A stretch of DNA of 64,000 nt, taken from contig NZ_CP089309.1 of the NCBI RefSeq assembly GCF_021228795.1, positions 4,771,501 through 4,835,500 on the forward strand. The letters run 5' to 3'. Below the pieces are notes generated by a model. The model had not been told where the DNA came from. It made no database searches and worked only from the letters and a program-made list of their open reading frames with translations. The stretch is from Thiocapsa bogorovii. GTDB taxonomy: Bacteria > Pseudomonadota > Gammaproteobacteria > Chromatiales > Chromatiaceae. The position numbers and the translations under genes are program-made. Position 1 is the stretch's first letter. The number at the start of each line of letters is the position of its first letter. Shown here piece by piece: positions 1 through 64,000 of this stretch.

Positions 1-1
1 G

Positions 2-316
2 GAGCTGCCGCCGCCGCTGCGCCGCGTTCAGGATCCGCGTGCGGCCTCGCGCGGTGGTGCCGACGCGCCGCAGATCGCCTATCCACCCGAGGGTGCGCGT
101 GTCGAGTTGGGACTCGGTGGAGGTCGGGCCGCCGATCTGGTCTTGCGGGTTCGCGACGGTGTTCCGCCCTTCACCTGGTTCATCGACGGCGCGCCGGTCG
201 CGCGCGAGCCTTACGCCCGCACCGCCCGTTGGACGCCCCGGGGCCCCGGATACGTCGCCATCTCGGTCGTCGATGCCCGCGGCGGTGCATCGAGGGTGAA
301 TGTCTTTCTACAATGA
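2..316 (+). CDS. pbpC: Penicillin-binding protein 1C, C-terminal end (partial)
   Basis: The frame is open at the left edge and ends at a TGA at 314-316, so only about the last 104 residues are present. The visible part carries YPPEGARVEL, then FTWFIDGAPV and a terminal NVFLQ, which is the layout of the small C-terminal beta-rich domain (BiPBP_C) that closes PBP1C proteins. The full protein would be an inner-membrane bifunctional transglycosylase/transpeptidase of peptidoglycan synthesis; its catalytic domains lie outside the window. The call rests on the C-terminal domain only. Confidence 0.75.
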   Translation, partial: ELPPPLRRVQDPRAASRGGADAPQIAYPPEGARVELGLGGGRAADLVLRVRDGVPPFTWFIDGAPVAREPYARTARWTPRGPGYVAISVVDARGGASRVNVFLQ

Positions 317-633
317 TCGGATGTCCCTTTTTCGCGGATGAGCATTGCCCTTGCGCGGCGCACTGGCATTCAGCAAGATTCACCATCACACTTCAGACTA
401 GCGCTGTAGGGTGGACAAGCGAAGCGCAGTCCACCAGCGCCGTCGCGGGATTCGGTGGACTTTGCTTGCGCTCGTCCACACTACGGCCGGTACTATGAAC
501 AACGCCGTTGTCGTCATCGACGATCGATGCGACCACGATGACGACAACGACGACCTCATTGATATCCGACGGTTTCGGAATCTCTGCACCGCAACACTCG
601 CCGAGGTTGGCGCCAATCCCGGAGCCCGTCATC
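317..633. other. Intergenic stretch between pbpC and the DUF29 gene
   Basis: No convincing gene. It holds one palindromic repeat (406-484, listed separately) and a low-complexity run around 525-550 rich in GACGA/ACGAC triplets. The frame that enters the DUF29 gene stays open through this run, but the encoded Thr/Ser-rich leader is unlike the family, so I treat it as untranslated. Confidence 0.5.
406..484. repeat. Palindromic intergenic repeat (GTAGGGTGGAC type)
   Basis: The left arm begins GTAGGGTGGACAAGCGAAGC and the right arm ends GCGCTCGTCCACACTAC. The arms are near-reverse-complements, with internal GTCCACC/GGTGGAC, so the 79-bp unit can fold into a long imperfect hairpin. It resembles the REP/BIME-like repeats common between genes in gammaproteobacteria, and its GTAGGGTG start is shared with the REPs near 51.6 kb. 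Confidence 0.7.
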
Positions 634-1098
634 ATGTCTCAAACGCTTTACGATCAGGATTTGTACGACTGGTCCATGCAAACAGCCCGCCTGTTGCGAG
701 AAGGGCGCTATGCCGAGATCGACGCGCTGCATCTCGCGGAGGAAGTGGAGTCGATGGGCAAGAGTGAGCGCCGAGCCTTGGAGCATCGTCTCGTGGTGTT
801 GCTCGTTCATCTCCTGAAATGGGAGCACCAGCCGGAACAACGCTCGAAGAGCTGGCAGCGGACCTTGATCGAACAGCGCAAGCAGGTCGCCAAACTCCTG
901 GACGACAGCCCGAGCCTGAAGCCTCGTCTGCTTGACCTGCTCGTCGATGCCTACGACAGCGCAGTTCGCTGGGCGGCCGATGAAACCGGGATGGACGAGA
1001 GCGATTTCCCGCAGGATTGTCCCTATGGCGGGGAGCAGGTCCTCGATCCTTCATTTTTTCCTGGCCCCGAAGCAAACGATGTGCCCCGACGTGTCTGA
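634..1098 (+). CDS. DUF29 family protein
   Basis: A 154-residue protein starting at ATG 634 (MSQTLYDQDLYDW). The early DLYDW segment, the central ALEHRLVVLLVHLLKWEHQP and a C-terminal region ending in a proline/aspartate-rich DPSFFPG tail match the DUF29 family, which is widespread in cyanobacteria and proteobacteria. The family has no firmly assigned biochemical role. The start was chosen where family similarity begins; the upstream in-frame stretch is low complexity. It overlaps the next gene by 20 bases, which suggests translational coupling. Confidence 0.8.
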   Translation: MSQTLYDQDLYDWSMQTARLLREGRYAEIDALHLAEEVESMGKSERRALEHRLVVLLVHLLKWEHQPEQRSKSWQRTLIEQRKQVAKLLDDSPSLKPRLLDLLVDAYDSAVRWAADETGMDESDFPQDCPYGGEQVLDPSFFPGPEANDVPRRV

Positions 1099-1582
1099 CA
1101 CCTCCTCGCCGCGACGGACCACGGCCCTGCTCTGGGTCATCGCCGTCCTGCTGCTCGTTGCCGTTGTCGCGGTGGCCGTCTACAAAGCCTGGCCTCTGCT
1201 GAACCCAACGCTGGCCGAGGTCGCACAGCTTGATCCGAGCTGCGATCTGCGCGCCGGACCCTGTGATGCGCGGTTTGCCGGCGGGGAGAGCGTGCGCTTT
1301 GCGATCGAGCCGCAGACTATCCCGGTCGTGACGCCGTTGCGGCTTCTCGTGCAGACGACCGGCTTCGAGGTTCGTGCGGTGGAGGTCGATTTCGCCGGTG
1401 TGGACATGAACATGGGGTACAACCGCACTGGCCTGGAGTCGGTCGGGCCGGGCCTTTACGAAGGGCAGGGGACCTTGCCGGTGTGCGTGCGGGCGCGCAT
1501 GGAGTGGGAGGCGCGGGTGTTGGTTCACACGGCCGAGGGGATCTCGGCGGCGCCGTTTCGATTCGAGACGCGGAGGGATTGA
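1079..1582 (+). CDS. Single-pass membrane-anchored hypothetical protein (YtkA/FixH-like)
   Basis: A 167-residue protein with one N-terminal membrane segment (about residues 17-37, rich in Leu/Val/Ala) and a periplasmic domain. That domain contains VDFAGVDMNMGYNR and PGLYEGQGTLPVC, then a closing beta-rich stretch. This layout, with a methionine-rich MNMG segment and a PG-Y-EG turn, recalls YtkA/FixH-like domains found beside copper or cytochrome oxidase assembly genes, but no such neighbour is visible. ATG 1079 overlaps the DUF29 stop; GTG 1091 is an alternative start. No confident function. Confidence 0.6.
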   Translation: MCPDVSDTSSPRRTTALLWVIAVLLLVAVVAVAVYKAWPLLNPTLAEVAQLDPSCDLRAGPCDARFAGGESVRFAIEPQTIPVVTPLRLLVQTTGFEVRAVEVDFAGVDMNMGYNRTGLESVGPGLYEGQGTLPVCVRARMEWEARVLVHTAEGISAAPFRFETRRD

Positions 1583-1917
1583 GTCGCGTTCGGGGTTTCC
1601 TGAGTCGTTCGCGTGCGGGATTGGACTGGTCGCCTTGACAGGTGGTTGGAGACGCGATCCAAGCGTTTTTTCGTTTTTCGGATCGGCACGGTCAAAATAA
1701 GACGGTGTCTAGACGACTCGATACCCGTAGGTTGTGCTGACGATAGGAAGCACCACTTGCGACGACGGTTGGTTGTGCCTTGCACGGCTCGGCAAGACCT
1801 GCATCGCCGGGGTGAGATTGCGAAACCTGGCAGGGCGCCGACGCCGGGGATGCCGGGGTTCGCTCTGCTCACCCCAGCCTACCCGTAGATCAAGGTGTTC
1901 ACCTTGTTTCTTGATCG
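1583..1917. other. Intergenic stretch with a dispersed repeat
   Basis: No gene seen. It lies between the convergent ends of the membrane protein and the amidase. Its right part (1820-1925) is a dispersed repeat that recurs at 34924-35030. The rest (1583-1819) has no recognisable signal. Confidence 0.5.
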
Positions 1918-1925
1918 TTACGACC
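1820..1925. repeat. Dispersed repeat, copy 1 of 2 in this window
   Basis: About 106 bp that aligns with 34924-35030 over nearly its whole length. Shared blocks include GGCAGGGCGCC, GGGGATGCCGGG, TTCGCTCTGCTCACCCC and AGGTGTTCACCTTGTTTCT. Its right end runs into the stop codon of the minus-strand amidase gene (TAA read from 1918-1920). Confidence 0.8.
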
Positions 1926-2814
1926 GGTCCCGATAGCGGCGGGTCAGGTCGCCGTAGGCGTCGATGCGGCGGTCGCGCAGGAAGGGCCAGAGACGGCGAA
2001 CTTGCTCGGTGCGGGCCGGGTCGATCTGCGCAAGCAGGATCTGCGGATTCTGATCGCCGGCCTGTGCGAGCATCTCGCCTTGGGGACCGCAGACGAAGGA
2101 ATGACCCCAAAACCGTGCGCCGGCCGTCGCGCCACTCGGGTCGGGCTCGAATCCGACCCGATTGCAGGCCGCGACAGGCAGGGCATTCGCGATCGCGTGA
2201 CTGCGCTGGATCCCGACCCATGCCTCGCGCTGGCGCACTTGCTCGTCCGGCCCGTCGTTGGGGTCCCAGCCGATCGCGGTCGGGTAAAGCAGGATCTCCG
2301 CCCCTGCCAACGCCATCAGACGGGCGGCCTCCGGATACCATTGATCCCAACACACCAAGACGCCCAGGCGTCCGACCGAGGTGTCGATCGGCTCGAAGCC
2401 GAGGTCGCCGGGCGTGAAATAGAACTTCTCGTAGTAGCCCGGATCCTCGGGGATGTGCATCTTGCGATAGACGCCGGCGAGCCGTCCGTCGCTGTCCAAA
2501 ACCACGGCCGTGTTGTGATAGAGCCCCGGGGCGCGGCGCTCGAACAGCGAGGCGACAATGACCACGCCGAGCTCGCCCGCCAAAGCGCCGAGGCGTGCGG
2601 TGCTCGGGCCCGGGATCGGCTCGGCGAGATCGAAGTTGGCCGGGTCTTCGGTCTGGCAGAAGTAAGCGCTGTTGTGGAGCTCCTGGAGCAGAACGAGACG
2701 CGCACCACTCGCGACGGCCTCGAGGATTCCCCGCTCGCAGGCATCGAGATTCGCCGCGACGCTTCCGTAATCGGTTTCCTGCACGAGTGCGATGGTGAAC
2801 GGGGACCCCGACAT
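1918..2814 (-). CDS. aguB: N-carbamoylputrescine amidase (carbon-nitrogen hydrolase)
   Basis: A 298-residue cytosolic nitrilase-superfamily enzyme expected to split N-carbamoylputrescine into putrescine, CO2 and ammonia, the last step of the agmatine route to putrescine. The catalytic triad is visible: Glu45 in LLQELHNSAYF, Lys118 in YRKMHIPEDPG and Cys155 in VLVCWDQWYPEAAR. The HIPEDPGYYEKFYF block is typical of the AguB subgroup. Length fits the family. No agmatine deiminase gene is seen next to it. Its TAA stop lies at the edge of a dispersed repeat. Confidence 0.88.
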   Translation of the reverse strand: MSGSPFTIALVQETDYGSVAANLDACERGILEAVASGARLVLLQELHNSAYFCQTEDPANFDLAEPIPGPSTARLGALAGELGVVIVASLFERRAPGLYHNTAVVLDSDGRLAGVYRKMHIPEDPGYYEKFYFTPGDLGFEPIDTSVGRLGVLVCWDQWYPEAARLMALAGAEILLYPTAIGWDPNDGPDEQVRQREAWVGIQRSHAIANALPVAACNRVGFEPDPSGATAGARFWGHSFVCGPQGEMLAQAGDQNPQILLAQIDPARTEQVRRLWPFLRDRRIDAYGDLTRRYRDRS

Positions 2815-2880
2815 GACGCCGACCTCCGAAAACGATGGATCCAGATGTGTGACTGACCGAACGCGACGCGCAGGGGACGG

Positions 2881-3357
2881 TCAAGCCAGCGGATGCACGG
2901 ATGCAAAGGTCGCCGCCTGTCCTTGAAGCCGTCCCTCTTGATCGATCAGATTCCAAACGACGGCTCCATCGATGCGAAACCGCCGGCCGCTCGAGGATAC
3001 GCGCACCCCGCTGTAATCGTCGATGAAGCCGTGGGCGTTCACCTGCGCGAGCAGGCGTGCACGCTCCTCCCGATCCGGTGCCTCGGCGGTGAAGCGCGAG
3101 GGCATCCGCGTGAGCTGCTCCCAGTCGAGCTCGAACAGATCCAGAACCCGTCGGTTGCCGTAGGTCAGGATCGGATCCGGATCGGCCGTGTGCGACAGGA
3201 GCGCAAAAGGCGCCTCGAACAGGCACCGTGCGGCCTCGCGGTCGTCCAAACCGGGGTCGATCAGATCGCGGCCTGTGAGGCGTCGATAGCTCGTGCGCAG
3301 GAGTCGGGCATGGTCGCAGAGGAAGTCATTGGACGGGTCGGGGTGGGGGAAGGGCAT
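2881..3357 (-). CDS. MEKHLA (PAS-like) domain protein
   Basis: A 158-residue protein that appears to consist of one PAS-like MEKHLA domain. Typical segments are LLRTSYRRLTGRDL near the N terminus, a central ILTYGNRRVLDLFELDWE and PSRFTAEAPDREERARLL. PAS folds sense small ligands or redox state, but a stand-alone MEKHLA protein has no established role and no output domain is fused. It lies 66 bases upstream of the amidase on the same strand and may be co-transcribed with it. Confidence 0.8.
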   Translation of the reverse strand: MPFPHPDPSNDFLCDHARLLRTSYRRLTGRDLIDPGLDDREAARCLFEAPFALLSHTADPDPILTYGNRRVLDLFELDWEQLTRMPSRFTAEAPDREERARLLAQVNAHGFIDDYSGVRVSSSGRRFRIDGAVVWNLIDQEGRLQGQAATFASVHPLA

Positions 3358-3479
3358 GACCTGATCATCCTGTCGAAATTCGAAGGGGCAGGCTCACCGT
3401 TTGAGCCTCCGCCCTGTTAGTCTCTGCGGGATTCGGGGTCGGCAATCAGACCCCTCTGTTCCCGGATCCACGAGCGCGC

Positions 3480-4256
3480 ATGGCCAATTTCCAGACCCAT
3501 CTCAACGGCGGCATCTTCGTCAGCGTTGCCGCCGTGCTCGGCTTACATGGCGCCGGACTGGTCGAGCAGGGCGCAACGCTCGGCTATTTTGCACTGGGTG
3601 TCGCCGGGAGTCTCCTTCCGGACATCGATGCCGATGCCTCCAAGCCCGTGCGTGCCTTCTTCAATGTGCTCGGGGTTGCGGTCGCCTTCGCGATGACGCT
3701 CCCGCTGATCGGTCGGTTTCTTCCGCTGGAGGTCGCGCTCATCTGGGTCGGCGTCTTTCTCTGCGTGCGCTATCTGATCTTCGAGCTCTTCGCGCGGGTG
3801 ACGGTTCACCGCGGCATTTGGCATTCCTGGCTCGGGATCGCGGCGGCGGCTCTGGCCACCGTCAACATCGCCTACTGGATGATGGAGCGGTCTGCGGAAG
3901 CAGCCTGGGTTGCCGGTCTCATGGTCGGGATCGGCTACCTGACGCACCTCGTCCTGGACGAGCTTTACAGCGTCGATCTGCTGAACAGTCGGGTGAAGCG
4001 GTCGTTCGGAACCGCGCTCAAGCCCTTCAGTCTTGCCGATCCTCGGAGCAGCCTCGGGATGCTGGCCGTCGTCGTTGCGTTGGCGTGGTTCGCGCCTGCG
4101 CTCGACTGGGGTTTGCTTCCGGCGGAAGGCCTGCCGCGGGTGGCCGTCGTTCTCGCCAACCGTATGGTCGAGGCGCTCGGGGGCGTGGTCGACGGAACCG
4201 GTCTGCTTCTGCAGTCACTGATCGATTGGATCCGCACGGGGGCTGCTCACCTGTGA
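3480..4256 (+). CDS. YdjM-type membrane-bound metal-dependent hydrolase family protein
   Basis: A 258-residue protein with about five hydrophobic segments. The N-terminal MANFQTHLNGG, the motif GSLLPDIDAD, VTVHRGIWHS and the later GYLTHLVLDELYSVDL form the His/Asp pattern of the YdjM/DUF457 family (annotated as inner-membrane metal-dependent hydrolases; E. coli YdjM is LexA-regulated). The substrate is unknown. It is transcribed away from the MEKHLA gene across a short divergent spacer. No SOS box was recognised. Confidence 0.78.
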   Translation: MANFQTHLNGGIFVSVAAVLGLHGAGLVEQGATLGYFALGVAGSLLPDIDADASKPVRAFFNVLGVAVAFAMTLPLIGRFLPLEVALIWVGVFLCVRYLIFELFARVTVHRGIWHSWLGIAAAALATVNIAYWMMERSAEAAWVAGLMVGIGYLTHLVLDELYSVDLLNSRVKRSFGTALKPFSLADPRSSLGMLAVVVALAWFAPALDWGLLPAEGLPRVAVVLANRMVEALGGVVDGTGLLLQSLIDWIRTGAAHL

Positions 4257-4405
4257 CGGCTCGGCGCAATTCGGGTGGACCGCCGGGCGGAGCGCCGGGT
4301 GGATGTTGTTGGCTTGTTGGCTCCCCTGGTCGCGAGTAGCATCTCCTGCGGCTCGGCGCGGTGCCGAGACCTTTGTCTTGGATAGAAGATCGAGGTGACC
4401 ACGCG

Positions 4406-4762
4406 ATGAAATATTATCTCGGAGCTGTCTGTCTTCTCATGGGTGCCTGGTTGGTCTATCAGGCGTTGACACATCGACGTGCCGTGATCGGCGCCCGCGA
4501 GCGCGCCGCAGCGGAGAACCGCGAGCAGAAGATCCACCGGAACCTGGAAGGCATGCGGCTCGGCCTTGCACCGCTTTACGTCATGGGGATCCTTTTCACG
4601 GGGCTGGTTTTGGCTGCGATCTGGTTCGTCGTCGACCGCGAGCGGGTCTTATCCGTGCTCGATATCCTCGGGTTCCTGATGGTCCTTGGAGCTTACGCCT
4701 TCTGGATGGCCGTACGGATCCAATACAGCCCGATCGGGTTGGAGTCGAAGCAGACCGAATGA
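4406..4762 (+). CDS. Small two-helix inner-membrane protein, unknown function
   Basis: A 118-residue protein starting at ATG 4406, preceded by a GAGGTG ribosome-binding site at about 4392. One hydrophobic segment is at the N terminus (MKYYLGAVCLLMGAWLVYQ). Two more lie in the C-terminal half, around GILFTGLVLAAIWFVV and VLDILGFLMVLGAYAFWMAV. Between them is a charged, arginine-rich loop. I do not recognise the family. It precedes the HlyD/ABC exporter genes by about 80 bases and might belong to the same transcript. Confidence 0.6.
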   Translation: MKYYLGAVCLLMGAWLVYQALTHRRAVIGARERAAAENREQKIHRNLEGMRLGLAPLYVMGILFTGLVLAAIWFVVDRERVLSVLDILGFLMVLGAYAFWMAVRIQYSPIGLESKQTE

Positions 4763-4845
4763 GCGCCTTCTGATGTGCGTTGCGGTTCGGGTCTCGGACG
4801 CGCCGCGGTCCGCCCGAGACCGACTCGCCGACGGCTTCTGCCGGG

Positions 4846-5988
4846 ATGTCCTTGATGAAGAAGATCCTGATACCGATTGTCGTTCTTGCACTCGCCGTCG
4901 GCGGTTATCTCCTGTACCGGGTCGAACATGCCCCCGCGGATGACTCGGACCGTCTGACGCTTTACGGAAACATCGACGTGCGCCTGGTCAACCTGGCCTT
5001 CGAGGTCAGCGGACGGATCCAAACCATGCCGGTTTCCGAGGGCGCGCGGGTGGAGGCAGGGCAGGTCCTCGCGGGCCTGGACGCTCGGCGCCTCGCGTTG
5101 GCCCGCGAGGTCGCGAGTGCCGAGGTCGAGGCCCAGCGCGCCGAGCTCGATAAGCTCATCTCGGGTCCGCGTCGCGAGGAGATCGAGAAGCTGCGCGCCG
5201 ACGTGGAGGCCGCGCGCACCGAGGCCGCCAACGCCAAACGCCATGCCGAGCGCACCAAAGGAATGGCCGATCGTAAGATGGCCTCGCCGCAGGAGTACGA
5301 CAACGCGCGCACCGAGTCCGAGGCCGCCGAGGCCCGGGCCGAGGCCGCGCGCGCCGCCTTGGATCTCGCCTTGGCGGGCAGTCGCGCGGAGGACATCGCC
5401 CGCGCCCGCGCCACCCTTGCGGCCTTGGAGGCTGCCCTCGACGAGGCGGATCTGAACCTGGCATACGCCACCCTCCTCGCGTCGGGTCCAGGAGTGGTGC
5501 AGAATCGGATCCTCGAGCCCGGTGACATGGCCTCGCCCGATCGCCCGGTCTACACCATCGCCCTGAACGAGCCCTTGTGGGCCCGGGTTTATCTCGCCGA
5601 GCCGGACCTGGGGCGCGTGCGACAGGGTCAACCCGCGCAGGTGTTCAGCGACAGCTTCCCCGGACGGTCCTATTCGGGATGGGTCGGCTATATCTCGCCG
5701 AGCGCCGAGTTCACACCCAAGACGGTCCAGACCACCGAGCTGCGCGCCGATCTGGTCTACCAGGCCCGCATCTATGTCTGCAATCCGGCCGGCGAGCTGC
5801 GCCAGGGGATGCCGGTGACGGTCGAGATCGACCTGACGCGCGAGCCGATGGCCTCGCCGGGGTGCGTGCCCGGGTCGGATGCCGACTCGACCGGTCCCGC
5901 GTCCGGGTCCACGTCCGGGTCGAGCCCAGTCGAGTCACCGGACGCGTCGGGGGCAGCCGACGCGCCCATCCCGTCGGGGCGGCCCTGA
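4846..5988 (+). CDS. HlyD-family periplasmic adaptor of an ABC exporter (YbhG-like)
   Basis: A 380-residue membrane-fusion protein. An N-terminal anchor (LIPIVVLALAVGGYLLY) is followed by a biotinyl-lipoyl half-motif around VSGRIQTMPVSEGARVEAGQ. A long alanine/glutamate-rich coiled-coil hairpin follows (roughly residues 85-205), then the second half and a beta-barrel segment (RVYLAEPDLGRVRQGQPAQV). The C terminus ends in an unusual Ser/Gly/Pro/Asp-rich tail. It should bridge the inner-membrane ABC exporter and an outer-membrane channel. ATG 4846 is preferred; MKK at 4855 is possible. Gene order matches ybhG-F-S-R. Confidence 0.85.
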   Translation: MSLMKKILIPIVVLALAVGGYLLYRVEHAPADDSDRLTLYGNIDVRLVNLAFEVSGRIQTMPVSEGARVEAGQVLAGLDARRLALAREVASAEVEAQRAELDKLISGPRREEIEKLRADVEAARTEAANAKRHAERTKGMADRKMASPQEYDNARTESEAAEARAEAARAALDLALAGSRAEDIARARATLAALEAALDEADLNLAYATLLASGPGVVQNRILEPGDMASPDRPVYTIALNEPLWARVYLAEPDLGRVRQGQPAQVFSDSFPGRSYSGWVGYISPSAEFTPKTVQTTELRADLVYQARIYVCNPAGELRQGMPVTVEIDLTREPMASPGCVPGSDADSTGPASGSTSGSSPVESPDASGAADAPIPSGRP

Positions 5989-6013
5989 GGGCCGGACGAC
6001 CCGGATCCGACCC

Positions 6014-7729
6014 ATGTCCGATTGCCCATTGCGCGCCCTGGATGTCCGCAAGAGCTTCTTCGTCGGCGCTCGCCGTATCCGTGCGCTGGACGGCGTCAGC
6101 CTTGAAGTGAAGCCCGGTGTGGTGACCGGGCTGATCGGTCCCGACGGTGCGGGCAAGACCACCTTCATGCGCCTGGCGTCGGGATTGCTCGCTCCGGATG
6201 GCGGCCGCATCGAGGTCTTGGGTCTGGATGCGACCGGCGATGCACTCGCGGTTCAGTCCAGGATCGGGTACATGCCCCAGCGCTTCGGGCTCTACGAAGA
6301 CTTGAGTGTCCGCGAGAACCTCGACCTCTACGCCGACCTCCAGGGTGTGCCTGCCGCGGATCGTCCCGCCCGGCACGCGCGCCTGATGGAGATGACGGGC
6401 CTCGGTCCGTTCGGGGCTCGTCTGGCCGGACAGCTCTCGGGCGGCATGAAACAGAAGCTGGGTTTGGCCTGCACGCTCGTGAATCCGCCACGTCTGCTCT
6501 TGCTCGACGAGCCGACGGTCGGCGTCGATCCGGTCTCGCGCCGAGAGCTGTGGGCGATCGTCGATCGGCTGGTGGCGGAGGAGGGGATGAGCCTGCTGCT
6601 CTCCACGGCCTATCTCGACGAGGCGCAACGTTGCGCTCAGGTCGTCCTCATCCATCAGGGACGCGTCATCGATCAGGGACCGCCCGGCCGGTTCAGCGCA
6701 CCGTTGCGCGGCCGCACCTTCCGTGTCAAGGGTGCGCCCGCCGGACGGCGGCGCCTTCAGGCGCGTCTGGCCGCCCTGCCCGGGGTGCTGGATGCCGTCC
6801 TCCAGGGCGATGCGGTGCGCGTGGTCATGGCCGAGGGCGCGCGGCCCGCCGTGGCCGATACCGCCGATGATCCGGTCCGGTGGGAACCCGTGGAGCCGCG
6901 CTTCGAGGATGGCTTCGTCGCCTTGCTGAGCCAGGGTCGCGACAAGATCGAGCTGCCCGAGATCAAAACGGCGGTGTCGCGTTTCTCGGGCGATGCGATC
7001 GTCACCGAGGGACTCACCCGACGGTTCGGCGACTTCGTTGCCGTCGATGGCTTGAGCGTCGCGGTGCATGCCGGAGAGGTCTTCGGCCTGCTCGGCGCCA
7101 ACGGCGCCGGGAAGACGACCACCTTCCGGATGCTCTGCGGTCTGCTTCCGCCCAGCGAAGGGCGGGCACGGGTGGCCGGGGTCGATCTACGGCATGCACC
7201 GGCCGAGGCACGGGCGCGCGTCGGTTACATGTCGCAGCGGTTCTCGCTCTACACCAACCTGTCGGCCATGCAGAATCTGAATTTCTTCGCGCGGGCCTAT
7301 GGCCTGCGCGGCGCGAGCGCCCGCGACCGGGTCGCCTGGGCGCTGGATGCCTTCGGGCTCGCGGAACTCGCCGGGGCGGAGAGCGGGTCCCTGCCGCTGG
7401 GCTACAAACAGCGTCTGGCGATGGCCGCCGCGCTGATGCACGAGCCGGATATCCTCTTTCTCGACGAGCCGACGTCCGGTGTGGACCCGCTTGCGCGTCG
7501 CGAGTTCTGGTCGCGGATCAACGCCTTGGCCGAGGGCGGGGTCACCGTCCTGGTGACCACGCACTTCATGGAAGAGGCCGAGTATTGCGATCGTCTGGCC
7601 GTCATGGCGGCGGGAGAGGTGTTGGCCTTGGGCACACCGAGCGAGATCAAGGCCCGGGCGGCGACGCCCGAGGTACCGCAACCGGACCTCGAGCAGGCCT
7701 TCATCACCTTGATCGAGGCGCACGCCTGA
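6014..7729 (+). CDS. ybhF: ABC exporter ATPase with two fused nucleotide-binding domains (YbhF-like)
   Basis: A 571-residue protein with two complete ABC ATPase domains in tandem. The first has Walker A GPDGAGKTT, signature LSGGMKQK and Walker B LLLLDEPTVGVDP. The second has Walker A GANGAGKTT, a divergent signature LPLGYKQR and Walker B ILFLDEPTSGVDP. Paired domains in one chain, next to an HlyD protein and two ABC-2 permeases, are the YbhF arrangement. It powers export of an unidentified substrate. Start at ATG 6014, 25 bases after the adaptor gene. Confidence 0.88.
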   Translation: MSDCPLRALDVRKSFFVGARRIRALDGVSLEVKPGVVTGLIGPDGAGKTTFMRLASGLLAPDGGRIEVLGLDATGDALAVQSRIGYMPQRFGLYEDLSVRENLDLYADLQGVPAADRPARHARLMEMTGLGPFGARLAGQLSGGMKQKLGLACTLVNPPRLLLLDEPTVGVDPVSRRELWAIVDRLVAEEGMSLLLSTAYLDEAQRCAQVVLIHQGRVIDQGPPGRFSAPLRGRTFRVKGAPAGRRRLQARLAALPGVLDAVLQGDAVRVVMAEGARPAVADTADDPVRWEPVEPRFEDGFVALLSQGRDKIELPEIKTAVSRFSGDAIVTEGLTRRFGDFVAVDGLSVAVHAGEVFGLLGANGAGKTTTFRMLCGLLPPSEGRARVAGVDLRHAPAEARARVGYMSQRFSLYTNLSAMQNLNFFARAYGLRGASARDRVAWALDAFGLAELAGAESGSLPLGYKQRLAMAAALMHEPDILFLDEPTSGVDPLARREFWSRINALAEGGVTVLVTTHFMEEAEYCDRLAVMAAGEVLALGTPSEIKARAATPEVPQPDLEQAFITLIEAHA

Positions 7730-7730
7730 C

Positions 7731-8858
7731 ATGGGCGCCCGACCACGAGCCCTGCGTCTGCGCGGCTTGTTGCGCAAGGAGTCGCTGCAGATCCTGCGCG
7801 ATCCATCCAGTCTCGCGATTGCTTTTGTCTTGCCCGTGTTCTTGCTGCTGCTCTTCGGCTACGGGGTCTCGTTGGACTCCAAGCATGTCCCGATCGGTCT
7901 AGTGATCGAGCAACCGAGCGCGGAGACGCAATCCTTTCTCGGCGCCTTTCAGCAATCGGTCTACTTCGTGCCCCGCCTCTATCCGACGCTCCAGGAGGGG
8001 CGTGCCGCCTTGCGGACCCATGCGGTGAGCGGGATCGTCGTGCTCGACGGAGATTTCGCCCAACGTCTGAAAGGCGATCGCGACGCGCCGATCCAGGTCA
8101 TCGTCAGCGGCACGGACGCCAACTCTGCCCGACTGCTCGAGGGCTATGTGCAAGGGGTCTGGTCAAGCTGGCTGGAACGCGAGGCGCAGGCGCGCCGGAT
8201 CCCGCTGCCGGTGGCCGTCGAGCCGGTGATCCGCATCTGGTTTAATCCGGAGTTGGCCAGTCGCAACTATCTCGTCCCGGGGTTGCTGGTGGTCAATATG
8301 ACCCTGGTGGGTGCCCTGTTGACCGCGCTGGTCTTCGCGCGCGAATGGGAGCGCGGCACCTTGGAGGCGCTGATGGTCACGCCCGTAACCATCGAGGAGA
8401 TCCTGATCGGGAAGTTGCTGCCCTATTTTGTCCTGGGGATGGGCGGGATGGTGCTGTCCGTGATCATGGCCCTGTTTCTGTTCGAGGTGCCGATGCGTGG
8501 GTCCTTTTGGATCTTGGCGATCTGCTCGACCCTCTTCCTGCTCGCTGCGCTGGGCATGGGGCTGCTGATCTCGATCGTGACGCGCAATCAATTCGTCGCC
8601 GGGATGATCGCGATCATCACGACCTTTTTGCCGGCCTTCCTGCTCTCGGGCTTCCTGTTCGATATCGGCAGTATGCCGCCCGTGGTCCAGGCGATTACCC
8701 ACATCGTCGCCGCGCGCTACTTCGTGGCCATCCTACAGAGCCTCTTTCTCGCCGGGGACATCTGGACGCTGATCCTGCCCAACGCCGCGGCGCTCGCCTT
8801 GATGGCGGCCTTCTTCCTCGGACTGAGCCGTCGCCTGCTGCGCAAGCGCATCGAGTAG
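7731..8858 (+). CDS. ybhS: ABC-2 type exporter permease (YbhS-like)
   Basis: A 375-residue inner-membrane protein of the ABC-2 family. One membrane segment near the N terminus (FVLPVFLLLLFGYGVSLD) is followed by a large periplasmic loop, then five C-terminal segments starting at LVPGLLVVNMTLVGALLTAL. The coupling-helix motif REWERGTLEALMVTPV sits after the second segment, as in this family. The ATG lies one base after the ATPase stop codon, so translation is almost certainly coupled. It forms the channel with the next gene product. Confidence 0.87.
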   Translation: MGARPRALRLRGLLRKESLQILRDPSSLAIAFVLPVFLLLLFGYGVSLDSKHVPIGLVIEQPSAETQSFLGAFQQSVYFVPRLYPTLQEGRAALRTHAVSGIVVLDGDFAQRLKGDRDAPIQVIVSGTDANSARLLEGYVQGVWSSWLEREAQARRIPLPVAVEPVIRIWFNPELASRNYLVPGLLVVNMTLVGALLTALVFAREWERGTLEALMVTPVTIEEILIGKLLPYFVLGMGGMVLSVIMALFLFEVPMRGSFWILAICSTLFLLAALGMGLLISIVTRNQFVAGMIAIITTFLPAFLLSGFLFDIGSMPPVVQAITHIVAARYFVAILQSLFLAGDIWTLILPNAAALALMAAFFLGLSRRLLRKRIE

Positions 8859-8863
8859 TCGCC

Positions 8864-9973
8864 ATGCTCGCTCGCATCCTCGCGCTGGCCATCAAGGAGT
8901 TTCTTGTCCTCTTCAAGGATAAGCGCAGTCGGCTGGTGGTCGTGGTGCCGCCGCTGATCCAGTTGCTGGTATTCGGCTATGCGGCGTCGTTCGATCTCAA
9001 CGACGCCACCTACGCCATCTACGATCGCGACGGGGGCTTCGCGGCGCGCGATCTGGCGGCGCGCTTCGAGGGTGCGCCAAGCTTTCGCGCGGTCGGTCGG
9101 ATCACGCGGCAAGGGCAGATCGCCGAGTGGATCGATGCGCGCAAGGTCCTGTTGGTCATCCAGATCGGGCCGCGCTTCACGGCCGATCTGCTGGCGGGCA
9201 CGCCTGCCCCGGTGCAGATCTTGATCGACGGGCGCAACTCCAACACGGCTCAGATCCTTCAGAACGACGTCAGCCGAATCATCGCGGATTTCAATCGGGA
9301 CTGGATTCTCGCCCGGGGCTTGCAGGGCCTGCCGGTGACTCTGATCACGCGGGCCTGGTACAACCCCAATCTCGAGAGTCGCTGGTTCTTCGTCTCCGGA
9401 TTGGTGGGGATCCTGACCCTGGTGGTGACCATGATGGTCACGGCGCTTTCGGTTGCGCGCGAGCGCGAGCAGGGGACCTTCGATCAACTCCTCGTGACGC
9501 CATTGCGGCCGATCGAGATCCTGATCGGCAAGGCGACGCCGGGCCTGGTGATCGGCGTCCTGGAGGCGTCCTTGGTCGTGACCATCGCGGTGTTCTGGTT
9601 CCGGGTGCCCTTGGTCGGCGGTCTCGACGTGCTCTATGCCGGGATTCTGCTGTTCGTGCTGGCCGCCGTCGGGGTGGGGCTCATGATCTCCTCCTTGGCT
9701 GCGACCCTTCAACAGGCGCTCCTCGGGGCCTTCCTCTTCTTGGTTCCGGCGGTCATCCTCTCGGGTTTCGCCACACCCATCGCGAACATGCCCGAGGCGG
9801 TGCAGATCCTCACTCTTGGCGACCCGCTGCGGTATTACCTGGTGATCCTGCGCAGCGTCTTTCTCGAAGGTGCCGGATTCGAGCTTCTGATCGGTCAGAT
9901 GTGGCCGCTGGCGGTCATCGCCGTCCTAACGCTCGCCGCGGCCGGGTGGTTATTCAGGCATCGCATGGCCTGA
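8864..9973 (+). CDS. ybhR: ABC-2 type exporter permease (YbhR-like)
   Basis: A 369-residue paralogue of the preceding permease with the same plan: an N-terminal membrane segment (VVVPPLIQLLVFGYAASFD), a long periplasmic domain, and five C-terminal segments with the motif REREQGTFDQLLVTPL. It starts five bases after the previous stop. Together the four genes encode a complete YbhGFSR-type efflux complex; in E. coli that system has been linked to export of cationic compounds, but the substrate here is unknown. The 3' end overlaps a minus-strand ABC ATPase remnant. Confidence 0.87.
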   Translation: MLARILALAIKEFLVLFKDKRSRLVVVVPPLIQLLVFGYAASFDLNDATYAIYDRDGGFAARDLAARFEGAPSFRAVGRITRQGQIAEWIDARKVLLVIQIGPRFTADLLAGTPAPVQILIDGRNSNTAQILQNDVSRIIADFNRDWILARGLQGLPVTLITRAWYNPNLESRWFFVSGLVGILTLVVTMMVTALSVAREREQGTFDQLLVTPLRPIEILIGKATPGLVIGVLEASLVVTIAVFWFRVPLVGGLDVLYAGILLFVLAAVGVGLMISSLAATLQQALLGAFLFLVPAVILSGFATPIANMPEAVQILTLGDPLRYYLVILRSVFLEGAGFELLIGQMWPLAVIAVLTLAAAGWLFRHRMA

Positions 9974-10255
9974 GGGCCGATCAGAATCCCGGCGCCTCGG
10001 GTCATGCGGCTCGAGCGGGCCGATCGCGCCGTTGTGCAGGCGGTATTGATGGCTGGTGACCTGACGCCTGAAGCGGGCGTCGTGCGAGATCAGGACCAGT
10101 GCCTGCGGGAGGACGCCGAGGATCCTCACCAGGCGCCCCCGGGTCTCCTCGTCGAGTCCGTTGCTGGGCTCGTCGAGCAGATGAAAATGTCGGCAGCGTG
10201 TGCGCTTGCACAAAAACGACCCCGCTGGCAGATTGACGCGATGAATGCGCGTCGC
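9950..10255 (-). pseudogene. Remnant of an ABC transporter ATPase with an internal deletion
   Basis: Read on the minus strand, the frame (opened after a TGA at 10256-10258) gives a short VNLPAGSF segment. That is the type of strand that precedes a Walker A loop. It passes directly into FHLLDEPSNGLDEETRG (Walker B plus D-loop) and ALVLISHDARFRR (H-loop). Walker A, the Q-loop and the LSGGQ signature are all missing, about 100 residues of a normal ATPase. The fragment is squeezed between the end of the exporter operon and the cobD start. A cobalt or nickel uptake ATPase would suit the cobalamin neighbours, but this is a guess. Confidence 0.7.
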
Positions 10256-11395
10256 TCACATACCTCCGGATTGCTCGCTCCGACGTCACCGGCGCTGGAG
10301 CACGGTGGACGTCTGCGCGAGGCCGCGGCACGCTACGGCATCCCCGTTCAGGATTGGTTGGATCTCTCGACCGGGATCAATCCCGATGGCTGGCCCGTGC
10401 CCGAGGTGCCCGGTACCGCCTGGTCACGGCTGCCCGAAGAGGATGATGGATTGGAGGAGGCGGCCGCGCGGTGTTACGGCGCTCCCCGTCTCCTCGCGGT
10501 CGCCGGCTCGCAGGCCGCCATCCAGGCCTTGCCCAAACTGCGGGTCCCCGGACGCGTCGGGGTGCCGATGGTCGGCTATCAGGAGCATGCACAGGCTTGG
10601 CAACGCGCCGGCCATCGCCTCGTCCGCCTCGATGACGGAGACCTGGGGAAAGAGTCCGGCGCGGGTCTGGACAGCCTCGACGTTCTGATCGTCATCAACC
10701 CGAACAACCCGACGGGTCGCGCGTGGCCGGTGAGTCGGTTGCTCGACTGGCATGCGCGGCTTGCCGCACGGGGCGGCTGGCTTGTCGTCGACGAGGCCTT
10801 CATGGACACGACCCCGCAGGACAGCCTGGCCCCTTTCACCGATCGACCCGGTTTGATCGTGCTGCGTTCGTTGGGCAAGTTCTATGGGCTCGCCGGGGTG
10901 CGGGTCGGGTTCGTGCTCGGCGCGGTCCATCTGCGCGAGGCGCTGCGCTCACAGCTCGGACCCTGGACGCTGAGCGGTCCGGCCCGCCATGTCGCGCGGC
11001 TCGCCTTGGCCGATTCGCCGTGGCAGGAGGCGACCCGTGCATCGCTGCGCCGCGCGTCCGTCCGGCTTGCCACCCTGCTGTCCGATTATGGTCTTGCGCC
11101 GACGGGCGGGAGCGACCTGTTTCAATGGGTCCGCACGGCAGAGGCTCGATACATTCAGGACCGACTGGCGGGGATGGGAGTCTGGGTACGGCGATTCGAG
11201 ACACCGCCGAGTCTTCGCTTCGGTCTTCCGGGCGCCGAGACGGGTTGGGCTCGGCTCGAGTCGGGGTTGCGGTGTCTGTCGTCGGACGTGGCCGGGGACG
11301 CGTTCCGGCAGACAGTCGGCGAGACTCCGGCGGACATTCGGCCTTTTCCATCGGTCGCCCCTCCGCCCGCCCTCGTCCCCGGAGGGACAAGATGA
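10241..11395 (+). CDS. cobD: Threonine-phosphate decarboxylase (aminotransferase fold)
   Basis: A 384-residue PLP enzyme of cobalamin synthesis that makes (R)-1-amino-2-propanol phosphate from L-threonine phosphate for the nucleotide loop linker. Visible landmarks are the early [25 protein letters not shown] in the cofactor-binding part, [10 protein letters not shown] with the PLP-contacting Asp, and the lysine in [15 protein letters not shown]. The proline-rich C-terminal 35 residues look like a tail. ATG 10241 is the first plausible start. The stop overlaps the cobQ start as ATGA. Confidence 0.9.
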
Positions 11396-12888
11396 CCGCT
11401 GCGACCCTCATGGTCCAGGGTACGACCTCGGACGCGGGCAAGAGTGTTTTGGTGGCCGGTCTCTGCCGCTGCTTCAGCCGACGCGGCGTCAAGGTCGCAC
11501 CCTTCAAGCCGCAGAACATGGCCCTGAACAGCGCGGTGACCGCCGACGGCGGCGAGATTGGCCGGGCCCAAGCGGTGCAGGCGCAGGCCTGCGGGCTCGC
11601 GCCGACCATCGACATGAACCCGGTCCTGCTCAAGCCCAATTCGGACCGCGGTGCCCAGGTCATCATCCAGGGCCGGGCTGTCGGCACGATGGATGCCGTC
11701 GCCTATCACCACTACAAGCGCATCGCCCGCGTTGCCGTGCTGGAGTCCCACGGCCGGCTCGGAGCGTCCTACGATCGAATCGTCGTGGAGGGCGCGGGCA
11801 GTCCGGCCGAGATCAATCTCCGCGAGCACGACATCGCCAACATGGGGTTCGCCGAGGCGGTGGACTGTCCGGTGATCCTGATCGCCGACATCGACCGCGG
11901 CGGGGTCTTTGCTCACCTGGTCGGCACGCTGGCGTTGCTCGCGCCGAGCGAGCGGTCGAGGGTGGTCGGATTCGTCGTCAATCGTTTCCGAGGCGATCTT
12001 GCGCTCCTGCAGCCGGGTCTGGAATGGCTCGAGCGCGAGACCGGCAAGCCGGTGCTCGGTGTCCTGCCCTACCTGCACGGGTTGCATCTGGAGGCCGAGG
12101 ATGCCGTTGCGTTGCGCCAGACCGACAAGCCGAGCGACGCCCTGCGGGTGATCGTCCCGCGCCTGCCGCGCATCAGCAACCACACCGACCTCGACCCGCT
12201 GCGGCTCCATCCTCAGGTCGACCTGCGCTATGTCTCGGCCGGAGAGGTTCCGCCCCCCGCGGATCTCATCATACTGCCCGGATCGAAATCAGTGCGCTCG
12301 GATCTTGAGTGGTTGCGTCGCGAGGGCTGGGAGCCCGTGATCGCACGGCATCTGCGCTACGGCGGCCGGGTGATCGGGATCTGCGGCGGCTTTCAGATGC
12401 TCGGCACCCGGATCCTGGATCCCTCGGGTCTCGAAGGCGATCCGGGTGAGGAACCCGGTCTCGGCTTGTTGGATCTGGAAACCCGGCTCATGCCCGAGAA
12501 GATCTTGGCCAACGTCTCCGGCAGGCTCCGGCTGGAGGACGCCGCGGTAACGGGATACGAGATCCACGCCGGCCGGACGAGCGGTCCGGCGCTCGAGCGT
12601 CCGGCCGTGCTTCTGAACGATCCGCAGGGCGAGCGCCCGGACGGTGCCGTTTCGGAGGACGGACGGATCTTGGGGACCTATCTGCACGGACTTTTCGAGT
12701 CGCCCGTTGCCGCATCGGCCCTGCTGAGTTGGGCCGGTCTCGCGGTTCGCGAGACCCTGGACTATCGTGCCCTCCGCGAGGCGGCCCTGGAGCGGTTGGC
12801 CGACAACCTCGAGCAGCATCTCGACCTCGGACACCTCGAGCGGATTCTTTGCGGTTGGGTGCCGGGCAGAGGGACTGGAGCCCCTTGA
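11392..12888 (+). CDS. cobQ: Cobyric acid synthase (glutamine-hydrolysing)
   Basis: A 498-residue enzyme that amidates adenosyl-cobyrinate a,c-diamide at four side chains using glutamine and ATP. The N-terminal ATP-binding domain begins [17 protein letters not shown] with a deviant P-loop and continues with [16 protein letters not shown]. The C-terminal class I glutamine amidotransferase domain shows [14 protein letters not shown] and the nucleophile Cys in [12 protein letters not shown], and ends near the catalytic His in TYLHGLFES. Length fits the family. It overlaps cobD by four bases. Confidence 0.93.
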
Positions 12889-13031
12889 AACCGGGCTGGC
12901 TGAGCGTTCCCGCGGCGCGTCGCAATCTCCCATGGGGGCAGCACCCATCCGATGATGCTTGCGGCCATCGCGAGCGGTCAGGCCCGATCGGTGATATCGG
13001 TTCAAGTCGGCTCGGTGCAGCCCGAGCGGAT

Positions 13032-13778
13032 ATGCCGCTGCTTGTCGATCCGGTGATCTCGATCGCGCGAAGTACCCGTTTCGTGCTCGTCGAGATCGAT
13101 TCGGAAGGCAGCGCGCTCTCCTTCTCGGGCGAGGGCCAGGCGCAGGTCGTGGAGCACAACCTGCCCACCGTCGCGCGGCGCCTGAAGGACCTCGAAGACG
13201 ACACCGACCTTCAATTGGAGATCCTGCGAATGCGGGGTTCCCGTTCCGAGACAGGTTCGAGCGGCCTTGCACCGGAGAGCCGATGGATCTGCGGCGAGGA
13301 TCCGCCGTGTCGGGTGCCCCATCAACTCGACAAGCACGGCCTGGATGTCGCCTTGAGCGCCGGTCGCCACGCGGCCGAGCGCGCCAAGCTTGCGGGTGTC
13401 GGGCGTCTCATTGCCATGGCCCCGTCGTTGTGCCCGGCGGCCGCATGGCAGCTCCCGATAACGGCTGCGGATGGAGAGCATACCGTGCGCCAGTTGCCCT
13501 GTCCCGATTGGTCCCTCCACGATGCCATCGCGTGCTTTGATTTCTATGACGCCTTGCGTTGCCGCGGACGATCCGAGATCGCTGCATTGGTCGGCATTGC
13601 GATTGCTGCGGCCCAGATGGGCATCCCATTCTGTCTACCCGATTCCGCAGGCGGCGTCGCGGTGGAGGCGGCGGTCGGATTGAACCCCGGCGTGCGCGCG
13701 TGGCTCGAACCGATGTTCGCCGAACGTCCCGGTTCGGTACCTTCCCCGGTGTCTCCGCGCGCCCCGTGCGCCGTTTAA
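13032..13778 (+). CDS. Truncated CobT-like protein (phosphoribosyltransferase fold)
   Basis: A 248-residue protein whose second half resembles nicotinate-nucleotide:dimethylbenzimidazole phosphoribosyltransferase (CobT). LDVALSAGRHAAERAKLAG matches the segment that normally precedes the substrate loop, and SEIAALVGIAIAAAQMGIPF and AVGLNPGVRAWLEP match the later helices. It is about 100 residues shorter than CobT and ends before the SHRS-E-GH segment that carries the catalytic glutamate. The first 60 residues look unrelated. Its place after cobQ suits a lower-ligand-related role, but it may not be a working transferase. Start at ATG 13032. Confidence 0.55.
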   Translation: MPLLVDPVISIARSTRFVLVEIDSEGSALSFSGEGQAQVVEHNLPTVARRLKDLEDDTDLQLEILRMRGSRSETGSSGLAPESRWICGEDPPCRVPHQLDKHGLDVALSAGRHAAERAKLAGVGRLIAMAPSLCPAAAWQLPITAADGEHTVRQLPCPDWSLHDAIACFDFYDALRCRGRSEIAALVGIAIAAAQMGIPFCLPDSAGGVAVEAAVGLNPGVRAWLEPMFAERPGSVPSPVSPRAPCAV

Positions 13779-13825
13779 CGGCCGGATCTCGCTTCAGACC
13801 CTTCATCCGTGCGATGCGGCCCAAT

Positions 13826-14566
13826 TCATGCGTCCGGTGAAGGCGGCGACAGCCGTTTCGCACGCGACCTCGCCGCGACGAGATCCCCGATCAGAAACGG
13901 CAGGTAATAGAAGAAGCTCGACACCAGGGCCAGTCCGGCAAGGCTCAGGATGTACCAAGGCCAAGGGCCGAGAAAATCCATCAGGGACGCCTGCTCGGGC
14001 TTACTGCAAAGAAAGAGATAGTTGGTCCCCAGCCAGAGGTTGATGGGGGCCACTACGGCGACCACGACCAGCAAAACACCAAGGGATTTGAAGATGGACG
14101 CGAGTCTCGGTCTGAACCGATAGACCAAGGTGGCATAGAGGACGCCGACGATGACGAGTCCATGCCCGACAAAAAAAGCGATAAAAGCCGGGTCCGGAAA
14201 TCCCCTGTCCAGATCCGGCGTGAAGAGCGCCTGCAGGGTCCCGCCCCACGCCCAAAAATAGACGATCTCGTAGGCGGAATACGACCGTGCCGCGAGGGTC
14301 CATGCCGTGAGCAGGACCGACAGTCCGCAGAGATGCAGAGGGAGCAGGCTGCTCAAGAGCCGATCGTAGTGGTTCACCTGCAGCCAGATATGAACGCCTT
14401 CCTGGGCGATCAAAAGGGCCGCAATCAAGAGCCCGATTCGATACTGCCCTGTCAAGCTCAGTCCTCGGCGCGCCAGCAGCGGTAGCGTGATCCCGATCGC
14501 GGCGATCAGGAGCACACTGCTCACATGTGCAGTCCCGAAAAGGATGAGTGGACCGGCCATGCTCAT
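13826..14566 (-). CDS. TIGR02206/YwaF family multi-pass membrane protein
   Basis: A 246-residue protein with about seven hydrophobic segments. It has the family's characteristic LLPLHLCGLSVLLTAW, then FWAWGGTLQALFTPDL and a late NYLFLCSKPEQASLMDFLGPWPWY. These match the TIGR02206 (YwaF-like) integral membrane family, which has no known biochemical activity. It is convergent with the CobT-like gene, and only 47 bases separate the two stops. Confidence 0.8.
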   Translation of the reverse strand: MSMAGPLILFGTAHVSSVLLIAAIGITLPLLARRGLSLTGQYRIGLLIAALLIAQEGVHIWLQVNHYDRLLSSLLPLHLCGLSVLLTAWTLAARSYSAYEIVYFWAWGGTLQALFTPDLDRGFPDPAFIAFFVGHGLVIVGVLYATLVYRFRPRLASIFKSLGVLLVVVAVVAPINLWLGTNYLFLCSKPEQASLMDFLGPWPWYILSLAGLALVSSFFYYLPFLIGDLVAARSRAKRLSPPSPDA

Positions 14567-15177
14567 CGCTCGTCCTCTCTAAAATACAGACGTGTTCGCG
14601 TCCGCGCCCGCCCAATGGCTCACTCTCGATGCGACTGTCTTCGTTCGCCCTCCCGCGGCCATTGCGCATGATAGCGCAGTCGCCGGTCGAATCTGACGCT
14701 TTCGATTGACCGATCGCCTCGGGGAAGGCGTTGAATCGCCCGAGCGACAGCGTATTCGTCTCGATCGCCGCTGGCGAGCCTCCGAATTCCGGTGGTTCTT
14801 GAATGACCTTAACTCGGTCGATGAATTCCCGACCTCAGGCTTGAACATCACTCGGATATCAACGGATCCACCGTATTCGATTTTACTAATATGATGGAAT
14901 AATAGAACGTAGGCTACTGATAAAAATATTTTTGTAGGACTCTTGACAGCTTTCCTGTCGACACTACATCCTAATCACGTCAATAATAACGATAGGTGAT
15001 AACGACTAAAGCGATAGATATTCCCTACGGATCGTCGCGGGCCGGACTCCTGCGTCATCGCCTCGCTGGGACAGAATCCGTTCATTACCCTGTCGATGCG
15101 TTGAATAGATCTTGGAAACGTTAAAACATCACTATCGGCGCTGTTCAGAAGACGCCAACAACGAGGTGGAGACAACA
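14567..15177. other. Long AT-rich divergent intergenic region
   Basis: About 600 bases without a gene, between two divergent genes. From about 14870 to 15120 the composition drops far below the surrounding GC level, with AT runs such as GATAAAAATATTTTTGTAGG. It contains one good -35 candidate for the rightward cluster (see 14943). This is the main regulatory region in front of the metallophosphoesterase/Sox-like cluster. Confidence 0.6.
14943..14970 (+). promoter_or_regulatory. Candidate promoter for the metallophosphoesterase/Sox-like cluster
   Basis: A perfect -35 hexamer TTGACA at 14943-14948 is followed after 16 bases by TACATC (14965-14970), a weak -10. The surrounding DNA is AT-rich and a leader of about 200 bases would follow. 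The -10 assignment is uncertain; a shifted -10 or an activator-dependent promoter is equally possible. Confidence 0.35.
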
Positions 15178-16197
15178 ATGTCTGACATTGTAGATCACAG
15201 CAGAAGGCAGTTTCTGTCGTTCGCGGGCAAGGCCGGCTTAACGACCTTGGTCGCGCAGGCAGTCGGGATCAATCTCGGCGTCGTGGATATCGTTCGCGCA
15301 CAAACCGGAAAACGCGGCGTCGAGCCTTTCCGATTCGCAATCATCAGTGACGCGCATCTCTACAGCATGCCCGATCATAAATTCGACCAACAACTCGCGG
15401 ATGCGGTTGCACAGGTCAATGCGATGACGCCGCTGCCCGACTTTGTTTTGTTCGGCGGTGACGTTGCGCAAAACGGGACGGAAGACCAGTTGGTCAAGGG
15501 TAAGAAGATCCTTTCTGCGCTGAAGATGCCGCTCAAGATCATACCCGGCGAGCACGATTGGTATCTCGATATGGGGGATGCTTGGCGCGGACTTTACGGT
15601 GACGAGACCTGGTCCTTTAATCATAAGGGTGTGCACTTCATCGGTCTCAACTCCATACTTGTGCGCGACTTCTGGACCGAGGCGGGATTGACGCCTCTGG
15701 AACGGATGACCGTGATGGAGATGCTCGAAAGCCCGATCCCCGGTCCATGGGGCGTGCACGAAAAGCAGCTCGAATGGTTGGCCAATGACGTCAAGGACTT
15801 GGCTCCCGATACGCCGGTCGTCGTCTTTACTCACTCCCCGCTTTGGGACTACTACCCGCGCTGGAATTTCCAGACCTCCGACGCGCCCGAGATTCGCGAG
15901 ATCTTGTCGAAGTTCGACAACGTGATGTCTTATCACGGCCACGTCCACCAAACCCTCTACAATCGGATCGGGAATATGAGCTCGGTCGCCGCATTGAGCA
16001 CCTCCTGGCCTTGGCCTTACCCCCCGGTCGAGCTCGCATTCCCCGAGACCCGAATGAATCGGGCCGATCCCTCGATCGCGACCGACGGTATGGGTACGCA
16101 GACCATTGATCTGACCGGATCGTTCGAGGGTCTGGTTCAGTACCAGCCGTTCGAAGATTCGCTGACACCATTCATGAGAGATGGCTTCAAGGTCTAG
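15178..16197 (+). CDS. Tat-exported calcineurin-like metallophosphoesterase
   Basis: A 339-residue periplasmic enzyme. The N terminus has a twin-arginine signal (SRRQFLSFAGKAG, residues 8-20). The dinuclear metal site is complete: Asp58 and His60 (IISDAH), Asp95 (FGGDV), the third motif as GEHD (residues 124-127) with Glu in place of the usual Asn, His219 (FTHSP), and GHVH at 254-257. SoxB of the thiosulfate-oxidising Sox system is also a Tat-exported enzyme of this superfamily, but it is longer and has a 5'-nucleotidase C-terminal domain that is absent here. GAGGTGGAG precedes the ATG. The cytochrome gene follows after 13 bases. Substrate unknown. Confidence 0.85.
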   Translation: MSDIVDHSRRQFLSFAGKAGLTTLVAQAVGINLGVVDIVRAQTGKRGVEPFRFAIISDAHLYSMPDHKFDQQLADAVAQVNAMTPLPDFVLFGGDVAQNGTEDQLVKGKKILSALKMPLKIIPGEHDWYLDMGDAWRGLYGDETWSFNHKGVHFIGLNSILVRDFWTEAGLTPLERMTVMEMLESPIPGPWGVHEKQLEWLANDVKDLAPDTPVVVFTHSPLWDYYPRWNFQTSDAPEIREILSKFDNVMSYHGHVHQTLYNRIGNMSSVAALSTSWPWPYPPVELAFPETRMNRADPSIATDGMGTQTIDLTGSFEGLVQYQPFEDSLTPFMRDGFKV

Positions 16198-16210
16198 GGG
16201 GGTATCGTCA

Positions 16211-16723
16211 ATGAAAAATAGTACGCTGAAGATTGAGCGGGTGATGGCCGTATCGGCCCTCGCCGCGGTTCTCGGTATGAGCACCAGTTGGGCGCGCGCA
16301 CCGTTCACTGATGAAGAGCTGGCGGAGCAGAAGGCCGCCTTGGTCGAGTCGATCGCCCTCGGATATGACCTCTGGCACGGCAGTCGTGCGGATATGACGA
16401 CCAACGGTCTGGCGTGCGGCAATTGTCATCCCGATACGGCTGCGTCCAACCCGCAAACCTTCCCGAAATACATGACGATGTACGGTAAGGTCATCCCCTT
16501 CCGGGAGATGGTGAATTGGTGTATCGAGAATCCGCAAGCCGGCACTCGGCTCGACGTCGACGGTGACGACATGACCGCCATGGAGGCCTACGCCTTCTAT
16601 CTGCATCGCGGAAAAGAGATCACCCCCGGTTTGGCCAGTGAGCAAACCGTGCCGATCGTCGTGGAATACGGAACCGGCTTCGCAAGAACCCCGACCGGCA
16701 TCGGCGTCGATACTAAACCCTGA
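16211..16723 (+). CDS. SoxA-like monoheme cytochrome c
   Basis: A 170-residue exported protein with a Sec-type signal ending near SWARA (residue 30). One heme c site, CGNCH, is at residues 69-73. Downstream lies FPKYMTMYGKVIPFREMVNWC and then GDDMTAMEAYAFYLHRG. The order heme motif, hydrophobic-Asn-x-Cys, then Met-x-Ala-hydrophobic-x-AY-x-RG parallels the catalytic heme domain of SoxA, where the Cys after the Ile-Asn pair ligates heme iron and carries the sulfur chemistry. Cys104 is therefore a candidate axial ligand. It sits between the phosphoesterase and the SoxYZ-like genes. The SoxA likeness is my reading of motif order, not a search result. Confidence 0.78.
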   Translation: MKNSTLKIERVMAVSALAAVLGMSTSWARAPFTDEELAEQKAALVESIALGYDLWHGSRADMTTNGLACGNCHPDTAASNPQTFPKYMTMYGKVIPFREMVNWCIENPQAGTRLDVDGDDMTAMEAYAFYLHRGKEITPGLASEQTVPIVVEYGTGFARTPTGIGVDTKP

Positions 16724-16748
16724 GGCCCTCGACTGGAGCGGTCATTTC

Positions 16749-16778
16749 TCTGCGGCCCCCGACGAGGGGTGCCGCAGA
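16749..16778 (+). terminator. Strong intergenic hairpin after the cytochrome gene
   Basis: TCTGCGGC-CCCC, loop GACGA, then GGGG-T-GCCGCAGA: a 12-bp stem with one bulged T, 25 bases past the cytochrome stop. No U-tract follows, so it may act as a partial terminator or as an mRNA-stability element rather than a full Rho-independent terminator. Confidence 0.5.
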
Positions 16779-16863
16779 CGGATTTCGGTGGGTGTCGACA
16801 CTCCGGCGTCGAGCGCCGTGTGGTTTCGACGTCTAACCTTCGCTGGGGTTGTTGGTCGTGGTG

Positions 16864-17394
16864 ATGAGAGCGGTTTTCCTTCTGATCATGATTCAAGGCG
16901 GGATTCTTGCCCCGGCCTTCGCCGAACAGACCTGTGATACCAGCCGGTATCCTCTGTCGGCGCCGACGGAGCGTTTCAGCGACAACGGCGACGGTACAGT
17001 GACGGATGACGCGGCGCAGCTGATGTGGATGCGGTGTTCCGCAGGGCAAACCTGGTCGGACGAGACCTGTGTCGGGGAGGCTGTCGACTACGACTGGCAG
17101 GGGGCACAGGATCTGGCGGCCGCGACAAACGCGAGTGGTTCGCAGTTCTTCAACGACTGGCGAGTGCCGAGTCTGCGCGACTTGGCGATGATCGCGGAGA
17201 GGCAGTGCGAGAACCCTCGCATCAATCTGGGGATCTTTCCGAATACCCCGGCGCGTCTCTACTGGACCAATTCGTTGCGACCCGGCGAGGAAGACGATGG
17301 TTACGCATACGCCCTGAGCTTCGGACCCGCGGGCGTGCAGCACGTGGCAAAAGGCGAGCGTCACGCGGTGCGCCTTGTTCGCACGGCGCCATGA
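16864..17394 (+). CDS. Secreted DUF1566 (Lcl-like) domain protein
   Basis: A 176-residue protein with a signal peptide ending at PAFAEQ. The mature part shows FSDNGDGTVTDDAAQLMWMRC, where GTV-D--T-L-W is the DUF1566 signature, then a central WQGAQDLAAA, NDWRVPSLRDL and a terminal HAVRLVRTAP. DUF1566 domains are secreted, C-type-lectin-like folds of unclear function. The gene is embedded between the SoxA-like cytochrome and the SoxY-like gene, and its stop overlaps the SoxY-like start (ATGA), tying it to this transcript. Start at ATG 16864; GTG 16858 is possible. Confidence 0.78.
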   Translation: MRAVFLLIMIQGGILAPAFAEQTCDTSRYPLSAPTERFSDNGDGTVTDDAAQLMWMRCSAGQTWSDETCVGEAVDYDWQGAQDLAAATNASGSQFFNDWRVPSLRDLAMIAERQCENPRINLGIFPNTPARLYWTNSLRPGEEDDGYAYALSFGPAGVQHVAKGERHAVRLVRTAP

Positions 17395-17930
17395 GTTCGG
17401 AACACGGGATCACGTGCATGGCCGGCGAACGTGGTTTGCCCGCCGTCGGTGTTCCGGTCCGCGAGGACGAGGCGAATGTCGATCGCTATCGCCGTGGGTT
17501 GGTTGCTGCAGGCGGTATCTTTTGCGCATTGTTGCAGGTTGGCCTGCTCGGAGCCGCTCATGCGCGAAGTCGCGGGCTTCCCGAACTCTTCTCCGCCACG
17601 ACGATCGACGACGCGCTTGACGTCCTGGGCAGCGTCCCGGTCGGCAGTGTCGATGTCGAGCTGACACTGCCCGGTGTCGTCGAGGATGGGGCGGTGGTGC
17701 CCGTGAGGGTGTCGAGCACGCTCGATGGCGTCGAAGAGATCTATGTGCTGGTCGCGACGAACCCTTATCCGGTCGCGGTTCGCTTCGAGATCCTGGAGGG
17801 GACGGAGCCCTTCGTGGCGATCCGTCTGAAGTTAGCGCAAACCGGCGCAGTGTACGCCGTGGTGAGGGCCAAGGGCCGTCTCTACTCCAGGGTTGCGGAG
17901 ACTCGGGTGACGGTCGGCGGATGCGGTTGA
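17391..17930 (+). CDS. SoxY-like sulfur-carrier protein
   Basis: A 179-residue exported protein. An RYRRGLVAAGG segment before a hydrophobic stretch resembles a twin-arginine signal, which SoxY proteins use. The mature domain has DVELTLPGVVEDGAVVPVRV, IYVLVATNPYPVAVRFEIL and ends VTVGGCG. In SoxY the C-terminal GGCGG arm carries the sulfur substrate on its Cys; here the tail is GGCG, one glycine short. It is translationally coupled to the DUF1566 gene and followed by the SoxZ-like gene. A second soxYZ locus probably exists elsewhere in such a genome; this cannot be seen here. Confidence 0.82.
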   Translation: MSSEHGITCMAGERGLPAVGVPVREDEANVDRYRRGLVAAGGIFCALLQVGLLGAAHARSRGLPELFSATTIDDALDVLGSVPVGSVDVELTLPGVVEDGAVVPVRVSSTLDGVEEIYVLVATNPYPVAVRFEILEGTEPFVAIRLKLAQTGAVYAVVRAKGRLYSRVAETRVTVGGCG

Positions 17931-17990
17931 TCAATCGATTTCGCGCGGGAGTTCGGCTTTCCGGGATGTGAACCGTGAGCGAAGCAGAGA

Positions 17991-18305
17991 ATGGCTGATC
18001 CGATACGAATCCGCGCAAAAAGAATCAACGACGGCGTCACCGAGGTTGTTGTCTTGATGCCGCATCCGATGGAGACGGGGTTGGGTTTGGACCCTTCGGG
18101 GCGGGGGCGTGATGCCCACTACATCAGCGACGTCGAGGTGAGTCTCGGCGATCGGGCGGTGCTGCGGGCACGTTTGAGCATTGCGGTTTCGAAAGATCCA
18201 TTGATCTCGTTTCGTTTCAGGGGGGGCGCGGCGGGTGATCGTGTCAATGTGACTTGGACCGACAACCTTGGCGACCAGGGAGCCGGCTCGGCCTTGATTG
18301 TTTAA
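17991..18305 (+). CDS. SoxZ-like sulfur-carrier partner protein
   Basis: A 104-residue protein without a signal peptide, as in SoxZ, which is exported bound to Tat-exported SoxY. The SoxZ hallmark HPMETG is present (LMPHPMETGLGLDPSG), followed by two beta strands, ISFRFRG and VNVTWTDNLGD. It should form a heterodimer with the SoxY-like protein 60 bases upstream. Canonical soxA, soxX, soxB and soxCD are not next to it; a short SoxA-like cytochrome and a metallophosphoesterase stand in their place. Confidence 0.85.
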   Translation: MADPIRIRAKRINDGVTEVVVLMPHPMETGLGLDPSGRGRDAHYISDVEVSLGDRAVLRARLSIAVSKDPLISFRFRGGAAGDRVNVTWTDNLGDQGAGSALIV

Positions 18306-18455
18306 CCGTCGATTTCGGATTGCAGCGACGGCCGAAAATCCGATCGCAACTCCGACCCTATCTGCGATCGGGCGAAAACCGGGCGCAACGGGCTCCGGGT
18401 CGGTAGCGAGACCCCTTTGCAACCATTAACAGACCATCAAACGAGGGTATGCACG

Positions 18456-18782
18456 ATGAGCGAATGCAATCGCCGGACGTTCATGTTTCAACTTGTTGCG
18501 GGTGGCTCGGCGCTCGCCTTCAGCCGTTTGGGCGTTGCCGACGAGGCGAAGAAGATCCTGACCGAGGACGACGCCTATGCCAAGTCGATGGGTTTCCGCT
18601 TGGATACGACGCAGGTCGACCAGGCCAAATACCCGAAGCACACGGCCGAGCAGAAATGCAGCGAGTGTCAGCTGTTCTCCGGAGAGCCCGGGGAGCCGCT
18701 CGGACCCTGTTCATTTTTCGGAAAGCGTTTGGTTCCGGTTGACGGCTGGTGCCGAAACTTCAAACCGAAAGGCGCAGCCTAG
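18456..18782 (+). CDS. hip: High-potential iron-sulfur protein (HiPIP)
   Basis: A 108-residue periplasmic electron carrier with a Tat signal (NRRTFMFQLVAGG, residues 5-17). Four cysteines for one [4Fe-4S] cluster are at 68, 71, 85 and 99 in the order C-x2-C, C, C (KCSECQLF, GPCSFFG, GWCRNF). Spacing and aromatic residues fit HiPIPs of purple bacteria. In Chromatiaceae HiPIP reduces the tetraheme cytochrome of the photosynthetic reaction centre, and such a cytochrome is encoded by the next gene. Start ATG 18456, with ACGAGGG just upstream. Confidence 0.93.
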   Translation: MSECNRRTFMFQLVAGGSALAFSRLGVADEAKKILTEDDAYAKSMGFRLDTTQVDQAKYPKHTAEQKCSECQLFSGEPGEPLGPCSFFGKRLVPVDGWCRNFKPKGAA

Positions 18783-18845
18783 CCCGGTCACTTTGCCGAT
18801 AGGAACAACGGCGGGTCGGCGTCACGACACCGATACCGCCGGTTT

Positions 18846-18875
18846 GTTCGCGGTCGGCGCGACAGGACCGCGAAC
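18846..18875 (+). other. Perfect 10-bp hairpin between hip and the PufC-like gene
   Basis: GTTCGCGGTC, a 10-base loop, then GACCGCGAAC. It lies 64 bases after the hip stop and about 140 bases before the cytochrome start, with no U-tract. Intercistronic hairpins that stabilise the upstream mRNA and lower expression of the downstream gene are known from puf operons. A similar role here is inference. Confidence 0.5.
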
Positions 18876-19013
18876 TGGATCTAGGCGACAGGATCGTTTG
18901 GGTCGGATGCAGGAGTCGGAGGTCGGGGCATTGACCTCGCAACCACGCCACTAAAACAAAGCCGGTCGTCCGCTTCGTCGGACGCAGGGCATCGAGCATT
19001 GGAGGTCACAGCG

Positions 19014-22000
19014 ATGAGGTGTCCCGCAGGCACTTCGGAGCAGGCGCGGGTGCATTTCCTGCACCGGCACATGCAGCGAATCGACCGGCAAAAGCCCGTC
19101 GGCACTTTGCCGTCGTCAACCCACGACGGCAACACTCGGTCACATCGAGAATCGAGCCGGAAAGGCACGACATGGGCGGTGACGGGGCTGATGTTGCTCA
19201 GTTTTCTGAGTCTCGTCGGTTGCGAACGACCCCAGAGCGTGCAGTGGGGCGAGCGTGGCACGTCGATGATTCATATCGATAAACCCGGTCGACTGAAGGC
19301 GGCGGCAGACAACCACGGCGTTCCCGAGCCCGAGCCGCGCGATCCACCGGACCCGGCAATACCCCTCGCGACAGAAGTCAACGAAAACGTCCAGGTGCTC
19401 ACTGACCTGGATGCCCTTGAGTTCGCCCGTCTGATGCAGGCCATGTCGACCTGGATCGCTCCGGAACAGGGCTGCGAATATTGCCACAACACCGAGAATC
19501 TGGCCTCGGACGAAAAATACACGAAGGTGGTGTCGCGGCAGATGCTGCAGATGACCAGGGACATCAACTCCAACTGGAAGTCCCATGTGGCGGCGACGGG
19601 GGTCACCTGTTGGACCTGCCATCGCGGCCAGGCGGTCCCGTCCGAGATCTGGTTTACCAACCCCGGGCCGACCACTCCTTCAGCCGGCATCTCCGGCAAC
19701 AAGGCAGGTCAGAATACGGCAGGCATGCAGGCGATCGGCAACGCATCGCTGCCGTTTGATCCCTTGACCCCCTTTCTGGAAGGCGACGCGCAGGTCGCGG
19801 TTCAAGGAACGACGGCACTGCCGTCGGATAATCGAAACTCGATCAAGAAGGCGGAGTGGACGTACGCCTTGATGATGTACATGTCCAATTCGTTGGGGGT
19901 GAACTGCACCTACTGTCACCAAACCCGAGCGATGGGCGTCTGGGAGCAGAGCACGCCTCAGCGGGTGACTGCATGGCACGGCATTCGGATGGTGCGCGAC
20001 CTCAACGGCGACTACCTCAATCCGCTGAAGACTCTTTACCCACCCGAGCGGCTTGGTCCAACCGGCGATGCGCCCAAGGTCGCCTGCGATACGTGCCACA
20101 AGGGTGCATTCAAGCCGCTTCTCGGCGTCAGCATGCTCGGCGATTATCCGGAGCTGGCCGGATATCGGACAGTGCGGCCGGGCGCGGTGCCGGAGCAAGA
20201 GCAGCCGCAAGAGCTGGCGGCACAGGATTCGGAAGGCGGGCTGATCGTCGTGCTCGAGGACACCTCGGTTGCGGCGCAGGAGCCTGCGGCAGAGGTTGCG
20301 CCGGCGTCCGTCCCCGAGTCGGTTGCGCAGCCTGCCGATGTCGAAGGGACCGCTGAGACGGTCGCGGAATCGGTCGTCGAGGCGGATGCCCCATCCGAGC
20401 CGATCGCTGACGTCGCGGCTCTGCAGGCGGTCGAGTCCTCGGTCGGCGATACGGCAACCGCGCCGGCGGACGTCGAACCTGGCGAGACGGCACCGGCGGC
20501 TTTGGTCCGAGAGCTCGAGTCCGTTGTAGCGCAGCGCGACGCTGCGATCGCGGACGCCGAGGCATCGATCGCCGACGCCGAGGACGAGATCGCCCAGCTC
20601 GATCGACGGCATGCAGCGACGCTGAGCCAAGTCGAACGGCGTCTCAAGGCGGCCGAGGCCCGCTTGCATCAAGAGCGTACGGCCTTGGAGCAGCAGCTCG
20701 CGGTCGTTCGTGGGCAGCGCGACGCCGTCACGACCGATGCGGAGGCGCGGATTGCGCGGCTCGCGAGTGAGTCCGACGAAGAGCGCTCGGCGGCGCTTAA
20801 GGCCGCAGAGGCGCGATTGAGCCAAGAGCGCAGGGCGTTGCAGCAACAGCTTGAGGTGGTTCGTGCCCAGCGTGACGCCGTTTCAGCCGAGGCCGATTTA
20901 CAGGTTGCCGAGCTCACCGGCGAGCAGGCGGCCGCCCTTAGGGCCGCCGGGGCAAGGCTCGATCAGGAGCGCACAGCTCTGCAACAACAGCTCGCCGTGG
21001 TTCGCGCTCAGCGCGATGCCGTCGCGGCCGAGGCCGAGGTACAGATCGCCAAGCTGGCCGAAGACCAAGCCGCGGCGCTGCGGGCCGCCGGGGCGAGGCT
21101 CGATCAGGAGAGTACCGCTCTGCAGCAGCAGCTTGCCGTGGTCCGCGGCCAGCGCGATGCCGTCGCGGCCGAGGCCGAGATGCGGATCGCCGAGCTCACG
21201 GAAGATCAGGCCGCGGCGTTGCGCGCCGCCGGGGCGAGGCTCGATCAGGAGACGACCGCGCTGGAGCAACAGCTTGCGGTGGTTCGCGCCCAGCGCGATG
21301 CCGTTGCCGCCGAGGCCGAGACGCAGATTGCCGCGTTGGTGGACGCGCACGCAAAGGCGCTGCGGGCGGCGGGGGCGAGGCTCGATCAGGAGAGCACGGC
21401 GCTACGGCAACAGTTGGCCGTGGTCCGCGCCCAGCGCGATGCCGTCGCGGCCGAGGCCGAGTTGCAGATCGCGGCGTTGGTCGACGCGCACGCAAAGGCA
21501 TTGCGGGCGGCTGGGGCGAGGCTCGACCAGGAGCGCCTCGCCCTGCAGCAACAGCTCGACGTGGTCCGCGGGCAGCGCGATGCCGCCCTGGACGACACCG
21601 AATCCGAGTCTCGAATCGCTGCGTTGACCGAGGAGATGGATGCCTTGCGGTTAAAGCTTGCCGAGGCCGACGCCGTCGCCGCGGACCTGCGTGCGCAGAT
21701 GCAGGCGGCAACGGCCGAGCATGCGCGAGAGCTGGCCGAAGCCGAGGGGTCGGTCGCGCGGATACGGACGCTGTACGAGGGCGCGGCACAGGTCGGCGGA
21801 CGGATCACCCCGGAGGGTATCTTGGTCAATCTCGGCGGGGAGGAGCTGCGGTTCCCGAGCGGCAGTGCCGTCCTGCCGGCTGGGGCGCTCCCGACGCTCG
21901 ACCGGATCGCCGAGATGCTTGCGTCGAGGCCCGAGCTGCAGGCGAAGATTGCCGGGCATACCGATAGCGTCGGCAATCCGGAGATCAATCAGGCCCTGTC

Positions 22001-22163
22001 TCGGCAGCGAGCGGAATCGGTCATGCAGGCATTGGTCGATCGCGGGGTCGATCCCGGCCGGCTCAGCACCGAGGGTTACGGTGCCGAGCGGCCGATCGCC
22101 GACAATGCGACGGATCGCGGGCGGCGCGAGAATCGCCGTGTCGAGGTCGTGATGGTCGACTAG
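19014..22163 (+). CDS. PufC-type tetraheme reaction-centre cytochrome fused to a coiled coil and an OmpA domain
   Basis: A 1049-residue chimera. After an unusual 50-residue leader, a lipoprotein-type signal ends at LSLVGC (Cys70). A PufC domain follows (about 75-385) with four heme sites: CEYCH 154-158, CWTCH 199-203, CTYCH 298-302 and CDTCH 358-362. Candidate Met ligands lie in RQMLQMTRDIN and HGIRMVRDLN. Then come an acidic Ala/Val/Pro/Glu linker (385-500), an alanine-rich coiled coil built on 47-residue repeats (545-880), and an OmpA-like peptidoglycan-binding domain (930-1049) with IAGHTDSVGN and ENRRVEVVM. Ordinary PufC is about 350-400 residues and stops after the fourth heme. GGAGG at 19001 supports ATG 19014. 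It probably takes electrons from HiPIP and is tethered to the cell wall. Confidence 0.9.
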   Translation: MRCPAGTSEQARVHFLHRHMQRIDRQKPVGTLPSSTHDGNTRSHRESSRKGTTWAVTGLMLLSFLSLVGCERPQSVQWGERGTSMIHIDKPGRLKAAADNHGVPEPEPRDPPDPAIPLATEVNENVQVLTDLDALEFARLMQAMSTWIAPEQGCEYCHNTENLASDEKYTKVVSRQMLQMTRDINSNWKSHVAATGVTCWTCHRGQAVPSEIWFTNPGPTTPSAGISGNKAGQNTAGMQAIGNASLPFDPLTPFLEGDAQVAVQGTTALPSDNRNSIKKAEWTYALMMYMSNSLGVNCTYCHQTRAMGVWEQSTPQRVTAWHGIRMVRDLNGDYLNPLKTLYPPERLGPTGDAPKVACDTCHKGAFKPLLGVSMLGDYPELAGYRTVRPGAVPEQEQPQELAAQDSEGGLIVVLEDTSVAAQEPAAEVAPASVPESVAQPADVEGTAETVAESVVEADAPSEPIADVAALQAVESSVGDTATAPADVEPGETAPAALVRELESVVAQRDAAIADAEASIADAEDEIAQLDRRHAATLSQVERRLKAAEARLHQERTALEQQLAVVRGQRDAVTTDAEARIARLASESDEERSAALKAAEARLSQERRALQQQLEVVRAQRDAVSAEADLQVAELTGEQAAALRAAGARLDQERTALQQQLAVVRAQRDAVAAEAEVQIAKLAEDQAAALRAAGARLDQESTALQQQLAVVRGQRDAVAAEAEMRIAELTEDQAAALRAAGARLDQETTALEQQLAVVRAQRDAVAAEAETQIAALVDAHAKALRAAGARLDQESTALRQQLAVVRAQRDAVAAEAELQIAALVDAHAKALRAAGARLDQERLALQQQLDVVRGQRDAALDDTESESRIAALTEEMDALRLKLAEADAVAADLRAQMQAATAEHARELAEAEGSVARIRTLYEGAAQVGGRITPEGILVNLGGEELRFPSGSAVLPAGALPTLDRIAEMLASRPELQAKIAGHTDSVGNPEINQALSRQRAESVMQALVDRGVDPGRLSTEGYGAERPIADNATDRGRRENRRVEVVMVD
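20646..21644 (+). repeat. In-frame tandem repeats of 141 bp coding for a coiled coil
   Basis: Repeat units begin at 20646, 20799, 20940, 21081, 21222, 21363 and 21504. The first step is 153 bp and the rest are exactly 141 bp (47 residues). Each unit reads close to RAAGARLDQERTALQQQLAV followed by VRAQRDAVAAEAE, with variable ends. Near-identity at the DNA level points to recent expansion by unequal crossing-over. The repeat number may vary between strains. Confidence 0.9.
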
Positions 22164-22212
22164 GCCGAGCACCGCGCGACGGTCGGCCTCGCGGGCGGCT
22201 GTTGGGGCCTGT

Positions 22213-22249
22213 CGGCAGCGGTGCTCGGATCGACCGAGCACCGCTGCCG
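22213..22249. terminator. Perfect 16-bp hairpin between convergent genes
   Basis: CGGCAGCGGTGCTCGG, loop ATCGA, then the exact reverse complement. It sits between the stop of the PufC-OmpA gene (22163) and the stop of rlmKL (22250-22252), so it can serve both strands. There is no U-tract on either side. Confidence 0.75.
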
Positions 22250-24427
22250 TTACACAGGTTTAGTGATGCGCCAACACTGGTGGATCCGCGGGTTGCGGGC
22301 AAAGTCGCGCGGGATGGTCTCGCGGCTGACGTCCCGGATGTCGAGATCGGCCAAATCCTCCGAGTAGAGCCGAAACCGACGCAAATTGTTAGAGAACACC
22401 AGCAGTCCCCCCGGCTCGAGCAGCCGGGTGGTGGCTCGAATCAGCCCGACATGGTCGCGCTGGATGTCGAGTGTGTCGGTCATCCGCTTGGAGGTCGAGA
22501 AGCTGGGCGGGTCCAGAAAGATCAGATCGAATCGGCGCTTGCCGGCGGCCTCTTCCAGCCATTGCAGACAGTCCGCCTGGACCAACTCCTGGCGCTGCAT
22601 CGGGGTGTCGTTCAGCGCGAGATTATCGCGCGCCCAGTCCAGATAGGTGCGAGACATGTCCACTGTCGTGGTGCGGGTCGCGCCGCCTTTGGCCGCATAA
22701 ACGGTCGCCGTTCCGGTGTAGGCGAAGAGATTCAGAAAGGTCCGGCCCTCGGCCAGCTCGCCGATCATACGGCGAATGTCGCGATGATCCAGGAAGAGCC
22801 CGGTGTCCAGGTAGTCCTCGAAATTGACCAGGAATTTGAACCCACCCTCCTTGACCGCGTGAAAGCGGCGCGTCTCGGCGAGTCGTTCGTATTGAGCGTT
22901 GCCCTTCTGAGGCCGTCGGATCTTGAAGAACATCCGTGACTCGGGGATCTCAATCACCTCCGGGATCACGCTCAAGGCCTCGCGCAGTCGGTGTCGGGCC
23001 CGCTTTGGGTCGACACTCGTCGGCGCGGCATACTCCTGCACATGCACCCAGCGCTGCGGTACGTCGCCTTCGGGCTCGCCCTCGTAGACATCGACGGCCA
23101 CGGCGTATTCCGGCAGATCCGCGTCATAGGCCCGAAAGCAGTCGATCTGCTCCTTGCGGCGCCATTTCCCCAACGTCTTGAGATTCTTCGCGAGTCGATT
23201 GGCGAGCATGGTTGCGCCGTCGCTGCGCTCGGCCGGCTCGAGTGTCCGCGGCCGATTGGCCACAAAGTCGGTCGACTCGATCCGAAAATGCAGGAGTCGG
23301 CATTCGATGGGGCCGTTGTAGAGATGGTGGATTCGGTGCGCGCGCAGACCCATGTGCTTGCCGAGGTCCGGACTGCCCGTGAAGAGCGCCGCGCGCCAGC
23401 CTGCGAAGCGTTCCTTGAGTACCGAGCCCAAGCGCGCATGCAGTGCAGGCAGCTCGGCCTCGGAGCCCAACCGCTCGCCGTAGGGCGGGTTGACCACCAC
23501 AAGACCACGGTCGTCGTCGCGACCCGGTCGGCAGTCGGCCAGCTCGCGTCGCTCGAAGTGCGCCAATCCCGCAAGACCGGCCCGTGCTAGGTCTTCGATC
23601 GCGATGCGGATGGCGCGCGGATCCTGATCGTATCCACGCAGAGAGCCGAGACGCTGCAGACCCGCGCTGCGCCGAATCTCCGCCTCGTCGAGAAGCCGCC
23701 GCCAGGCGGCCGCGTCATGCTGCAACCAGCCCATGAACCCGAAACGATCGCGCAACAGACCCGGCGCGATATCCGCCGCGATCAGGGCGCCTTCGACGAC
23801 GAGTGTCCCGGAGCCGCACATGGGATCGAGCAGGGCGCCGCCCTCGGCCGCGATATCCGGCCAACCGGCGCGCAGTAGGATGGCCGCCGCCAGATTCTCC
23901 TTCAGCGGGGCCGAGGTCCCCTCGCTACGGTAGCCGCGGCGATGCAGGGAGGTGCCGGATAGGTCGATGCTGACCGATGCCTGATCCTGATGGACATAGA
24001 CATGGATCTGAAGGTCCGGGGATTGGGCATCGACGCTCGGCCGATAACCGAGAAGACGCGTGAAGCGATCGGCAATCGCATCCTTCACGCGCAGGGCGGC
24101 GAACTGACCGTGCGTGACGCCGTTCAAGACACCGTCGAGCTGTATGGCGAAGGTGTTCTCCGGCGAGAGATGCTCCTCCCAGTGGATCTTCTCCGCCCCG
24201 GCGTAGAGCTCGTCCGGTCCCGTCGCCGGAAACTGTGCGAGCGGCAGCAGGATGCGGTTGGCGACCCGCGACCAAAGACAGGCTCGATAGGCATCTTGAA
24301 TCTCGCCGACGAAACGCGCACCCCCGCGTGCCTCCACTGCCCCTTGCAGGCCGAGTCTGGCCAGCTCCTCCGCGAGTAGACTCCCCAGGTGCTTGGGGGC
24401 GGAGGCGAAGAAGGTGTGCTGGGGCAT
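22250..24427 (-). CDS. rlmL: Bifunctional 23S rRNA methyltransferase RlmKL
   Basis: A 725-residue fusion that makes m2G2445 and m7G2069 in 23S rRNA. An N-terminal THUMP domain is followed by the RlmL methyltransferase, with its SAM and catalytic motifs DPMCGSGTLVVEGA and VVNPPYGERLG. The C-terminal RlmK methyltransferase shows NLFAYTGTATVYAAKGGA and LIFLDPPSFSTSKRM. Length and order fit E. coli RlmL. ATG 24427 begins MPQHTFFASAPKHL as in the family; the frame runs on upstream but without similarity. It follows hrpB by about 125 bases. Confidence 0.93.
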   Translation of the reverse strand: MPQHTFFASAPKHLGSLLAEELARLGLQGAVEARGGARFVGEIQDAYRACLWSRVANRILLPLAQFPATGPDELYAGAEKIHWEEHLSPENTFAIQLDGVLNGVTHGQFAALRVKDAIADRFTRLLGYRPSVDAQSPDLQIHVYVHQDQASVSIDLSGTSLHRRGYRSEGTSAPLKENLAAAILLRAGWPDIAAEGGALLDPMCGSGTLVVEGALIAADIAPGLLRDRFGFMGWLQHDAAAWRRLLDEAEIRRSAGLQRLGSLRGYDQDPRAIRIAIEDLARAGLAGLAHFERRELADCRPGRDDDRGLVVVNPPYGERLGSEAELPALHARLGSVLKERFAGWRAALFTGSPDLGKHMGLRAHRIHHLYNGPIECRLLHFRIESTDFVANRPRTLEPAERSDGATMLANRLAKNLKTLGKWRRKEQIDCFRAYDADLPEYAVAVDVYEGEPEGDVPQRWVHVQEYAAPTSVDPKRARHRLREALSVIPEVIEIPESRMFFKIRRPQKGNAQYERLAETRRFHAVKEGGFKFLVNFEDYLDTGLFLDHRDIRRMIGELAEGRTFLNLFAYTGTATVYAAKGGATRTTTVDMSRTYLDWARDNLALNDTPMQRQELVQADCLQWLEEAAGKRRFDLIFLDPPSFSTSKRMTDTLDIQRDHVGLIRATTRLLEPGGLLVFSNNLRRFRLYSEDLADLDIRDVSRETIPRDFARNPRIHQCWRITKPV

Positions 24428-24551
24428 CTTGGGCCGTGGCTCGTCAGGGGATTGGACCACGCAGTATATACCGGTCGCGCGGCGGTCTTTTGCTGCCCAC
24501 GGCGTTTGGAGTTTTTCGTTGCCGCTTGCGGGCCGATCTCGATCGTTCCAA

Positions 24552-27107
24552 TCAGCCCCCGGCTCGGCGTGGCCGACGCACACCGGCGACGGGCGTGGCT
24601 TGTGTCGGATCTTCCGGCCAGGCGTGTTTGGGGTAGCGTCCACGCAGCTCCTTGCGGACCTCGGCGTACCCCCTGGCCCAGAAGCCTGCGAGGTCTTGGG
24701 TGACCTGGATCGGGCGACGCGCGGGCGAGAGCAGGTGCAGCAGCAGCGGGACGCGCCCGCGAGCGATGCGCGGGGTCTCGGAGAGACCGAAGAGCTCTTG
24801 CAGTTGGACGGCGAGGATCGGGTTCTCTCCGGCACCATAGTCGATCGGTCGGTCCCGGCCCGCCGGAGTCTCGATCCGGGTCGGTGCTTCGGCATCGAGA
24901 CGTTGCCGCTGACCCCAGTCGAGCCGCGAGACCAGGATCGGAATGAGGTCGAGCTTTTGGATCTGCGCGAGCCGGGACATCCCGCTCAGATAGGGCGCCA
25001 ACCAGGTGTGGAGATTCGCACGCAGCGCCTCGGGCGAGAGATCCGGCCAACCGCCGTCGGGCTCGAGTCGACGCATCAGGGCGACACGGGCGCTGAATTG
25101 GAGCGCCGCATCGCTCCAGGCGAGGGCGTGGTCGAATCGTGCGGCGATCTGCTCGAGCAGGATGCCGGCGACACCGTCCGTCGGCTCCAAGGGCACCGGT
25201 TGCGCGCGCAGGGTGATGGACTCCAGGCGCTCCACGGCGCGGGCGGCCACGGCCTCGCGTTGGGCGTCCCAAAACAGTCGGCGGCTCAACGTGATCCGCC
25301 CGGCGAAGCGCTCGCGGATCTCCGACTCGGCGATGGGGAGCGCCGACTGGATCCGGCCGTCCGCGCCTCCGGCATCGAGACTGGCGATGACCAGATAGGG
25401 GTGAATCGCCAAGGCGTCGTCCTGAGGCAAGAGCGCACCGGATCCGCCGGCCAGACGATAGCGCCCGTCGGTGCCCTCGCGCCGCTGCGCGATACGCTCC
25501 GGGTAGGCGAGGGCGAGCAGCTCGGCAGTCGACCGGGCGGATCCGTGCCTTTCAGGTCCGTGCCGGGCGTTGTGCGTCAGCCGTTGCAGCTGTTGAGCGA
25601 CCCGATCGGCTGCGGCGAGCCGCCGCGCGTCCGCACCCGGCACGGGGTGGCGCTCGCGCCAGGCGTGCAGCGCTTGTAGACGCAGACCCAGGTCGGCGGG
25701 GCGGCGTTGCCCGGGGGTGTCGATCAGCGGGTCGCGTTCGGTGATCAGCGCACATAGATCGGCGGCATCGCCCCGGGCGGTGTCGGCGGCGTCCAGCAGC
25801 ATTGCGGCCAGTCGCGGATGGACCGGCAGCTCCGCCATCCGCCGGCCGAGCGGGGTCATGGCGCCGCGCGCATCCAGGGCGCCGAGGCGCGTCAGGAGTG
25901 CTGCGGCTGACTCCCACGCCGGGCCGGGCGGCGGATCGACCCAGCGCAGCTCGTTCGGATCCGCCACGCCCCAGAGGCGCAGTTCCAAGACAAGCGAAGC
26001 CAGATCGGTCTGGAGGATCTCGGGCGTTCGGCTTTCGGGCCGGCCTTGCTCCTGTGCGCGGGTCCAGAGCCGGTAGCACACGCCTGGGCCCATCCGTCCG
26101 GCGCGTCCGGCGCGCTGCTCGGCGGAGGCGCGCGCGATGGGCTCGGTCACCAGACGCGTGAGACCGGAGCCCGGATCGAAGCGCGGTTTGCGGGTCAGAC
26201 CGCTGTCGATCACCACCCGGATACCCGGGATGGTCAGGCTGGTCTCGGCGATATCGGTGGAGACCAGCACGCGGCGATCGGATCCTGTGTTCGGCGTCAG
26301 GGCCTTCTCCTGCTCCTCGGTCGGGAGGCTGCCGTGCAGCGGCAGGACCCAGGTCTGTGCATCCACCCGCTCGCGCAGCCGGGCGACGCAGCGATTGATC
26401 TCGCCCGTGCCGGGAAGGAACGCCAGAATGTCGCCCGAGTGCTCGGCCAGGGCGGAACGCGCGGCGGAGATCACCGCCGCGACGGCATCCGGACCGGGTG
26501 CGCGATCAGCGTAATGGACCTCGACGGGGAAGCTCCGTCCCTCGCCGCGGATGACGGCCGCATCGCCCAGGAGCTCGGCCAGCGGTTCGGTGTCGAGGGT
26601 CGCGGACATCAGCAACAGCCGCAGATCCGGGCGAAGACCGGCGACCAGATCCAGCGCGAGTGCAAGACCCAGATCCGATTGCAGACTGCGCTCGTGGAAT
26701 TCGTCGAACACCAGGAGTCCGACCCCCTCGAGCGTCGGATCGGACTGGATGCGTCGGGTCAGGATGCCCTCGGTGATCACCTCGATGCGGCTGCGCGGGC
26801 CGATCCGGCGCTCGAAGCGGATCTGATAGCCGACCCGCTCGCCGAGCGGTTCGCCCAGGAGCGCGGCCATGCGCGCGGCGATCATGCGTGCTGCCGGCCG
26901 GCGTGGTTGAAGCATGAGGATGCGGCCGGTGCCGAGCCAGTCTTCGTCGAGCAACGCAAGCGGAACGCGCGTCGATTTGCCCGAGCCGGTCGGCGCTTGG
27001 AGCACCGCATGTCCGCGACGCAGTGCGGTGCGGAGGTCCTCGAGCACGGGCTCGATCGGCAGGTTTTCCATGGTCGGGTTCGGGTCCCGAGGCGGGTTCG
27101 GAATCAT
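24552..27107 (-). CDS. hrpB: ATP-dependent helicase HrpB
   Basis: An 851-residue DEAH-type superfamily 2 helicase. Motif I is APTGSGKST, motif II the HrpB-specific DEFHERS, motif III MSATLDTEPLAELLG and motif VI QRAGRAGR, followed by the helicase-associated and HrpB C-terminal domains (ending around RGYAEVRKELRGRYPKHAWP). The protein's exact RNA or DNA substrate is not established in bacteria. ATG 27107 is given; ATG 27071 (MENLPIEPVLEDL) fits the family start better and may be the true one. Likely co-transcribed with rlmKL. Confidence 0.92.
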   Translation of the reverse strand: MIPNPPRDPNPTMENLPIEPVLEDLRTALRRGHAVLQAPTGSGKSTRVPLALLDEDWLGTGRILMLQPRRPAARMIAARMAALLGEPLGERVGYQIRFERRIGPRSRIEVITEGILTRRIQSDPTLEGVGLLVFDEFHERSLQSDLGLALALDLVAGLRPDLRLLLMSATLDTEPLAELLGDAAVIRGEGRSFPVEVHYADRAPGPDAVAAVISAARSALAEHSGDILAFLPGTGEINRCVARLRERVDAQTWVLPLHGSLPTEEQEKALTPNTGSDRRVLVSTDIAETSLTIPGIRVVIDSGLTRKPRFDPGSGLTRLVTEPIARASAEQRAGRAGRMGPGVCYRLWTRAQEQGRPESRTPEILQTDLASLVLELRLWGVADPNELRWVDPPPGPAWESAAALLTRLGALDARGAMTPLGRRMAELPVHPRLAAMLLDAADTARGDAADLCALITERDPLIDTPGQRRPADLGLRLQALHAWRERHPVPGADARRLAAADRVAQQLQRLTHNARHGPERHGSARSTAELLALAYPERIAQRREGTDGRYRLAGGSGALLPQDDALAIHPYLVIASLDAGGADGRIQSALPIAESEIRERFAGRITLSRRLFWDAQREAVAARAVERLESITLRAQPVPLEPTDGVAGILLEQIAARFDHALAWSDAALQFSARVALMRRLEPDGGWPDLSPEALRANLHTWLAPYLSGMSRLAQIQKLDLIPILVSRLDWGQRQRLDAEAPTRIETPAGRDRPIDYGAGENPILAVQLQELFGLSETPRIARGRVPLLLHLLSPARRPIQVTQDLAGFWARGYAEVRKELRGRYPKHAWPEDPTQATPVAGVRRPRRAGG

Positions 27108-27296
27108 CGGCTTCGTCCGGTCGATCCATCAGGAGCGAGCAGGCGCGACCTTTGCTTATACCTGTTCACGCTCAGACCGATCATGTGGTCAACAGGCGCA
27201 CGGGTCGCCGTGGGTCGGTCGCGCACGGTCCCGAGCGAGCGCCGACGTCGCTGCGGCGGGGGTGCAACCGAATGACATTCTCGACCTTATCGGACC

Positions 27297-28097
27297 TTGA
27301 CCGAGACACCGGAGTGGATCGACGTGCCGATCACATGCCTGCTTGAATCGGCCTTCAAATGGCTCTTCCTCGGCAGTCTCGTGCTGCTCGGGGTGAGCTA
27401 TTGGCAGAAGGATGATCTTCCCGCGCCCGAGACCTTCGATCGCAGCAGACTCGAGGCCCCGGTTCAAACGCCGACGGATCGCGAGCCCTTCACGGTGCGG
27501 GTCCACGATCAGGAGTACCGGATCACGCCGAGGTCCGAGTACGAGCTCAACGGGGTCGTGGTCAGCTACAGCAATGCGGACGCGATCAAGAACATCTGGC
27601 ATCACAAGAGCTGGAAGGATTTTCTCAACCTGCGGGATCTCTGTGTCGTCTGGGGCGAGAATGCGGCGTCCGGCGTCTATCGCGACATGCGCTTTCGCAA
27701 CGATAGCTGGACCTGCTGGGCCTCTTGGTCGGATCCCGCGGTCACCGCCCGGTTCAAGTCGAACGCGCTCTCCAACAACCATCTCCTGACCGACGCTCGG
27801 GACATCAAGGATGCCCTGATGTCGGCGGAGCCGGGAGATCAGATCCGGTTCAAGGGTGTCCTGGCCGAGTATGTCAATGTCGGAAACGGCTACGCCCGCG
27901 GGACCAGCCTGACCCGCGAGGATACGGGCAACGGCGCCTGCGAGACCGTCTATCTCGACGAGTTCGAGGTGCTCCACAAGGCCAATCTGAGCGTCCGCCG
28001 GCTCTTCGGGTTTGCGACCTGGACGGCCGTCATCACGGGCATCGGCTTCTTGATCATGTTGCCGATCGCCCCCGTGCGGGTGCGGCGACGCCTCTAG
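27297..28097 (+). CDS. Two-helix membrane protein with a large central domain, unknown function
   Basis: A 266-residue protein with a membrane segment at each end (WLFLGSLVLLGVSYW near residue 25, and TWTAVITGIGFLIMLPIA near residue 245). About 200 exposed residues lie between, containing YRITPRSEYELNGVVVSYSN and SWKDFLNLRDLCVVWGEN. It is a recognisable conserved hypothetical type, but I cannot assign a function. The start is uncertain: TTG 27297 gives the full frame and GTG 27324 is an alternative. It is divergent from hrpB. Confidence 0.65.
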   Translation: MTETPEWIDVPITCLLESAFKWLFLGSLVLLGVSYWQKDDLPAPETFDRSRLEAPVQTPTDREPFTVRVHDQEYRITPRSEYELNGVVVSYSNADAIKNIWHHKSWKDFLNLRDLCVVWGENAASGVYRDMRFRNDSWTCWASWSDPAVTARFKSNALSNNHLLTDARDIKDALMSAEPGDQIRFKGVLAEYVNVGNGYARGTSLTREDTGNGACETVYLDEFEVLHKANLSVRRLFGFATWTAVITGIGFLIMLPIAPVRVRRRL

Positions 28098-28210
28098 ACC
28101 GACGGAGCGAGGGGGGAAACGCCACACCGGCTCGTCGCGAACCCCGGCGTTTCGGCAACGGCCGGGCCTACCTACGATCGCCCCCGGTGAACGTTTCCGT
28201 GTGGCTTGGA

Positions 28211-28411
28211 CTACTCGGCGGCCGCAGTCTCTTCGGTCGCTTCGGGCGCCGGCGGCGCCTTGGGTCGCGGACGGGTGATCAGCTGCTCGTCGAGCAGAAT
28301 CTTCTCCTTGTCTTCGCCGTGAAGCCATTGCTTGTCCTTGGCCTGCACGGCATAGCGACCGGATTTCTTCTGATAGATCCGATACTCGGCGGTTTTCTTG
28401 ACTTCGTTCAT
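28211..28411 (-). CDS. Small conserved hypothetical protein
   Basis: A 66-residue protein from ATG 28411, preceded by AGAGAA. The core YRIYQKKSGRYAVQAKDKQW and LHGEDKEKILLDEQLI is followed by a Pro/Ala/Glu tail. The compact, lysine-rich core with regular aromatics looks like a real small gene and not a shadow; nothing competes on the other strand. Function unknown. Confidence 0.65.
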   Translation of the reverse strand: MNEVKKTAEYRIYQKKSGRYAVQAKDKQWLHGEDKEKILLDEQLITRPRPKAPPAPEATEETAAAE

Positions 28412-28595
28412 CGTGGTTCTCTTCCGTTGTCTGTCGGGTGTTTTCGGAACAAATGGTTCGGGGTCAATTCGGGTGTTTTGGGCAGGGCCGTCACGCGAAG
28501 GCGCTGTGGGCCGTTCCTGTCGGACGTGCTGAGCCGCGCCCAGTGCGGTCTGCATCATGTGCTGGCGCGGCTTAAAGCAAGAAAATCTTAAACTC

Positions 28596-28679
28596 TAAAC
28601 CGCGTCTCACCGAGATCGAGGACATCTCCGAAGCCACACACACAATGCAAATGACGCATGTCGCTCTGGACGCGGTTTA
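28596..28679 (-). repeat. 84-bp element with TAAACCGCG inverted ends, copy 1
   Basis: Begins TAAACCGCGTC and ends GACGCGGTTTA. Read on the minus strand it starts TAAACCGCGTCCAGAGCGAC, then ATGCGTCAT. A homologous element of the same 84-bp length lies at 59529-59612 on the plus strand, and a related one at 59636-59721. Only the outer 25-30 bases are well conserved. The TTTA at its edge provides the TAA stop of the adjoining DUF4342 gene. Confidence 0.85.
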
Positions 28680-29003
28680 ATCGTCCTGGTCGATGTCGCG
28701 CGGGTTGCGGAATCGCTCCGGGACGTCGCGCTGGATCTCGACGCGGAACTGGGCGATCAGCGCGGCCATGGCGGCAAGGGCGGCGAGTACGGGCGCGAGG
28801 AAGGTCAAGAGTGCGGCGGCGCCGACCCCCGCCGTCAGCGGGATTTCCACCAATGCCTCGCCGGTCGGGCGGCGGATGATCAAACGCCGGACGTTGCCCT
28901 CCTGGATCAGTTCCTTGACCTTCTCGACAAGTGCACTGCCCATCACGGTGATCTCCTCGGTCTTGCCGCGTTCGTTTCGGTTGCCGGTCTTGTCGTTTCG
29001 CAT
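28677..29003 (-). CDS. DUF4342 domain protein
   Basis: A 108-residue protein. After a charged leader, the core is ALVEKVKELIQEGNVRRLII, then RRPTGEALVEIPLTAGVGAA and a hydrophobic segment (ALLTFLAPVLAALAAMAALI), which matches DUF4342. Function unknown; the hydrophobic segment suggests membrane association. ATG 29003 gives the full frame and ATG 28943 starts at the domain itself. The stop codon lies inside the neighbouring 84-bp repeat, so the acidic C terminus (ending DIDQDD) could have been shortened by that insertion. Confidence 0.75.
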   Translation of the reverse strand: MRNDKTGNRNERGKTEEITVMGSALVEKVKELIQEGNVRRLIIRRPTGEALVEIPLTAGVGAAALLTFLAPVLAALAAMAALIAQFRVEIQRDVPERFRNPRDIDQDD

Positions 29004-29037
29004 GGTCGCGGTCCGCGGTCTTGTTTGGCCCGGCATC

Positions 29038-29928
29038 CTAGCGGTTTCGGACCGATACGTCACTCGTTTCGGGCGCTTGGGGCGTCGCGAGCGAGCCGAG
29101 GAAGGCCGCCAGGCCGCGTTCATAGTCGGGTTGGCTCGCAAGAAAGCCGTTGTTGTGGTCGCCGCGCAGGTCGACGAATCGCTTCGGCTCGCGGGCGGCC
29201 TCGAACAACTTTCGGCCCAAGGTATAAGGCACGATCTCGTCGTCCGGGCTATGAAGGACCAAGACCGGACTGCGCACGCGCGACAGACGCTCGGCGGCAT
29301 CGAAATCGTAGCGCAGGTACAGAATGCGATGGAGGCCGGGGTAGAGATGGCGCGCCATGTCCCGTGCCGAGCTGAAGCCGGACTCCAGGATGACCCCGCC
29401 CGAGGGGACGCGCGCGGCCAGATCGGCGGCCACACTTGCGCCGAGCGATCGTCCGAAGACGAGGATCCGCTCCGGGTTGATCCCGCGCACCTCGACCAGA
29501 TGATTCCGGGCGGCAAGTGCGTCGAGATAGACCCCGACCTCGCTCGGGCGTCCGGCGCTGCGCCCGTAGCCGCGATAATCGATGATCAGGAGCGACAGCC
29601 CCAAGCGATTGAAGATGGCGATCGAGTCGCCCCGATGACTGATGTTGCCGGCGTTGCCGTGGAAGAAGAGCAGGGTATGGGTCGCGTCCGGGTTCGGGAT
29701 GTACCAGCCGTGGAGCCCGGTGCCGTCGTCGGCGGTCAGCTCGACGTCCTCGAACGCGAGACCCCAATCGGTCGGCGTCGCCGCGAGCGCGCGGGTCGGG
29801 TAGAAGACCATGCCGGGTTGGAGTAGCCACATCGCGGCGTTGAGCAACAGGACAGTCAATGCGATCCAGCCCAGACCGGATAGGAGACCCGAGACGATGC
29901 CGGAAACCGATGGCGGGAGTCCGAGCAT
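29038..29928 (-). CDS. Membrane-anchored alpha/beta hydrolase
   Basis: A 296-residue protein with an N-terminal anchor (LGWIALTVLLLNAAMWLL). The alpha/beta-hydrolase domain has an oxyanion strand LLFFHGNAGNISHR, nucleophile elbow FGRSLGASVAA (Ser in G-x-S-x-G), acid LHSPDDEIVPY and a late His in RGDHNNGFL. This matches the BEM46/YfhR-type group. The substrate is unknown. It lies directly downstream of srkA on the same strand (about 40 bases). Confidence 0.87.
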   Translation of the reverse strand: MLGLPPSVSGIVSGLLSGLGWIALTVLLLNAAMWLLQPGMVFYPTRALAATPTDWGLAFEDVELTADDGTGLHGWYIPNPDATHTLLFFHGNAGNISHRGDSIAIFNRLGLSLLIIDYRGYGRSAGRPSEVGVYLDALAARNHLVEVRGINPERILVFGRSLGASVAADLAARVPSGGVILESGFSSARDMARHLYPGLHRILYLRYDFDAAERLSRVRSPVLVLHSPDDEIVPYTLGRKLFEAAREPKRFVDLRGDHNNGFLASQPDYERGLAAFLGSLATPQAPETSDVSVRNR

Positions 29929-29968
29929 GCTCAGGACGCCTCGGCGGCCGATCGGGATCCCGTGCGCA

Positions 29969-30964
29969 TCACGGCGGACTGGCCCACAAGGGCCCTTCCT
30001 CCATCGCCGCGATCTGCTCACGCAGCTGAAGGATGTGATCCTCCCAGAAACGCGGTGCACCGAACCACGGGAAGGCGGGGGGGAAGGCCGGATCCTCCCA
30101 GCGCCGGGCGAGCCAGGCGGCGTAGTGGATGATGCGCAGGGTGCGCAGTGCCTCGATGAGATGCAGCTCGCGGTAGTCCAGCTCGAAGAAATCTTCGTAG
30201 CCGGCCAGGACATCTGCGAGCTGTCCGCTCATCTCCTCGCGATCACCCGAGAGCAACATCCAGAGATCCTGGATGGCCGGGCCCATGCGTGCGTCGTCGA
30301 AGTCGACGAAGTGCGGGCCGGCGTCCGTCCAGAGCATGTTGCCGCGATGACAGTCGCCGTGCAGCCGGATCAATGCCGGCGAGCCGGCGCGATCGTAGCA
30401 GGCGCGCACGCCGTCGAGTGCTTGCGCGACGACGCTCGTGTAGGCAGGAAGCAGGTCCTTCGGGATCCAGTCCTGCTCCAACAAAAAGGCGCGAGGCTCC
30501 TCGCCGAACGCGTCGATATCGAGCGTCGGACGGTGCGCGAAGGGCTCGAGCGCACCGATGGCGTGGATACGCCCGAGGAGACGACCGAGCCACTCGAGGA
30601 CGCTCGGGTCGTCCAGCTCGGGCGTGCGACCGCCGCGCCGAGGCGTGATGGAAAACCGGTGGCTGGCATAGTCGTGCAGGGTGCGGCCGTCGATGATCGA
30701 CGGCGGGACCGCCGGAATCTCATGCTCGGCCAGCGTCAGGGTGAAGCGGTGCTCCTCGCGGATCGCCTCGTCGCTCCAGCGTCCCGGTCGGTAGAACTTG
30801 GCGATGACCGGCTGTGCATCCTCGATCCCGATCTGATAGACACGATTCTCGTAACTATTGAGTGCGAGCATGCGCCCGTCGGTGGGCAGCCCGAGACTCT
30901 CGATCGCGGTGAGCACGAGGTCCGGGCTGAGATCGGCATAGGGCGTGGGATTGGGCGTTATCAT
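29969..30964 (-). CDS. srkA: Stress response kinase A (YihE family)
   Basis: A 331-residue cytosolic protein kinase of the aminoglycoside-phosphotransferase fold. Visible features are NSYENRVYQIG near the N terminus, the ATP-binding lysine in PVIAKFYRPGRW, the catalytic loop LIRLHGDCHRGNMLW and the metal-binding HFVDFDDARMGP. In E. coli SrkA protects against stress-induced death linked to envelope and MazEF damage. Length and motifs are complete. Confidence 0.92.
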   Translation of the reverse strand: MITPNPTPYADLSPDLVLTAIESLGLPTDGRMLALNSYENRVYQIGIEDAQPVIAKFYRPGRWSDEAIREEHRFTLTLAEHEIPAVPPSIIDGRTLHDYASHRFSITPRRGGRTPELDDPSVLEWLGRLLGRIHAIGALEPFAHRPTLDIDAFGEEPRAFLLEQDWIPKDLLPAYTSVVAQALDGVRACYDRAGSPALIRLHGDCHRGNMLWTDAGPHFVDFDDARMGPAIQDLWMLLSGDREEMSGQLADVLAGYEDFFELDYRELHLIEALRTLRIIHYAAWLARRWEDPAFPPAFPWFGAPRFWEDHILQLREQIAAMEEGPLWASPP

Positions 30965-31054
30965 GCGCGGAGTCTAACGGATCCCGCTCGGCGGGATCGG
31001 AAAAGCGGACGCCTTCAGCGGGAATCGCGGGCGTACGAGGGGAGTCCCGAAGTC

Positions 31055-32017
31055 ATGCATCGATATCCGAAACGGCTCGTCGTGTGGCCGGCCGCCCTGC
31101 TCATTCTGCTGAGCGCATCCTTCGCTCGGGCCGATGCGCTGCGGTTCTTCGCGGCCGGCGATCTGCCGTACTTTGCCGCCGAGACCGAACAGCTTCGGGA
31201 TCTCTTCGACTCCGCGGAGGCCGAAGGGACGCCCTTCTTGATCCATGTGGGCGATATCAAGTCCGGCAGCGCCCCCTGCACGGACGACAATCTCCAGGCG
31301 GTTGCCGATCTCTTCAGGTCCGAGGCCGTGCCCGTCGTTTACACCCCGGGAGACAACGAATGGACCGATTGTCACCGCGAGAACGCCGGCGCAGCGGATC
31401 CGCGGGAGCGCCTGGCGAGGGTGCGCGAGGTCTTCTACGGGGATCCGGGCGTGCTGCGGCTCGAGCGACTGGGTGTCGTCCGCGGCGAGGGTGCCGACGC
31501 GGCCGATTTTCCTGAGAACTACGCCTTCATCCGCGACGGGGTTCTGTTTGTCACTGTCCATGTCGTCGGCAGCAACAACGGCGATGCACCCGATGACCCG
31601 GCCGCGGTCGCCGAATTCGAGGCGCGCGATGCGGCGAACCTGCGTTTTCTGCGCCGGGCGACCGCGCTGGCACGCGAGCGCGACGCGTCCGCGATGGTCA
31701 TCGTCTTTCACGCCAATCCGCAATTCGAGAAGGCCCGGCCGGCGCGCGGTTTTCGCCGGCTGCGACAAGCGCTCGTCGAGCTGATGGGTGCCTATTCCGG
31801 ACCCGTGCTTGCGATCCACGGCGACACGCATCGCTTCAGGCACGATCGACCCCTGATCGACCCCGCGACGGGCGCGCCCTTCGAGCGATTCGTGCGTGCC
31901 GAGGTGCCGGGCTCTCCGGTGGTCGGCGGGCTCTGGATCAGCGTCGATCCGCAGGCCGAGGAGCCGTTCGGGGTCAGCGAGATGTATCCGATCTCGAGGG
32001 AGCGGCTGGTGGAGTGA
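31055..32017 (+). CDS. Secreted metallophosphoesterase-like protein
   Basis: A 320-residue protein with a Sec signal ending at SFARADA. The mature part carries AAGDLPYF, FLIHVGDIKSG, YTPGDNEWTDCHRE, VIVFHANPQF and AIHGDTHRFRHD. These correspond to the metal-binding motifs of calcineurin-like phosphoesterases, with GDNEWTD in place of the usual GNHE. Family and fold are clear; the substrate is not. It is divergent from srkA with a short spacer and has no obvious partners. Confidence 0.78.
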   Translation: MHRYPKRLVVWPAALLILLSASFARADALRFFAAGDLPYFAAETEQLRDLFDSAEAEGTPFLIHVGDIKSGSAPCTDDNLQAVADLFRSEAVPVVYTPGDNEWTDCHRENAGAADPRERLARVREVFYGDPGVLRLERLGVVRGEGADAADFPENYAFIRDGVLFVTVHVVGSNNGDAPDDPAAVAEFEARDAANLRFLRRATALARERDASAMVIVFHANPQFEKARPARGFRRLRQALVELMGAYSGPVLAIHGDTHRFRHDRPLIDPATGAPFERFVRAEVPGSPVVGGLWISVDPQAEEPFGVSEMYPISRERLVE

Positions 32018-32050
32018 GGCTCGGGCGTTGGGAATGCACGAGGTCGTTGA

Positions 32051-32389
32051 CTACTTCTCGTCCGAGATATCAAGGATCGCGCGGGACAACTCCATCGCAT
32101 CATGTAGGAGGCGGATCACCTGGATGATCCCATCCGGTGCGACACGATAGACAATGAGGTGTCTGGCGGGGTGACCGCGCCGGGCGATGTGGAAGGTGCG
32201 AATCCCTGGCCGAATCTCGTCGCGCGCACGGCTTGCCGGGGGTTCCGGAATATCGAGTAAATCGCCGAGCGCGTTCTCGATCAGGAGCCGATAGTGGCGG
32301 CGCTGCTTCTCTCCCCAACGTTTGCCGCTGTGCTGCAACGCCCCCGCGATATCCCGGCGCGCAGATGCGGAGATGACGAGCTTTGTCAT
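32051..32389 (-). CDS. parE: ParE-family toxin
   Basis: A 112-residue RelE/ParE-fold toxin. MTKLVISASARRDIAGALQH, the central RHYRLLIENALGDLLDIPE, PGIRTFHIARRGHPARHLIVY and VIRLLHDAMEL follow the ParE pattern. ParE toxins poison DNA gyrase, while related RelE toxins cut mRNA; the ParD partner favours the former. The start overlaps the antitoxin stop (ATGA), so the two are translationally coupled. Confidence 0.88.
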   Translation of the reverse strand: MTKLVISASARRDIAGALQHSGKRWGEKQRRHYRLLIENALGDLLDIPEPPASRARDEIRPGIRTFHIARRGHPARHLIVYRVAPDGIIQVIRLLHDAMELSRAILDISDEK

Positions 32390-32670
32390 CTCGACCGAGG
32401 AATCTCGGCCGGCTCGATGCCGTCGAGGTAGTCGGCGATCTCCGCCCGCGTACCGACAGGCTGAAAGCGACCTTCGTCGATATCGCGCAGACCGATATCG
32501 ACGGCCTCGCGGAGTGCTTCCAAGCGTGCGGCATCCTCGGCTACGCGTTGTTCGAGCAATCGCAGGCCCTCCCGCAGCACTTCGCTGGCGTTCTGGTAAC
32601 GACCGCTGTCGACAAGGCTGCAGATCAGTGATTCTTGATGATCTGTCAGGACGACGTTTCGCGTCGGCAT
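32386..32670 (-). CDS. parD: ParD-family antitoxin (ribbon-helix-helix)
   Basis: A 94-residue antitoxin. The N-terminal ribbon-helix-helix DNA-binding part (MPTRNVVLTDHQESLICSLV, GRYQNASEVLREGLRLLEQR) is followed by an acidic toxin-binding tail ending IEPAEIPRSR. GGAGGG lies just upstream of ATG 32670. It should neutralise the downstream ParE and repress its own promoter. Confidence 0.9.
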   Translation of the reverse strand: MPTRNVVLTDHQESLICSLVDSGRYQNASEVLREGLRLLEQRVAEDAARLEALREAVDIGLRDIDEGRFQPVGTRAEIADYLDGIEPAEIPRSR

Positions 32671-32686
32671 GGTTCTTTCCCTCCGT

Positions 32687-32726
32687 TTGCAACACGAGGC
32701 TAGCAGGTGTTGGCATCATCTGCCAA
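32687..32726 (-). promoter_or_regulatory. parDE promoter with overlapping operator palindrome
   Basis: On the minus strand TTGGCA (32726-32721) can act as -35 and TAGCCT (about 32702-32697) as -10, with 18 bases between. The -35 is one arm of a perfect palindrome, TTGGCA-GATGA-TGCCAA (32710-32726), a natural operator for the ParD ribbon-helix-helix repressor. Autoregulation by operator/promoter overlap is usual for such modules; the binding itself is inferred. Confidence 0.55.
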
Positions 32727-32868
32727 TGCCGTGCCGGACCCGGTCCGCAACCACGTGTCCGCGGGCCGCCCGATCCCCCGGCCGATCGACATGCTGCGCC
32801 GCCGCAATTGAGTTTGATCAGCCCGGCGTTTATCCTTCGCGATTCGTTTTTGTTTCGAGGCCGGAGCC

Positions 32869-34272
32869 ATGGGTGCCAAGACCCTCTACGACAAACTGTG
32901 GGACGAACACGTCGTCCATCTCGACGAGAACGGCACGGCCCTGCTGTACATCGACCGTCAGCTCGTGCATGAGGTGACCTCGCCGCAGGCCTTCGAGGGT
33001 CTGCGTCTGGCCGGTCGGCGCCCGTGGCGGGTTGCGGCGAATCTGGCCGTGCCGGATCACAACGTCCCGACGCGCGATCTCGCCGCCGGCATTACCGATC
33101 CGGTCTCCAAGATCCAGGTCGAGACGCTCGACAGCAACTGCGCCGAGTTCGGGATCACCGAGTTTCGGATGTCCGATCCGCGCCAAGGCGTGGTGCATGT
33201 GATCGGTCCTGAGCAGGGATTTACCCTCCCGGGCACGACCGTCGTCTGCGGCGACTCCCACACGGCGACCCACGGCGCCTTCGGTGCGCTTGCGTTCGGG
33301 ATCGGCACCTCCGAGGTCGAGCATGTGCTCGCGACCCAGTGCCTCATCCAGCGCAAGTCCAAGACCCTTCTGATCAGCATCGACGGGCAGGTCGGTCCGG
33401 GCGTGACCGCCAAGGACATCGTGCTCGCCATCATCGGCGAGATCGGTACGGCCGGCGGGACCGGCTCGGTGATCGAGTTCGCCGGCGACGCCATCCGTGC
33501 ACTCTCGATGGAAGGGCGCATGACCGTCTGCAACATGGCCATCGAGGCCGGTGCACGGGCGGGTCTGATCGGCGTCGACGAGAAGACGATCGACTACCTG
33601 CGCGGCCGTCCCTACGCCCCGACCGGCGAGCTCTTCGAGCAGGGAGCAGACCATTGGCGCACCCTGGTCAGCGACCCGGATGCGCGGTTCGATCGCGTCG
33701 TGCGGATGGATGCGGCGAAGATCCAGCCGCAGGTCACCTGGGGGACATCCCCCGAGATGGTGGTCCCGATCGACGGTCGGGTTCCGGATCCGCAAGCCGA
33801 GACCGACCCGGTGCGCGCCGCCGGGATCCGCCGGGCGCTGGATTACATGGGGCTCGAGCCCGGCATCGCGATTCGGGATATCCGCCCGGACAAGGTCTTC
33901 ATCGGCTCCTGCACCAATTCGCGGATCGAGGATCTGCGCGCCGCCGCCGATGTCGTGAAGGGGCGCAAGGTCGCCGACAGCATTCAGCTGGCGCTGGTCG
34001 TGCCCGGCTCGGGCCTGGTCAAGGCACAGGCCGAGGCCGAGGGGCTGGACCGCATCTTCACCGATGCCGGTTTCGAGTGGCGCGAGCCCGGATGCTCAAT
34101 GTGTCTGGCGATGAACGCCGATCGGCTCGAGCCGGGCGAGCGCTGCGCCTCCACATCCAACCGCAACTTCGAGGGCCGACAGGGTCAAGGGGGTCGGACA
34201 CATCTGGTCAGCCCCGCGATGGCCGCCGCCGCGGCGGTGACCGGTCACTTCGTCGACGTGAGGGAGCTCTGA
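32869..34272 (+). CDS. leuC: 3-isopropylmalate dehydratase, large subunit
   Basis: A 467-residue aconitase-family enzyme of leucine synthesis, isomerising 2-isopropylmalate to 3-isopropylmalate with Leu[37 protein letters not shown], the cluster ligand in [12 protein letters not shown] and the two further cysteines in [11 protein letters not shown] are all present for a [4Fe-4S] cluster. Length is standard. The stop overlaps leuD by one base (TGATG). First gene of the leuCDB block, with a purine-rich GCCGGAGCC just before the ATG. Confidence 0.96.
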
Positions 34273-34919
34273 TGGAACCCTTCCAAAACTTTACCGGTAT
34301 CGTCGCGCCGCTCGATCGCTCGAACGTCGATACCGACGCCATCATCCCGAAGCAGTTCCTGAAGAGCATCGCGCGCACCGGTTTCGGGCCTTACCTGTTC
34401 GACGAGCTGCGCTATCTGGATCACGGCGAGCCGGGGATGGACTGCACGCACCGGCCGCTGAATCCGACCTTCGTGCTGAACGATCCGAGATACGCGGGTG
34501 CGCAGATCCTGCTCGCCCGCGAGAACTTCGGCTGCGGCTCCTCGCGCGAGCATGCCCCCTGGGCGATCGCGGACTTCGGGCTGCGCGTCATCATCGCCCC
34601 GAGCTTTGCCGACATCTTCCACAACAACTGCTTCAAGAACGGTCTTCTGCCGATCGTTCTGGCGCCGCAGGTTGTCGACGACCTCTTCGCCCGAGCGGTC
34701 GGGCCGCAGGCGCTGCAGATCGGTGTCGACCTTCCCGACCAGGTGCTCGTGCTGGACGACGGCACTCGCATTGCGTTCGAGGTTGAAGCAGGTAACAAGG
34801 AACGCCTGCTCAAGGGTCTGGACGACATCGGCGTGACCCTGGAGCAGGCCGATGCCATCCGTGCATACGAGGAGCGCCGTCGGCGCGAGGCGCCCTGGCT
34901 CTTTGCGATTGCCGGTTGA
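34272..34919 (+). CDS. leuD: 3-isopropylmalate dehydratase, small subunit
   Basis: A 215-residue swivel-domain subunit that completes the isopropylmalate isomerase with LeuC. Family landmarks are [31 protein letters not shown], the substrate loop [14 protein letters not shown] and [13 protein letters not shown]. Length is typical. It overlaps leuC by one base, which ensures equimolar translation. Confidence 0.96.
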
Positions 34920-34923
34920 GTGT

Positions 34924-35030
34924 GCGAACACCGGCAGGGCGCCTACGTCGGGGATGCCGGGATTCGCTCTGCTCACCCCGGCCTACGGTTCAATCTGATG
35001 AGGTGTTCACCTTGTTTCTGAATCGTGACC
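34924..35030. repeat. Dispersed repeat, copy 2 of 2 in this window
   Basis: Homologous to 1820-1925 (see there) and located between leuD and leuB, starting four bases after the leuD stop. It splits an otherwise tight leuCDB operon. Confidence 0.8.
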
Positions 35031-35072
35031 GGGCGAAAAATCATCCAAGAGATCTGATCGAGCGAGAAACCA

Positions 35073-36161
35073 TTGAGCAACAAGCCATTGAGCAAGACGA
35101 TATTGGTGCTGGCGGGTGACGGGATCGGCACGGAGATCGTGGCCGAGGCCGTCAAGGTCCTGAATGTCCTGCAAGCCGAAGGGGCCATCGATGTGGCCCT
35201 GCACGACGGTCTGGTCGGCGGTGCGGCCTACGACGCCGCGGGGGATCCTCTGCCCGAGGAGACGCTCGAGGCCGCGCGCGCATCCGATGCCGTCCTGCTC
35301 GGGGCGGTCGGCGGACCCAAGTGGGAGCCGCTGCATATCTCCAAGCGGCCCGAGAAGGGGCTGCTCGGCTTGCGCGCGGGTCTTGGCCTTTTCGCGAACC
35401 TGCGTCCGGCGATCCTCTACCCGCAACTGGCCGATGCATCCACTCTCAAGCCCGAGGTGGTCTCCGGGCTCGACATCATGATCGTGCGCGAGCTCACCGG
35501 CGACATCTACTTTGGCCAACCGCGCGGGGTCGAGACCCTGCCGTCGGGCGAGCGTCGCGGCTTCAACACCATGGTCTACACCGAGTCCGAGGTGGAGCGC
35601 ATCTGTCGCGTCGCCTTCGACATCGCCATGAAGCGCGGCAAGAAGGTCTGCTCGGTGGACAAGGCGAACGTGCTCGAATGTACCGAGATGTGGCGCGAGG
35701 TCGCGACCAAAACGGCCGCCGACTATCCGGAGATTCAGCTCTCGCACATGTACGTCGACAATGCCGCCATGCAGCTGGTGCGTGCGCCCAAGCAGTTCGA
35801 CGTCATGGTCACCGGCAACATCTTCGGCGACATCCTCTCGGACTGTGCCGCCATGCTGACCGGCTCCATCGGCATGCTGCCCTCGGCCTCGCTGAACGAG
35901 AAAGGGCAGGGCATGTACGAGCCCATCCACGGCTCCGCGCCGGACATCGCCGGCAAAGGTGTCGCCAATCCGCTCGCCACCATCCTCTCGGTTGCCATGA
36001 TGCTGCGCTATTCGCTCGACGCCGCACCGGCTGCGGAGCGCATCGAGGCCGCGGTCTCCAGTGTCCTCGACCAAGGCCTGCGCACCGCGGACATCATGTC
36101 GAGCGGCATGCGCCAGGTGGGCACGGCCGAAATGGGCGATGCGGTGGTGGCGGCGCTCTAG
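35073..36161 (+). CDS. leuB: 3-isopropylmalate dehydrogenase
   Basis: A 362-residue NAD-dependent enzyme that oxidises and decarboxylates 3-isopropylmalate to 2-oxoisocaproate. Landmarks: [13 protein letters not shown], the substrate arginines around [14 protein letters not shown] and [16 protein letters not shown], the catalytic Lys in [14 protein letters not shown] and the nucleotide-binding [15 protein letters not shown]. The start is a TTG: 35073 and 35088 both begin the same TTGAGCAA sequence, giving [13 protein letters not shown] or MSKTILVL. The family start favours 35088, but both are possible. Confidence 0.95.
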
Positions 36162-36306
36162 GAGCCGCCGGCCCGCAACTTGCGCCGACGTTCAGTTGTG
36201 CGTCGCACGGCTTCGCAAAACCGACTTAGGTGTCGGGTCGCAGGAAGCACCAGGCAACAGAAATCCCAACAACAGACACAACGATCCACGATTGCGGAGT
36301 AACTCA

Positions 36307-37422
36307 ATGAAGCGTGTCGGATTCATCGGCTGGCGTGGCATGGTCGGGTCGGTCTTGATGGACCGCATGCGGGCGGAAGGCGATTTTGATCTGATCCCGG
36401 AGGCGGTCTTCTTCACCACCTCGCAGGTCGGTCAGCCGGGTCCGGACGTCGGGCGGGGCGCAAGCCCTCTGCAGGATGCTGAGTCCATCGATGCACTGCG
36501 CGAGATGGACCTCATCCTGACCTGTCAGGGCGGGGACTATACCAAGGCGATCTATCCCAAGCTGCGCGCGACGGGCTGGGACGGGTATTGGATCGACGCG
36601 GCCTCGGCGCTGCGCATAGATCCGAACGCGACCATCATTCTGGACCCCGTCAATCAGCCCGTGATCGATGCCGCACTGGAGGAGGGCAAGCGCGACTTCA
36701 TCGGCGGCAACTGCACCGTGAGCCTGATGCTGATGGCGATCGGCGGTCTGTTCCGCGAGGGTCTGGTCGAATGGGTCAGTGCCATGACCTATCAGGCGGC
36801 CTCCGGTGCGGGTGCCAAGAACATGCGCGAGCTGCTGTCGCAGATGGGCGCATTGCACGGTGCGGTGTCGCCGCTGCTCGCCGATCCGGCCTCGGCCATC
36901 CTGGAGATCGATCGCCGCGTCACCGAGACGATGCGCGGCACCGCGTTCCCGACCGAAAACTTCGGGGTTCCTCTGGCCGGTAGTCTGATCCCCTGGATCG
37001 ATACTGCCCTGCCGAACGGCCAGAGCCGCGAGGAATGGAAAGGCATGGCCGAGACCAACAAGATCCTCGGTCGCGAGGCGGATCCGGTGCCGATCGACGG
37101 GCTCTGCGTGCGCGTCGGTGCGATGCGTTGCCATAGCCAGGGGCTGACCATCAAGCTCGCGCGCGACTGCTCGATTTCGCAGATCGAAGAGATGATTGCG
37201 GCTTCCAACGACTGGGTTCGGCTCGTCCCCAACGATCGGCAGGAGACGATGCAGGCCCTGTCTCCGGCCGCGGTGACCGGTACCCTGACGGTCCCGGTGG
37301 GTCGACTGCGCAAGATGAACTTAGGCGAGCGCTATCTCACGGCCTTCACGGTCGGCGATCAGTTGCTGTGGGGGGCGGCCGAGCCCCTGCGACGCATGCT
37401 GCGCATCCTGCTCGCGCACTGA
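36307..37422 (+). CDS. asd: Aspartate-semialdehyde dehydrogenase
   Basis: A 371-residue NADPH enzyme reducing aspartyl phosphate to aspartate semialdehyde for lysine, threonine, methionine and diaminopimelate. [16 protein letters not shown] binds [19 protein letters not shown] binds phosphate, the catalytic Cys lies in [17 protein letters not shown] and the active-site His in [15 protein letters not shown]. This is the gammaproteobacterial long form. Its place between leuB and fimV matches Pseudomonas-type gene order. Confidence 0.95.
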
Positions 37423-37459
37423 TCCGGTCGCGCTCGACCCCCGGAGACCGAAGCGGTTC

Positions 37460-37489
37460 TTGGTGTGCACCGACGCGTTCGGATATAGT
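37460..37489 (+). promoter_or_regulatory. Candidate sigma-70 promoter for fimV
   Basis: TTGGTG at 37460-37465 and TATAGT at 37484-37489 are separated by 18 bases, about 95 bases before the fimV ATG. Good -10, fair -35. Confidence 0.45.
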
Positions 37490-37584
37490 CCGAGAGCTTC
37501 AGGGAAATTCGGGCCGGACGAGCCATCGGCCGCCGGCTTTCCCAATTCCGGCGGTGCGATGCCGCCAGCGCACGAGGGAGATGG

Positions 37585-40509
37585 ATGTCTCGTCAGGTCA
37601 TTCAGGCGTCGATCGTCATCTTTGCCTTGATCGGCGCGGACGCATTTGCCCTCGGCCTCGGAGGATTACGCACCGAGTCCGCCCTCAACCAGCCTTTCGT
37701 CGGCGAGATCGATCTCTTCGATGTCAAATCCGACGAGCTCGATACCATCAAGGCGACCCTCGCCGGCGCCGACGCCTTTGCGAAATCAGGGATCGAGCGT
37801 TACCACTTTCTGACCGGTCTCGTCTTCAAGCCGCAGGCGTCTGCGAGCGGCGGTGCGGTCATCCATGTGACGAGTCGCGAGCCGATCCGCGAGCCCTTCA
37901 TGGATTTTCTCGTCGAGGTCGTCTGGCCGGCCGGCCAAATGGTCAAGGAGTTCACGGTCCTCCTGGATCCGCCGTCGATGTCCGAGCGACGTGCACCTGC
38001 GGTGCAACCGCCCGCCATCGCGGATCGGCGAGCGGCGGCGCCTGTGTCGAGACCGCGATCGAGCGCGCGCTCCGAACCGGCGCCGCAGCGCAGCGACGCT
38101 GCCGATCGCACCGCATCGCCGCCCGCCCGCCGGATCCCGACCGGGCCGGATGGTTTCCCCGCCTATTTCGGTCCCGTGCCTTCGGGAGCAGGTCTGTTGC
38201 GGCTGGCGCGCGGCGGCCAGTCGGAAGGAGCGACAACGGCTCAGACTGCTCTGGCGCTTTATCGCAACAATCAAGACGCCTTTATCGGAGGCGACATCGA
38301 CCGTCTGATCGCCGGGAAGACGCTGGTCGTTCCGTCCCGCGCTGAATTATTTGCGCTGGACGCGGATGCTGCGGCGGCGGAGCTTCAGGCCGCGCTGCAG
38401 GGCGATGCGGTGCGTCGATCCCCGATCACCGAGGTTGCGCTGATCGACGACGCCGAAGCGGCGCAAAGCGCGCGTCTGCGTATCGCGGGCGCGGCCGCCG
38501 GTGCGGTGACCGGCGCCGGCGAGGCAACGCCGAGCCCGTCCGCCGATAACGCCGCAACGGACTCGGGTGCTTCGCCGTCGGAGAAGACGGATCTGGAGCA
38601 GGAGCTTCTGCTGGTGATCGAGGCGAGCGAGTCCGCCCGGCAGGAGACCGAAGAACTTCGCGGCCGCGTTCGGGAGCTGGAGGCGCAGCTCGCCGACATC
38701 CAGACCCTGTTGCAACTGAGAAACGCCGAGCTGGCACGTCTTCAAGGGGATTCCACGGGCGAATCGCTCGGGATCCAGATCGATGTCGGAGGTCCGGAGC
38801 AGGCGCTCGATCCGGCGTCCGTCGAGGCGGCCATCGCCGCCAGCGGCAGCGATGAGCCGATCACGGAGCCGACTGCGGAATCGATCACGGAGGCGATCGA
38901 GGCTACTCCCGACGGGGCTTTGGCGGTCGTTGTCGATGCGGACGCCGAGACAAGCGTCGCCGAGCCGGAGCTCGCCAGCGTCGCGGGCGGCGACAAGAGC
39001 GCCGCGCCGGCGGCGGTCGACGTGGAGGAGATCGAGGCTTCGGTAACAACCGACCCCGGGGCGACCTCGGCTTGGCACGACTATCTGCTCCCGCTGGCGG
39101 GCTTTGCCGGGGTGACCGCCGTCGGGGTCGTCGTGTTCTCCTTGGTCTCGGCGCGTCGTCGGCGCCGCGAGGAGGAGGGGGACGAAGACGAATGGAGCAT
39201 CGACTCCGCCGTGCTCGACTTCCCGGAGTCCGAGCCGTCGCCCGAGGCCGCTGTTTCCCGGCCTGACGCGCCGGAGCCGGCTGCCTCCGAACGGCGGCCC
39301 GCCGATGTCGTGGCCAGGTCGTCGGCCGATGCCGAACGTGCCCCACCGAGCGAGCCGGGGCTCGCTGCGCCCGAGCCGAAGGTTGAGTCCGAGTTGCTCA
39401 CGCCGTCCTCACAGCTGACCTCGTTCGGGCATTTCGAAACGGAAACCGACGAGGCCGATGCGGTCTCCGAGGCCGACATCTACATCGCCTACGGTCGTTA
39501 CAAGGAGGCCGAGGAGCTGCTCAAGCGCGAGCTCAAACGCTCGCCCGAACGTCTCGACGTGCGCTTCAAATTGGCGGAGGTCTACGCCGGATCCGAAAAC
39601 CCCGAAGCCCTGCGCAAGCTCATGCAGGACCTCAGGGCCGCCGGCGCGGACACCCTGGATCCGGCACGCTGGCAGCGTCTGAGCGCGATCGCCGCGGTGG
39701 TCGAGCAAGGTGGGACCTGGGACCCCGGGGCCACCATGCCGATTACCGAGGCGACCGGCATATCGGCACCGGAGACGGGTCCGAGCCTTGCTGCTCTGGA
39801 GGGTGCCGCCGATGCGTCGGCCGGCGATCCTCGCGGGGACGAAAACGACTTCTTCAGGCTCGATCTCGGTGAGATCGAGCCACCAATCGGTCCGGTTCCG
39901 ACCCCGGGGGCGGCTAAACCGTCCCGTGTGGCCGAGACGCCGTCTCCGCCGACGGAGGACGAGGATTTTCCACTGCTGTTCGACGATTCGGCCTTGGACG
40001 GTTTGCCCGATCTGCCCGAGTTGTCCGATTTGCAGGATCTGTCCGCACCACCCGCACCACCAAACACCGATGCTCGGGATCGACGGGGCGCGCTCTCGGA
40101 AGAATCCGACTTGGTCCTGACGCTGGACGATCTTCGCGATTCCCACGATGTGGATCTCGACGCCTTCCTGGAGGCCGGTTCGGCGCCCGTGGCCACGTCG
40201 CAAGCTCAGCCCGATGAGTCGCTGCCGAGTCCGACGCTGCCCAAGGACCCGGTCGGGACTGCCTTAGGCGAGGCGCCCGGCAGCGAGCCCCTGCCGGATG
40301 TGGCCGAGCAACCGATCGACGGGGTGTCCGACCAATGGGCGATGGACTCCGGGATCTGGGACGAGAACGCCACCAAGCTCGATCTGGCGCGGGCCTACAT
40401 CGACATGGACGACGTTGCCTCCGCGCGGGAGATCCTCGAAGAGGTCATCGCGGACGGCCGCGAGGAGCAGCGCATCGAGGCGCAGGATATGCTGAGGACA
40501 CTCGCCTGA
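37585..40509 (+). CDS. fimV: FimV/HubP-family polar hub protein
   Basis: A 974-residue inner-membrane protein. After a signal/anchor, the FimV N-terminal domain shows LGGLRTESALNQPFVGEIDL and GIERYHFLTGLVFKP. A LysM-like segment (RLARGGQSEGATTAQTALAL) binds peptidoglycan. A coiled coil (residues about 330-385) precedes the single membrane segment LLPLAGFAGVTAVGVVVFSLV, and a long acidic cytoplasmic part with a TPR-like repeat (IYIAYGRYKEAEELLKREL) ends in the conserved C-terminal motif (TKLDLARAYIDMDDVASARE). FimV organises type IV pili and the cell pole; pilin genes occur at 54-58 kb. Confidence 0.92.
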   Translation: MSRQVIQASIVIFALIGADAFALGLGGLRTESALNQPFVGEIDLFDVKSDELDTIKATLAGADAFAKSGIERYHFLTGLVFKPQASASGGAVIHVTSREPIREPFMDFLVEVVWPAGQMVKEFTVLLDPPSMSERRAPAVQPPAIADRRAAAPVSRPRSSARSEPAPQRSDAADRTASPPARRIPTGPDGFPAYFGPVPSGAGLLRLARGGQSEGATTAQTALALYRNNQDAFIGGDIDRLIAGKTLVVPSRAELFALDADAAAAELQAALQGDAVRRSPITEVALIDDAEAAQSARLRIAGAAAGAVTGAGEATPSPSADNAATDSGASPSEKTDLEQELLLVIEASESARQETEELRGRVRELEAQLADIQTLLQLRNAELARLQGDSTGESLGIQIDVGGPEQALDPASVEAAIAASGSDEPITEPTAESITEAIEATPDGALAVVVDADAETSVAEPELASVAGGDKSAAPAAVDVEEIEASVTTDPGATSAWHDYLLPLAGFAGVTAVGVVVFSLVSARRRRREEEGDEDEWSIDSAVLDFPESEPSPEAAVSRPDAPEPAASERRPADVVARSSADAERAPPSEPGLAAPEPKVESELLTPSSQLTSFGHFETETDEADAVSEADIYIAYGRYKEAEELLKRELKRSPERLDVRFKLAEVYAGSENPEALRKLMQDLRAAGADTLDPARWQRLSAIAAVVEQGGTWDPGATMPITEATGISAPETGPSLAALEGAADASAGDPRGDENDFFRLDLGEIEPPIGPVPTPGAAKPSRVAETPSPPTEDEDFPLLFDDSALDGLPDLPELSDLQDLSAPPAPPNTDARDRRGALSEESDLVLTLDDLRDSHDVDLDAFLEAGSAPVATSQAQPDESLPSPTLPKDPVGTALGEAPGSEPLPDVAEQPIDGVSDQWAMDSGIWDENATKLDLARAYIDMDDVASAREILEEVIADGREEQRIEAQDMLRTLA

Positions 40510-40526
40510 AAGCCGAGGTGAACCCT

Positions 40527-41411
40527 GTGCCGAGAAGGGTGCCGACCAGCGTGCCGACAACGACGACGATATCCGAGCAGAGGCCGGGGGCTACGCCCGA
40601 GCCCGACGGAGCGAGGCCGGTTGCCGCGGCGAGCTCGCAACGGATCGCGATGGGCATCGAGTACGATGGATCGGCCTTTCGCGGTTGGCAGATCCAAGTC
40701 GGAGTTCGCAGTGTGCAGGCGACGCTGGAAGAGGCGATCAGCCGCGTCGCTGATCACCCGATCCGTGTCCAGTGTGCCGGACGCACCGATGCCGGCGTGC
40801 ATGCCGAAGCGCAGGTGGTGCATTTCGACACCGCGGCGCGTCGAACCGAGCGCGCCTGGGTGCTCGGCACCAACGTGAATCTTCCGCCCGATGTCGCCGT
40901 GCGCTGGGCGTGTCCCGTCGATCCGCGGTTCCACGCCCGTTTCGACGCGCAGGCTCGTCATTACCGCTACCTGATCATGGTGCGCGCGACGCGCTCGCCC
41001 CTGCAGCGCGACCGCGCCGTTTGGAGCCACCGGCCCTTGGACATCGAACGCATGCGCGAGGCCGGACAGGCTCTCGTCGGCGTGCACGACTTCTCCAGCT
41101 TTCGCGCGGTGGCCTGCCAGGCGAAGAGTCCCATCCGCCATCTTCATTATCTGGAACTCGCCGAGAGCGATGGCCTTATTCAGTTGCGGGTTGGTGCGAA
41201 CGGGTTTTTGCACCATATGGTTCGCAACATCGCCGGTGTGCTGATGACGATCGGCCGCGGCGAGGCGCCGATCGCGTGGGCGCGCGAGCTCCTGGAGCTG
41301 CGCGACCGCCGCCTCGGCGGTGTGACCGCCCCACCCCAAGGGCTCTATTTCGTACGCGCCGACTACCCGGAAGCGTTTCGACTGCCCTCCGGCCGGGAAC
41401 CTGCACCATAG
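40527..41411 (+). CDS. truA: tRNA pseudouridine synthase A
   Basis: A 294-residue enzyme making pseudouridine at tRNA positions 38-40. The first core strand RIAMGIEYDGSAFRGWQ, the catalytic Asp in CAGRTDAGVHAEAQVVHF, RFHARFDAQARHYRY and GANGFLHHMVRNIAG are all present. The core strand begins before ATG 40650, so a GTG start is needed: 40527 (after GAGG) is preferred, 40518 is possible. This gives a low-complexity Thr/Pro/Ala leader of about 35 residues. Confidence 0.93.
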   Translation: MPRRVPTSVPTTTTISEQRPGATPEPDGARPVAAASSQRIAMGIEYDGSAFRGWQIQVGVRSVQATLEEAISRVADHPIRVQCAGRTDAGVHAEAQVVHFDTAARRTERAWVLGTNVNLPPDVAVRWACPVDPRFHARFDAQARHYRYLIMVRATRSPLQRDRAVWSHRPLDIERMREAGQALVGVHDFSSFRAVACQAKSPIRHLHYLELAESDGLIQLRVGANGFLHHMVRNIAGVLMTIGRGEAPIAWARELLELRDRRLGGVTAPPQGLYFVRADYPEAFRLPSGREPAP

Positions 41412-41554
41412 ACGGACCAGCACAATGTCCCACGCTTTTTCTTGTCATCACCTGAACCGTGTCGACTCGACCCTCGCCTGTCCCCGGGCGGGCGATGCTG
41501 CGACCTGCGTGCGTCAGTCGCTCAAGGAGGCGGTTCAGCCGGCATTCGCCAATC

Positions 41555-42181
41555 ATGAGAACCCGCGTTAAGATCTGCGGCCTGACGCGTCGGGCCGACG
41601 TGGATGCGGCGGTTATCGCGGGTGTCGACGCGGTCGGCTTCGTCTTCCATCCGCCGAGTCCGCGGGCGGTGTCGCCGCAGGATGCCCGCGACCTCTGTGC
41701 CGGATTGCCGCCCTTCGTGACGGCGGTCGGGCTCTTCGTCGATGCCTCTCCCGAGCAGATCCGCGCGACGCTGGACCGGATTCCGCTTGAATTGCTGCAA
41801 TTCCACGGCGATGAAGCCCCGGAACTGTGTGCATCCTTCGGAAGGCGCTGGATCAAAGCGATCCGGATGCGTCCGGGCGTGGATCTCGCCGAGGAGCAGA
41901 GGCGTTACGAAGGGTCCGCCGGGCTTTTACTCGACGCGTTCGATCCCGCTCGCCCGGGCGGGACCGGACAACGCTTCGATTGGGATCGGATCCCGACGGC
42001 ACTTGCGCGGTCGATCGTCCTCGCGGGCGGTCTGGATGCGGACAATGTCGGTGAGGCGATCCGTCGGGTCCGTCCGTTCGGCGTCGACGTGAGCGGCGGC
42101 GTCGAGGCGTCGAAGGGCGTCAAGGACCGAGACAAGATTCGTGATTTTATGCAGAGGGTGAACCATGTCGACATCTCCTGA
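41555..42181 (+). CDS. trpF: Phosphoribosylanthranilate isomerase
   Basis: A 208-residue TIM-barrel enzyme of tryptophan synthesis. [16 protein letters not shown] carries the catalytic Cys, [13 protein letters not shown] and [13 protein letters not shown] are typical, [20 protein letters not shown] holds the catalytic Asp and phosphate loop, and [14 protein letters not shown] and [16 protein letters not shown] close the barrel. It overlaps the trpB start by 17 bases. Separation of trpFBA from trpEGDC is usual in gammaproteobacteria of this type. Confidence 0.95.
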
Positions 42182-43430
42182 TCAATTCGGCCGGAACGGC
42201 TTCGGTTCGGCCGGCGCACCTAACGCATCGTCGGGTGCCTACCATTGGCCGGACGCCGGCGGTCACTTCGGACCCTACGGCGGGATGTTCGTCCCGGAGA
42301 CCCTCATGCATCCGCTCGAAGAGCTCCGCAGGGCTTACGAGCGCTATATGGCCGATCCCGAGTTTCAGGCCGAGCTGGATGCCGACCTACAGGACTATGT
42401 GGGGCGGCCGTCGCCGCTCTATCACGCCGAGCGTTGGAGCCGCGAGCTGGGCGGCGCGCAGATCTTTTTGAAGCGCGAGGATCTCAATCACACCGGCGCG
42501 CACAAGGTCAACAACACCATCGGCCAGGCCCTCCTGGCGCGCCGCATGGGCAAGACCCGCATCATCGCCGAGACCGGGGCCGGTCAGCACGGGGTGGCAA
42601 GCGCGACCGTCGCCGCCCGTCTGGGGCTCGAGTGCGTCGTCTATATGGGCGAGGTCGACATCGCGCGTCAGGAGGCGAACGTCTATCGGATGCGACTGCT
42701 CGGCGCGCGCGTGGTTTCGGTCACCTCCGGCTCGCGTACCCTCAAGGATGCGCTCAACGAGGCGATGCGCGACTGGGTCACCAACATCGACGACACCTTC
42801 TACATCATCGGCACGGTCGCCGGCCCGCATCCCTATCCGGCGATGGTCCGGGACTTCCAGGCGGTCATCGGTCGCGAGGCTCGCGCGCAGATGCTCGAGC
42901 GCAGCGGGCGCCTGCCGGATGCCTTGGTCGCCTGCGTGGGCGGCGGCTCCAACGCCATCGGCCTCTTCTATCCCTTCATCGGGGATGAAGGCGTGGCCAT
43001 CTACGGTGTCGAGGCCGCCGGCGACGGCCTGGCGACCGGACGCCATGCCGCGCCGCTCTGCGCCGGTCGGCCCGGCGTGCTGCACGGCAACCGCACCTAT
43101 CTGATGGAAGACAACCACGGTCAGATCGTCGAGACCCACTCCATCTCGGCCGGACTCGACTATCCGGGTGTCGGCCCCGAGCACGCCTGGCTGAAGGACA
43201 GCGGGCGGGCGCGCTATGACTCGGTCACGGACGACGAGGCATTGAGCGCCTTCCATCACTTGACCAGAACCGAGGGCATCATCCCCGCGCTCGAGTCCAG
43301 TCACGCCTTGGCCTACGTGCACAAGCTTGCCCCGACCATGCGCAAGGATCAGACGATCATCGTCAATCTCTCGGGCCGCGGGGACAAGGACATGCACACG
43401 GTCGCCAGTCACGACGGGTTGGTCCTATGA
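42165..43430 (+). CDS. trpB: Tryptophan synthase beta chain
   Basis: A 421-residue PLP enzyme joining indole and serine. The PLP lysine lies in [18 protein letters not shown], the catalytic Glu in [17 protein letters not shown], and [13 protein letters not shown] binds the phosphate. [14 protein letters not shown] is typical of TrpB1. The N terminus is about 20 residues longer than average (Ser/Gly/Ala-rich). It overlaps trpF upstream and trpA downstream (ATGA). Confidence 0.96.
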
Positions 43431-44248
43431 GTCGAATCGCCGAACGTTTCGAGCAGCTGCGCGACCGGGGTCGCACCGCGCTCATCCCCTTCGTCACCGC
43501 CGGCGACCCGTCGCCCGACGTGACCGTTCCGCTGATGCACGCGATGGTCGCCGCCGGTGTGGATCTGATCGAGCTGGGCGTGCCTTTCTCCGATCCGATC
43601 GCCGACGGTCCGGTCATCCAGCGGGCGACCGAGCGCGCCCTGGCCCAAGGGGTCTCGCTGGACGACGTGCTCGACATGGTCCGGCGCTTTCGCCAGGAGG
43701 ACACCGAGACGCCGGTGATCCTGATGGGCTATCTCAATCCGATCGAGGTGATGGGGTACGCGTCCTTCGCGGTCGCGGCGAAGTCCGCCGGCCTTGACGG
43801 CGCCTTGATCGTGGACGTGCCGCCCGAGGAGGGCCACGCGCTGGTCGAGATGCTGAAGGCGCAGGGGCTGGACCTCGTCTATCTCCTGGCGCCGACGTCC
43901 ACCGAGTCACGCATCTCGCGGATCGGCGAGGTCGCCTCCGGCTTCGTCTACTACGTCTCGGTCAAGGGCGTGACGGGGGCCGGCAATCTGGACACCGGCG
44001 CAGTGGCCGAGAAGGTCGGTCTCATCAAGTCGCTGATCCGGCTCCCGGTGGGGGTCGGCTTCGGCATCAACAACCCCGAAACCGCCGCCTCGGTCGCCCG
44101 GGTCGCCGACGCGGTGATCGTCGGCAGCGCCATCGTGAGCCGCATCGAGGCGCTTGCTGCGACCCCGGAGCGGATACCGGAGGCTGTCGCCGAGTTTCTC
44201 ACCGGTCTGCGCCAGGCCATCGACGAGGTGGATGCCCATGTCGCCTAA
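43427..44248 (+). CDS. trpA: Tryptophan synthase alpha chain
   Basis: A 273-residue TIM barrel that splits indole-3-glycerol phosphate and passes indole to Trp[17 protein letters not shown], the catalytic Glu in [20 protein letters not shown], the catalytic Asp in [24 protein letters not shown] and [12 protein letters not shown] are present. The start overlaps the trpB stop by four bases, keeping the two subunits coupled. Confidence 0.96.
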
Positions 44249-44429
44249 GCCCCCAAGTCGAGTCCGCCATGCGCTGACGCGTTTGGATAAACCCACCGCA
44301 TCCACCTTGAATGGACCCGGGAAAACCGCTTCCGGCCAAAATGGGCAGAGCCAGACGCCGTCGGGCCGACCCACGGATGACCTCAAGGGCGATCGCGCAG
44401 CGAGCCTCAAACAGGCGATGGACAAAAGT

Positions 44430-45311
44430 ATGAGTTGGTTCGAGAAGCTGATCCCGAGCCGCATTCGTACCGATGCGAGCACCAAGCGGGCGGTGCCCGA
44501 AGGTGTTTGGGCCAAATGTCCGGGCTGTCAGGCCATCCTCTACCGGGCCGAGCTTGAGCGGAATCTCGAGGTGTGTCCCAAGTGCAATCACCACAACCGC
44601 TTGAGCGGGCGGCGCCGGCTCGAGACCTTTCTCGATCCGGAAGGACGCGAGGAGATCGGAGTCGATCTCGAGTCTCTGGACCCGCTTAAATTCAAGGATC
44701 TGAAGAAGTACAAAGACCGTCTCGTTCAGGCCCAGAAGCAGTCCTCCGAGAAGGAGGCCATGATCGTGATGCGTGGTCGACTCAAAGGTCAGCCGATCGT
44801 TGCCTCGGCCTTCGAGTTCGGTTTCATGGGCGGTTCCATGGGCTCGGTTGTCGGCGAGCGGTTCGTGCGTGGTGTCGACGCGGCGCTCGAGCAAAATTCG
44901 CCCTACGTCTGCTTCTCGGCGAGCGGCGGTGCGCGCATGCAGGAGAGCCTTTTCTCGCTGATGCAGATGGCCAAGACCAGCGCGGCCCTGGGGCGCATGC
45001 GCGAGCACGCGCTCCCCTTCGTCTCCGTGATGACGGATCCGACCATGGGGGGCGTATCGGCCAGTCTTGCGATGCTCGGCGATCTCAACATCGCCGAGCC
45101 CAACGCACTGATCGGCTTTGCCGGTCCGCGCGTGATCGAGCAGACGGTTCACGAAAAGCTGCCTGATGGCTTTCAGCGCAGCGAGTTCCTGATCGAAAAA
45201 GGCGCACTCGATATGATCATCGACCGCCGCGACCTGCGCGAGCGCATCGCCGATCTGCTGGCGATCTTGACGCATCGGCCGCGGTATGTCCGCACCGTTG
45301 TGCCCGTCTGA
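44430..45311 (+). CDS. accD: Acetyl-CoA carboxylase carboxyltransferase subunit beta
   Basis: A 293-residue subunit that, with AccA, transfers CO2 from biotin to acetyl-CoA. [14 protein letters not shown] is followed by a four-Cys zinc ribbon (CPGCQ and CPKCNHH, about residues 29-51). The crotonase-fold part has [47 protein letters not shown] and [21 protein letters not shown] 44430 fits the family; ATG 44418 is possible. About 180 bases separate it from trpA. Confidence 0.95.
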
Positions 45312-45483
45312 ATCGCGTCTTTTTGCGGTTTGGACGGATCGCGGGTTGGGGCGGGTTTGCACGGGTTTGCGGGCCTTGGGGCGGACGCGATTCAGGGTGT
45401 CGAATGCGTGTGAGAGGGTGGGTGTGTCGGGGCTTGCCCGGTGCAGGATGTCGGTCCGCGTGGCTGCCTGATCCGGAGGCGTT

Positions 45484-46788
45484 GTGGCCGACATGAGTCG
45501 CTTCGACAACCTCGATGCCTGGTTGAGCTGGCAGATGCAGTTGCATCCGAAGGCCATTGCGCTCGGGCTGGAACGGGTGGGCGCCGTTTGGGCGCGTTTG
45601 GGGCCGGCCTCCTTACCGTTTCCGCTCATCACGGTCGGCGGGACCAACGGCAAGGGCTCCTGTGTCGCGATGGCGGAGGCGATGTGTCGTGCTGCCGGAT
45701 ATCGCACCGGCGTCTATAGCTCGCCGCATCTGCTGCGGTATAACGAGCGGGTGCGGGTCGACGGGGAGGATGTCTCCGATGCGCTCCTTTGCGCATCGTT
45801 CGAGCGGATCGACCGGGCGCGCGGCGAGGCGGCGCTGACTTATTTCGAGTTCGGCACCCTGGCGGCGCTCGATATCTTCGTGCAGAGCCCGCCCGATGTC
45901 GTCATCCTCGAGGTCGGTCTCGGTGGGCGTCTCGATGCGGTGAACCTGTGGGACGCCGATGTCTCGGTGGTCACCTCGATCGGGCTGGACCATACGGCTT
46001 GGTTGGGCGAATCCTTGGATGAGATCGCCTCCGAGAAGGCTGGAATCTTTCGTCCCGGCCGCCCGGCCGTGATCGGGCAACGCGATGCCCCGGCGCGGCT
46101 GCGGGACGAGGCGGAGCGCCGCGGGACTCTGCCCATGCAGCTTGGTCGGGAGATCGACTGGACCATGGGCGGCGGGGGCGGTTGGATCTGGAGCGCGCCC
46201 TCGGGCGAGCGTTTGGCCTTGCCCGAGCCGGCGATGCGCGGACCCTTCCAGTACGACAACGCCTCGGCGGCGATCGCAGCACTCCGCGCGTTGCACGATC
46301 GTTTGCCGTTGTCGGTCAACGCGATTCGGGCCGGGTTGCAGCGCGCGCGGCTGCCGGGTCGGTTCCAGGTCTTTCCGGGGGCGCTGACCTACATCCTGGA
46401 CGTCGCGCATAACGGCGAAGCGGCGCAGGCACTGGCCGCGAATCTGCGTGCCTTCGGCAGCCGCGGTCGGCTCCGCGCCGTCCTCGCGGTGCTGGGAGAC
46501 AAGTCGCCCGCGTCGATTGTGGAGCCGCTCCTGCCCTTCGTGACCGATTGGTATTTGACCCAGAGCAGGGATCCGCGAGCCATGCCCGTCGAGGTGTTGA
46601 ACGAGCGTCTCGCGGCGGTCTTGCCTGGTCCTGCGGCGGCGACTTCGTCGGATCTCGACGTGGCGCTCGATGCCGCGGAGTCCGCATCCGGGCCCGGGGA
46701 TGCCGTCCTGGTCGTCGGCTCTTTTACGAGCGTCAGTGCGGCGCTGCGACGTCTCGACACGGGGCGGGCGGAACGGGGGGGCGTATAG
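45484..46788 (+). CDS. folC: Bifunctional folylpolyglutamate/dihydrofolate synthase
   Basis: A 434-residue Mur-ligase-fold enzyme that adds glutamate to folates. The P-loop VGGTNGKGSCVAMAEAM, YSSPHLLRYNERVRV, ILEVGLGGRLDAVN, SIGLDHTAWLGES and the later ILDVAHNGEAAQALA are present, and length is typical. GTG 45484 lies four bases after GGAGG; ATG 45493 is an alternative. Gene order accD-folC-SPOR-cvpA-purF is conserved in gammaproteobacteria. Confidence 0.94.
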   Translation: MADMSRFDNLDAWLSWQMQLHPKAIALGLERVGAVWARLGPASLPFPLITVGGTNGKGSCVAMAEAMCRAAGYRTGVYSSPHLLRYNERVRVDGEDVSDALLCASFERIDRARGEAALTYFEFGTLAALDIFVQSPPDVVILEVGLGGRLDAVNLWDADVSVVTSIGLDHTAWLGESLDEIASEKAGIFRPGRPAVIGQRDAPARLRDEAERRGTLPMQLGREIDWTMGGGGGWIWSAPSGERLALPEPAMRGPFQYDNASAAIAALRALHDRLPLSVNAIRAGLQRARLPGRFQVFPGALTYILDVAHNGEAAQALAANLRAFGSRGRLRAVLAVLGDKSPASIVEPLLPFVTDWYLTQSRDPRAMPVEVLNERLAAVLPGPAAATSSDLDVALDAAESASGPGDAVLVVGSFTSVSAALRRLDTGRAERGGV

Positions 46789-47178
46789 GGCTTCGTTGGC
46801 GGGAGCCGGCCGCACGACGCCGCGTCCGGGCGTCGCGCGGGCTTGTCGATTCGGAATTATCCGATTGAAATCAATAGCGATCTTTCCGCTCTGGCGGTAG
46901 TGCCACGGCAACGGCGTGCTATACTTCCGGCCTTTCGGGGGCCGGATCCAGGACGATACCGAGCGCACGCGGGGTTTTCGGAAAGCCGCGTGCGTCCCGA
47001 AGCCTCGGGGCAAGGTGCGCCGCCGCTGCGTATCGGACCCGGCGGCGAGGAGGTCAAACGCAGTCCCGGCGTGCGCCGGTCGCCCGATGCGGCGACACAT
47101 CAGCGTGTGATCGGTATGTTCATCAGGGCCTGACGGCGTCGGCGATGCGCGCGACGCCCTGTGTGCGGGTGGAGACTT
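46789..47178. other. 390-bp gap with a likely promoter and leader
   Basis: No gene seen. An extended -10 (TGC then TATACT, 46917-46925) could drive the SPOR-cvpA unit, leaving a leader of about 250 bases. Within the leader, GCACGCGG and CCGCGTGC (about 46965-46995) can pair around a short loop. No clear -35. Confidence 0.4.
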
Positions 47179-47799
47179 ATGCAAGAAGGCGCAAAGAAGC
47201 GGTTGGTCGGGGCGGTCGTGATCGTCTCGCTGGCGGTCATCTTCGTTCCGATGTTGTTCGAGGAGGAGCCGGTAACGGCGTTGCCGCCGTTGCCTGAGGT
47301 CGCGCCGGAGGAACCGGTCGTCGACGACCGATTCAGATCCGAATCTTTCCTGACGCCCGCGGATTCGGGCATCGGTGGGTTTACGCAAGAGGCATGGGTC
47401 GAGCCCGATGCCTTGGCGCTTCCTGTCCAGGACGTGTCGGAGCCAGTCGACGAAGCACCCGGCGGTGAGCCGGTGGCCGATTCGGATGAAGCGCCGTCGA
47501 CCGAGCCGCCGCCGGCGGCGGAGCAGATTCCTGTCGCGCCGCCCCCGATGGCGCGGGACGACGGCATGCCCTCGTACGTGACCCAGGTCGCGAGCTTGGG
47601 GACTGCGGCAAGCGCGCAGGAATTGGCGGCGAAGCTCCAAGGCGAAGGATACTCGGCGTTCGTCGAGCCCGCCGAGGTCGGAGGGCGCACCTACTACCGC
47701 GTGCGTGTCGGCCCGGAGGTCGAGCGTGCAAGTGCCGAGAAAACGGCTGCCGAGCTTGGCCGCAAGTACAAGGGGCCTTTTGTACAGCGCTACCCCTGA
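47179..47799 (+). CDS. SPOR-domain membrane protein (DedD-like)
   Basis: A 206-residue bitopic protein: a short cytoplasmic start (MQEGAKKRLVGA), one membrane helix (VVIVSLAVIFVPMLF), a long Pro/Glu/Ala-rich periplasmic linker, and a C-terminal SPOR domain (YVTQVASLGTAASAQELAAK, then YYRVRVGPEVERASAEK). SPOR domains bind denuded septal peptidoglycan, so a role at the division site is likely, as for DedD, which occupies this position before cvpA in E. coli. Confidence 0.9.
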   Translation: MQEGAKKRLVGAVVIVSLAVIFVPMLFEEEPVTALPPLPEVAPEEPVVDDRFRSESFLTPADSGIGGFTQEAWVEPDALALPVQDVSEPVDEAPGGEPVADSDEAPSTEPPPAAEQIPVAPPPMARDDGMPSYVTQVASLGTAASAQELAAKLQGEGYSAFVEPAEVGGRTYYRVRVGPEVERASAEKTAAELGRKYKGPFVQRYP

Positions 47800-47852
47800 G
47801 ACGGAGCCGGTCCGAGCTGCGTTTCCCTTACTGACGGTGCGTCGGAGTGACG

Positions 47853-48344
47853 ATGAATTGGGTCGACTATGCCATCCTCGGAGTGATCCTCTTGTCCGCC
47901 TTGGTCGGGATCGGGCGAGGACTGATACGCGAGGTGGTGTCGCTGGGGGTCTGGATTGCGGCGATTCTGATCGCCTGGCTCTTTCACCGCGAGGTGGCGG
48001 AGCTTCTGGTGCCTTATCTCTCGCAGCCGTCGGTACGCTTGGCTGCGGCCTTCGTGGGTTTGATCCTGGTGACCCTCGTGCTCGGCGCCATCGTCGGTGC
48101 CGTCCTGTCGGCCTTGGTCGAGACGACAGGGCTCGGTACGGTCGATCGCGTGCTCGGTTTGTTTTTCGGAGCCGCCCGCGGTGTGGTGATCGTCGCCATG
48201 GCCGTTTTCCTGGCGTCCTTCACGCCCATGCCCGAGGATTCCTGGTGGCAGGAGTCACGGCTTGTCGGACAGTTCCAGAGCGTCGCCGGTTGGTTGGTCA
48301 GCCTGGTGCCGGAAGAGGTGCAAACGCGGGTCAAGGGTCTCTAG
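47853..48344 (+). CDS. cvpA: Colicin V production family membrane protein
   Basis: A 163-residue inner-membrane protein with four hydrophobic segments. MNWVDYAILGVILLSALVGI, the conserved GRGLIREVVSLGVWI and VDRVLGLFFGAARGVVIV match CvpA, which is needed for colicin V production and bile or envelope stress resistance in enterics. ATG 47853 is chosen over GTG 47847. The TAG stop is formed by the first bases of the 272-bp structured repeat. Confidence 0.92.
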   Translation: MNWVDYAILGVILLSALVGIGRGLIREVVSLGVWIAAILIAWLFHREVAELLVPYLSQPSVRLAAAFVGLILVTLVLGAIVGAVLSALVETTGLGTVDRVLGLFFGAARGVVIVAMAVFLASFTPMPEDSWWQESRLVGQFQSVAGWLVSLVPEEVQTRVKGL

Positions 48345-48612
48345 TACCTCGTTCCGCCTTATTTTGCGTGCTCAGCGAGGCGAGAAGCGTTCAGCGGCTA
48401 GGCGCGCGAGTGCAGGAAGAGTGACCCTCTTTCAAGCTCGCGCAACAACGGCGCTGAACGCTTCTCGCCTCGCCCTTCGGGAGCCCCCCAAAGGCGCCAG
48501 GGCAGCGTTACAGCCCTTGGAAATAGCACCCACTATTCCCCGCGGTCTGTGCCTTGCCCTGACGCCTTTGGGGGGCTCTGAGCATGCAAAATAAGGTGGA
48601 ACGAGGTGCTAG
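48341..48612. repeat. 272-bp element able to fold as a three-way junction
   Basis: The outer 35-bp inverted arms (48341-48375 and 48578-48612) differ at only three positions and begin or end with CTAG. Inside lie two further hairpins: a perfect 21-bp stem (48376-48396 with 48452-48472) and a 24-bp stem with one mismatch (48481-48504 with 48555-48578). The three stems abut, giving a cloverleaf-like fold. Smaller pairings occur in the first loop (GCGCGAG/CTCGCGC). No frame is convincing inside. Either a non-autonomous mobile element or a structured RNA. Confidence 0.85.
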
Positions 48613-48878
48613 GATCTTGCCGTGCTTGGGTTTTCCCGGCATCCAGCCTCCAGCTGCCGTCCTCCGGCCAGCAATCGCTAGCCGCCGCTCCGCGCGCGCC
48701 CGGCGGTCATCAGTTTGTTTGCCCGGGGACATCGTGTGACGCATTCGGCTTAGGCCGGCTGGCCGAGCGCTGGATCGCAGTCGATGTTGTCCCGGGCCAA
48801 CCTCGCGGGGTATAGTCTGCTGTTCCCATTCAGCAGCATCCGTCTCGGTCCTCGGGGCTGATCGCGGGCGAGGAAGTC
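48613..48878. other. purF upstream region
   Basis: No gene seen between the structured repeat and purF. It carries the purF promoter (listed) and otherwise nothing recognised. No obvious PurR-type operator was found by eye. Confidence 0.4.
48787..48816 (+). promoter_or_regulatory. Candidate sigma-70 promoter for purF
   Basis: TTGTCC at 48787-48792 and TATAGT at 48811-48816 with an 18-base spacer, 63 bases before the ATG. Placement and hexamers are good. Confidence 0.5.
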
Positions 48879-50393
48879 ATGTGCGGCATCGTCGGCATCG
48901 TCGGTAAATACCCGGTCAACCAAGCGCTGTACGATACGCTGCTGGTGCTCCAACACCGGGGACAGGATGCTGCGGGTATCGTCACCTGCCAGGGCGACAA
49001 GCTCCATTTGCGCAAGGACAACGGTCTTGCGCGGGATGTCTTCCGTACGCGCCATATGATTCAATTGGGCGGAAACATGGGAGTCGGACATGTCCGCTAT
49101 CCCACCGCCGGCGCGGCCAGCTCGGCCGAGGCCCAACCCTTCTACGTCAATTCACCCTACGGCATCGTGCTTGCCCACAACGGCAATCTCACCAACGCCG
49201 AGGACCTCAAGCGCGACCTCTTCGTCGAGGATCTTCGCCACCTCAATACCGAGTCGGATTCCGAGATTCTGCTCAACGTGTTTGCCCATGAGCTCCAGCT
49301 CCAAGGCAAGCTGCGGATCGACGAGCAGGATGTCTTTCGCGCGGTCGCGGGCGTGCACCGACGCTGCCGAGGTGGTTATGCCGCGGTCGCGATGATCCCG
49401 GGTTTCGGCGTCTTCGGTTTTCGCGATCCGCACGGCATCCGGCCATTGGTCTACGGCCGGCGCGAGACCGATCTGGGTACCGAGTACATGATCGCCTCCG
49501 AGAGCGTGGCGCTCGATACGATCGGCTTTAGCTTGATTGCGGATGTCGCACCGGGCGAGGCTGTCTTCATCAGTGTCGACGGCCAGATCCACACACGCCA
49601 ATGCGCCGCTCAGCCGATCCTCTCGCCCTGCATCTTCGAGTTCGTCTACTTCGCCCGTCCGGATTCCATCATCGACAACATCTCGGTGCACAAGGCGCGC
49701 TCCCGGATGGGCAAGAAGCTCGCCGCGAAGATCAAGCGGGAATGGTCCAATCACGACATCGATGTCGTGATCCCCATCCCGGATACGAGCCGCACGGCTG
49801 CACTCCAGCTGGCGAATCAGCTCGGCGTGCCTTACTCGGAGGGTTTCATCAAGAACCGCTACATCGGGCGTACCTTCATCATGCCCGGTCAGCAGGTCCG
49901 CAAGAAATCGGTCCGTCAGAAGCTCAATGCCATCGACCTCGAGTTCCGCAGAAAGAATGTCTTGCTGGTCGACGACTCCATCGTGCGCGGCACCACCTCG
50001 CAACAGATCATCCAGATGGCCCGTGATGCCGGTGCGCATCGCGTCTATTTCGCCTCCGCGGCTCCGCCGGTGCGGTTTCCCAACGTCTACGGAATCGATA
50101 TGCCCGCGGCCAGCGAGCTCATCGCTCACGGTCGAACGGAGGACGAGGTCGCGCGCGAGCTGGGTGCGGATCGACTCGTTTTTCAAGAGCTCGGTGACCT
50201 GATCGACGCGGTTCAGAAGAAGGGTAAGAGTCACGTGGACCGCTTCGATACCTCGGTCTTCGATGGCGTCTACGTGACCGGGGATGTGACCCCCGAATAT
50301 CTTCAGGCGCTCGAGGCGAACCGCAATGACGTTGCCAAAACCGCCTACGGCTCTTTCAGCGAGAACGTCATTGACCTCTACAACTCCGCCTGA
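48879..50393 (+). CDS. purF: Amidophosphoribosyltransferase
   Basis: A 504-residue enzyme catalysing the first committed step of purine synthesis, PRPP plus glutamine to phosphoribosylamine. Cys2 of [10 protein letters not shown] is the N-terminal nucleophile. [23 protein letters not shown] and LAHNGNLTN belong to the glutamine amidotransferase domain, and the PRPP loop is [17 protein letters not shown]. The [10 protein letters not shown] region near the end is typical. The last 68 bases overlap the first possible metZ start. Confidence 0.96.
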
Positions 50394-51639
50394 CGGATCC
50401 TCGTTCTCCGACGGGTCGGCACCGGCGTCTCCGGTTTCGGCCGAATCCGGTTTCGCAACCCGCGCAGTCCGGATCGGCCACCACCGCACCCCGGAAGGCG
50501 AGCACGGCGAGCCGATCTTTACGACCTCGAGCTTCGTTTTCGACAGTGCCGCGGAGGCTGCCGCCCGGTTCTCGGGTGATCAGGCGGGCAATATCTATTC
50601 GCGTTTTACGAACCCGACCGTGTCGGCCTTCGAGGAACGTTTGGCCAGCCTCGAAGGCGGCGAGCGTTGCGTGGCGACCGCCTCCGGGATGTCCGCGATC
50701 CTGGCCGTCTGCATGGGATTGCTCGAGGCCGGCGACCACATTGTCGCCTCCCGAAGCCTGTTCGGCAGCACCACGCTCCTCTTCAATAAATATCTCTCCC
50801 GGTTCGGCATCCAAACCAGCTATGTGCCGCTCGGTGATCTGGAGGCATGGGACGCCGCGATTCGACCCAAGACCCGGATGCTCTTCTGCGAGACCCCGTC
50901 CAATCCCTTGACCGAGATGGTCGACATCCGGGGTTTAGCTGAGGTTGCACACCGCCGCGGCTGTCTGCTGGCGGTCGACAACTGCTTCTGCACCCCGGCC
51001 CTGCAACGCCCGCTCGAGCTCGGCGCGGATCTGGTGATCCACTCCGCGACCAAGTATCTGGACGGGCAGGGACGTTGTATCGGCGGCGCCGTCGTCGGCG
51101 ATCGCAAGTGGGTCGGCGAGGGGGTCTTCGGGGTACTGAGAACCGCCGGCCCGACCATGAGCCCCTTCAACGCCTGGGTCTTCCTCAAAGGCCTAGAGAC
51201 GCTGGAGCTGCGGATGCTCGCGCATTCGCGATCCGCGGCCGCACTCGCCGAATGGCTGCTGGCGCAGCGCGGAATCGAGCGGGTCTATTACCCCGGTTTG
51301 CCGGATCACCCCCAACATCAATTGGTCGGCACCCAACAGCGCACAGGCGGCGGCATCGTCGCCTTCGACGTGCGCGGCGGTCGCGCCGGCGCCTGGCATC
51401 TGATCGACTCCACACGTCTCTTGTCCATCACGGCCAACCTCGGCGACGTCAAGACCACGATCACGCATCCCGGAACCACCACCCACGGTCGCCTGACCCC
51501 GGAAGAGCGCACCGCCGTCGGGATCGGCGAAGGGCTGGTGCGGGTCGCCGTCGGATTGGAAGACATCACCGACATCCAGGCCGATTTGGCGCTAGGTCTG
51601 GAGAGACCACCCAACGCCGACCAAGCCGCTGCCCCGTAG
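50326..51639 (+). CDS. metZ: O-succinylhomoserine sulfhydrylase
   Basis: A 437-residue PLP enzyme of the Cys/Met-metabolism family making homocysteine from O-succinylhomoserine and sulfide. [55 protein letters not shown] and the PLP lysine in [18 protein letters not shown] identify MetZ. ATG 50326 lies inside purF; TTG 50371 is an alternative giving a smaller overlap. Following purF is typical in pseudomonads and relatives. The TAG stop is part of a REP repeat (GTAGGGTGCGG). Confidence 0.93.
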
Positions 51640-51825
51640 GGTGCGGTGAGCGTAGCGAACCGCACCGAACCCCGCAGACAACGCCGCACCGCGCAAAACC
51701 GCACCATCCGGTGCGGTTCCTCCGTCACCACACCCTACAGACCACCCACCACCGCCGAAGACGGTGCGCCGTAGGGTGCGGTGAGCGCAGCGAACCGCAG
51801 CGAACCGCACCGAATCGTCGGTACC
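51636..51825. repeat. REP cluster left of the interrupted RAYT gene
   Basis: Two direct copies beginning GTAGGGTGCGGTGAGCG (51636 and about 51774) and, between them, an inverted copy ending CACCCTAC, with internal AACCGCACC/GGTGCGG pairs. Same family as the copies at 54321-54429 and 63802-63838. Confidence 0.85.
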
Positions 51826-51923
51826 CGCACATCATTCCCCGGTATCCAAATCAAAGGCGCTCTCCCAGGCCCAATCCTGCGGAAGGAATCCTTGTTCCAC
51901 GTACCGGTGGAAGCTGGAATAGG

Positions 51924-53801
51924 CCGACTTTACCCCTGCAGATCTGGCCATTTTTCGCCGCTAGGCCGCGTGGCTACTGACTTCCTCGCCGATAAGTTTT
52001 TTCAAAATGTCGCCATGCATGTGAAATATTGGCGCTTGCGATATCAGCGTTCATAGGCTAGAAATTAGCCATGCAGACCGCGCATGGCAATTTGCACCTG
52101 GAAATCCAAACCACCCGCAAAAGCCCGGTGGGCATCTTGCGCACCTCCTTTCGCGACAACGGCAAGATGTGCCACACCCAGCATGGGCGCATCACCGGCT
52201 GCTCACTGGAGCAACTCCAACTCCTGCAGTTGGCCTTTCGTGAGCGCGTGGTTCCCGTCGATGACCCACAGGCCTTCCGGATTCTCAACAGCCGCGAATA
52301 CGGCGCCAGTCAGGCCATCCTGGCCATTGCCAAGCAACTGGGTCTGCATCGCATCCTCTACTCGCGCGCCGAACCCTGGGTCAGCGGCGCACTGGCGATG
52401 ATTGTCGGTCGCTTGGTCTATGCCGGAAGTAAGCTCGCGTTATGCAACCATCATCCCAATACCTGTCTGTGGGAGCTTTGCGGAATCGCTGAGACCCCCG
52501 AGGTCGAGGCGCATTGCTACGAGCCAATGGATCGGCTGTTACAGCGCCAGAAGGCGATCCAAAAGCCCTGGCCGGGCGTCATCTGCGCAATGGGCATGTG
52601 ATTCTCTACGATATCACCAGTGTCTATTTTGAAGGCGAGTACAAAGACAGCGAACTGGTGGCCTTCGGCTATAACCGCGATGGCAAAAAAAGTCGTGAGC
52701 AAGTGGTTGTCGGGCTGATCTGCAATGACCAAGGTTGCCCGGTCGGGGTGGAAGTCTATGCGGGCAACACCAAGGACGAAACCACCGTGGTTGATAAGGT
52801 GCATGAGATCAAGCAAGGCTACGGCATCGAGACGATCATCTTCGTCGGTGATCGCGGGATGGTCACCCGCAGCAACATTAACGCGCTGCAAGACGAGGCG
52901 GACTTGCAGACCATTGGCGCCCTGACCCATGGCGAGATGATGACCCTGCTGAAGAACAAGGTGATCACCCTCGATCTGTTCGATGAGCGCAATATCCATG
53001 AGGTCAGCGATCCTGACGACCCGTCCCGCCGGTATTGCCTGTGCCGCAATCCACAGACCGCTCAGCGCGAGTCGCAGACGCGCCAACGGTTGCTGGATCT
53101 CACCACCAAGGCCCTGGGTGAGATCGCCGCCTACAAGCGCGCCGCGACCGTCGAAAAGCTCGGTGCGCGCGTTGGCAAGGTGTTGGCCAAATACAAGATG
53201 GGCAAGTTCATCCAATGGGCGATTGAGGCCGATCCGCAACAGGAAACATCGTGCGCGCATCGCCTCACCTGGTCGATTAACGCCGAGAAGGTGGAGCACG
53301 AAAAGCGTTTCGATGGGTGCTATGTAATCACCAGCGATGTCGATCAAGCGCAGATGAAAACCTTGGACGTGGTGCGCGCCTATAAGAGCCTGACCTTTGT
53401 CGAGCGCGCCTTTCGCAATCTCAAGACCGTGCAGCTGGAAATTCGCCCGGTTTATCACAAGAGCGATGAGCGCATTCGCAGTCACGTCTTTCTCTGTATG
53501 CTGGCCTATTACCTGCAATGGCACATGGAGCAGCGCTTAGCGCCGCTCTTTGCCAACGATGGCAAGGGCGAAGACAGACGCTGGACATTCCGCGGGGTGA
53601 TTGATTGCTTGTCTCAGATCACGCGCAATCGCGTGGCCGTCAACGGTGCTGAGTTCGATCGGAATAGTACCCCAACACCCGAGCAAGCGCAGATAGTGGA
53701 GTTCCTGCAAGTCACGATGTAGCCACCCACGTGAAATCCGAAATCGCCCGCCAGCCCAGTAGTGGCGAGGGTTTTCGGCCGGTCTGCAGGGGGAAAATCG
53801 G
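51924..53801 (+). mobile_element. IS1634-like insertion sequence, 1878 bp, complete ends
   Basis: The left end CCGACTTTACCCCTGCAGA and the right end, whose reverse complement is CCGATTTTCCCCCTGCAGA, form imperfect terminal inverted repeats of about 25 bp. A 6-bp direct repeat AATAGG flanks the element (51918-51923 and 53802-53807) as a target-site duplication. Removing the element and one AATAGG restores the RAYT frame exactly, which confirms the boundaries. It carries one transposase with an internal frame change. Confidence 0.93.
52071..53722 (+). pseudogene. IS1634-family transposase, frameshifted
   Basis: Two overlapping frames encode one transposase. The first part (from ATG 52071) holds HGNLHLEIQTTRKSPVG and VSGALAMIVGRLVYAGSK. 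The second part continues with ALAGRHLRNGHVILYDITS, the DDE-fold strand TIIFVGDRGMVTRSNI and YKSLTFVERAFRNLKTVQLE. The crossing point is near CCAAAAGC at about 52558-52565 and needs a -1 shift; the joined protein would be 550 residues, normal for the family. Either an indel has inactivated it or ribosomes slip on AAAAG; the slip site is not a classical heptamer. Confidence 0.85.
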
Positions 53802-54320
53802 AATAGGGCCAATCCCGGACCCAGGTCACCCAGCCGTGCTTCACCGGATTCCAGTGAACGTAATCCACATGGCGCTGGAAATCCAAGTCGTCGCGGATTC
53901 CATGCTCCCAGAAGCGCCGCTGCCAGATGCCACGCTCGCCGCGCTTGAGCCGGCTCGCCGAGCGTGTCTCCTCAGCCGGCAATGCGCGTGAGAACCCTGC
54001 CTTGATCAGGCCCCAGCGCATCGCGTAATCCGTGTCTCCCGGTGGCAGCGTCAGCACACAATGCAGGTGCTCCGGAAGAACGACGATGGCATCGACCCGA
54101 AACGGATGGGCCGTCTTCACCGCCCGCATGCTCGCGCCCAGCAGTGCGACATGCTCGACGAGCAGCCGGTGTCCCCGGCGTCGAGCGCAGTTGACGGTAA
54201 AGAAGAAGGTGCCGCCCGCAACCTGGAATCTGCGATAGCAGGACATGGGCTAGGGCGCGGTTGTAAGCGGCATTCGTTTGGGACCGGGTGCTTCGGCTGC
54301 GGTTGTTGGCGCTCCGGGGT

Positions 54321-54429
54321 TGGTGCGGTTCGCTGGCGCTTACCGCACCCTACGGGGCGACGGTGCTTCGGATGCGATTGTCGGCGCTTCGGGTTTGGTG
54401 CGGTTCGCTCTCGCTCACCGCACCCTACG
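54321..54429. repeat. REP pair right of the interrupted RAYT gene
   Basis: Two units in the same orientation (54321-54353 and 54396-54429), each reading TTGGTGCGGTTCGC, a short variable centre, then ACCGCACCCTACG. GGTGCGGT pairs with ACCGCACC to form a hairpin. They lie just upstream of the RAYT start, as in typical REP-RAYT loci. Confidence 0.87.
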
Positions 54430-54440
54430 TTGTTAGGTTG

Positions 54441-55220
54441 TTAGGTCTTGAAATACAAGGTGATGGTTGTCGTGTTGGCGCCGTCGTTGGCGCTCATTGT
54501 GACGGCGAAGGTTTTGCCCTTATCGGCCGGCGTGAGAATGTCTTGACTGGCTTTGGCTGAAGAGGTGTTGTAGGTGATCGAGCCGGAGGTTTTCGCGCCG
54601 TCTCCCGACGCGGTGATGCTGAGGTTGTCGGTCGATAACACCGCATCGTCGGTGACGGTGAATATTGGCGTGATCGTCTTTTTCTTGGCGACCTCGCAAG
54701 GGTTCGTGCTGCTCGTACACTCGGTGTAGGGGTTTTCGACGCTGATGACCGGCGAGGTACCGCCGCCATTGGATGGGGGCGGTACCTCGGGAGCCTCGCC
54801 GACCGGCTCCAGCGCGGCAAAGGTCGACTCGGCGATGAAGCTGCTGAGGGTCACGGATTCGGGATTCTGTTGTGCGTCGATCCAGGATGCCGTGACTGAA
54901 ACCGCTTTGTAGGGTGGCGAGGTCTCCTCGGTGACCGACCAACTCCGAGTAAACGCGGTCGTGCCGCCTTCTCCCGCGAAGATGTCTTCGGGGTCATCGT
55001 TGTCACCGTTGATATCGGCATAGGGCGTGACCCGAAGCTCCTCGAGTTTTTGTTGCGCCAGGTTGGCTGCGATCGTTTGGGTCTTGCTCGCGCTCGCGCC
55101 GGCCATGACGCGGGTCTGGAGCTGCATCAGTCCGAAGAGCCCGAACGAGAGGATGACGAGTGCGATCAGTGCCTCGACGAGTGTGAAGCCGCGCTGGCGT
55201 TGCTGTCGAGCGGGTCGCAT
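54441..55220 (-). CDS. pilV: PilV-like minor pilin with a long C-terminal extension
   Basis: A 259-residue prepilin-like protein. The class III signal RQRGFTLVEALIALVILSFG is cleaved after Gly, leaving an N-methylated Phe. The helix continues through LMQLQTRVMAGASASK, and IAANLAQQKLEELR is typical of PilV. The last 110 residues are Ser/Thr/Asp-rich beta strands (from SPVISVENPYTEC to TTTITLYFKT) with one Cys pair, longer than ordinary PilV. Last gene of a minus-strand minor-pilin operon; it probably helps prime type IV pilus assembly. Confidence 0.85.
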   Translation of the reverse strand: MRPARQQRQRGFTLVEALIALVILSFGLFGLMQLQTRVMAGASASKTQTIAANLAQQKLEELRVTPYADINGDNDDPEDIFAGEGGTTAFTRSWSVTEETSPPYKAVSVTASWIDAQQNPESVTLSSFIAESTFAALEPVGEAPEVPPPSNGGGTSPVISVENPYTECTSSTNPCEVAKKKTITPIFTVTDDAVLSTDNLSITASGDGAKTSGSITYNTSSAKASQDILTPADKGKTFAVTMSANDGANTTTITLYFKT

Positions 55221-55231
55221 CTCGCGTCCTC

Positions 55232-56293
55232 CTAATCCCAGTCCCGCCAGCTTCCGGGTACGCGCGCCGCCCGGATTTGCTGAAGATCAGCGCCTTCGGT
55301 GCCGCTTTTCGCTTTCACCCAGCTCCAATTGAACAAGCCTCCATTGGCCGTCATTTGATCCAAACCGCCTTCGAAGACCACGGAGCCGTTGATTTCCGCA
55401 CCACCCCATCCTTGGCTCCTGCATGCGGTCGGGCTTTCGAAATAGACGATTCCGTAGATGGTCCCGCCGAGCTTCGGGCATCCCACCGCCTGATCGAAGG
55501 CGACATAGACAGGTTGGTTCGGCTCGCCAAGGTCATCTTTGAGTTTCTTGCTCGAGTCGGAAATCCAAAAGAATCGCGGATCACCCGCTGCCGCGAGGGC
55601 CTTGAAGGTGTCTTTGCTGATTCCGAAGACGTAGTCCCATGCGCTGCCCTCGAAGGCATTTGTCGCGATCTGGTCGCCGCTCGGGATCGGAATGCCGTCT
55701 TTGTTGTTCTTGTTGAAATGACCCATGTCGAGATCGATACCGTCTGCGGACGAGGCGACCGCGATCGACTGCCAATCCTCCGCTTCCCCGGTTTCATCGC
55801 AGGTACGTGGATAGATATCCGGTGTGCCTTTGATATTCTGAATTCCGCCATTGACGACAAGCGGTGGAAGCCCGTTGCCGGAACCGGTCATGGTGGCGAG
55901 CAATTGCTGTCGCTGAAAACACTCGGTCGCGACCGCTGCGATGCCTGCGTCGCTCTCGGCTTCTGCCCTCGAGGTGAAATGAATGCAGCCGTCGATAGCC
56001 GAACGCCTCGTGACCGTGACCGCATAGGTGTAGTCGGCCGATGCAGCGACGTCAGGCGCTGTGCCGCCTGAGTACTCCGTCTCGCCAAGCATGGCCAGCG
56101 CATAGTCCAATCCAGCCTGCGCGGCCTGTTGGGCCTCGAGTGCCCTCCGCTCGTTGTTGGCGATCCGTTGTTCCATGATCCCGACGCGAACGGAGCTAAG
56201 CGTGAGAATGGTCGAGCCCATGAGCAAAAGCAGGCCAAGCAGAAGGGTCAAGGCGCCGCGCTGGGAAGAGGGCGATCGGACGGGTGTTCTCAT
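55232..56293 (-). CDS. pilX: PilX-like minor pilin
   Basis: A 353-residue protein with the PilX N-terminal domain: a short basic start, QRGALTLLLGLLLLMGSTIL as the membrane helix, and NNERRALEAQQAAQAGLDYA directly after, where the helix continues. The remainder is a large, Cys-containing, Gly/Asp/Ser-rich exposed domain (CIHFTSRAEAESDAGIAA and QGWGGAEINGSVVFEGGL). ATG 56293 is preferred over the upstream frame. It lies 13 bases after pilW and 11 before pilV. Confidence 0.85.
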   Translation of the reverse strand: MRTPVRSPSSQRGALTLLLGLLLLMGSTILTLSSVRVGIMEQRIANNERRALEAQQAAQAGLDYALAMLGETEYSGGTAPDVAASADYTYAVTVTRRSAIDGCIHFTSRAEAESDAGIAAVATECFQRQQLLATMTGSGNGLPPLVVNGGIQNIKGTPDIYPRTCDETGEAEDWQSIAVASSADGIDLDMGHFNKNNKDGIPIPSGDQIATNAFEGSAWDYVFGISKDTFKALAAAGDPRFFWISDSSKKLKDDLGEPNQPVYVAFDQAVGCPKLGGTIYGIVYFESPTACRSQGWGGAEINGSVVFEGGLDQMTANGGLFNWSWVKAKSGTEGADLQQIRAARVPGSWRDWD

Positions 56294-56306
56294 GGGGCGC
56301 ACTCGG

Positions 56307-57077
56307 TCAGTCCTCACGGAAATAGCGGTCGTTGCGCACGGCTGCCGTCGCATCCAGACGTAGGCGCACGTCCGGGCTGTGTTTCAGTTCGCCGATCAGG
56401 AGGATGTTGACGGAGCGTGCCGTACGGCAGAGGTCCCCGGTTGCGCATGGGGTCGACAGGGGCCTGATGTCGAAGCGCAGGGTCGTGATCCGCACGTTGT
56501 TGTCGTCGGTGAGCCGTTCCCAGCGGCCGCTGCCGCTCGCACACTCGAAGGTGTCGTCGTCTTCGTCCTTGCGGATGCGCAGCTCGATGCTGTCGTTTCT
56601 GAGTCGAAAGCCGAACATCTCGACATTGGCGCCGTCGAGCAACGCGTTCTCTGCCGGCGAGCAGCTGCCGCAGCCGACCTTGCCGTTGTCGTTCAGGTCG
56701 TAGCTGTAGAGCAGACAACTCGCGGCTGCCTCCCCGCCGACCGCGCCGATGCGCAGATCGGTATTGAAGCCGTCGATCGTCTGTTGGAACGGATTCTCCG
56801 CCGGGTCGCTGGATGCGCCCGATGGAAAGGCCCAATAGCCCGCGCGATGGATGTCCTGCTGCATCAGGTCGAGGGCAGCGCGCAGTTCCTGGTGTAGGCG
56901 TGCCTGTTGGATGTTCTGAGCCGCCGCCCGAGCACCCAGGAGATAGGTCGCCGAGATCCCGATCAGCACCAAAGCGCCGACCGTGGTGCCGACCAAGAGC
57001 TCGGTCAGGGTGACGCCGGTTTGCCGACGGGGCGTGCGCGCGGGCGGGCCGAGCGGTCGATCGGTGCGTTTCAGCAT
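56307..57077 (-). CDS. pilW: PilW-like minor pilin
   Basis: A 256-residue prepilin-like protein. The N-terminal signal is RRQTGVTLTELLVGTTVGAL with Gly before the cleavage point and Glu five residues later. ELRAALDLMQQDIHRAGYWA is the PilW signature. A beta-rich C-terminal part follows with several cysteines (CLLYSYDLNDNGKVGCGSC). It overlaps the end of fimT by seven bases, so expression is coupled. Confidence 0.87.
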   Translation of the reverse strand: MLKRTDRPLGPPARTPRRQTGVTLTELLVGTTVGALVLIGISATYLLGARAAAQNIQQARLHQELRAALDLMQQDIHRAGYWAFPSGASSDPAENPFQQTIDGFNTDLRIGAVGGEAAASCLLYSYDLNDNGKVGCGSCSPAENALLDGANVEMFGFRLRNDSIELRIRKDEDDDTFECASGSGRWERLTDDNNVRITTLRFDIRPLSTPCATGDLCRTARSVNILLIGELKHSPDVRLRLDATAAVRNDRYFRED

Positions 57078-57721
57078 GGCTCGAATCCGGGCAGCACGCC
57101 ATCCGGCGAGCAGGTCCGAACACGGCCGAGCTTGCTCAGGACCACGCGCAATTGCGTGCCTGCGGGCGAGTCGATCGTCAGACTGCCGAAGCTGGGTGCG
57201 GTGGCGCGACGCGGCTCGAGCACGAGCCGGGGCGGACTCTTGAGTGAACTGGTGATCGAGATGACTTGCACGCCCTGGAAATCGCCGCCGCCGATCCGCT
57301 TGAGGACGGACGTGCCGGCGGTTTCCAGCACGCAGGCATCGGTGGCGGTCGCATCGGTCAGGCGGCAATCGCAGGTGTCTTCCGCCGTGATGCCGTAACA
57401 CCAGGCATCGGCATCGATCACGAGCGACAGGGTGCGATTCCGCCGGATGGCCTCGCTGCGCATCCATTGGAGGTCTTCCATCAGGGTCTGCGCCGCGCTC
57501 TTGAGCCGGTTGCGCTCGAGCATGTCCTGCATCGCCGGGACACCGAGGGTCGCCAGGATGGCGAGCACCGCGAGCGTGATCATCAGCTCCAGCAGGGTGA
57601 AGCCGGACCGCCTCCGCCGCGCGACCGGGGGTTGCGACCGGTCGCTGGGCTTCCGCGCGGGGCGACCCGCTCCGACGGCCCGCCGCATGAGGGTCGGGGC
57701 GGGAGGCCTCATCGCCAGCAT
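57071..57721 (-). CDS. fimT: FimT/GspH-like minor pilin
   Basis: A 216-residue prepilin-like protein. SGFTLLELMITLAVLAILAT is the class III signal and helix, followed by LKSAAQTLMEDLQWMRSEAI and RRNRTLSLVIDADAWCYGIT, the GspH/FimT domain. Several downstream ATGs could serve as start; ATG 57721 gives a 38-residue basic leader, unusually long for a prepilin, so an internal start is likely. It overlaps the pilE stop. Confidence 0.85.
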   Translation of the reverse strand: MLAMRPPAPTLMRRAVGAGRPARKPSDRSQPPVARRRRSGFTLLELMITLAVLAILATLGVPAMQDMLERNRLKSAAQTLMEDLQWMRSEAIRRNRTLSLVIDADAWCYGITAEDTCDCRLTDATATDACVLETAGTSVLKRIGGGDFQGVQVISITSSLKSPPRLVLEPRRATAPSFGSLTIDSPAGTQLRVVLSKLGRVRTCSPDGVLPGFEPC

Positions 57722-58161
57722 GCCTCGGGCGTCTTTGCACCATTCTCGTCGATCGCCAGCTCACGGCAAGCAACCCCGCCGGACCGATCCGCCGCTTGAG
57801 CGTCCCGCGCAGTCGCGGTCGCGGTGAAGCCGGCCGCGTTCGCGTCGCTCAGGGCGAGGTCGTACCAGCCTTCGGGGCTTTTCGTTGCAAGGGGAAGCGT
57901 GTCGTCGCCGGTCGCGTCGCAGACCATGCCGGACTGCGTAGGATCGAGTCTATTCGCGTAGCGGCTGCAGTTGGCGCGAAAGCGTTCTTGCGCCATGGCG
58001 ATGGCGAGCAGGGCGCTTTGTCCATCCGTGCGTCGCGCCTTGCGGATCTGATCCTGATACGTCGGGAGGGCGACCGTGGCGAGGACGGCGACCACCGCGA
58101 CGACCATCAGAAGCTCGATCAATGTGAATCCGTTCCCCGGGCGCCTGTCCTTGCTGTCCAT
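57709..58161 (-). CDS. pilE: PilE-like type IV minor pilin
   Basis: A 150-residue prepilin. NGFTLIELLMVVAVVAVLAT is a textbook class III signal with Gly-Phe cleavage and Glu5. LPTYQDQIRKARRTDGQSAL, LLAIAMAQERFRANCSRYAN and the C-terminal disulfide (CRELAIDENGAKTPEAC) match PilE. GGAG seven bases upstream supports ATG 58161 over ATG 58173. First gene of the five-gene pilin operon. Confidence 0.9.
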   Translation of the reverse strand: MDSKDRRPGNGFTLIELLMVVAVVAVLATVALPTYQDQIRKARRTDGQSALLAIAMAQERFRANCSRYANRLDPTQSGMVCDATGDDTLPLATKSPEGWYDLALSDANAAGFTATATARDAQAADRSGGVACRELAIDENGAKTPEACWR

Positions 58162-58273
58162 CCCAATCTCCATTCCACGCCGGTCGAGGGCCGTCCATGC
58201 CGATGCTCTCGACTCTCGCGTCCTTGAGCCGAGCAATCGGGGTATCGTCAATTCGTGTACACTTTTAGCCTAT

Positions 58274-58288
58274 ACCTGTCCGACAGGT
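58274..58288. promoter_or_regulatory. Perfect 15-bp palindrome upstream of the pilin operon
   Basis: ACCTGTC-C-GACAGGT, about 115 bases upstream of the pilE ATG and next to an AT-rich stretch (GTGTACACTTTTAGCCTATA). A dimeric repressor or activator site is plausible; the protein is unknown. Confidence 0.4.
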
Positions 58289-58462
58289 CAACCCCCGGAT
58301 CGTCCGTTTCGTCATGTTCCGCGACGATTCCGGATTCGGCCGGCAAGGCTCAATGAGGTGCCCGCCGCCGATCGACAGCGCGCTGAAGCGAAAGCGGGGT
58401 TGGTCGGGCGCTTGCCGCCCTGATCGGTCGGAGACCGCAAGCTACCCGATACCGGGCTCCGC

Positions 58463-58491
58463 TTGATTGCAGTGCAATCATTGCCTAATCT
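58463..58491 (+). promoter_or_regulatory. Promoter and operator of toxin-antitoxin copy 1
   Basis: TTGATT (58463-58468) and TAATCT (58486-58491) are spaced by 17 bases. A perfect palindrome GATTGCA-G-TGCAATC (58465-58479) overlaps the -35 and spacer, the usual place for an antitoxin/toxin autorepressor. The same arrangement recurs in copy 2. Confidence 0.6.
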
Positions 58492-58503
58492 TCTTGGAAG
58501 CCG

Positions 58504-58758
58504 ATGGAGGGCACGATGGCCAGCATCACGATCCGCAATCTCGACGACACCTTGAAGCGCCGTCTGCGCATACGCGCGGCCGAGCACGGACGTTCGATGG
58601 AAGATGAAGCACGGGAAATCCTACGCCTCGCCCTAGGCGAACCTGCGCCGCCCGTCAACATCGCGGCGGCAATCCGCGCGCGCGTCGCCGCCTTCGGGGG
58701 GGTGGACCTCGACCCTCCGCCCCGCGAGCCGATGCGCGAACCGCCGGTTCTGGATTGA
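58504..58758 (+). CDS. FitA/VapB-like antitoxin, copy 1
   Basis: An 84-residue ribbon-helix-helix protein: MASITIRNLDDTLKRRLRIR forms the DNA-binding ribbon and first helix, EHGRSMEDEAREILRLAL the second, and the tail DPPPREPMREPP should wrap the toxin. The FitA-like subgroup pairs with PIN-domain toxins. ATG 58504 has no strong Shine-Dalgarno; ATG 58516 follows GGAGG and may be the true start. The toxin gene starts seven bases after the stop. Confidence 0.88.
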   Translation: MEGTMASITIRNLDDTLKRRLRIRAAEHGRSMEDEAREILRLALGEPAPPVNIAAAIRARVAAFGGVDLDPPPREPMREPPVLD

Positions 58759-58765
58759 TGCCGCG

Positions 58766-59197
58766 ATGATCATCCGCGACACCAATGTCGTCTCCGAAAT
58801 CCTGCGTGCTAAACCGGCACCAACTGTCGAGGCCTGGCTCGCCGGCCAGGACGGTGCAAACATCTTTCTAACCGCGATCAGCGAGGCGGAGCTGCGTGAC
58901 GGCGTGGCCGTCCTGACGAAGGGCAAGCGGCGGGAGGCGCTGGCCGAGGCTGTGGACGGAATGCTGCGGGAGGATTTCCGCCACCGCATCCTGCACTTCG
59001 ACAGCGCCGCTGCAATCGAATACGCCCGCATCGGGGCAGAACGGCGGGCCGCAGGACGACCCATCAGCCAGTTCGATTGCCAAATTGCCGCCATCGCCCG
59101 TGCGCACGGCGCTGCCATGGCCACCCGCAACGTCAGCGACTTCGATGGATGCGGCGTCGCAGTCATCGACCCGTGGCAACATGCCGGGGGCGACTGA
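58766..59197 (+). CDS. FitB/VapC-like PIN-domain toxin, copy 1
   Basis: A 143-residue PIN ribonuclease. The acidic metal-binding residues are Asp5 in MIIRDTNVVSEILR, Glu in ISEAELRDGV, and the Asp pair in ISQFDCQIAAIARAHG and VSDFDGCGVAVIDPW. It should cleave RNA (tRNA or rRNA in known VapC) and be held by the upstream antitoxin. It differs from copy 2 at 20 of 143 positions and keeps the canonical DTN motif. Confidence 0.9.
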   Translation: MIIRDTNVVSEILRAKPAPTVEAWLAGQDGANIFLTAISEAELRDGVAVLTKGKRREALAEAVDGMLREDFRHRILHFDSAAAIEYARIGAERRAAGRPISQFDCQIAAIARAHGAAMATRNVSDFDGCGVAVIDPWQHAGGD

Positions 59198-59528
59198 CCG
59201 GCATGGACAAACGAGGGTTTAAGGGGGCAGGTTCAATTGATCCGCAGAGCAGCCTCGGTCGGCCGATGGGTTGAAGCCCGGTTGGACTTCCGTTCGAGCG
59301 CCGATCTGGATCACGAGCTGGCGGCACACTGAAACCCGCCCAAATCAAGCGGTCCGCCCGATAGACCACTCGCTGGGATCGCCGGCGCGCTCATGCCAAC
59401 CCCCTGGGCGCGGCGGGTATCACCCTGCTGCTACCATAAGCGTCCGGCGCGTTATCGACTCGCGGCCCCAGGTTTTTGGATCCGGCACTTGGGGGGCGGA
59501 TCCGTTTCGGTTGAACGCCTAACCCGTC

Positions 59529-59612
59529 TAAACCGCGTCCAGAGTGACATGCGTCATTTTGGCGTTGCGTCGGGCTCGAGGATTTTTCCGACCTCTCTGG
59601 AGACGCGGTTTA
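59529..59612 (+). repeat. 84-bp element with TAAACCGCG inverted ends, copy 2
   Basis: Starts TAAACCGCGTCCAGAGTGAC and ends GACGCGGTTTA. It shares its first 29 bases, with one mismatch, with the element at 28596-28679 read in reverse, and has the same length. Confidence 0.85.
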
Positions 59613-59635
59613 GAATCGAGTGTCTTTTAATGCTC

Positions 59636-59721
59636 TAAACCGCGCCGGCTCCGACAGTTGTCGGAGCCGGCGCGGTCGAGCTACTCCAACAATCGACGCA
59701 TACCGCACCGAGCGCGGTTTA
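59636..59721 (+). repeat. 86-bp element with TAAACCGCG inverted ends and an internal hairpin
   Basis: Starts TAAACCGCG and ends CGCGGTTTA, 23 bases after the previous element. Inside, CCGCGCCGGCTCCGACA and its exact reverse complement form a 17-bp stem with a two-base loop. The right end lies 21 bases before the ATG of the solute-binding protein gene, so the hairpin probably sits in its leader. Confidence 0.8.
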
Positions 59722-59742
59722 GACGCTGCGAGGAATGCACCC

Positions 59743-60783
59743 ATGTCCGATCACAACTTAAGGCTTATCTCACCGAAGCTTCAGCTTGGCCTGGTGATGG
59801 CTCTCATGGCTGCGCTGTGCGGCGTCGCGGCGGCGGGGACACTGGAGGAGGTCAAATCCCGGGGCGTGTTGCGCTGCGCCGTGAACGGCGCCGTCCCCGG
59901 TCTGTCGTTCAAGGACTCCGAGGGTCATTGGAGTGGTCTCGATGTCGATTTCTGTCGGGCAGTCGCGGCTGCCGTGCTCGGGGACAAGGATAAGGTCGAA
60001 CTGGTGCCGACCCCTAGCGAGACCCGTTTTGATGCGCTGCGCGAGGGGCGCGTGGATCTGCTCTCACGCAACACGAGCTGGACCATGACGCGTGATCTCA
60101 CACCGGATCTGACCTTCGTCGGCATCCTCTATCACGACGGGCAAGGGTTCATGGCCCGTCGGGACACCGGCATCCAGAGTGCCCGTGAGCTCTCCGGTAA
60201 GCCGATCTGCGCCGCCGGGCAAAGCGGGCCTGAGAACGCGCGAACCTATTTCGCACGCAATCACATGGAGCTCAACCTCAAGTCGTTTCCGGATACCCCG
60301 GCGGCGGCTAAGGCCTATCTCGATGGCGCCTGCGTCGCCCTGACAGGTGATCTGTCACAACTGGCCGCAGCACGCGCCGAGATGCCGGACGAGAGCGCCT
60401 ATCGTATCCTCCCGGAGATGATCTCAAAGGAGCCTCTGTCTCCCGCCGTCCGCCGAGGCGACGCACGCTGGCTGGACATCGTTCGCTGGACCCTGTTTAC
60501 CCTGATCAACGCCGAAGAGGCCGGAGTCGACTCCACCAACGCCGGCGAGGTTCGCGCGGGCGCCCAAGGCGACGATCTGCGACTGTTGCTGGACGCAGAC
60601 GGCGAAACCGGCAAGCTGCTCGGTCTCGAGCAGGGCTGGAGCGGCCGGATCATCGAACAGGTGGGCAACTATGACGAGATCTTCGAGCGCAATCTGGGCG
60701 CGGGCTCACCGATCCAGATGGAGCGTGGCTTTAATGCACTCTGGCGCGATGGCGGTCTCCTCTACGTGCCGCCAACCCGTTAA
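59743..60783 (+). CDS. Periplasmic amino-acid-binding protein of an ABC transporter (AapJ-like)
   Basis: A 346-residue exported protein with a signal peptide ending CGVAAAGT. TLEEVKSRGVLRCAVNG, then PGLSFKDSEGHWSGLDVDFCRAVA and DLLSRNTSWTMTRD, are hallmarks of general L-amino-acid binding proteins (AapJ/BztA), and VGNYDEIFERNLG near the end fits too. GAGGAA precedes the ATG. No permease or ATPase genes follow, which is unusual; a group II intron begins 180 bases downstream. It may serve a transporter encoded elsewhere. Confidence 0.88.
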   Translation: MSDHNLRLISPKLQLGLVMALMAALCGVAAAGTLEEVKSRGVLRCAVNGAVPGLSFKDSEGHWSGLDVDFCRAVAAAVLGDKDKVELVPTPSETRFDALREGRVDLLSRNTSWTMTRDLTPDLTFVGILYHDGQGFMARRDTGIQSARELSGKPICAAGQSGPENARTYFARNHMELNLKSFPDTPAAAKAYLDGACVALTGDLSQLAAARAEMPDESAYRILPEMISKEPLSPAVRRGDARWLDIVRWTLFTLINAEEAGVDSTNAGEVRAGAQGDDLRLLLDADGETGKLLGLEQGWSGRIIEQVGNYDEIFERNLGAGSPIQMERGFNALWRDGGLLYVPPTR

Positions 60784-61231
60784 CGGCTGCGGCGCGCTGA
60801 TGGTCGAAGCGGGATCGGTGGTGCCAAGCAGCGCACTAAAACGCGCCTCACCGAGACGTCCGCCATGGCGCAAAGCTGGAGAAAGCCAGCGCAAGGGCTT
60901 CTCATAGGCCCGAACACACGCATCGAATCACCCTTGACCCCATGATAGCGGGAAACCGTGGTCCGTGATGCGCCAGGACAAACTGGCAAGAGGTAGTCGA
61001 TGAAAGTTCGATACGAAATAGAAAGGGCGATTCGTTTCGGCCCCGAGTCATGGGGGATATGCCGTGAGGCGTAGCTCCAAGCGTTGACAGGGGAAACCGG
61101 CAGGCCAGCCATTGAGCCGCGAAATCACGAACTCCGGGATGCCGACGTCGTACAGACAGGCGGAAGGCGACACGGCTGCGGGCGCTAATCGCAAGTGCGC
61201 AGACGATCCCGCGCGGTCGGAGACCCTGAGC

Positions 61232-62787
61232 ATGCCGGGAAGCCTTTTGCACAGGACCTGGGAGGTCTCATCCGTACCCGGCGCCGACCGGGTGGGGCGG
61301 GGAAGGCAAAGCCGTCATCCCGCCATCGACGCGGATGAGAAGTCGGATACGCTCGTAGTACCGAAGAAGCTGCCGAACAAGGGGGACAACCCCGCGGAGG
61401 TGGTGGAGGGAAGGGGCGTAGCCGAGGGGAACGCTGGAGAGGCGCCCACGCACCGGACACAGAGCCGGGATCGCGTGTCGATGGGTCTCGAAGGCGTACG
61501 CGAAGCGGCCCGCCGGGATCGGCGGGCACAGTTCACGGCACTGCTGCACCACATCACACCGACGCTACTGGAGGAGAGCTTCCATGCGCTTCGCCGGGAC
61601 GCGGCGGCGGGGGTGGACGGCGTGACCTGGACCAGCTACGAGGGGGCCTCGCCAGTCGGCTGGAGGACTTGCACCGGCGGATTCATACCGGTGCCTATCG
61701 CGCCACGCCGTCGCGGCGAGTCTACATCCCCAAGGCGGATGGTCGTTTGCGTCCGCTGGGGATTGCCGCCTTGGAAGATAAGATCGTGCAGCAGGCGGTG
61801 GTGACCGTCCTCAACGCGATTTATGAAACGGATTTCTTGGGGTTCTCCTATGGCTTTCGACCTGGCAGGAGCCAACACCAAGCGCTGGACGCGCTCTATG
61901 TCGCCATCGACACCAGGCCGGTCAACTGGGTCTTGGACGCAGACATCCGTTCGTTCTTCGACATGCTCGATCACGGGTGGATGATGCGATTCCTGGAACA
62001 CCGGATCGCGGATCGACGGATCCTTCGACTGATCCGCAACTGGCTGAAAGCAGGCGTCATCGACGAACAAGGACGGCGGGTTCCCGGCGAACGGGGTACG
62101 CCGCAAGGTGCGGTGATTTCGCCGTTACTGGCGAATATCTACTTGCACTACGTTCACGACCTTTGGGCGCACCAATGGCGCCGGCGGCACGCGCGCGGCC
62201 AGGTCATCCTGGTCCGCTATGCCGATGATAGCGTGTATGGATTTCAGGCTGAGGTGGAGGCGCGCGGCTTCCTTGCGGACCTGCGCGAACGCCTTCAGCG
62301 CTTCGGTCTGGAACTGCATCCGGAGAAGACGCGGCTGATCGAGTTTGGCCGCTACGCTGCTTCCAACCGGAAACGCCAGGGATTGGGAAAGCCGGAGACG
62401 TTTGATTTTCTCGGCTTTACGCACATCTGCGGCAAGACCCGGAAAGGCCGATTCGCGATCGTCAGACGCACCGTCAAAAAGCGGATGCGGGCGACGCTGG
62501 CGGCGATCCGGGGGCGACTGAGGGAGCAGCGCCACGCGCCAATTCCGGAGCAAGGAAAATGGCTGGGCCGCGTCCTGCGGGGCTACTTCAACTACCACGC
62601 GGTGCCGGGCAATCTCAAACGCCTGGACGGCTTCCGAGCGGAAGTCACCCGCGCCTGGCGTCAGTCTCTCATGCGGCGTAGTCACAAGCACCGGATGCCC
62701 TGGTCGAGGTGTAACAGGCTGGCTCGAAAATATCTACCGTCGGTGAAACTGGCTCACCCCTACCCGACGGTTCGCTTCGCGTCATGA
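61232..62787 (+). pseudogene. Group II intron reverse transcriptase/maturase, frameshifted
   Basis: The N-terminal part (from ATG 61232) reads PAEVVEGRGVAEGNAG and QFTALLHHITPTLLEESFHA, up to GVDGVTWTSYEG. The rest continues in another frame from LEDLHRRIHTGAYRATPSRR to the end, with IPKADGRLRPLGI, GTPQGAVISPLLANIYL, catalytic YADD (62218-62229), and the maturase domain X (FDFLGFTHICGKTRKGRFAI). The frames meet at the G-run 61642-61646; one additional G would restore a 518-residue protein. No HNH endonuclease domain is present. Probably inactive unless the G-run is a sequencing error. Confidence 0.87.
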
Positions 62788-62797
62788 CCCGAGGCAG

Positions 62798-62836
62798 GAG
62801 CCGTATGCGGTAATTCCGCACGTACGGATCTGTGCG
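62798..62836 (+). ncRNA. Group II intron domain V
   Basis: Catalytic hairpin: GAGCCGTATGCGG paired with CCGCACGTACGG across TAATT, preceding the domain VI stem. This is the most conserved RNA part of group II introns and fixes orientation and the 3' end. Confidence 0.85.
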
Positions 62837-62952
62837 GGGGGCGGGGGGTAACCTCCGTCCCTACCGCGACCCCTGGTTTCCGCATGCGGCCCGGAGCTGC
62901 AGTGCGCAGCTGATCGGTCAGAGACCGGAAGCCACCCGATACCGGGCTCCAC

Positions 62953-62981
62953 TTGATTGCAGTGCAATCATTGCCTAATCT
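62953..62981 (+). promoter_or_regulatory. Promoter and operator of toxin-antitoxin copy 2
   Basis: The same TTGATT, 17-base spacer, TAATCT and GATTGCA-G-TGCAATC palindrome (62955-62969) as in front of copy 1. Operator identity suggests cross-regulation between the two modules. Confidence 0.6.
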
Positions 62982-62993
62982 CGCCGGGAGCCG

Positions 62994-63248
62994 ATGGAGG
63001 GCACAATGGCCAGCATCACGATCCGCAATCTCGACGACATCTTGAAGCGCCGTCTGCGCATACGCGCGGCCGAGCACGGACGCTCGATGGAAGAGGAAGC
63101 ACGGGAAATCCTGCGCCGTGTCGTAGGCGAGCCTGAGCCGCCCGTCAACCTCGTGGCGGCAATCCGCGCCCGCGTCTCCGCCTTCGGGGGGGCGGACCTC
63201 GACCTTCCGCCCCGCGAGCCGATGCGCGAACCGCCGGTTATGGATTGA
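62994..63248 (+). CDS. FitA/VapB-like antitoxin, copy 2
   Basis: An 84-residue homologue of the antitoxin at 58504, with the same ribbon-helix-helix start (MASITIRNLDDILKRRLRIR) and a nearly identical tail. Differences cluster in the linker (GEPEPPVNLVAAI against GEPAPPVNIAAAI) that should contact the toxin. Toxin copy 2 follows after seven bases. The DNA-binding part is almost unchanged, consistent with a shared operator. Confidence 0.88.
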   Translation: MEGTMASITIRNLDDILKRRLRIRAAEHGRSMEEEAREILRRVVGEPEPPVNLVAAIRARVSAFGGADLDLPPREPMREPPVMD

Positions 63249-63255
63249 TGCCGCG

Positions 63256-63687
63256 ATGATCATCCTTGACACCAAGGTCTTCTCCGAAATCCTGCGCGCT
63301 AAACCGGCACCAACGGTCGAGGCCTGGCTCGCCGGCCAGGACGGTGCGGACATGTTTCTTACCGCGATCAGCGAGGCGGAGCTGCGTGACGGCGTGGCCG
63401 TCCTGACGAAGGACAAACGGCGCGAGGCGCTGGCCGAGGCTGTGAACGGAATGCTGCGGGAGGACTTCCGCGGCCGCGTCCTGCCCTTCGACAGCGCTGC
63501 TGCCCTCGAATACGCCAGCATCGGGACAGAACGGCGTGCCGCAGGACGACCCATCAGCGAGTTCGATTGCCAGATTGCCGCCATCGCCCGTGCGCACGGC
63601 GTTGTCGTGGCCACCCGCAACGTCAGCGACTTCGAGGAATGCGGCGTCGCAGTCATCGACTCGTGGCAACATGCCGGGGGCGACTGA
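63256..63687 (+). CDS. FitB/VapC-like PIN-domain toxin, copy 2 (altered active-site motif)
   Basis: A 143-residue PIN protein matching copy 1 at 123 of 143 positions. The first motif reads MIILDTKVFSEILR: Asp5 is kept, but the conserved Asn after Thr is Lys. The remaining acidic residues (SEAELRDG, SEFDCQIAAIA, VSDFEECGVAV) are present, with one Asp to Glu change near the end. The DTN to DTK change could weaken catalysis or shift specificity. Paired with antitoxin copy 2. Confidence 0.87.
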   Translation: MIILDTKVFSEILRAKPAPTVEAWLAGQDGADMFLTAISEAELRDGVAVLTKDKRREALAEAVNGMLREDFRGRVLPFDSAAALEYASIGTERRAAGRPISEFDCQIAAIARAHGVVVATRNVSDFEECGVAVIDSWQHAGGD

Positions 63688-64000
63688 CCGGTATGGATTC
63701 CGCGGCCCACGCCTTGGGTGATTTGGTGTGCGGCGGTGATCTGACCCTATGGCCAGGTCCTATGGCTTTTGCGGGTTCGGTGCGTACGGTGGGTTCGGTG
63801 GGTTCGGTGCGGTTCGCTATCGCTCACCACATCCTACGGCGCTAATCACGAGCTGCGCGAGGCCCAATGTGCCGCCGGCGGCTTTGTGGTCCTGATCGAT
63901 CCCAAGATCAACGTATTGGGCGATTTGGTGCGCGAAGGGAGATCCCTGTGGGCTCTTGACCCTACGCCTTCTCGCGAGAACAGACGGCACGAGGATTGTA
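63688..64000. other. Right-edge stretch with one REP and an unidentified open frame
   Basis: After toxin copy 2, similarity to the downstream side of copy 1 stops at about 63692. One REP follows (63802-63838). A plus-strand frame from the REP to the window edge reads NHELREAQCAAGGFVVLIDP and continues without a stop. I do not recognise it; it may be the start or a fragment of a gene lying beyond the window. Confidence 0.35.
63802..63838. repeat. REP palindrome, single copy
   Basis: TTCGGTGCGGTTCGC, TATCGCT, then CACCACATCCTACGG: the same family as the REPs around the RAYT gene, with two changes in the right arm. A GGTTCGGT short tandem run lies directly upstream. Confidence 0.75.

Follow-up and report, generated by a model that had tools for sequence, protein, structure and literature searches.

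What could be the role of a locus that sets SoxY- and SoxZ-like carriers beside a metallophosphoesterase and a small cytochrome, in a purple bacterium whose genome also contains canonical Sox genes? The question is raised by a stretch of 64,000 nucleotides of Thiocapsa bogorovii (contig NZ_CP089309.1, positions 4,771,501 to 4,835,500), referred to below as the window, in which the initial annotation had proposed a Sox-like module centred on SoxYZ.

A conserved seven-gene block

The five consecutive plus-strand genes reported at 15178–18305 are indeed present as open reading frames, each with a Pfam match. They encode a Tat-exported calcineurin-like metallophosphoesterase of 339 aa (MPE, 15178..16197; Metallophos, E 4.3e-14), a monoheme cytochrome c made of a single SoxA/TsdA-type domain (CYT, 16211..16723; SoxA-TsdA_cyt-c PF21342, 2.2e-09), an Lcl_C/DUF1566 protein with a signal-peptide-like start (LCL, 16864..17394; PF07603, 5e-25), a SoxY paralogue (17391..17930; PF13501, 1.4e-25) and a SoxZ paralogue with no evident signal peptide (17991..18305; PF08770, 4.4e-27). 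The sequence features attributed to them, namely the GGCG end of SoxY, the HPMETG of SoxZ, the Tat-like start of the phosphoesterase and the single CXXCH of the cytochrome, can all be read. The conserved block that holds these genes extends further on the same strand, with a HiPIP bearing a Tat-like signal (18456..18782; PF01355, 2.5e-18) and a tetraheme PufC, the second of this genome, fused to an OmpA domain (19014..22163; PF02276, 6.5e-134; PF00691, 2.6e-21). Promoter and terminator scans yielded one promoter-like site (1.8 expected) and six terminator-like sites (5.3 expected), and the window has no tRNA.

The order MPE-CYT-DUF1566 recurs in 15 Chromatiales genomes, the window counted, and is accompanied by SoxY in 12 of them; HiPIP and PufC both follow downstream in 14, the contig of the fifteenth stopping before them. 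Such recurrence is far beyond chance, and, as judged from gene order, the locus is almost certainly a conserved functional module.

The core of the module is a phosphoesterase-cytochrome pair

At least 545 relatives were found, of which the best 80 were kept, so that the loci described here lean towards the closest ones. In 78 of these 80 named loci MPE is directly followed by CYT, and in the two exceptions the contig ends 27 and 66 bp past MPE. Genomes with the pair belong to Gallionella, gammaproteobacteria, photosynthetic betaproteobacteria and Aquificota; gene order is thus conserved beyond one strain and beyond Chromatiaceae, and a cluster restricted to that family or to a single strain was rejected on the named loci from Betaproteobacteria, Gammaproteobacteria and Aquificota. 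The family is nonetheless rare, being detected at E<=1e-40 in 4 of 398 genomes of an even sample of the phylum (window counted), one of which has a distant MPE and no CYT in its stretch.

What surrounds the pair varies. LCL stands two or three places past MPE in 59 of the best 80 loci, and 30 of the 80 consist of MPE, CYT and LCL with none of the sought sink genes adjoining, and many non-phototrophs have no sink gene next to the pair; in one Chromatiales stretch (L053) MPE and CYT stand by themselves. Genes of cbb3 type lie downstream of the pair in L054, L056 and L214 (Pfam was run on L056 only), and a MauG-like gene lies upstream in eight Chromatiales stretches, in Aquificota and in Ca. Tenderia. 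SoxYZ adjoins the pair in two ways, within the operon or divergently in a separate betaproteobacterial group, and is missing at 10 of the 28 HiPIP-bearing loci among the best 80, a few of which are incomplete. The central place given to SoxYZ in the initial annotation therefore has to be abandoned: on gene neighbourhood, the core of the module is the MPE-CYT pair, a near-obligate association to which phototrophs add HiPIP, a second PufC dedicated to the module and often a dedicated SoxYZ.

MPE and CYT differ from SoxB and SoxA

MPE begins with a Tat-like ...SRRQFL sequence and carries the putative metal-ligand motifs D58-x-H60, D95, G-E125-H126-D127, H219 and G-H255-x-H257. Identity to the window protein ranges from 51 to 97% across the named loci (best 80 of at least 545). 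It has the GpdQ-type phosphodiesterase fold, common to the class III phosphodiesterases GpdQ and Rv0805, which are much nearer to it than SoxB. In contrast to these enzymes, MPE is Tat-exported, is genetically tied to a cytochrome and has Glu where they have the metal-ligand Asn: GpdQ aligns as GNHD where Glu (GEHD) was found in 106 of 106 MPE sequences read, a set that nine genomes enter twice, as they do the 107 CYT readings. Asn is the usual metal ligand in other phosphoesterases beyond GpdQ as well. The remaining putative ligands are invariant in 37 sequences. The predicted model (pLDDT 73.5) is of too moderate confidence to argue active-site geometry. The idea that MPE is a SoxB in disguise was rejected, as no NCBIfam SoxB match was found at E<=1 and GpdQ is closer; SoxB came at rank 24 in the Foldseek search with 14% identity, and its absence from the 50 re-ranked rows proves nothing, since these rows re-rank Foldseek's own list only. 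Two neighbours of a distant GEHD phosphoesterase were named, by eye, as cupredoxin-like and ECF-sigma-like.

CYT has the heme site CGNCHP and a conserved N-W-C that holds C104. One CXXCH was found in 107 of 107 sequences read and NWC in 105 of 107; a single copy (L065) does not adjoin an MPE. The NCBIfam SoxA profile gives 36 bits against a cut-off of 110 (40.2 for L042 and 49.6 for L080), while the best fold match is a TsdA domain (rmsd 1.9, 28% identity), and the nearest kin in sequence and fold are TsdA and SoxA. C104 aligns with a Cys of the SoxA and TsdA domains, which in TsdA we take to be the active-site heme ligand; ligation in CYT is putative. The likeness to TsdA/TsdBA in fold and in this Cys goes with clear differences, CYT having one heme and one domain where TsdA has two heme c domains, and a phosphoesterase as partner. 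TsdA is reported to be absent from T. bogorovii (PMC10892978).

SoxYZ paralogues form an optional branch of their own

The window SoxY ends in ...VTVGGCG, and the Cys is penultimate, not followed by GG, in all 26 module copies read, which comprise 19 distinct sequences and exclude a truncated one. The window SoxY scores 113.3 against the SoxY_true cut-off of 125, just reached by one of five relatives scanned (L097, 125.6); SoxZ, with 94.4, exceeds the SoxZ_true cut-off of 76. In the SoxY tree called for by the initial annotation, from which eight sequences above 240 aa, the L048 copy (truncated) and duplicates of identical sequence were excluded, the 19 module sequences form one clade (100/98) apart from the canonical copies and spanning Chromatiaceae and betaproteobacteria. 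As had been noted, these paralogues have neither soxX nor soxB at the locus: none of the seven gene products matches the SoxX family (Pfam and NCBIfam; PufC by Pfam only), and the SoxB of T. bogorovii is encoded elsewhere (genome position 5449953).

Host gene content was surveyed in 49 genomes from 50 of the best 80 loci (two share one genome); their completeness was not given, so that absences may reflect incompleteness. Fourteen of the 49 have no SoxY match, on which ground SoxYZ was rejected as the defining part, while SoxY, SoxB (at E<=1e-60) and DsrA (above cut-off) are all missing from 11 of 49, three of them Gallionellaceae. SoxYZ being thus optional, the module is not a rearranged Sox system. 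What it has in common with Sox is the SoxYZ-type carrier, an enzyme of the phosphoesterase superfamily and a heme domain of SoxA type in which the Cys aligns, whereas it lacks SoxX and SoxB, has a single-heme cytochrome far below the SoxA cut-off and owns a HiPIP and a PufC. Nor are its SoxYZ genes always found with a normal soxAXB set, since in G235 (2.6 Mb, possibly an incomplete genome) the module SoxY is the sole SoxY match and SoxB is missing at E<=1e-60. The proposal of a Sox-like module thus stands as regards conservation and the SoxYZ paralogues, while it overlooked the HiPIP and second PufC; the phosphoesterase is much nearer to GpdQ/Rv0805 than to SoxB. The initial annotation further conjectured that the carrier may be loaded with something other than thiosulfate.

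A second reaction-centre cytochrome and a HiPIP in phototrophs

The PufC-OmpA protein has a lipobox-like start, a CytoC_RC domain with four hemes (CXXCH at aa 154, 199, 298 and 358) and a long repetitive, coiled-coil-like stretch before its OmpA domain. No puf genes are present at the locus, and the other PufC match of T. bogorovii lies at genome position 1947210; of the two HiPIP matches of this genome, one is at the module. At least two PufC matches were found in 19 of 19 phototroph host genomes (in G230 one copy is in fragments and therefore has no puf row in the tree). The tree, omitting the partial L126 and a second L073 copy beside pufLM entered as L196, places 25 module PufC on one side of a branch and 19 other PufC on the other (100/100), and the module clade is separate from copies beside pufLM; a chance position of PufC beside the module was accordingly rejected. 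Among the 50 loci drawn from the best 80, HiPIP is found at 19 of 20 from reaction-centre genomes and at none of 30 from genomes without. It seems probable, on this distribution, that the module gives electrons to the reaction centre.

Which donor does the module serve?

It is tempting to propose a periplasmic lithotrophic electron-donating module, to which, as a whole and with a reduced-sulfur donor, we give a probability of about 0.42. CYT, which keeps the SoxA/TsdA heme-site Cys, would take electrons from reduced inorganic sulfur, be it thiosulfate, sulfane sulfur or a related oxyanion, and a covalent sulfur adduct would form on its own Cys or on that of SoxY, with SoxYZ as an added carrier. 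MPE, with its dimetal-hydrolase fold and Glu for Asn, would cleave the adduct, the step of SoxB in Sox. Electrons would pass from CYT to HiPIP, the second PufC and the reaction centre. In hosts devoid of a reaction centre their destination would be a cbb3 oxidase, a MauG-like diheme or some sink whose gene lies elsewhere. That the substrate is a sulfur compound has a little under even odds, reduced sulfur being the likeliest, and the role of MPE as a SoxB analogue is put forward more tentatively. All 23 non-phototrophic proteobacterial hosts and all 7 Chromatiaceae encode RuBisCO, which suits lithotrophy, and carbon fixation is known in Aquificota; the absence of RuBisCO from 9 of 12 photosynthetic betaproteobacterial hosts counts against this reading. 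SoxB is found in all seven Chromatiaceae hosts as well as in T. bogorovii itself.

Sulfur is no obvious common substrate given the 11 of 49 hosts without SoxY, SoxB and DsrA. They include Gallionellaceae and Ca. Tenderia, and all 11 encode RuBisCO; Gallionella and Tenderia belong to lineages known for iron or cathode oxidation. The same module might then accept a donor other than sulfur: Fe(II), arsenite and phosphite are examples, as is any other oxyanion that binds at the dimetal site. SoxYZ would in that case be a later recruit with another purpose. A HiPIP beside a reaction-centre cytochrome is reminiscent of PioC in photoferrotrophy; like PioABC in phototrophic iron oxidation, the module would use a HiPIP to carry electrons from an oxidation in the periplasm in the direction of the reaction centre, yet none of its seven genes encodes a decaheme or a porin and it adds a second PufC and SoxYZ. 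We regard a non-sulfur donor as unlikely, though far from negligible, because CYT is of the SoxA/TsdA kind with its Cys conserved and SoxYZ adjoins the pair in two different arrangements. Plain duplication of thiosulfate Sox genes would agree with a SoxZ above cut-off and with the canonical Sox of T. bogorovii, but it is very improbable for a locus without SoxX and SoxB, with a SoxA score far below cut-off and a core present in hosts having no SoxY or SoxB match.

Regulators beside the pair bring redox protection into consideration, the pair sending electrons to peroxidase-like dihemes, an oxidase or the photosynthetic chain so as to dispose of peroxide or ease oxidative or sulfane-sulfur stress. 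LysR genes of OxyR-like type, in which both redox cysteines are present as judged by the E. coli OxyR positions, adjoin it in six Gallionellaceae loci, OxyR being the best NCBIfam match, always under its cut-off, for the three scanned; MauG/CCP-type dihemes upstream and the cupredoxin-like and ECF-sigma-like neighbours of the distant GEHD phosphoesterase, named by eye, would also agree. In photosynthetic betaproteobacteria, however, the LysR is nearer to CbbR (two scanned, others by similarity), sulfane sulfur is another signal that OxyR can perceive, and electron donation accounts better for HiPIP and the dedicated second PufC, which makes this explanation improbable. Still less probable is that MPE matures or processes CYT (its heme, metal or cysteine state) instead of turning over a substrate: strict pairing and the Glu for Asn would suit such a factor, yet the other putative ligands are invariant in 37 sequences, and 51–97% identity across the best 80 of at least 545 relatives is more than it would seem to need.

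Implications

The module is undescribed as far as a full-text literature search reached. The terms sought were not found in PMC12442390, nor a phosphoesterase in passages of PMC10734462 and PMC3420878; those of PMC6920907 and PMC5944118 led nowhere on the module, and PMC6620896 names a metallophosphoesterase in a figure legend on arsenic genes. In its broadest and rather doubtful form, our reading would define an undescribed class of lithotrophic enzyme, in which a GEHD dimetal phosphoesterase-fold protein works with a dedicated one-electron carrier as a couple, either redox or hydrolytic with coupled redox chemistry. This couple could be moved from one electron sink to another, namely light by way of HiPIP and a second PufC of its own, oxygen by way of cbb3, or MauG-like dihemes, and in purple bacteria it would form a private reaction-centre entry distinct from both Sox and the cytochrome of the puf operon.

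A gene pair that travels across distant bacteria suggests an undescribed electron route from a reduced, probably sulfur, compound. If the electron-donating reading is correct, a private route into the reaction centre, served by a separate PufC, would be common to purple sulfur bacteria and photosynthetic betaproteobacteria. Anoxygenic photosynthesis would gain a donor pathway, and the presence of two PufC genes in these purple bacteria would be explained. The same enzyme pair would serve chemolithotrophs such as Gallionella and Aquificota, and the MPE-CYT gene pair would mark a lithotrophic trait so far unrecognised, one that could be tested with a strain in culture.

The locus in its genome and order

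The window spans 4771501-4835500 of a single contig of 5,649,927 bases. The five consecutive genes that the initial annotation had proposed as a possible Sox-like module are all present, and their products belong to the families it named: a metallophosphoesterase (MPE, 15178..16197) predicted to be Tat-exported, a monoheme SoxA/TsdA-type cytochrome c (CYT, 16211..16723), an Lcl_C/DUF1566 protein (LCL, 16864..17394), SoxY (17391..17930) and SoxZ (17991..18305). The module also includes HiPIP (18456..18782) and an OmpA-fused PufC (19014..22163), one of two PufC matches in the genome; all seven genes lie on the plus strand. In the parts of PMC10892978 consulted, the T. bogorovii BBS genes LT988_21280 and 21285 are tabulated as a third SoxY and SoxZ and LT988_21295 as a second PufC, and from their order these are presumably the module genes; no cluster-level discussion of them was found there, and the genome is reported to encode SoxB, SoxX, SoxA, SoxY and SoxZ and to lack TsdA. 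Open PMC full texts, a collection from which subscription journals are mostly absent, yielded no recognisable description of the module: among the matches listed, metallophosphoesterase never occurs together with two of HiPIP, reaction centre and cytochrome c; no paper combines more than two of the terms phosphoesterase, SoxA, thiosulfate and DUF1566; and a second pufC is not mentioned under the phrasings tried.

The gene order is kept beyond one strain. CYT matches (E<=1e-5) occur in 26 of 210 genomes of the order, and 15 of these, window included, carry MPE-CYT-LCL; eight belong to the window's genus, of which 11 members were scanned and three gave no CYT match at that threshold. HiPIP and PufC follow in 14 of the 15, the contig of the fifteenth (G155) stopping inside SoxY, and SoxYZ is absent from the locus in three (G113, G118, G055). 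MPE is the best-conserved part, with 84-97% identity to the window's across these genomes. A second, distant MPE-CYT type (MPE about 40%, CYT 31-41% identical to the window's, where both were seen) was found in nine further genomes and additionally in four of the 15. It has a MauG/CCP-like diheme gene upstream in eight stretches (wide surroundings, all but G038) and, in four, genes for a cbb3-type oxidase (CcoN, fused CcoO-P) on the downstream side, two of these four stretches breaking off within MPE or immediately ahead of it; neither adjoins the pair at L053, a locus of this type. Two of the 26 genomes gave weak cytochrome matches only, without MPE.

Breadth beyond the order

A scan with one genome per species returned at least 545 MPE relatives, the best 80 of which were retained as named loci. 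Within these 80, some of which have cut ends, CYT directly follows MPE in 78 (both exceptions being contig edges) and LCL stands behind CYT, immediately or one gene on, in 59. Thirty are MPE+CYT+LCL loci, 18 have SoxYZ and HiPIP, 10 have HiPIP without SoxYZ, and 14 come from Aquificota and carry a MauG-like gene, joined in 12 by a gene with a CarboxypepD_reg domain (CUPM), while one of the 14 has CYT cut off; the remainder form smaller groups. At L136 (5132-6153) the phosphoesterase frame is apparently in two pieces, perhaps an assembly error. An even, phylum-wide sample gave MPE matches in 4 of 398 genomes (E<=1e-40): the window, one MauG-MPE-CYT, one CUPM-MPE-CYT-CcoN-CcoOP and one distant MPE without CYT.

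The two core proteins

CYT consists of one SoxA/TsdA domain; its profile of 36 relatives matches SoxA (1e-18) and TsdA (8.1e-10) in the PDB, C104 aligns on the cysteine of both domains, and the closest structure to its model (pLDDT 83) is TsdA. The MPE model (pLDDT 73.5) is closest to GpdQ, and 37 sequences agree without exception at D58, H60, D95, E125, H126, H219, H255 and H257. Where GpdQ has Asn, MPE has Glu at the aligned residue in 106 of 106 read, and the same Glu recurs in a distant MPE adjoining a cupredoxin-like gene. Judging from this one case, a wider rule may exist whereby a GEHD phosphoesterase is adjoined by a small electron carrier. L213 (6126-8861) holds a distant GEHD-type phosphoesterase, 29% identical and without CYT, followed by genes assigned by eye as cupredoxin-like, ECF-sigma-like and zinc-finger anti-sigma-like.

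Electron sinks and host lifestyle

Fifty of the 80 named loci (best 80 of at least 545) gave 49 host genomes, 19 with a reaction-centre gene. HiPIP is present at 19 of 20 loci from reaction-centre hosts, whereas none of the 30 from other hosts has it; the one reaction-centre locus lacking it, L105, is an additional locus within the genome of L106. That genome, the comamonad MAG G235, carries two MPE-CYT-LCL loci, one without HiPIP and SoxYZ. For the 30 non-phototroph MPE+CYT+LCL loci, no adjoining sink gene of the kinds looked for was found.

Each of the 19 reaction-centre hosts has at least two PufC matches. In a tree of 44 PufC domains, 25 module copies split from 19 others (support 100/100), with Chromatiaceae and betaproteobacteria together on the module side; three of the 25 sit upstream rather than downstream of MPE, and 18 of the 19 others adjoin reaction-centre genes, the check covering all but the window genome's own copy. 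Among the module copies at the named loci (best 80 of at least 545), 8 of 9 from Chromatiaceae have the OmpA tail and none of the 15 full-length betaproteobacterial ones does. In the window, 19014-22163 encodes a reaction-centre cytochrome joined to an extended coiled-coil-like region and an OmpA domain in one protein, possibly an electron conduit spanning the periplasm.

A divergent LysR gene nearer CbbR lies beside 13 of 28 HiPIP-bearing named loci (best 80 of at least 545), all 13 betaproteobacterial. The divergent LysR of Gallionellaceae is OxyR-like, with both redox cysteines in 6 of 6 complete copies, as is that of a few gammaproteobacteria (both cysteines in 2 of 3 with the motif aligned). 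RuBisCO occurs in 33 of 49 hosts. All 23 non-phototrophic proteobacteria and all 7 Chromatiaceae have it, as do 3 of the 12 photosynthetic betaproteobacteria; it was found in none of the 7 Aquificota, which fix carbon by another route. By eye, pmoCAB-resembling genes precede the MauG-MPE-CYT set of L215 (1357-9660), suggesting a methanotroph. MAGs titled Klebsiella and Bordetella (L092, L094) are probably misnamed; their loci cluster with photosynthetic betaproteobacteria.

Sulfur genes and a proposed function

In a tree of 58 SoxY sequences, the module copies, 19 of them distinct, group in a single clade (100/98), and four betaproteobacterial ones, encoded divergently upstream of MPE and ending in GGCGG, form another (98/90); the penultimate Cys is present in 26 of 26 module copies read (19 distinct). 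SoxY was detected in 35 of 49 hosts, SoxB in 28 at E<=1e-60 (above cut-off in 26) and DsrA above cut-off in 17, while 11 had no match to SoxY, SoxB (E<=1e-60) or DsrA (over cut-off); in G235 the module copy is the sole SoxY match and SoxB has none. Hosts being mostly drafts or MAGs of unstated completeness, single absences are weak.

Two features, the SoxA/TsdA type of the heme and the presence of a SoxYZ paralogue, point towards reduced sulfur as the donor and towards MPE performing a hydrolytic step like that of SoxB. Hosts that lack Sox and Dsr matches argue against this, or for a donor handled outside Sox and Dsr. We place reduced sulfur at slightly short of even odds. Because the MPE-CYT pair is portable and the adjoining sink, where present, varies by host, CYT most likely delivers electrons. 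In phototrophs the module would supply the whole electron chain, through HiPIP and a private PufC.
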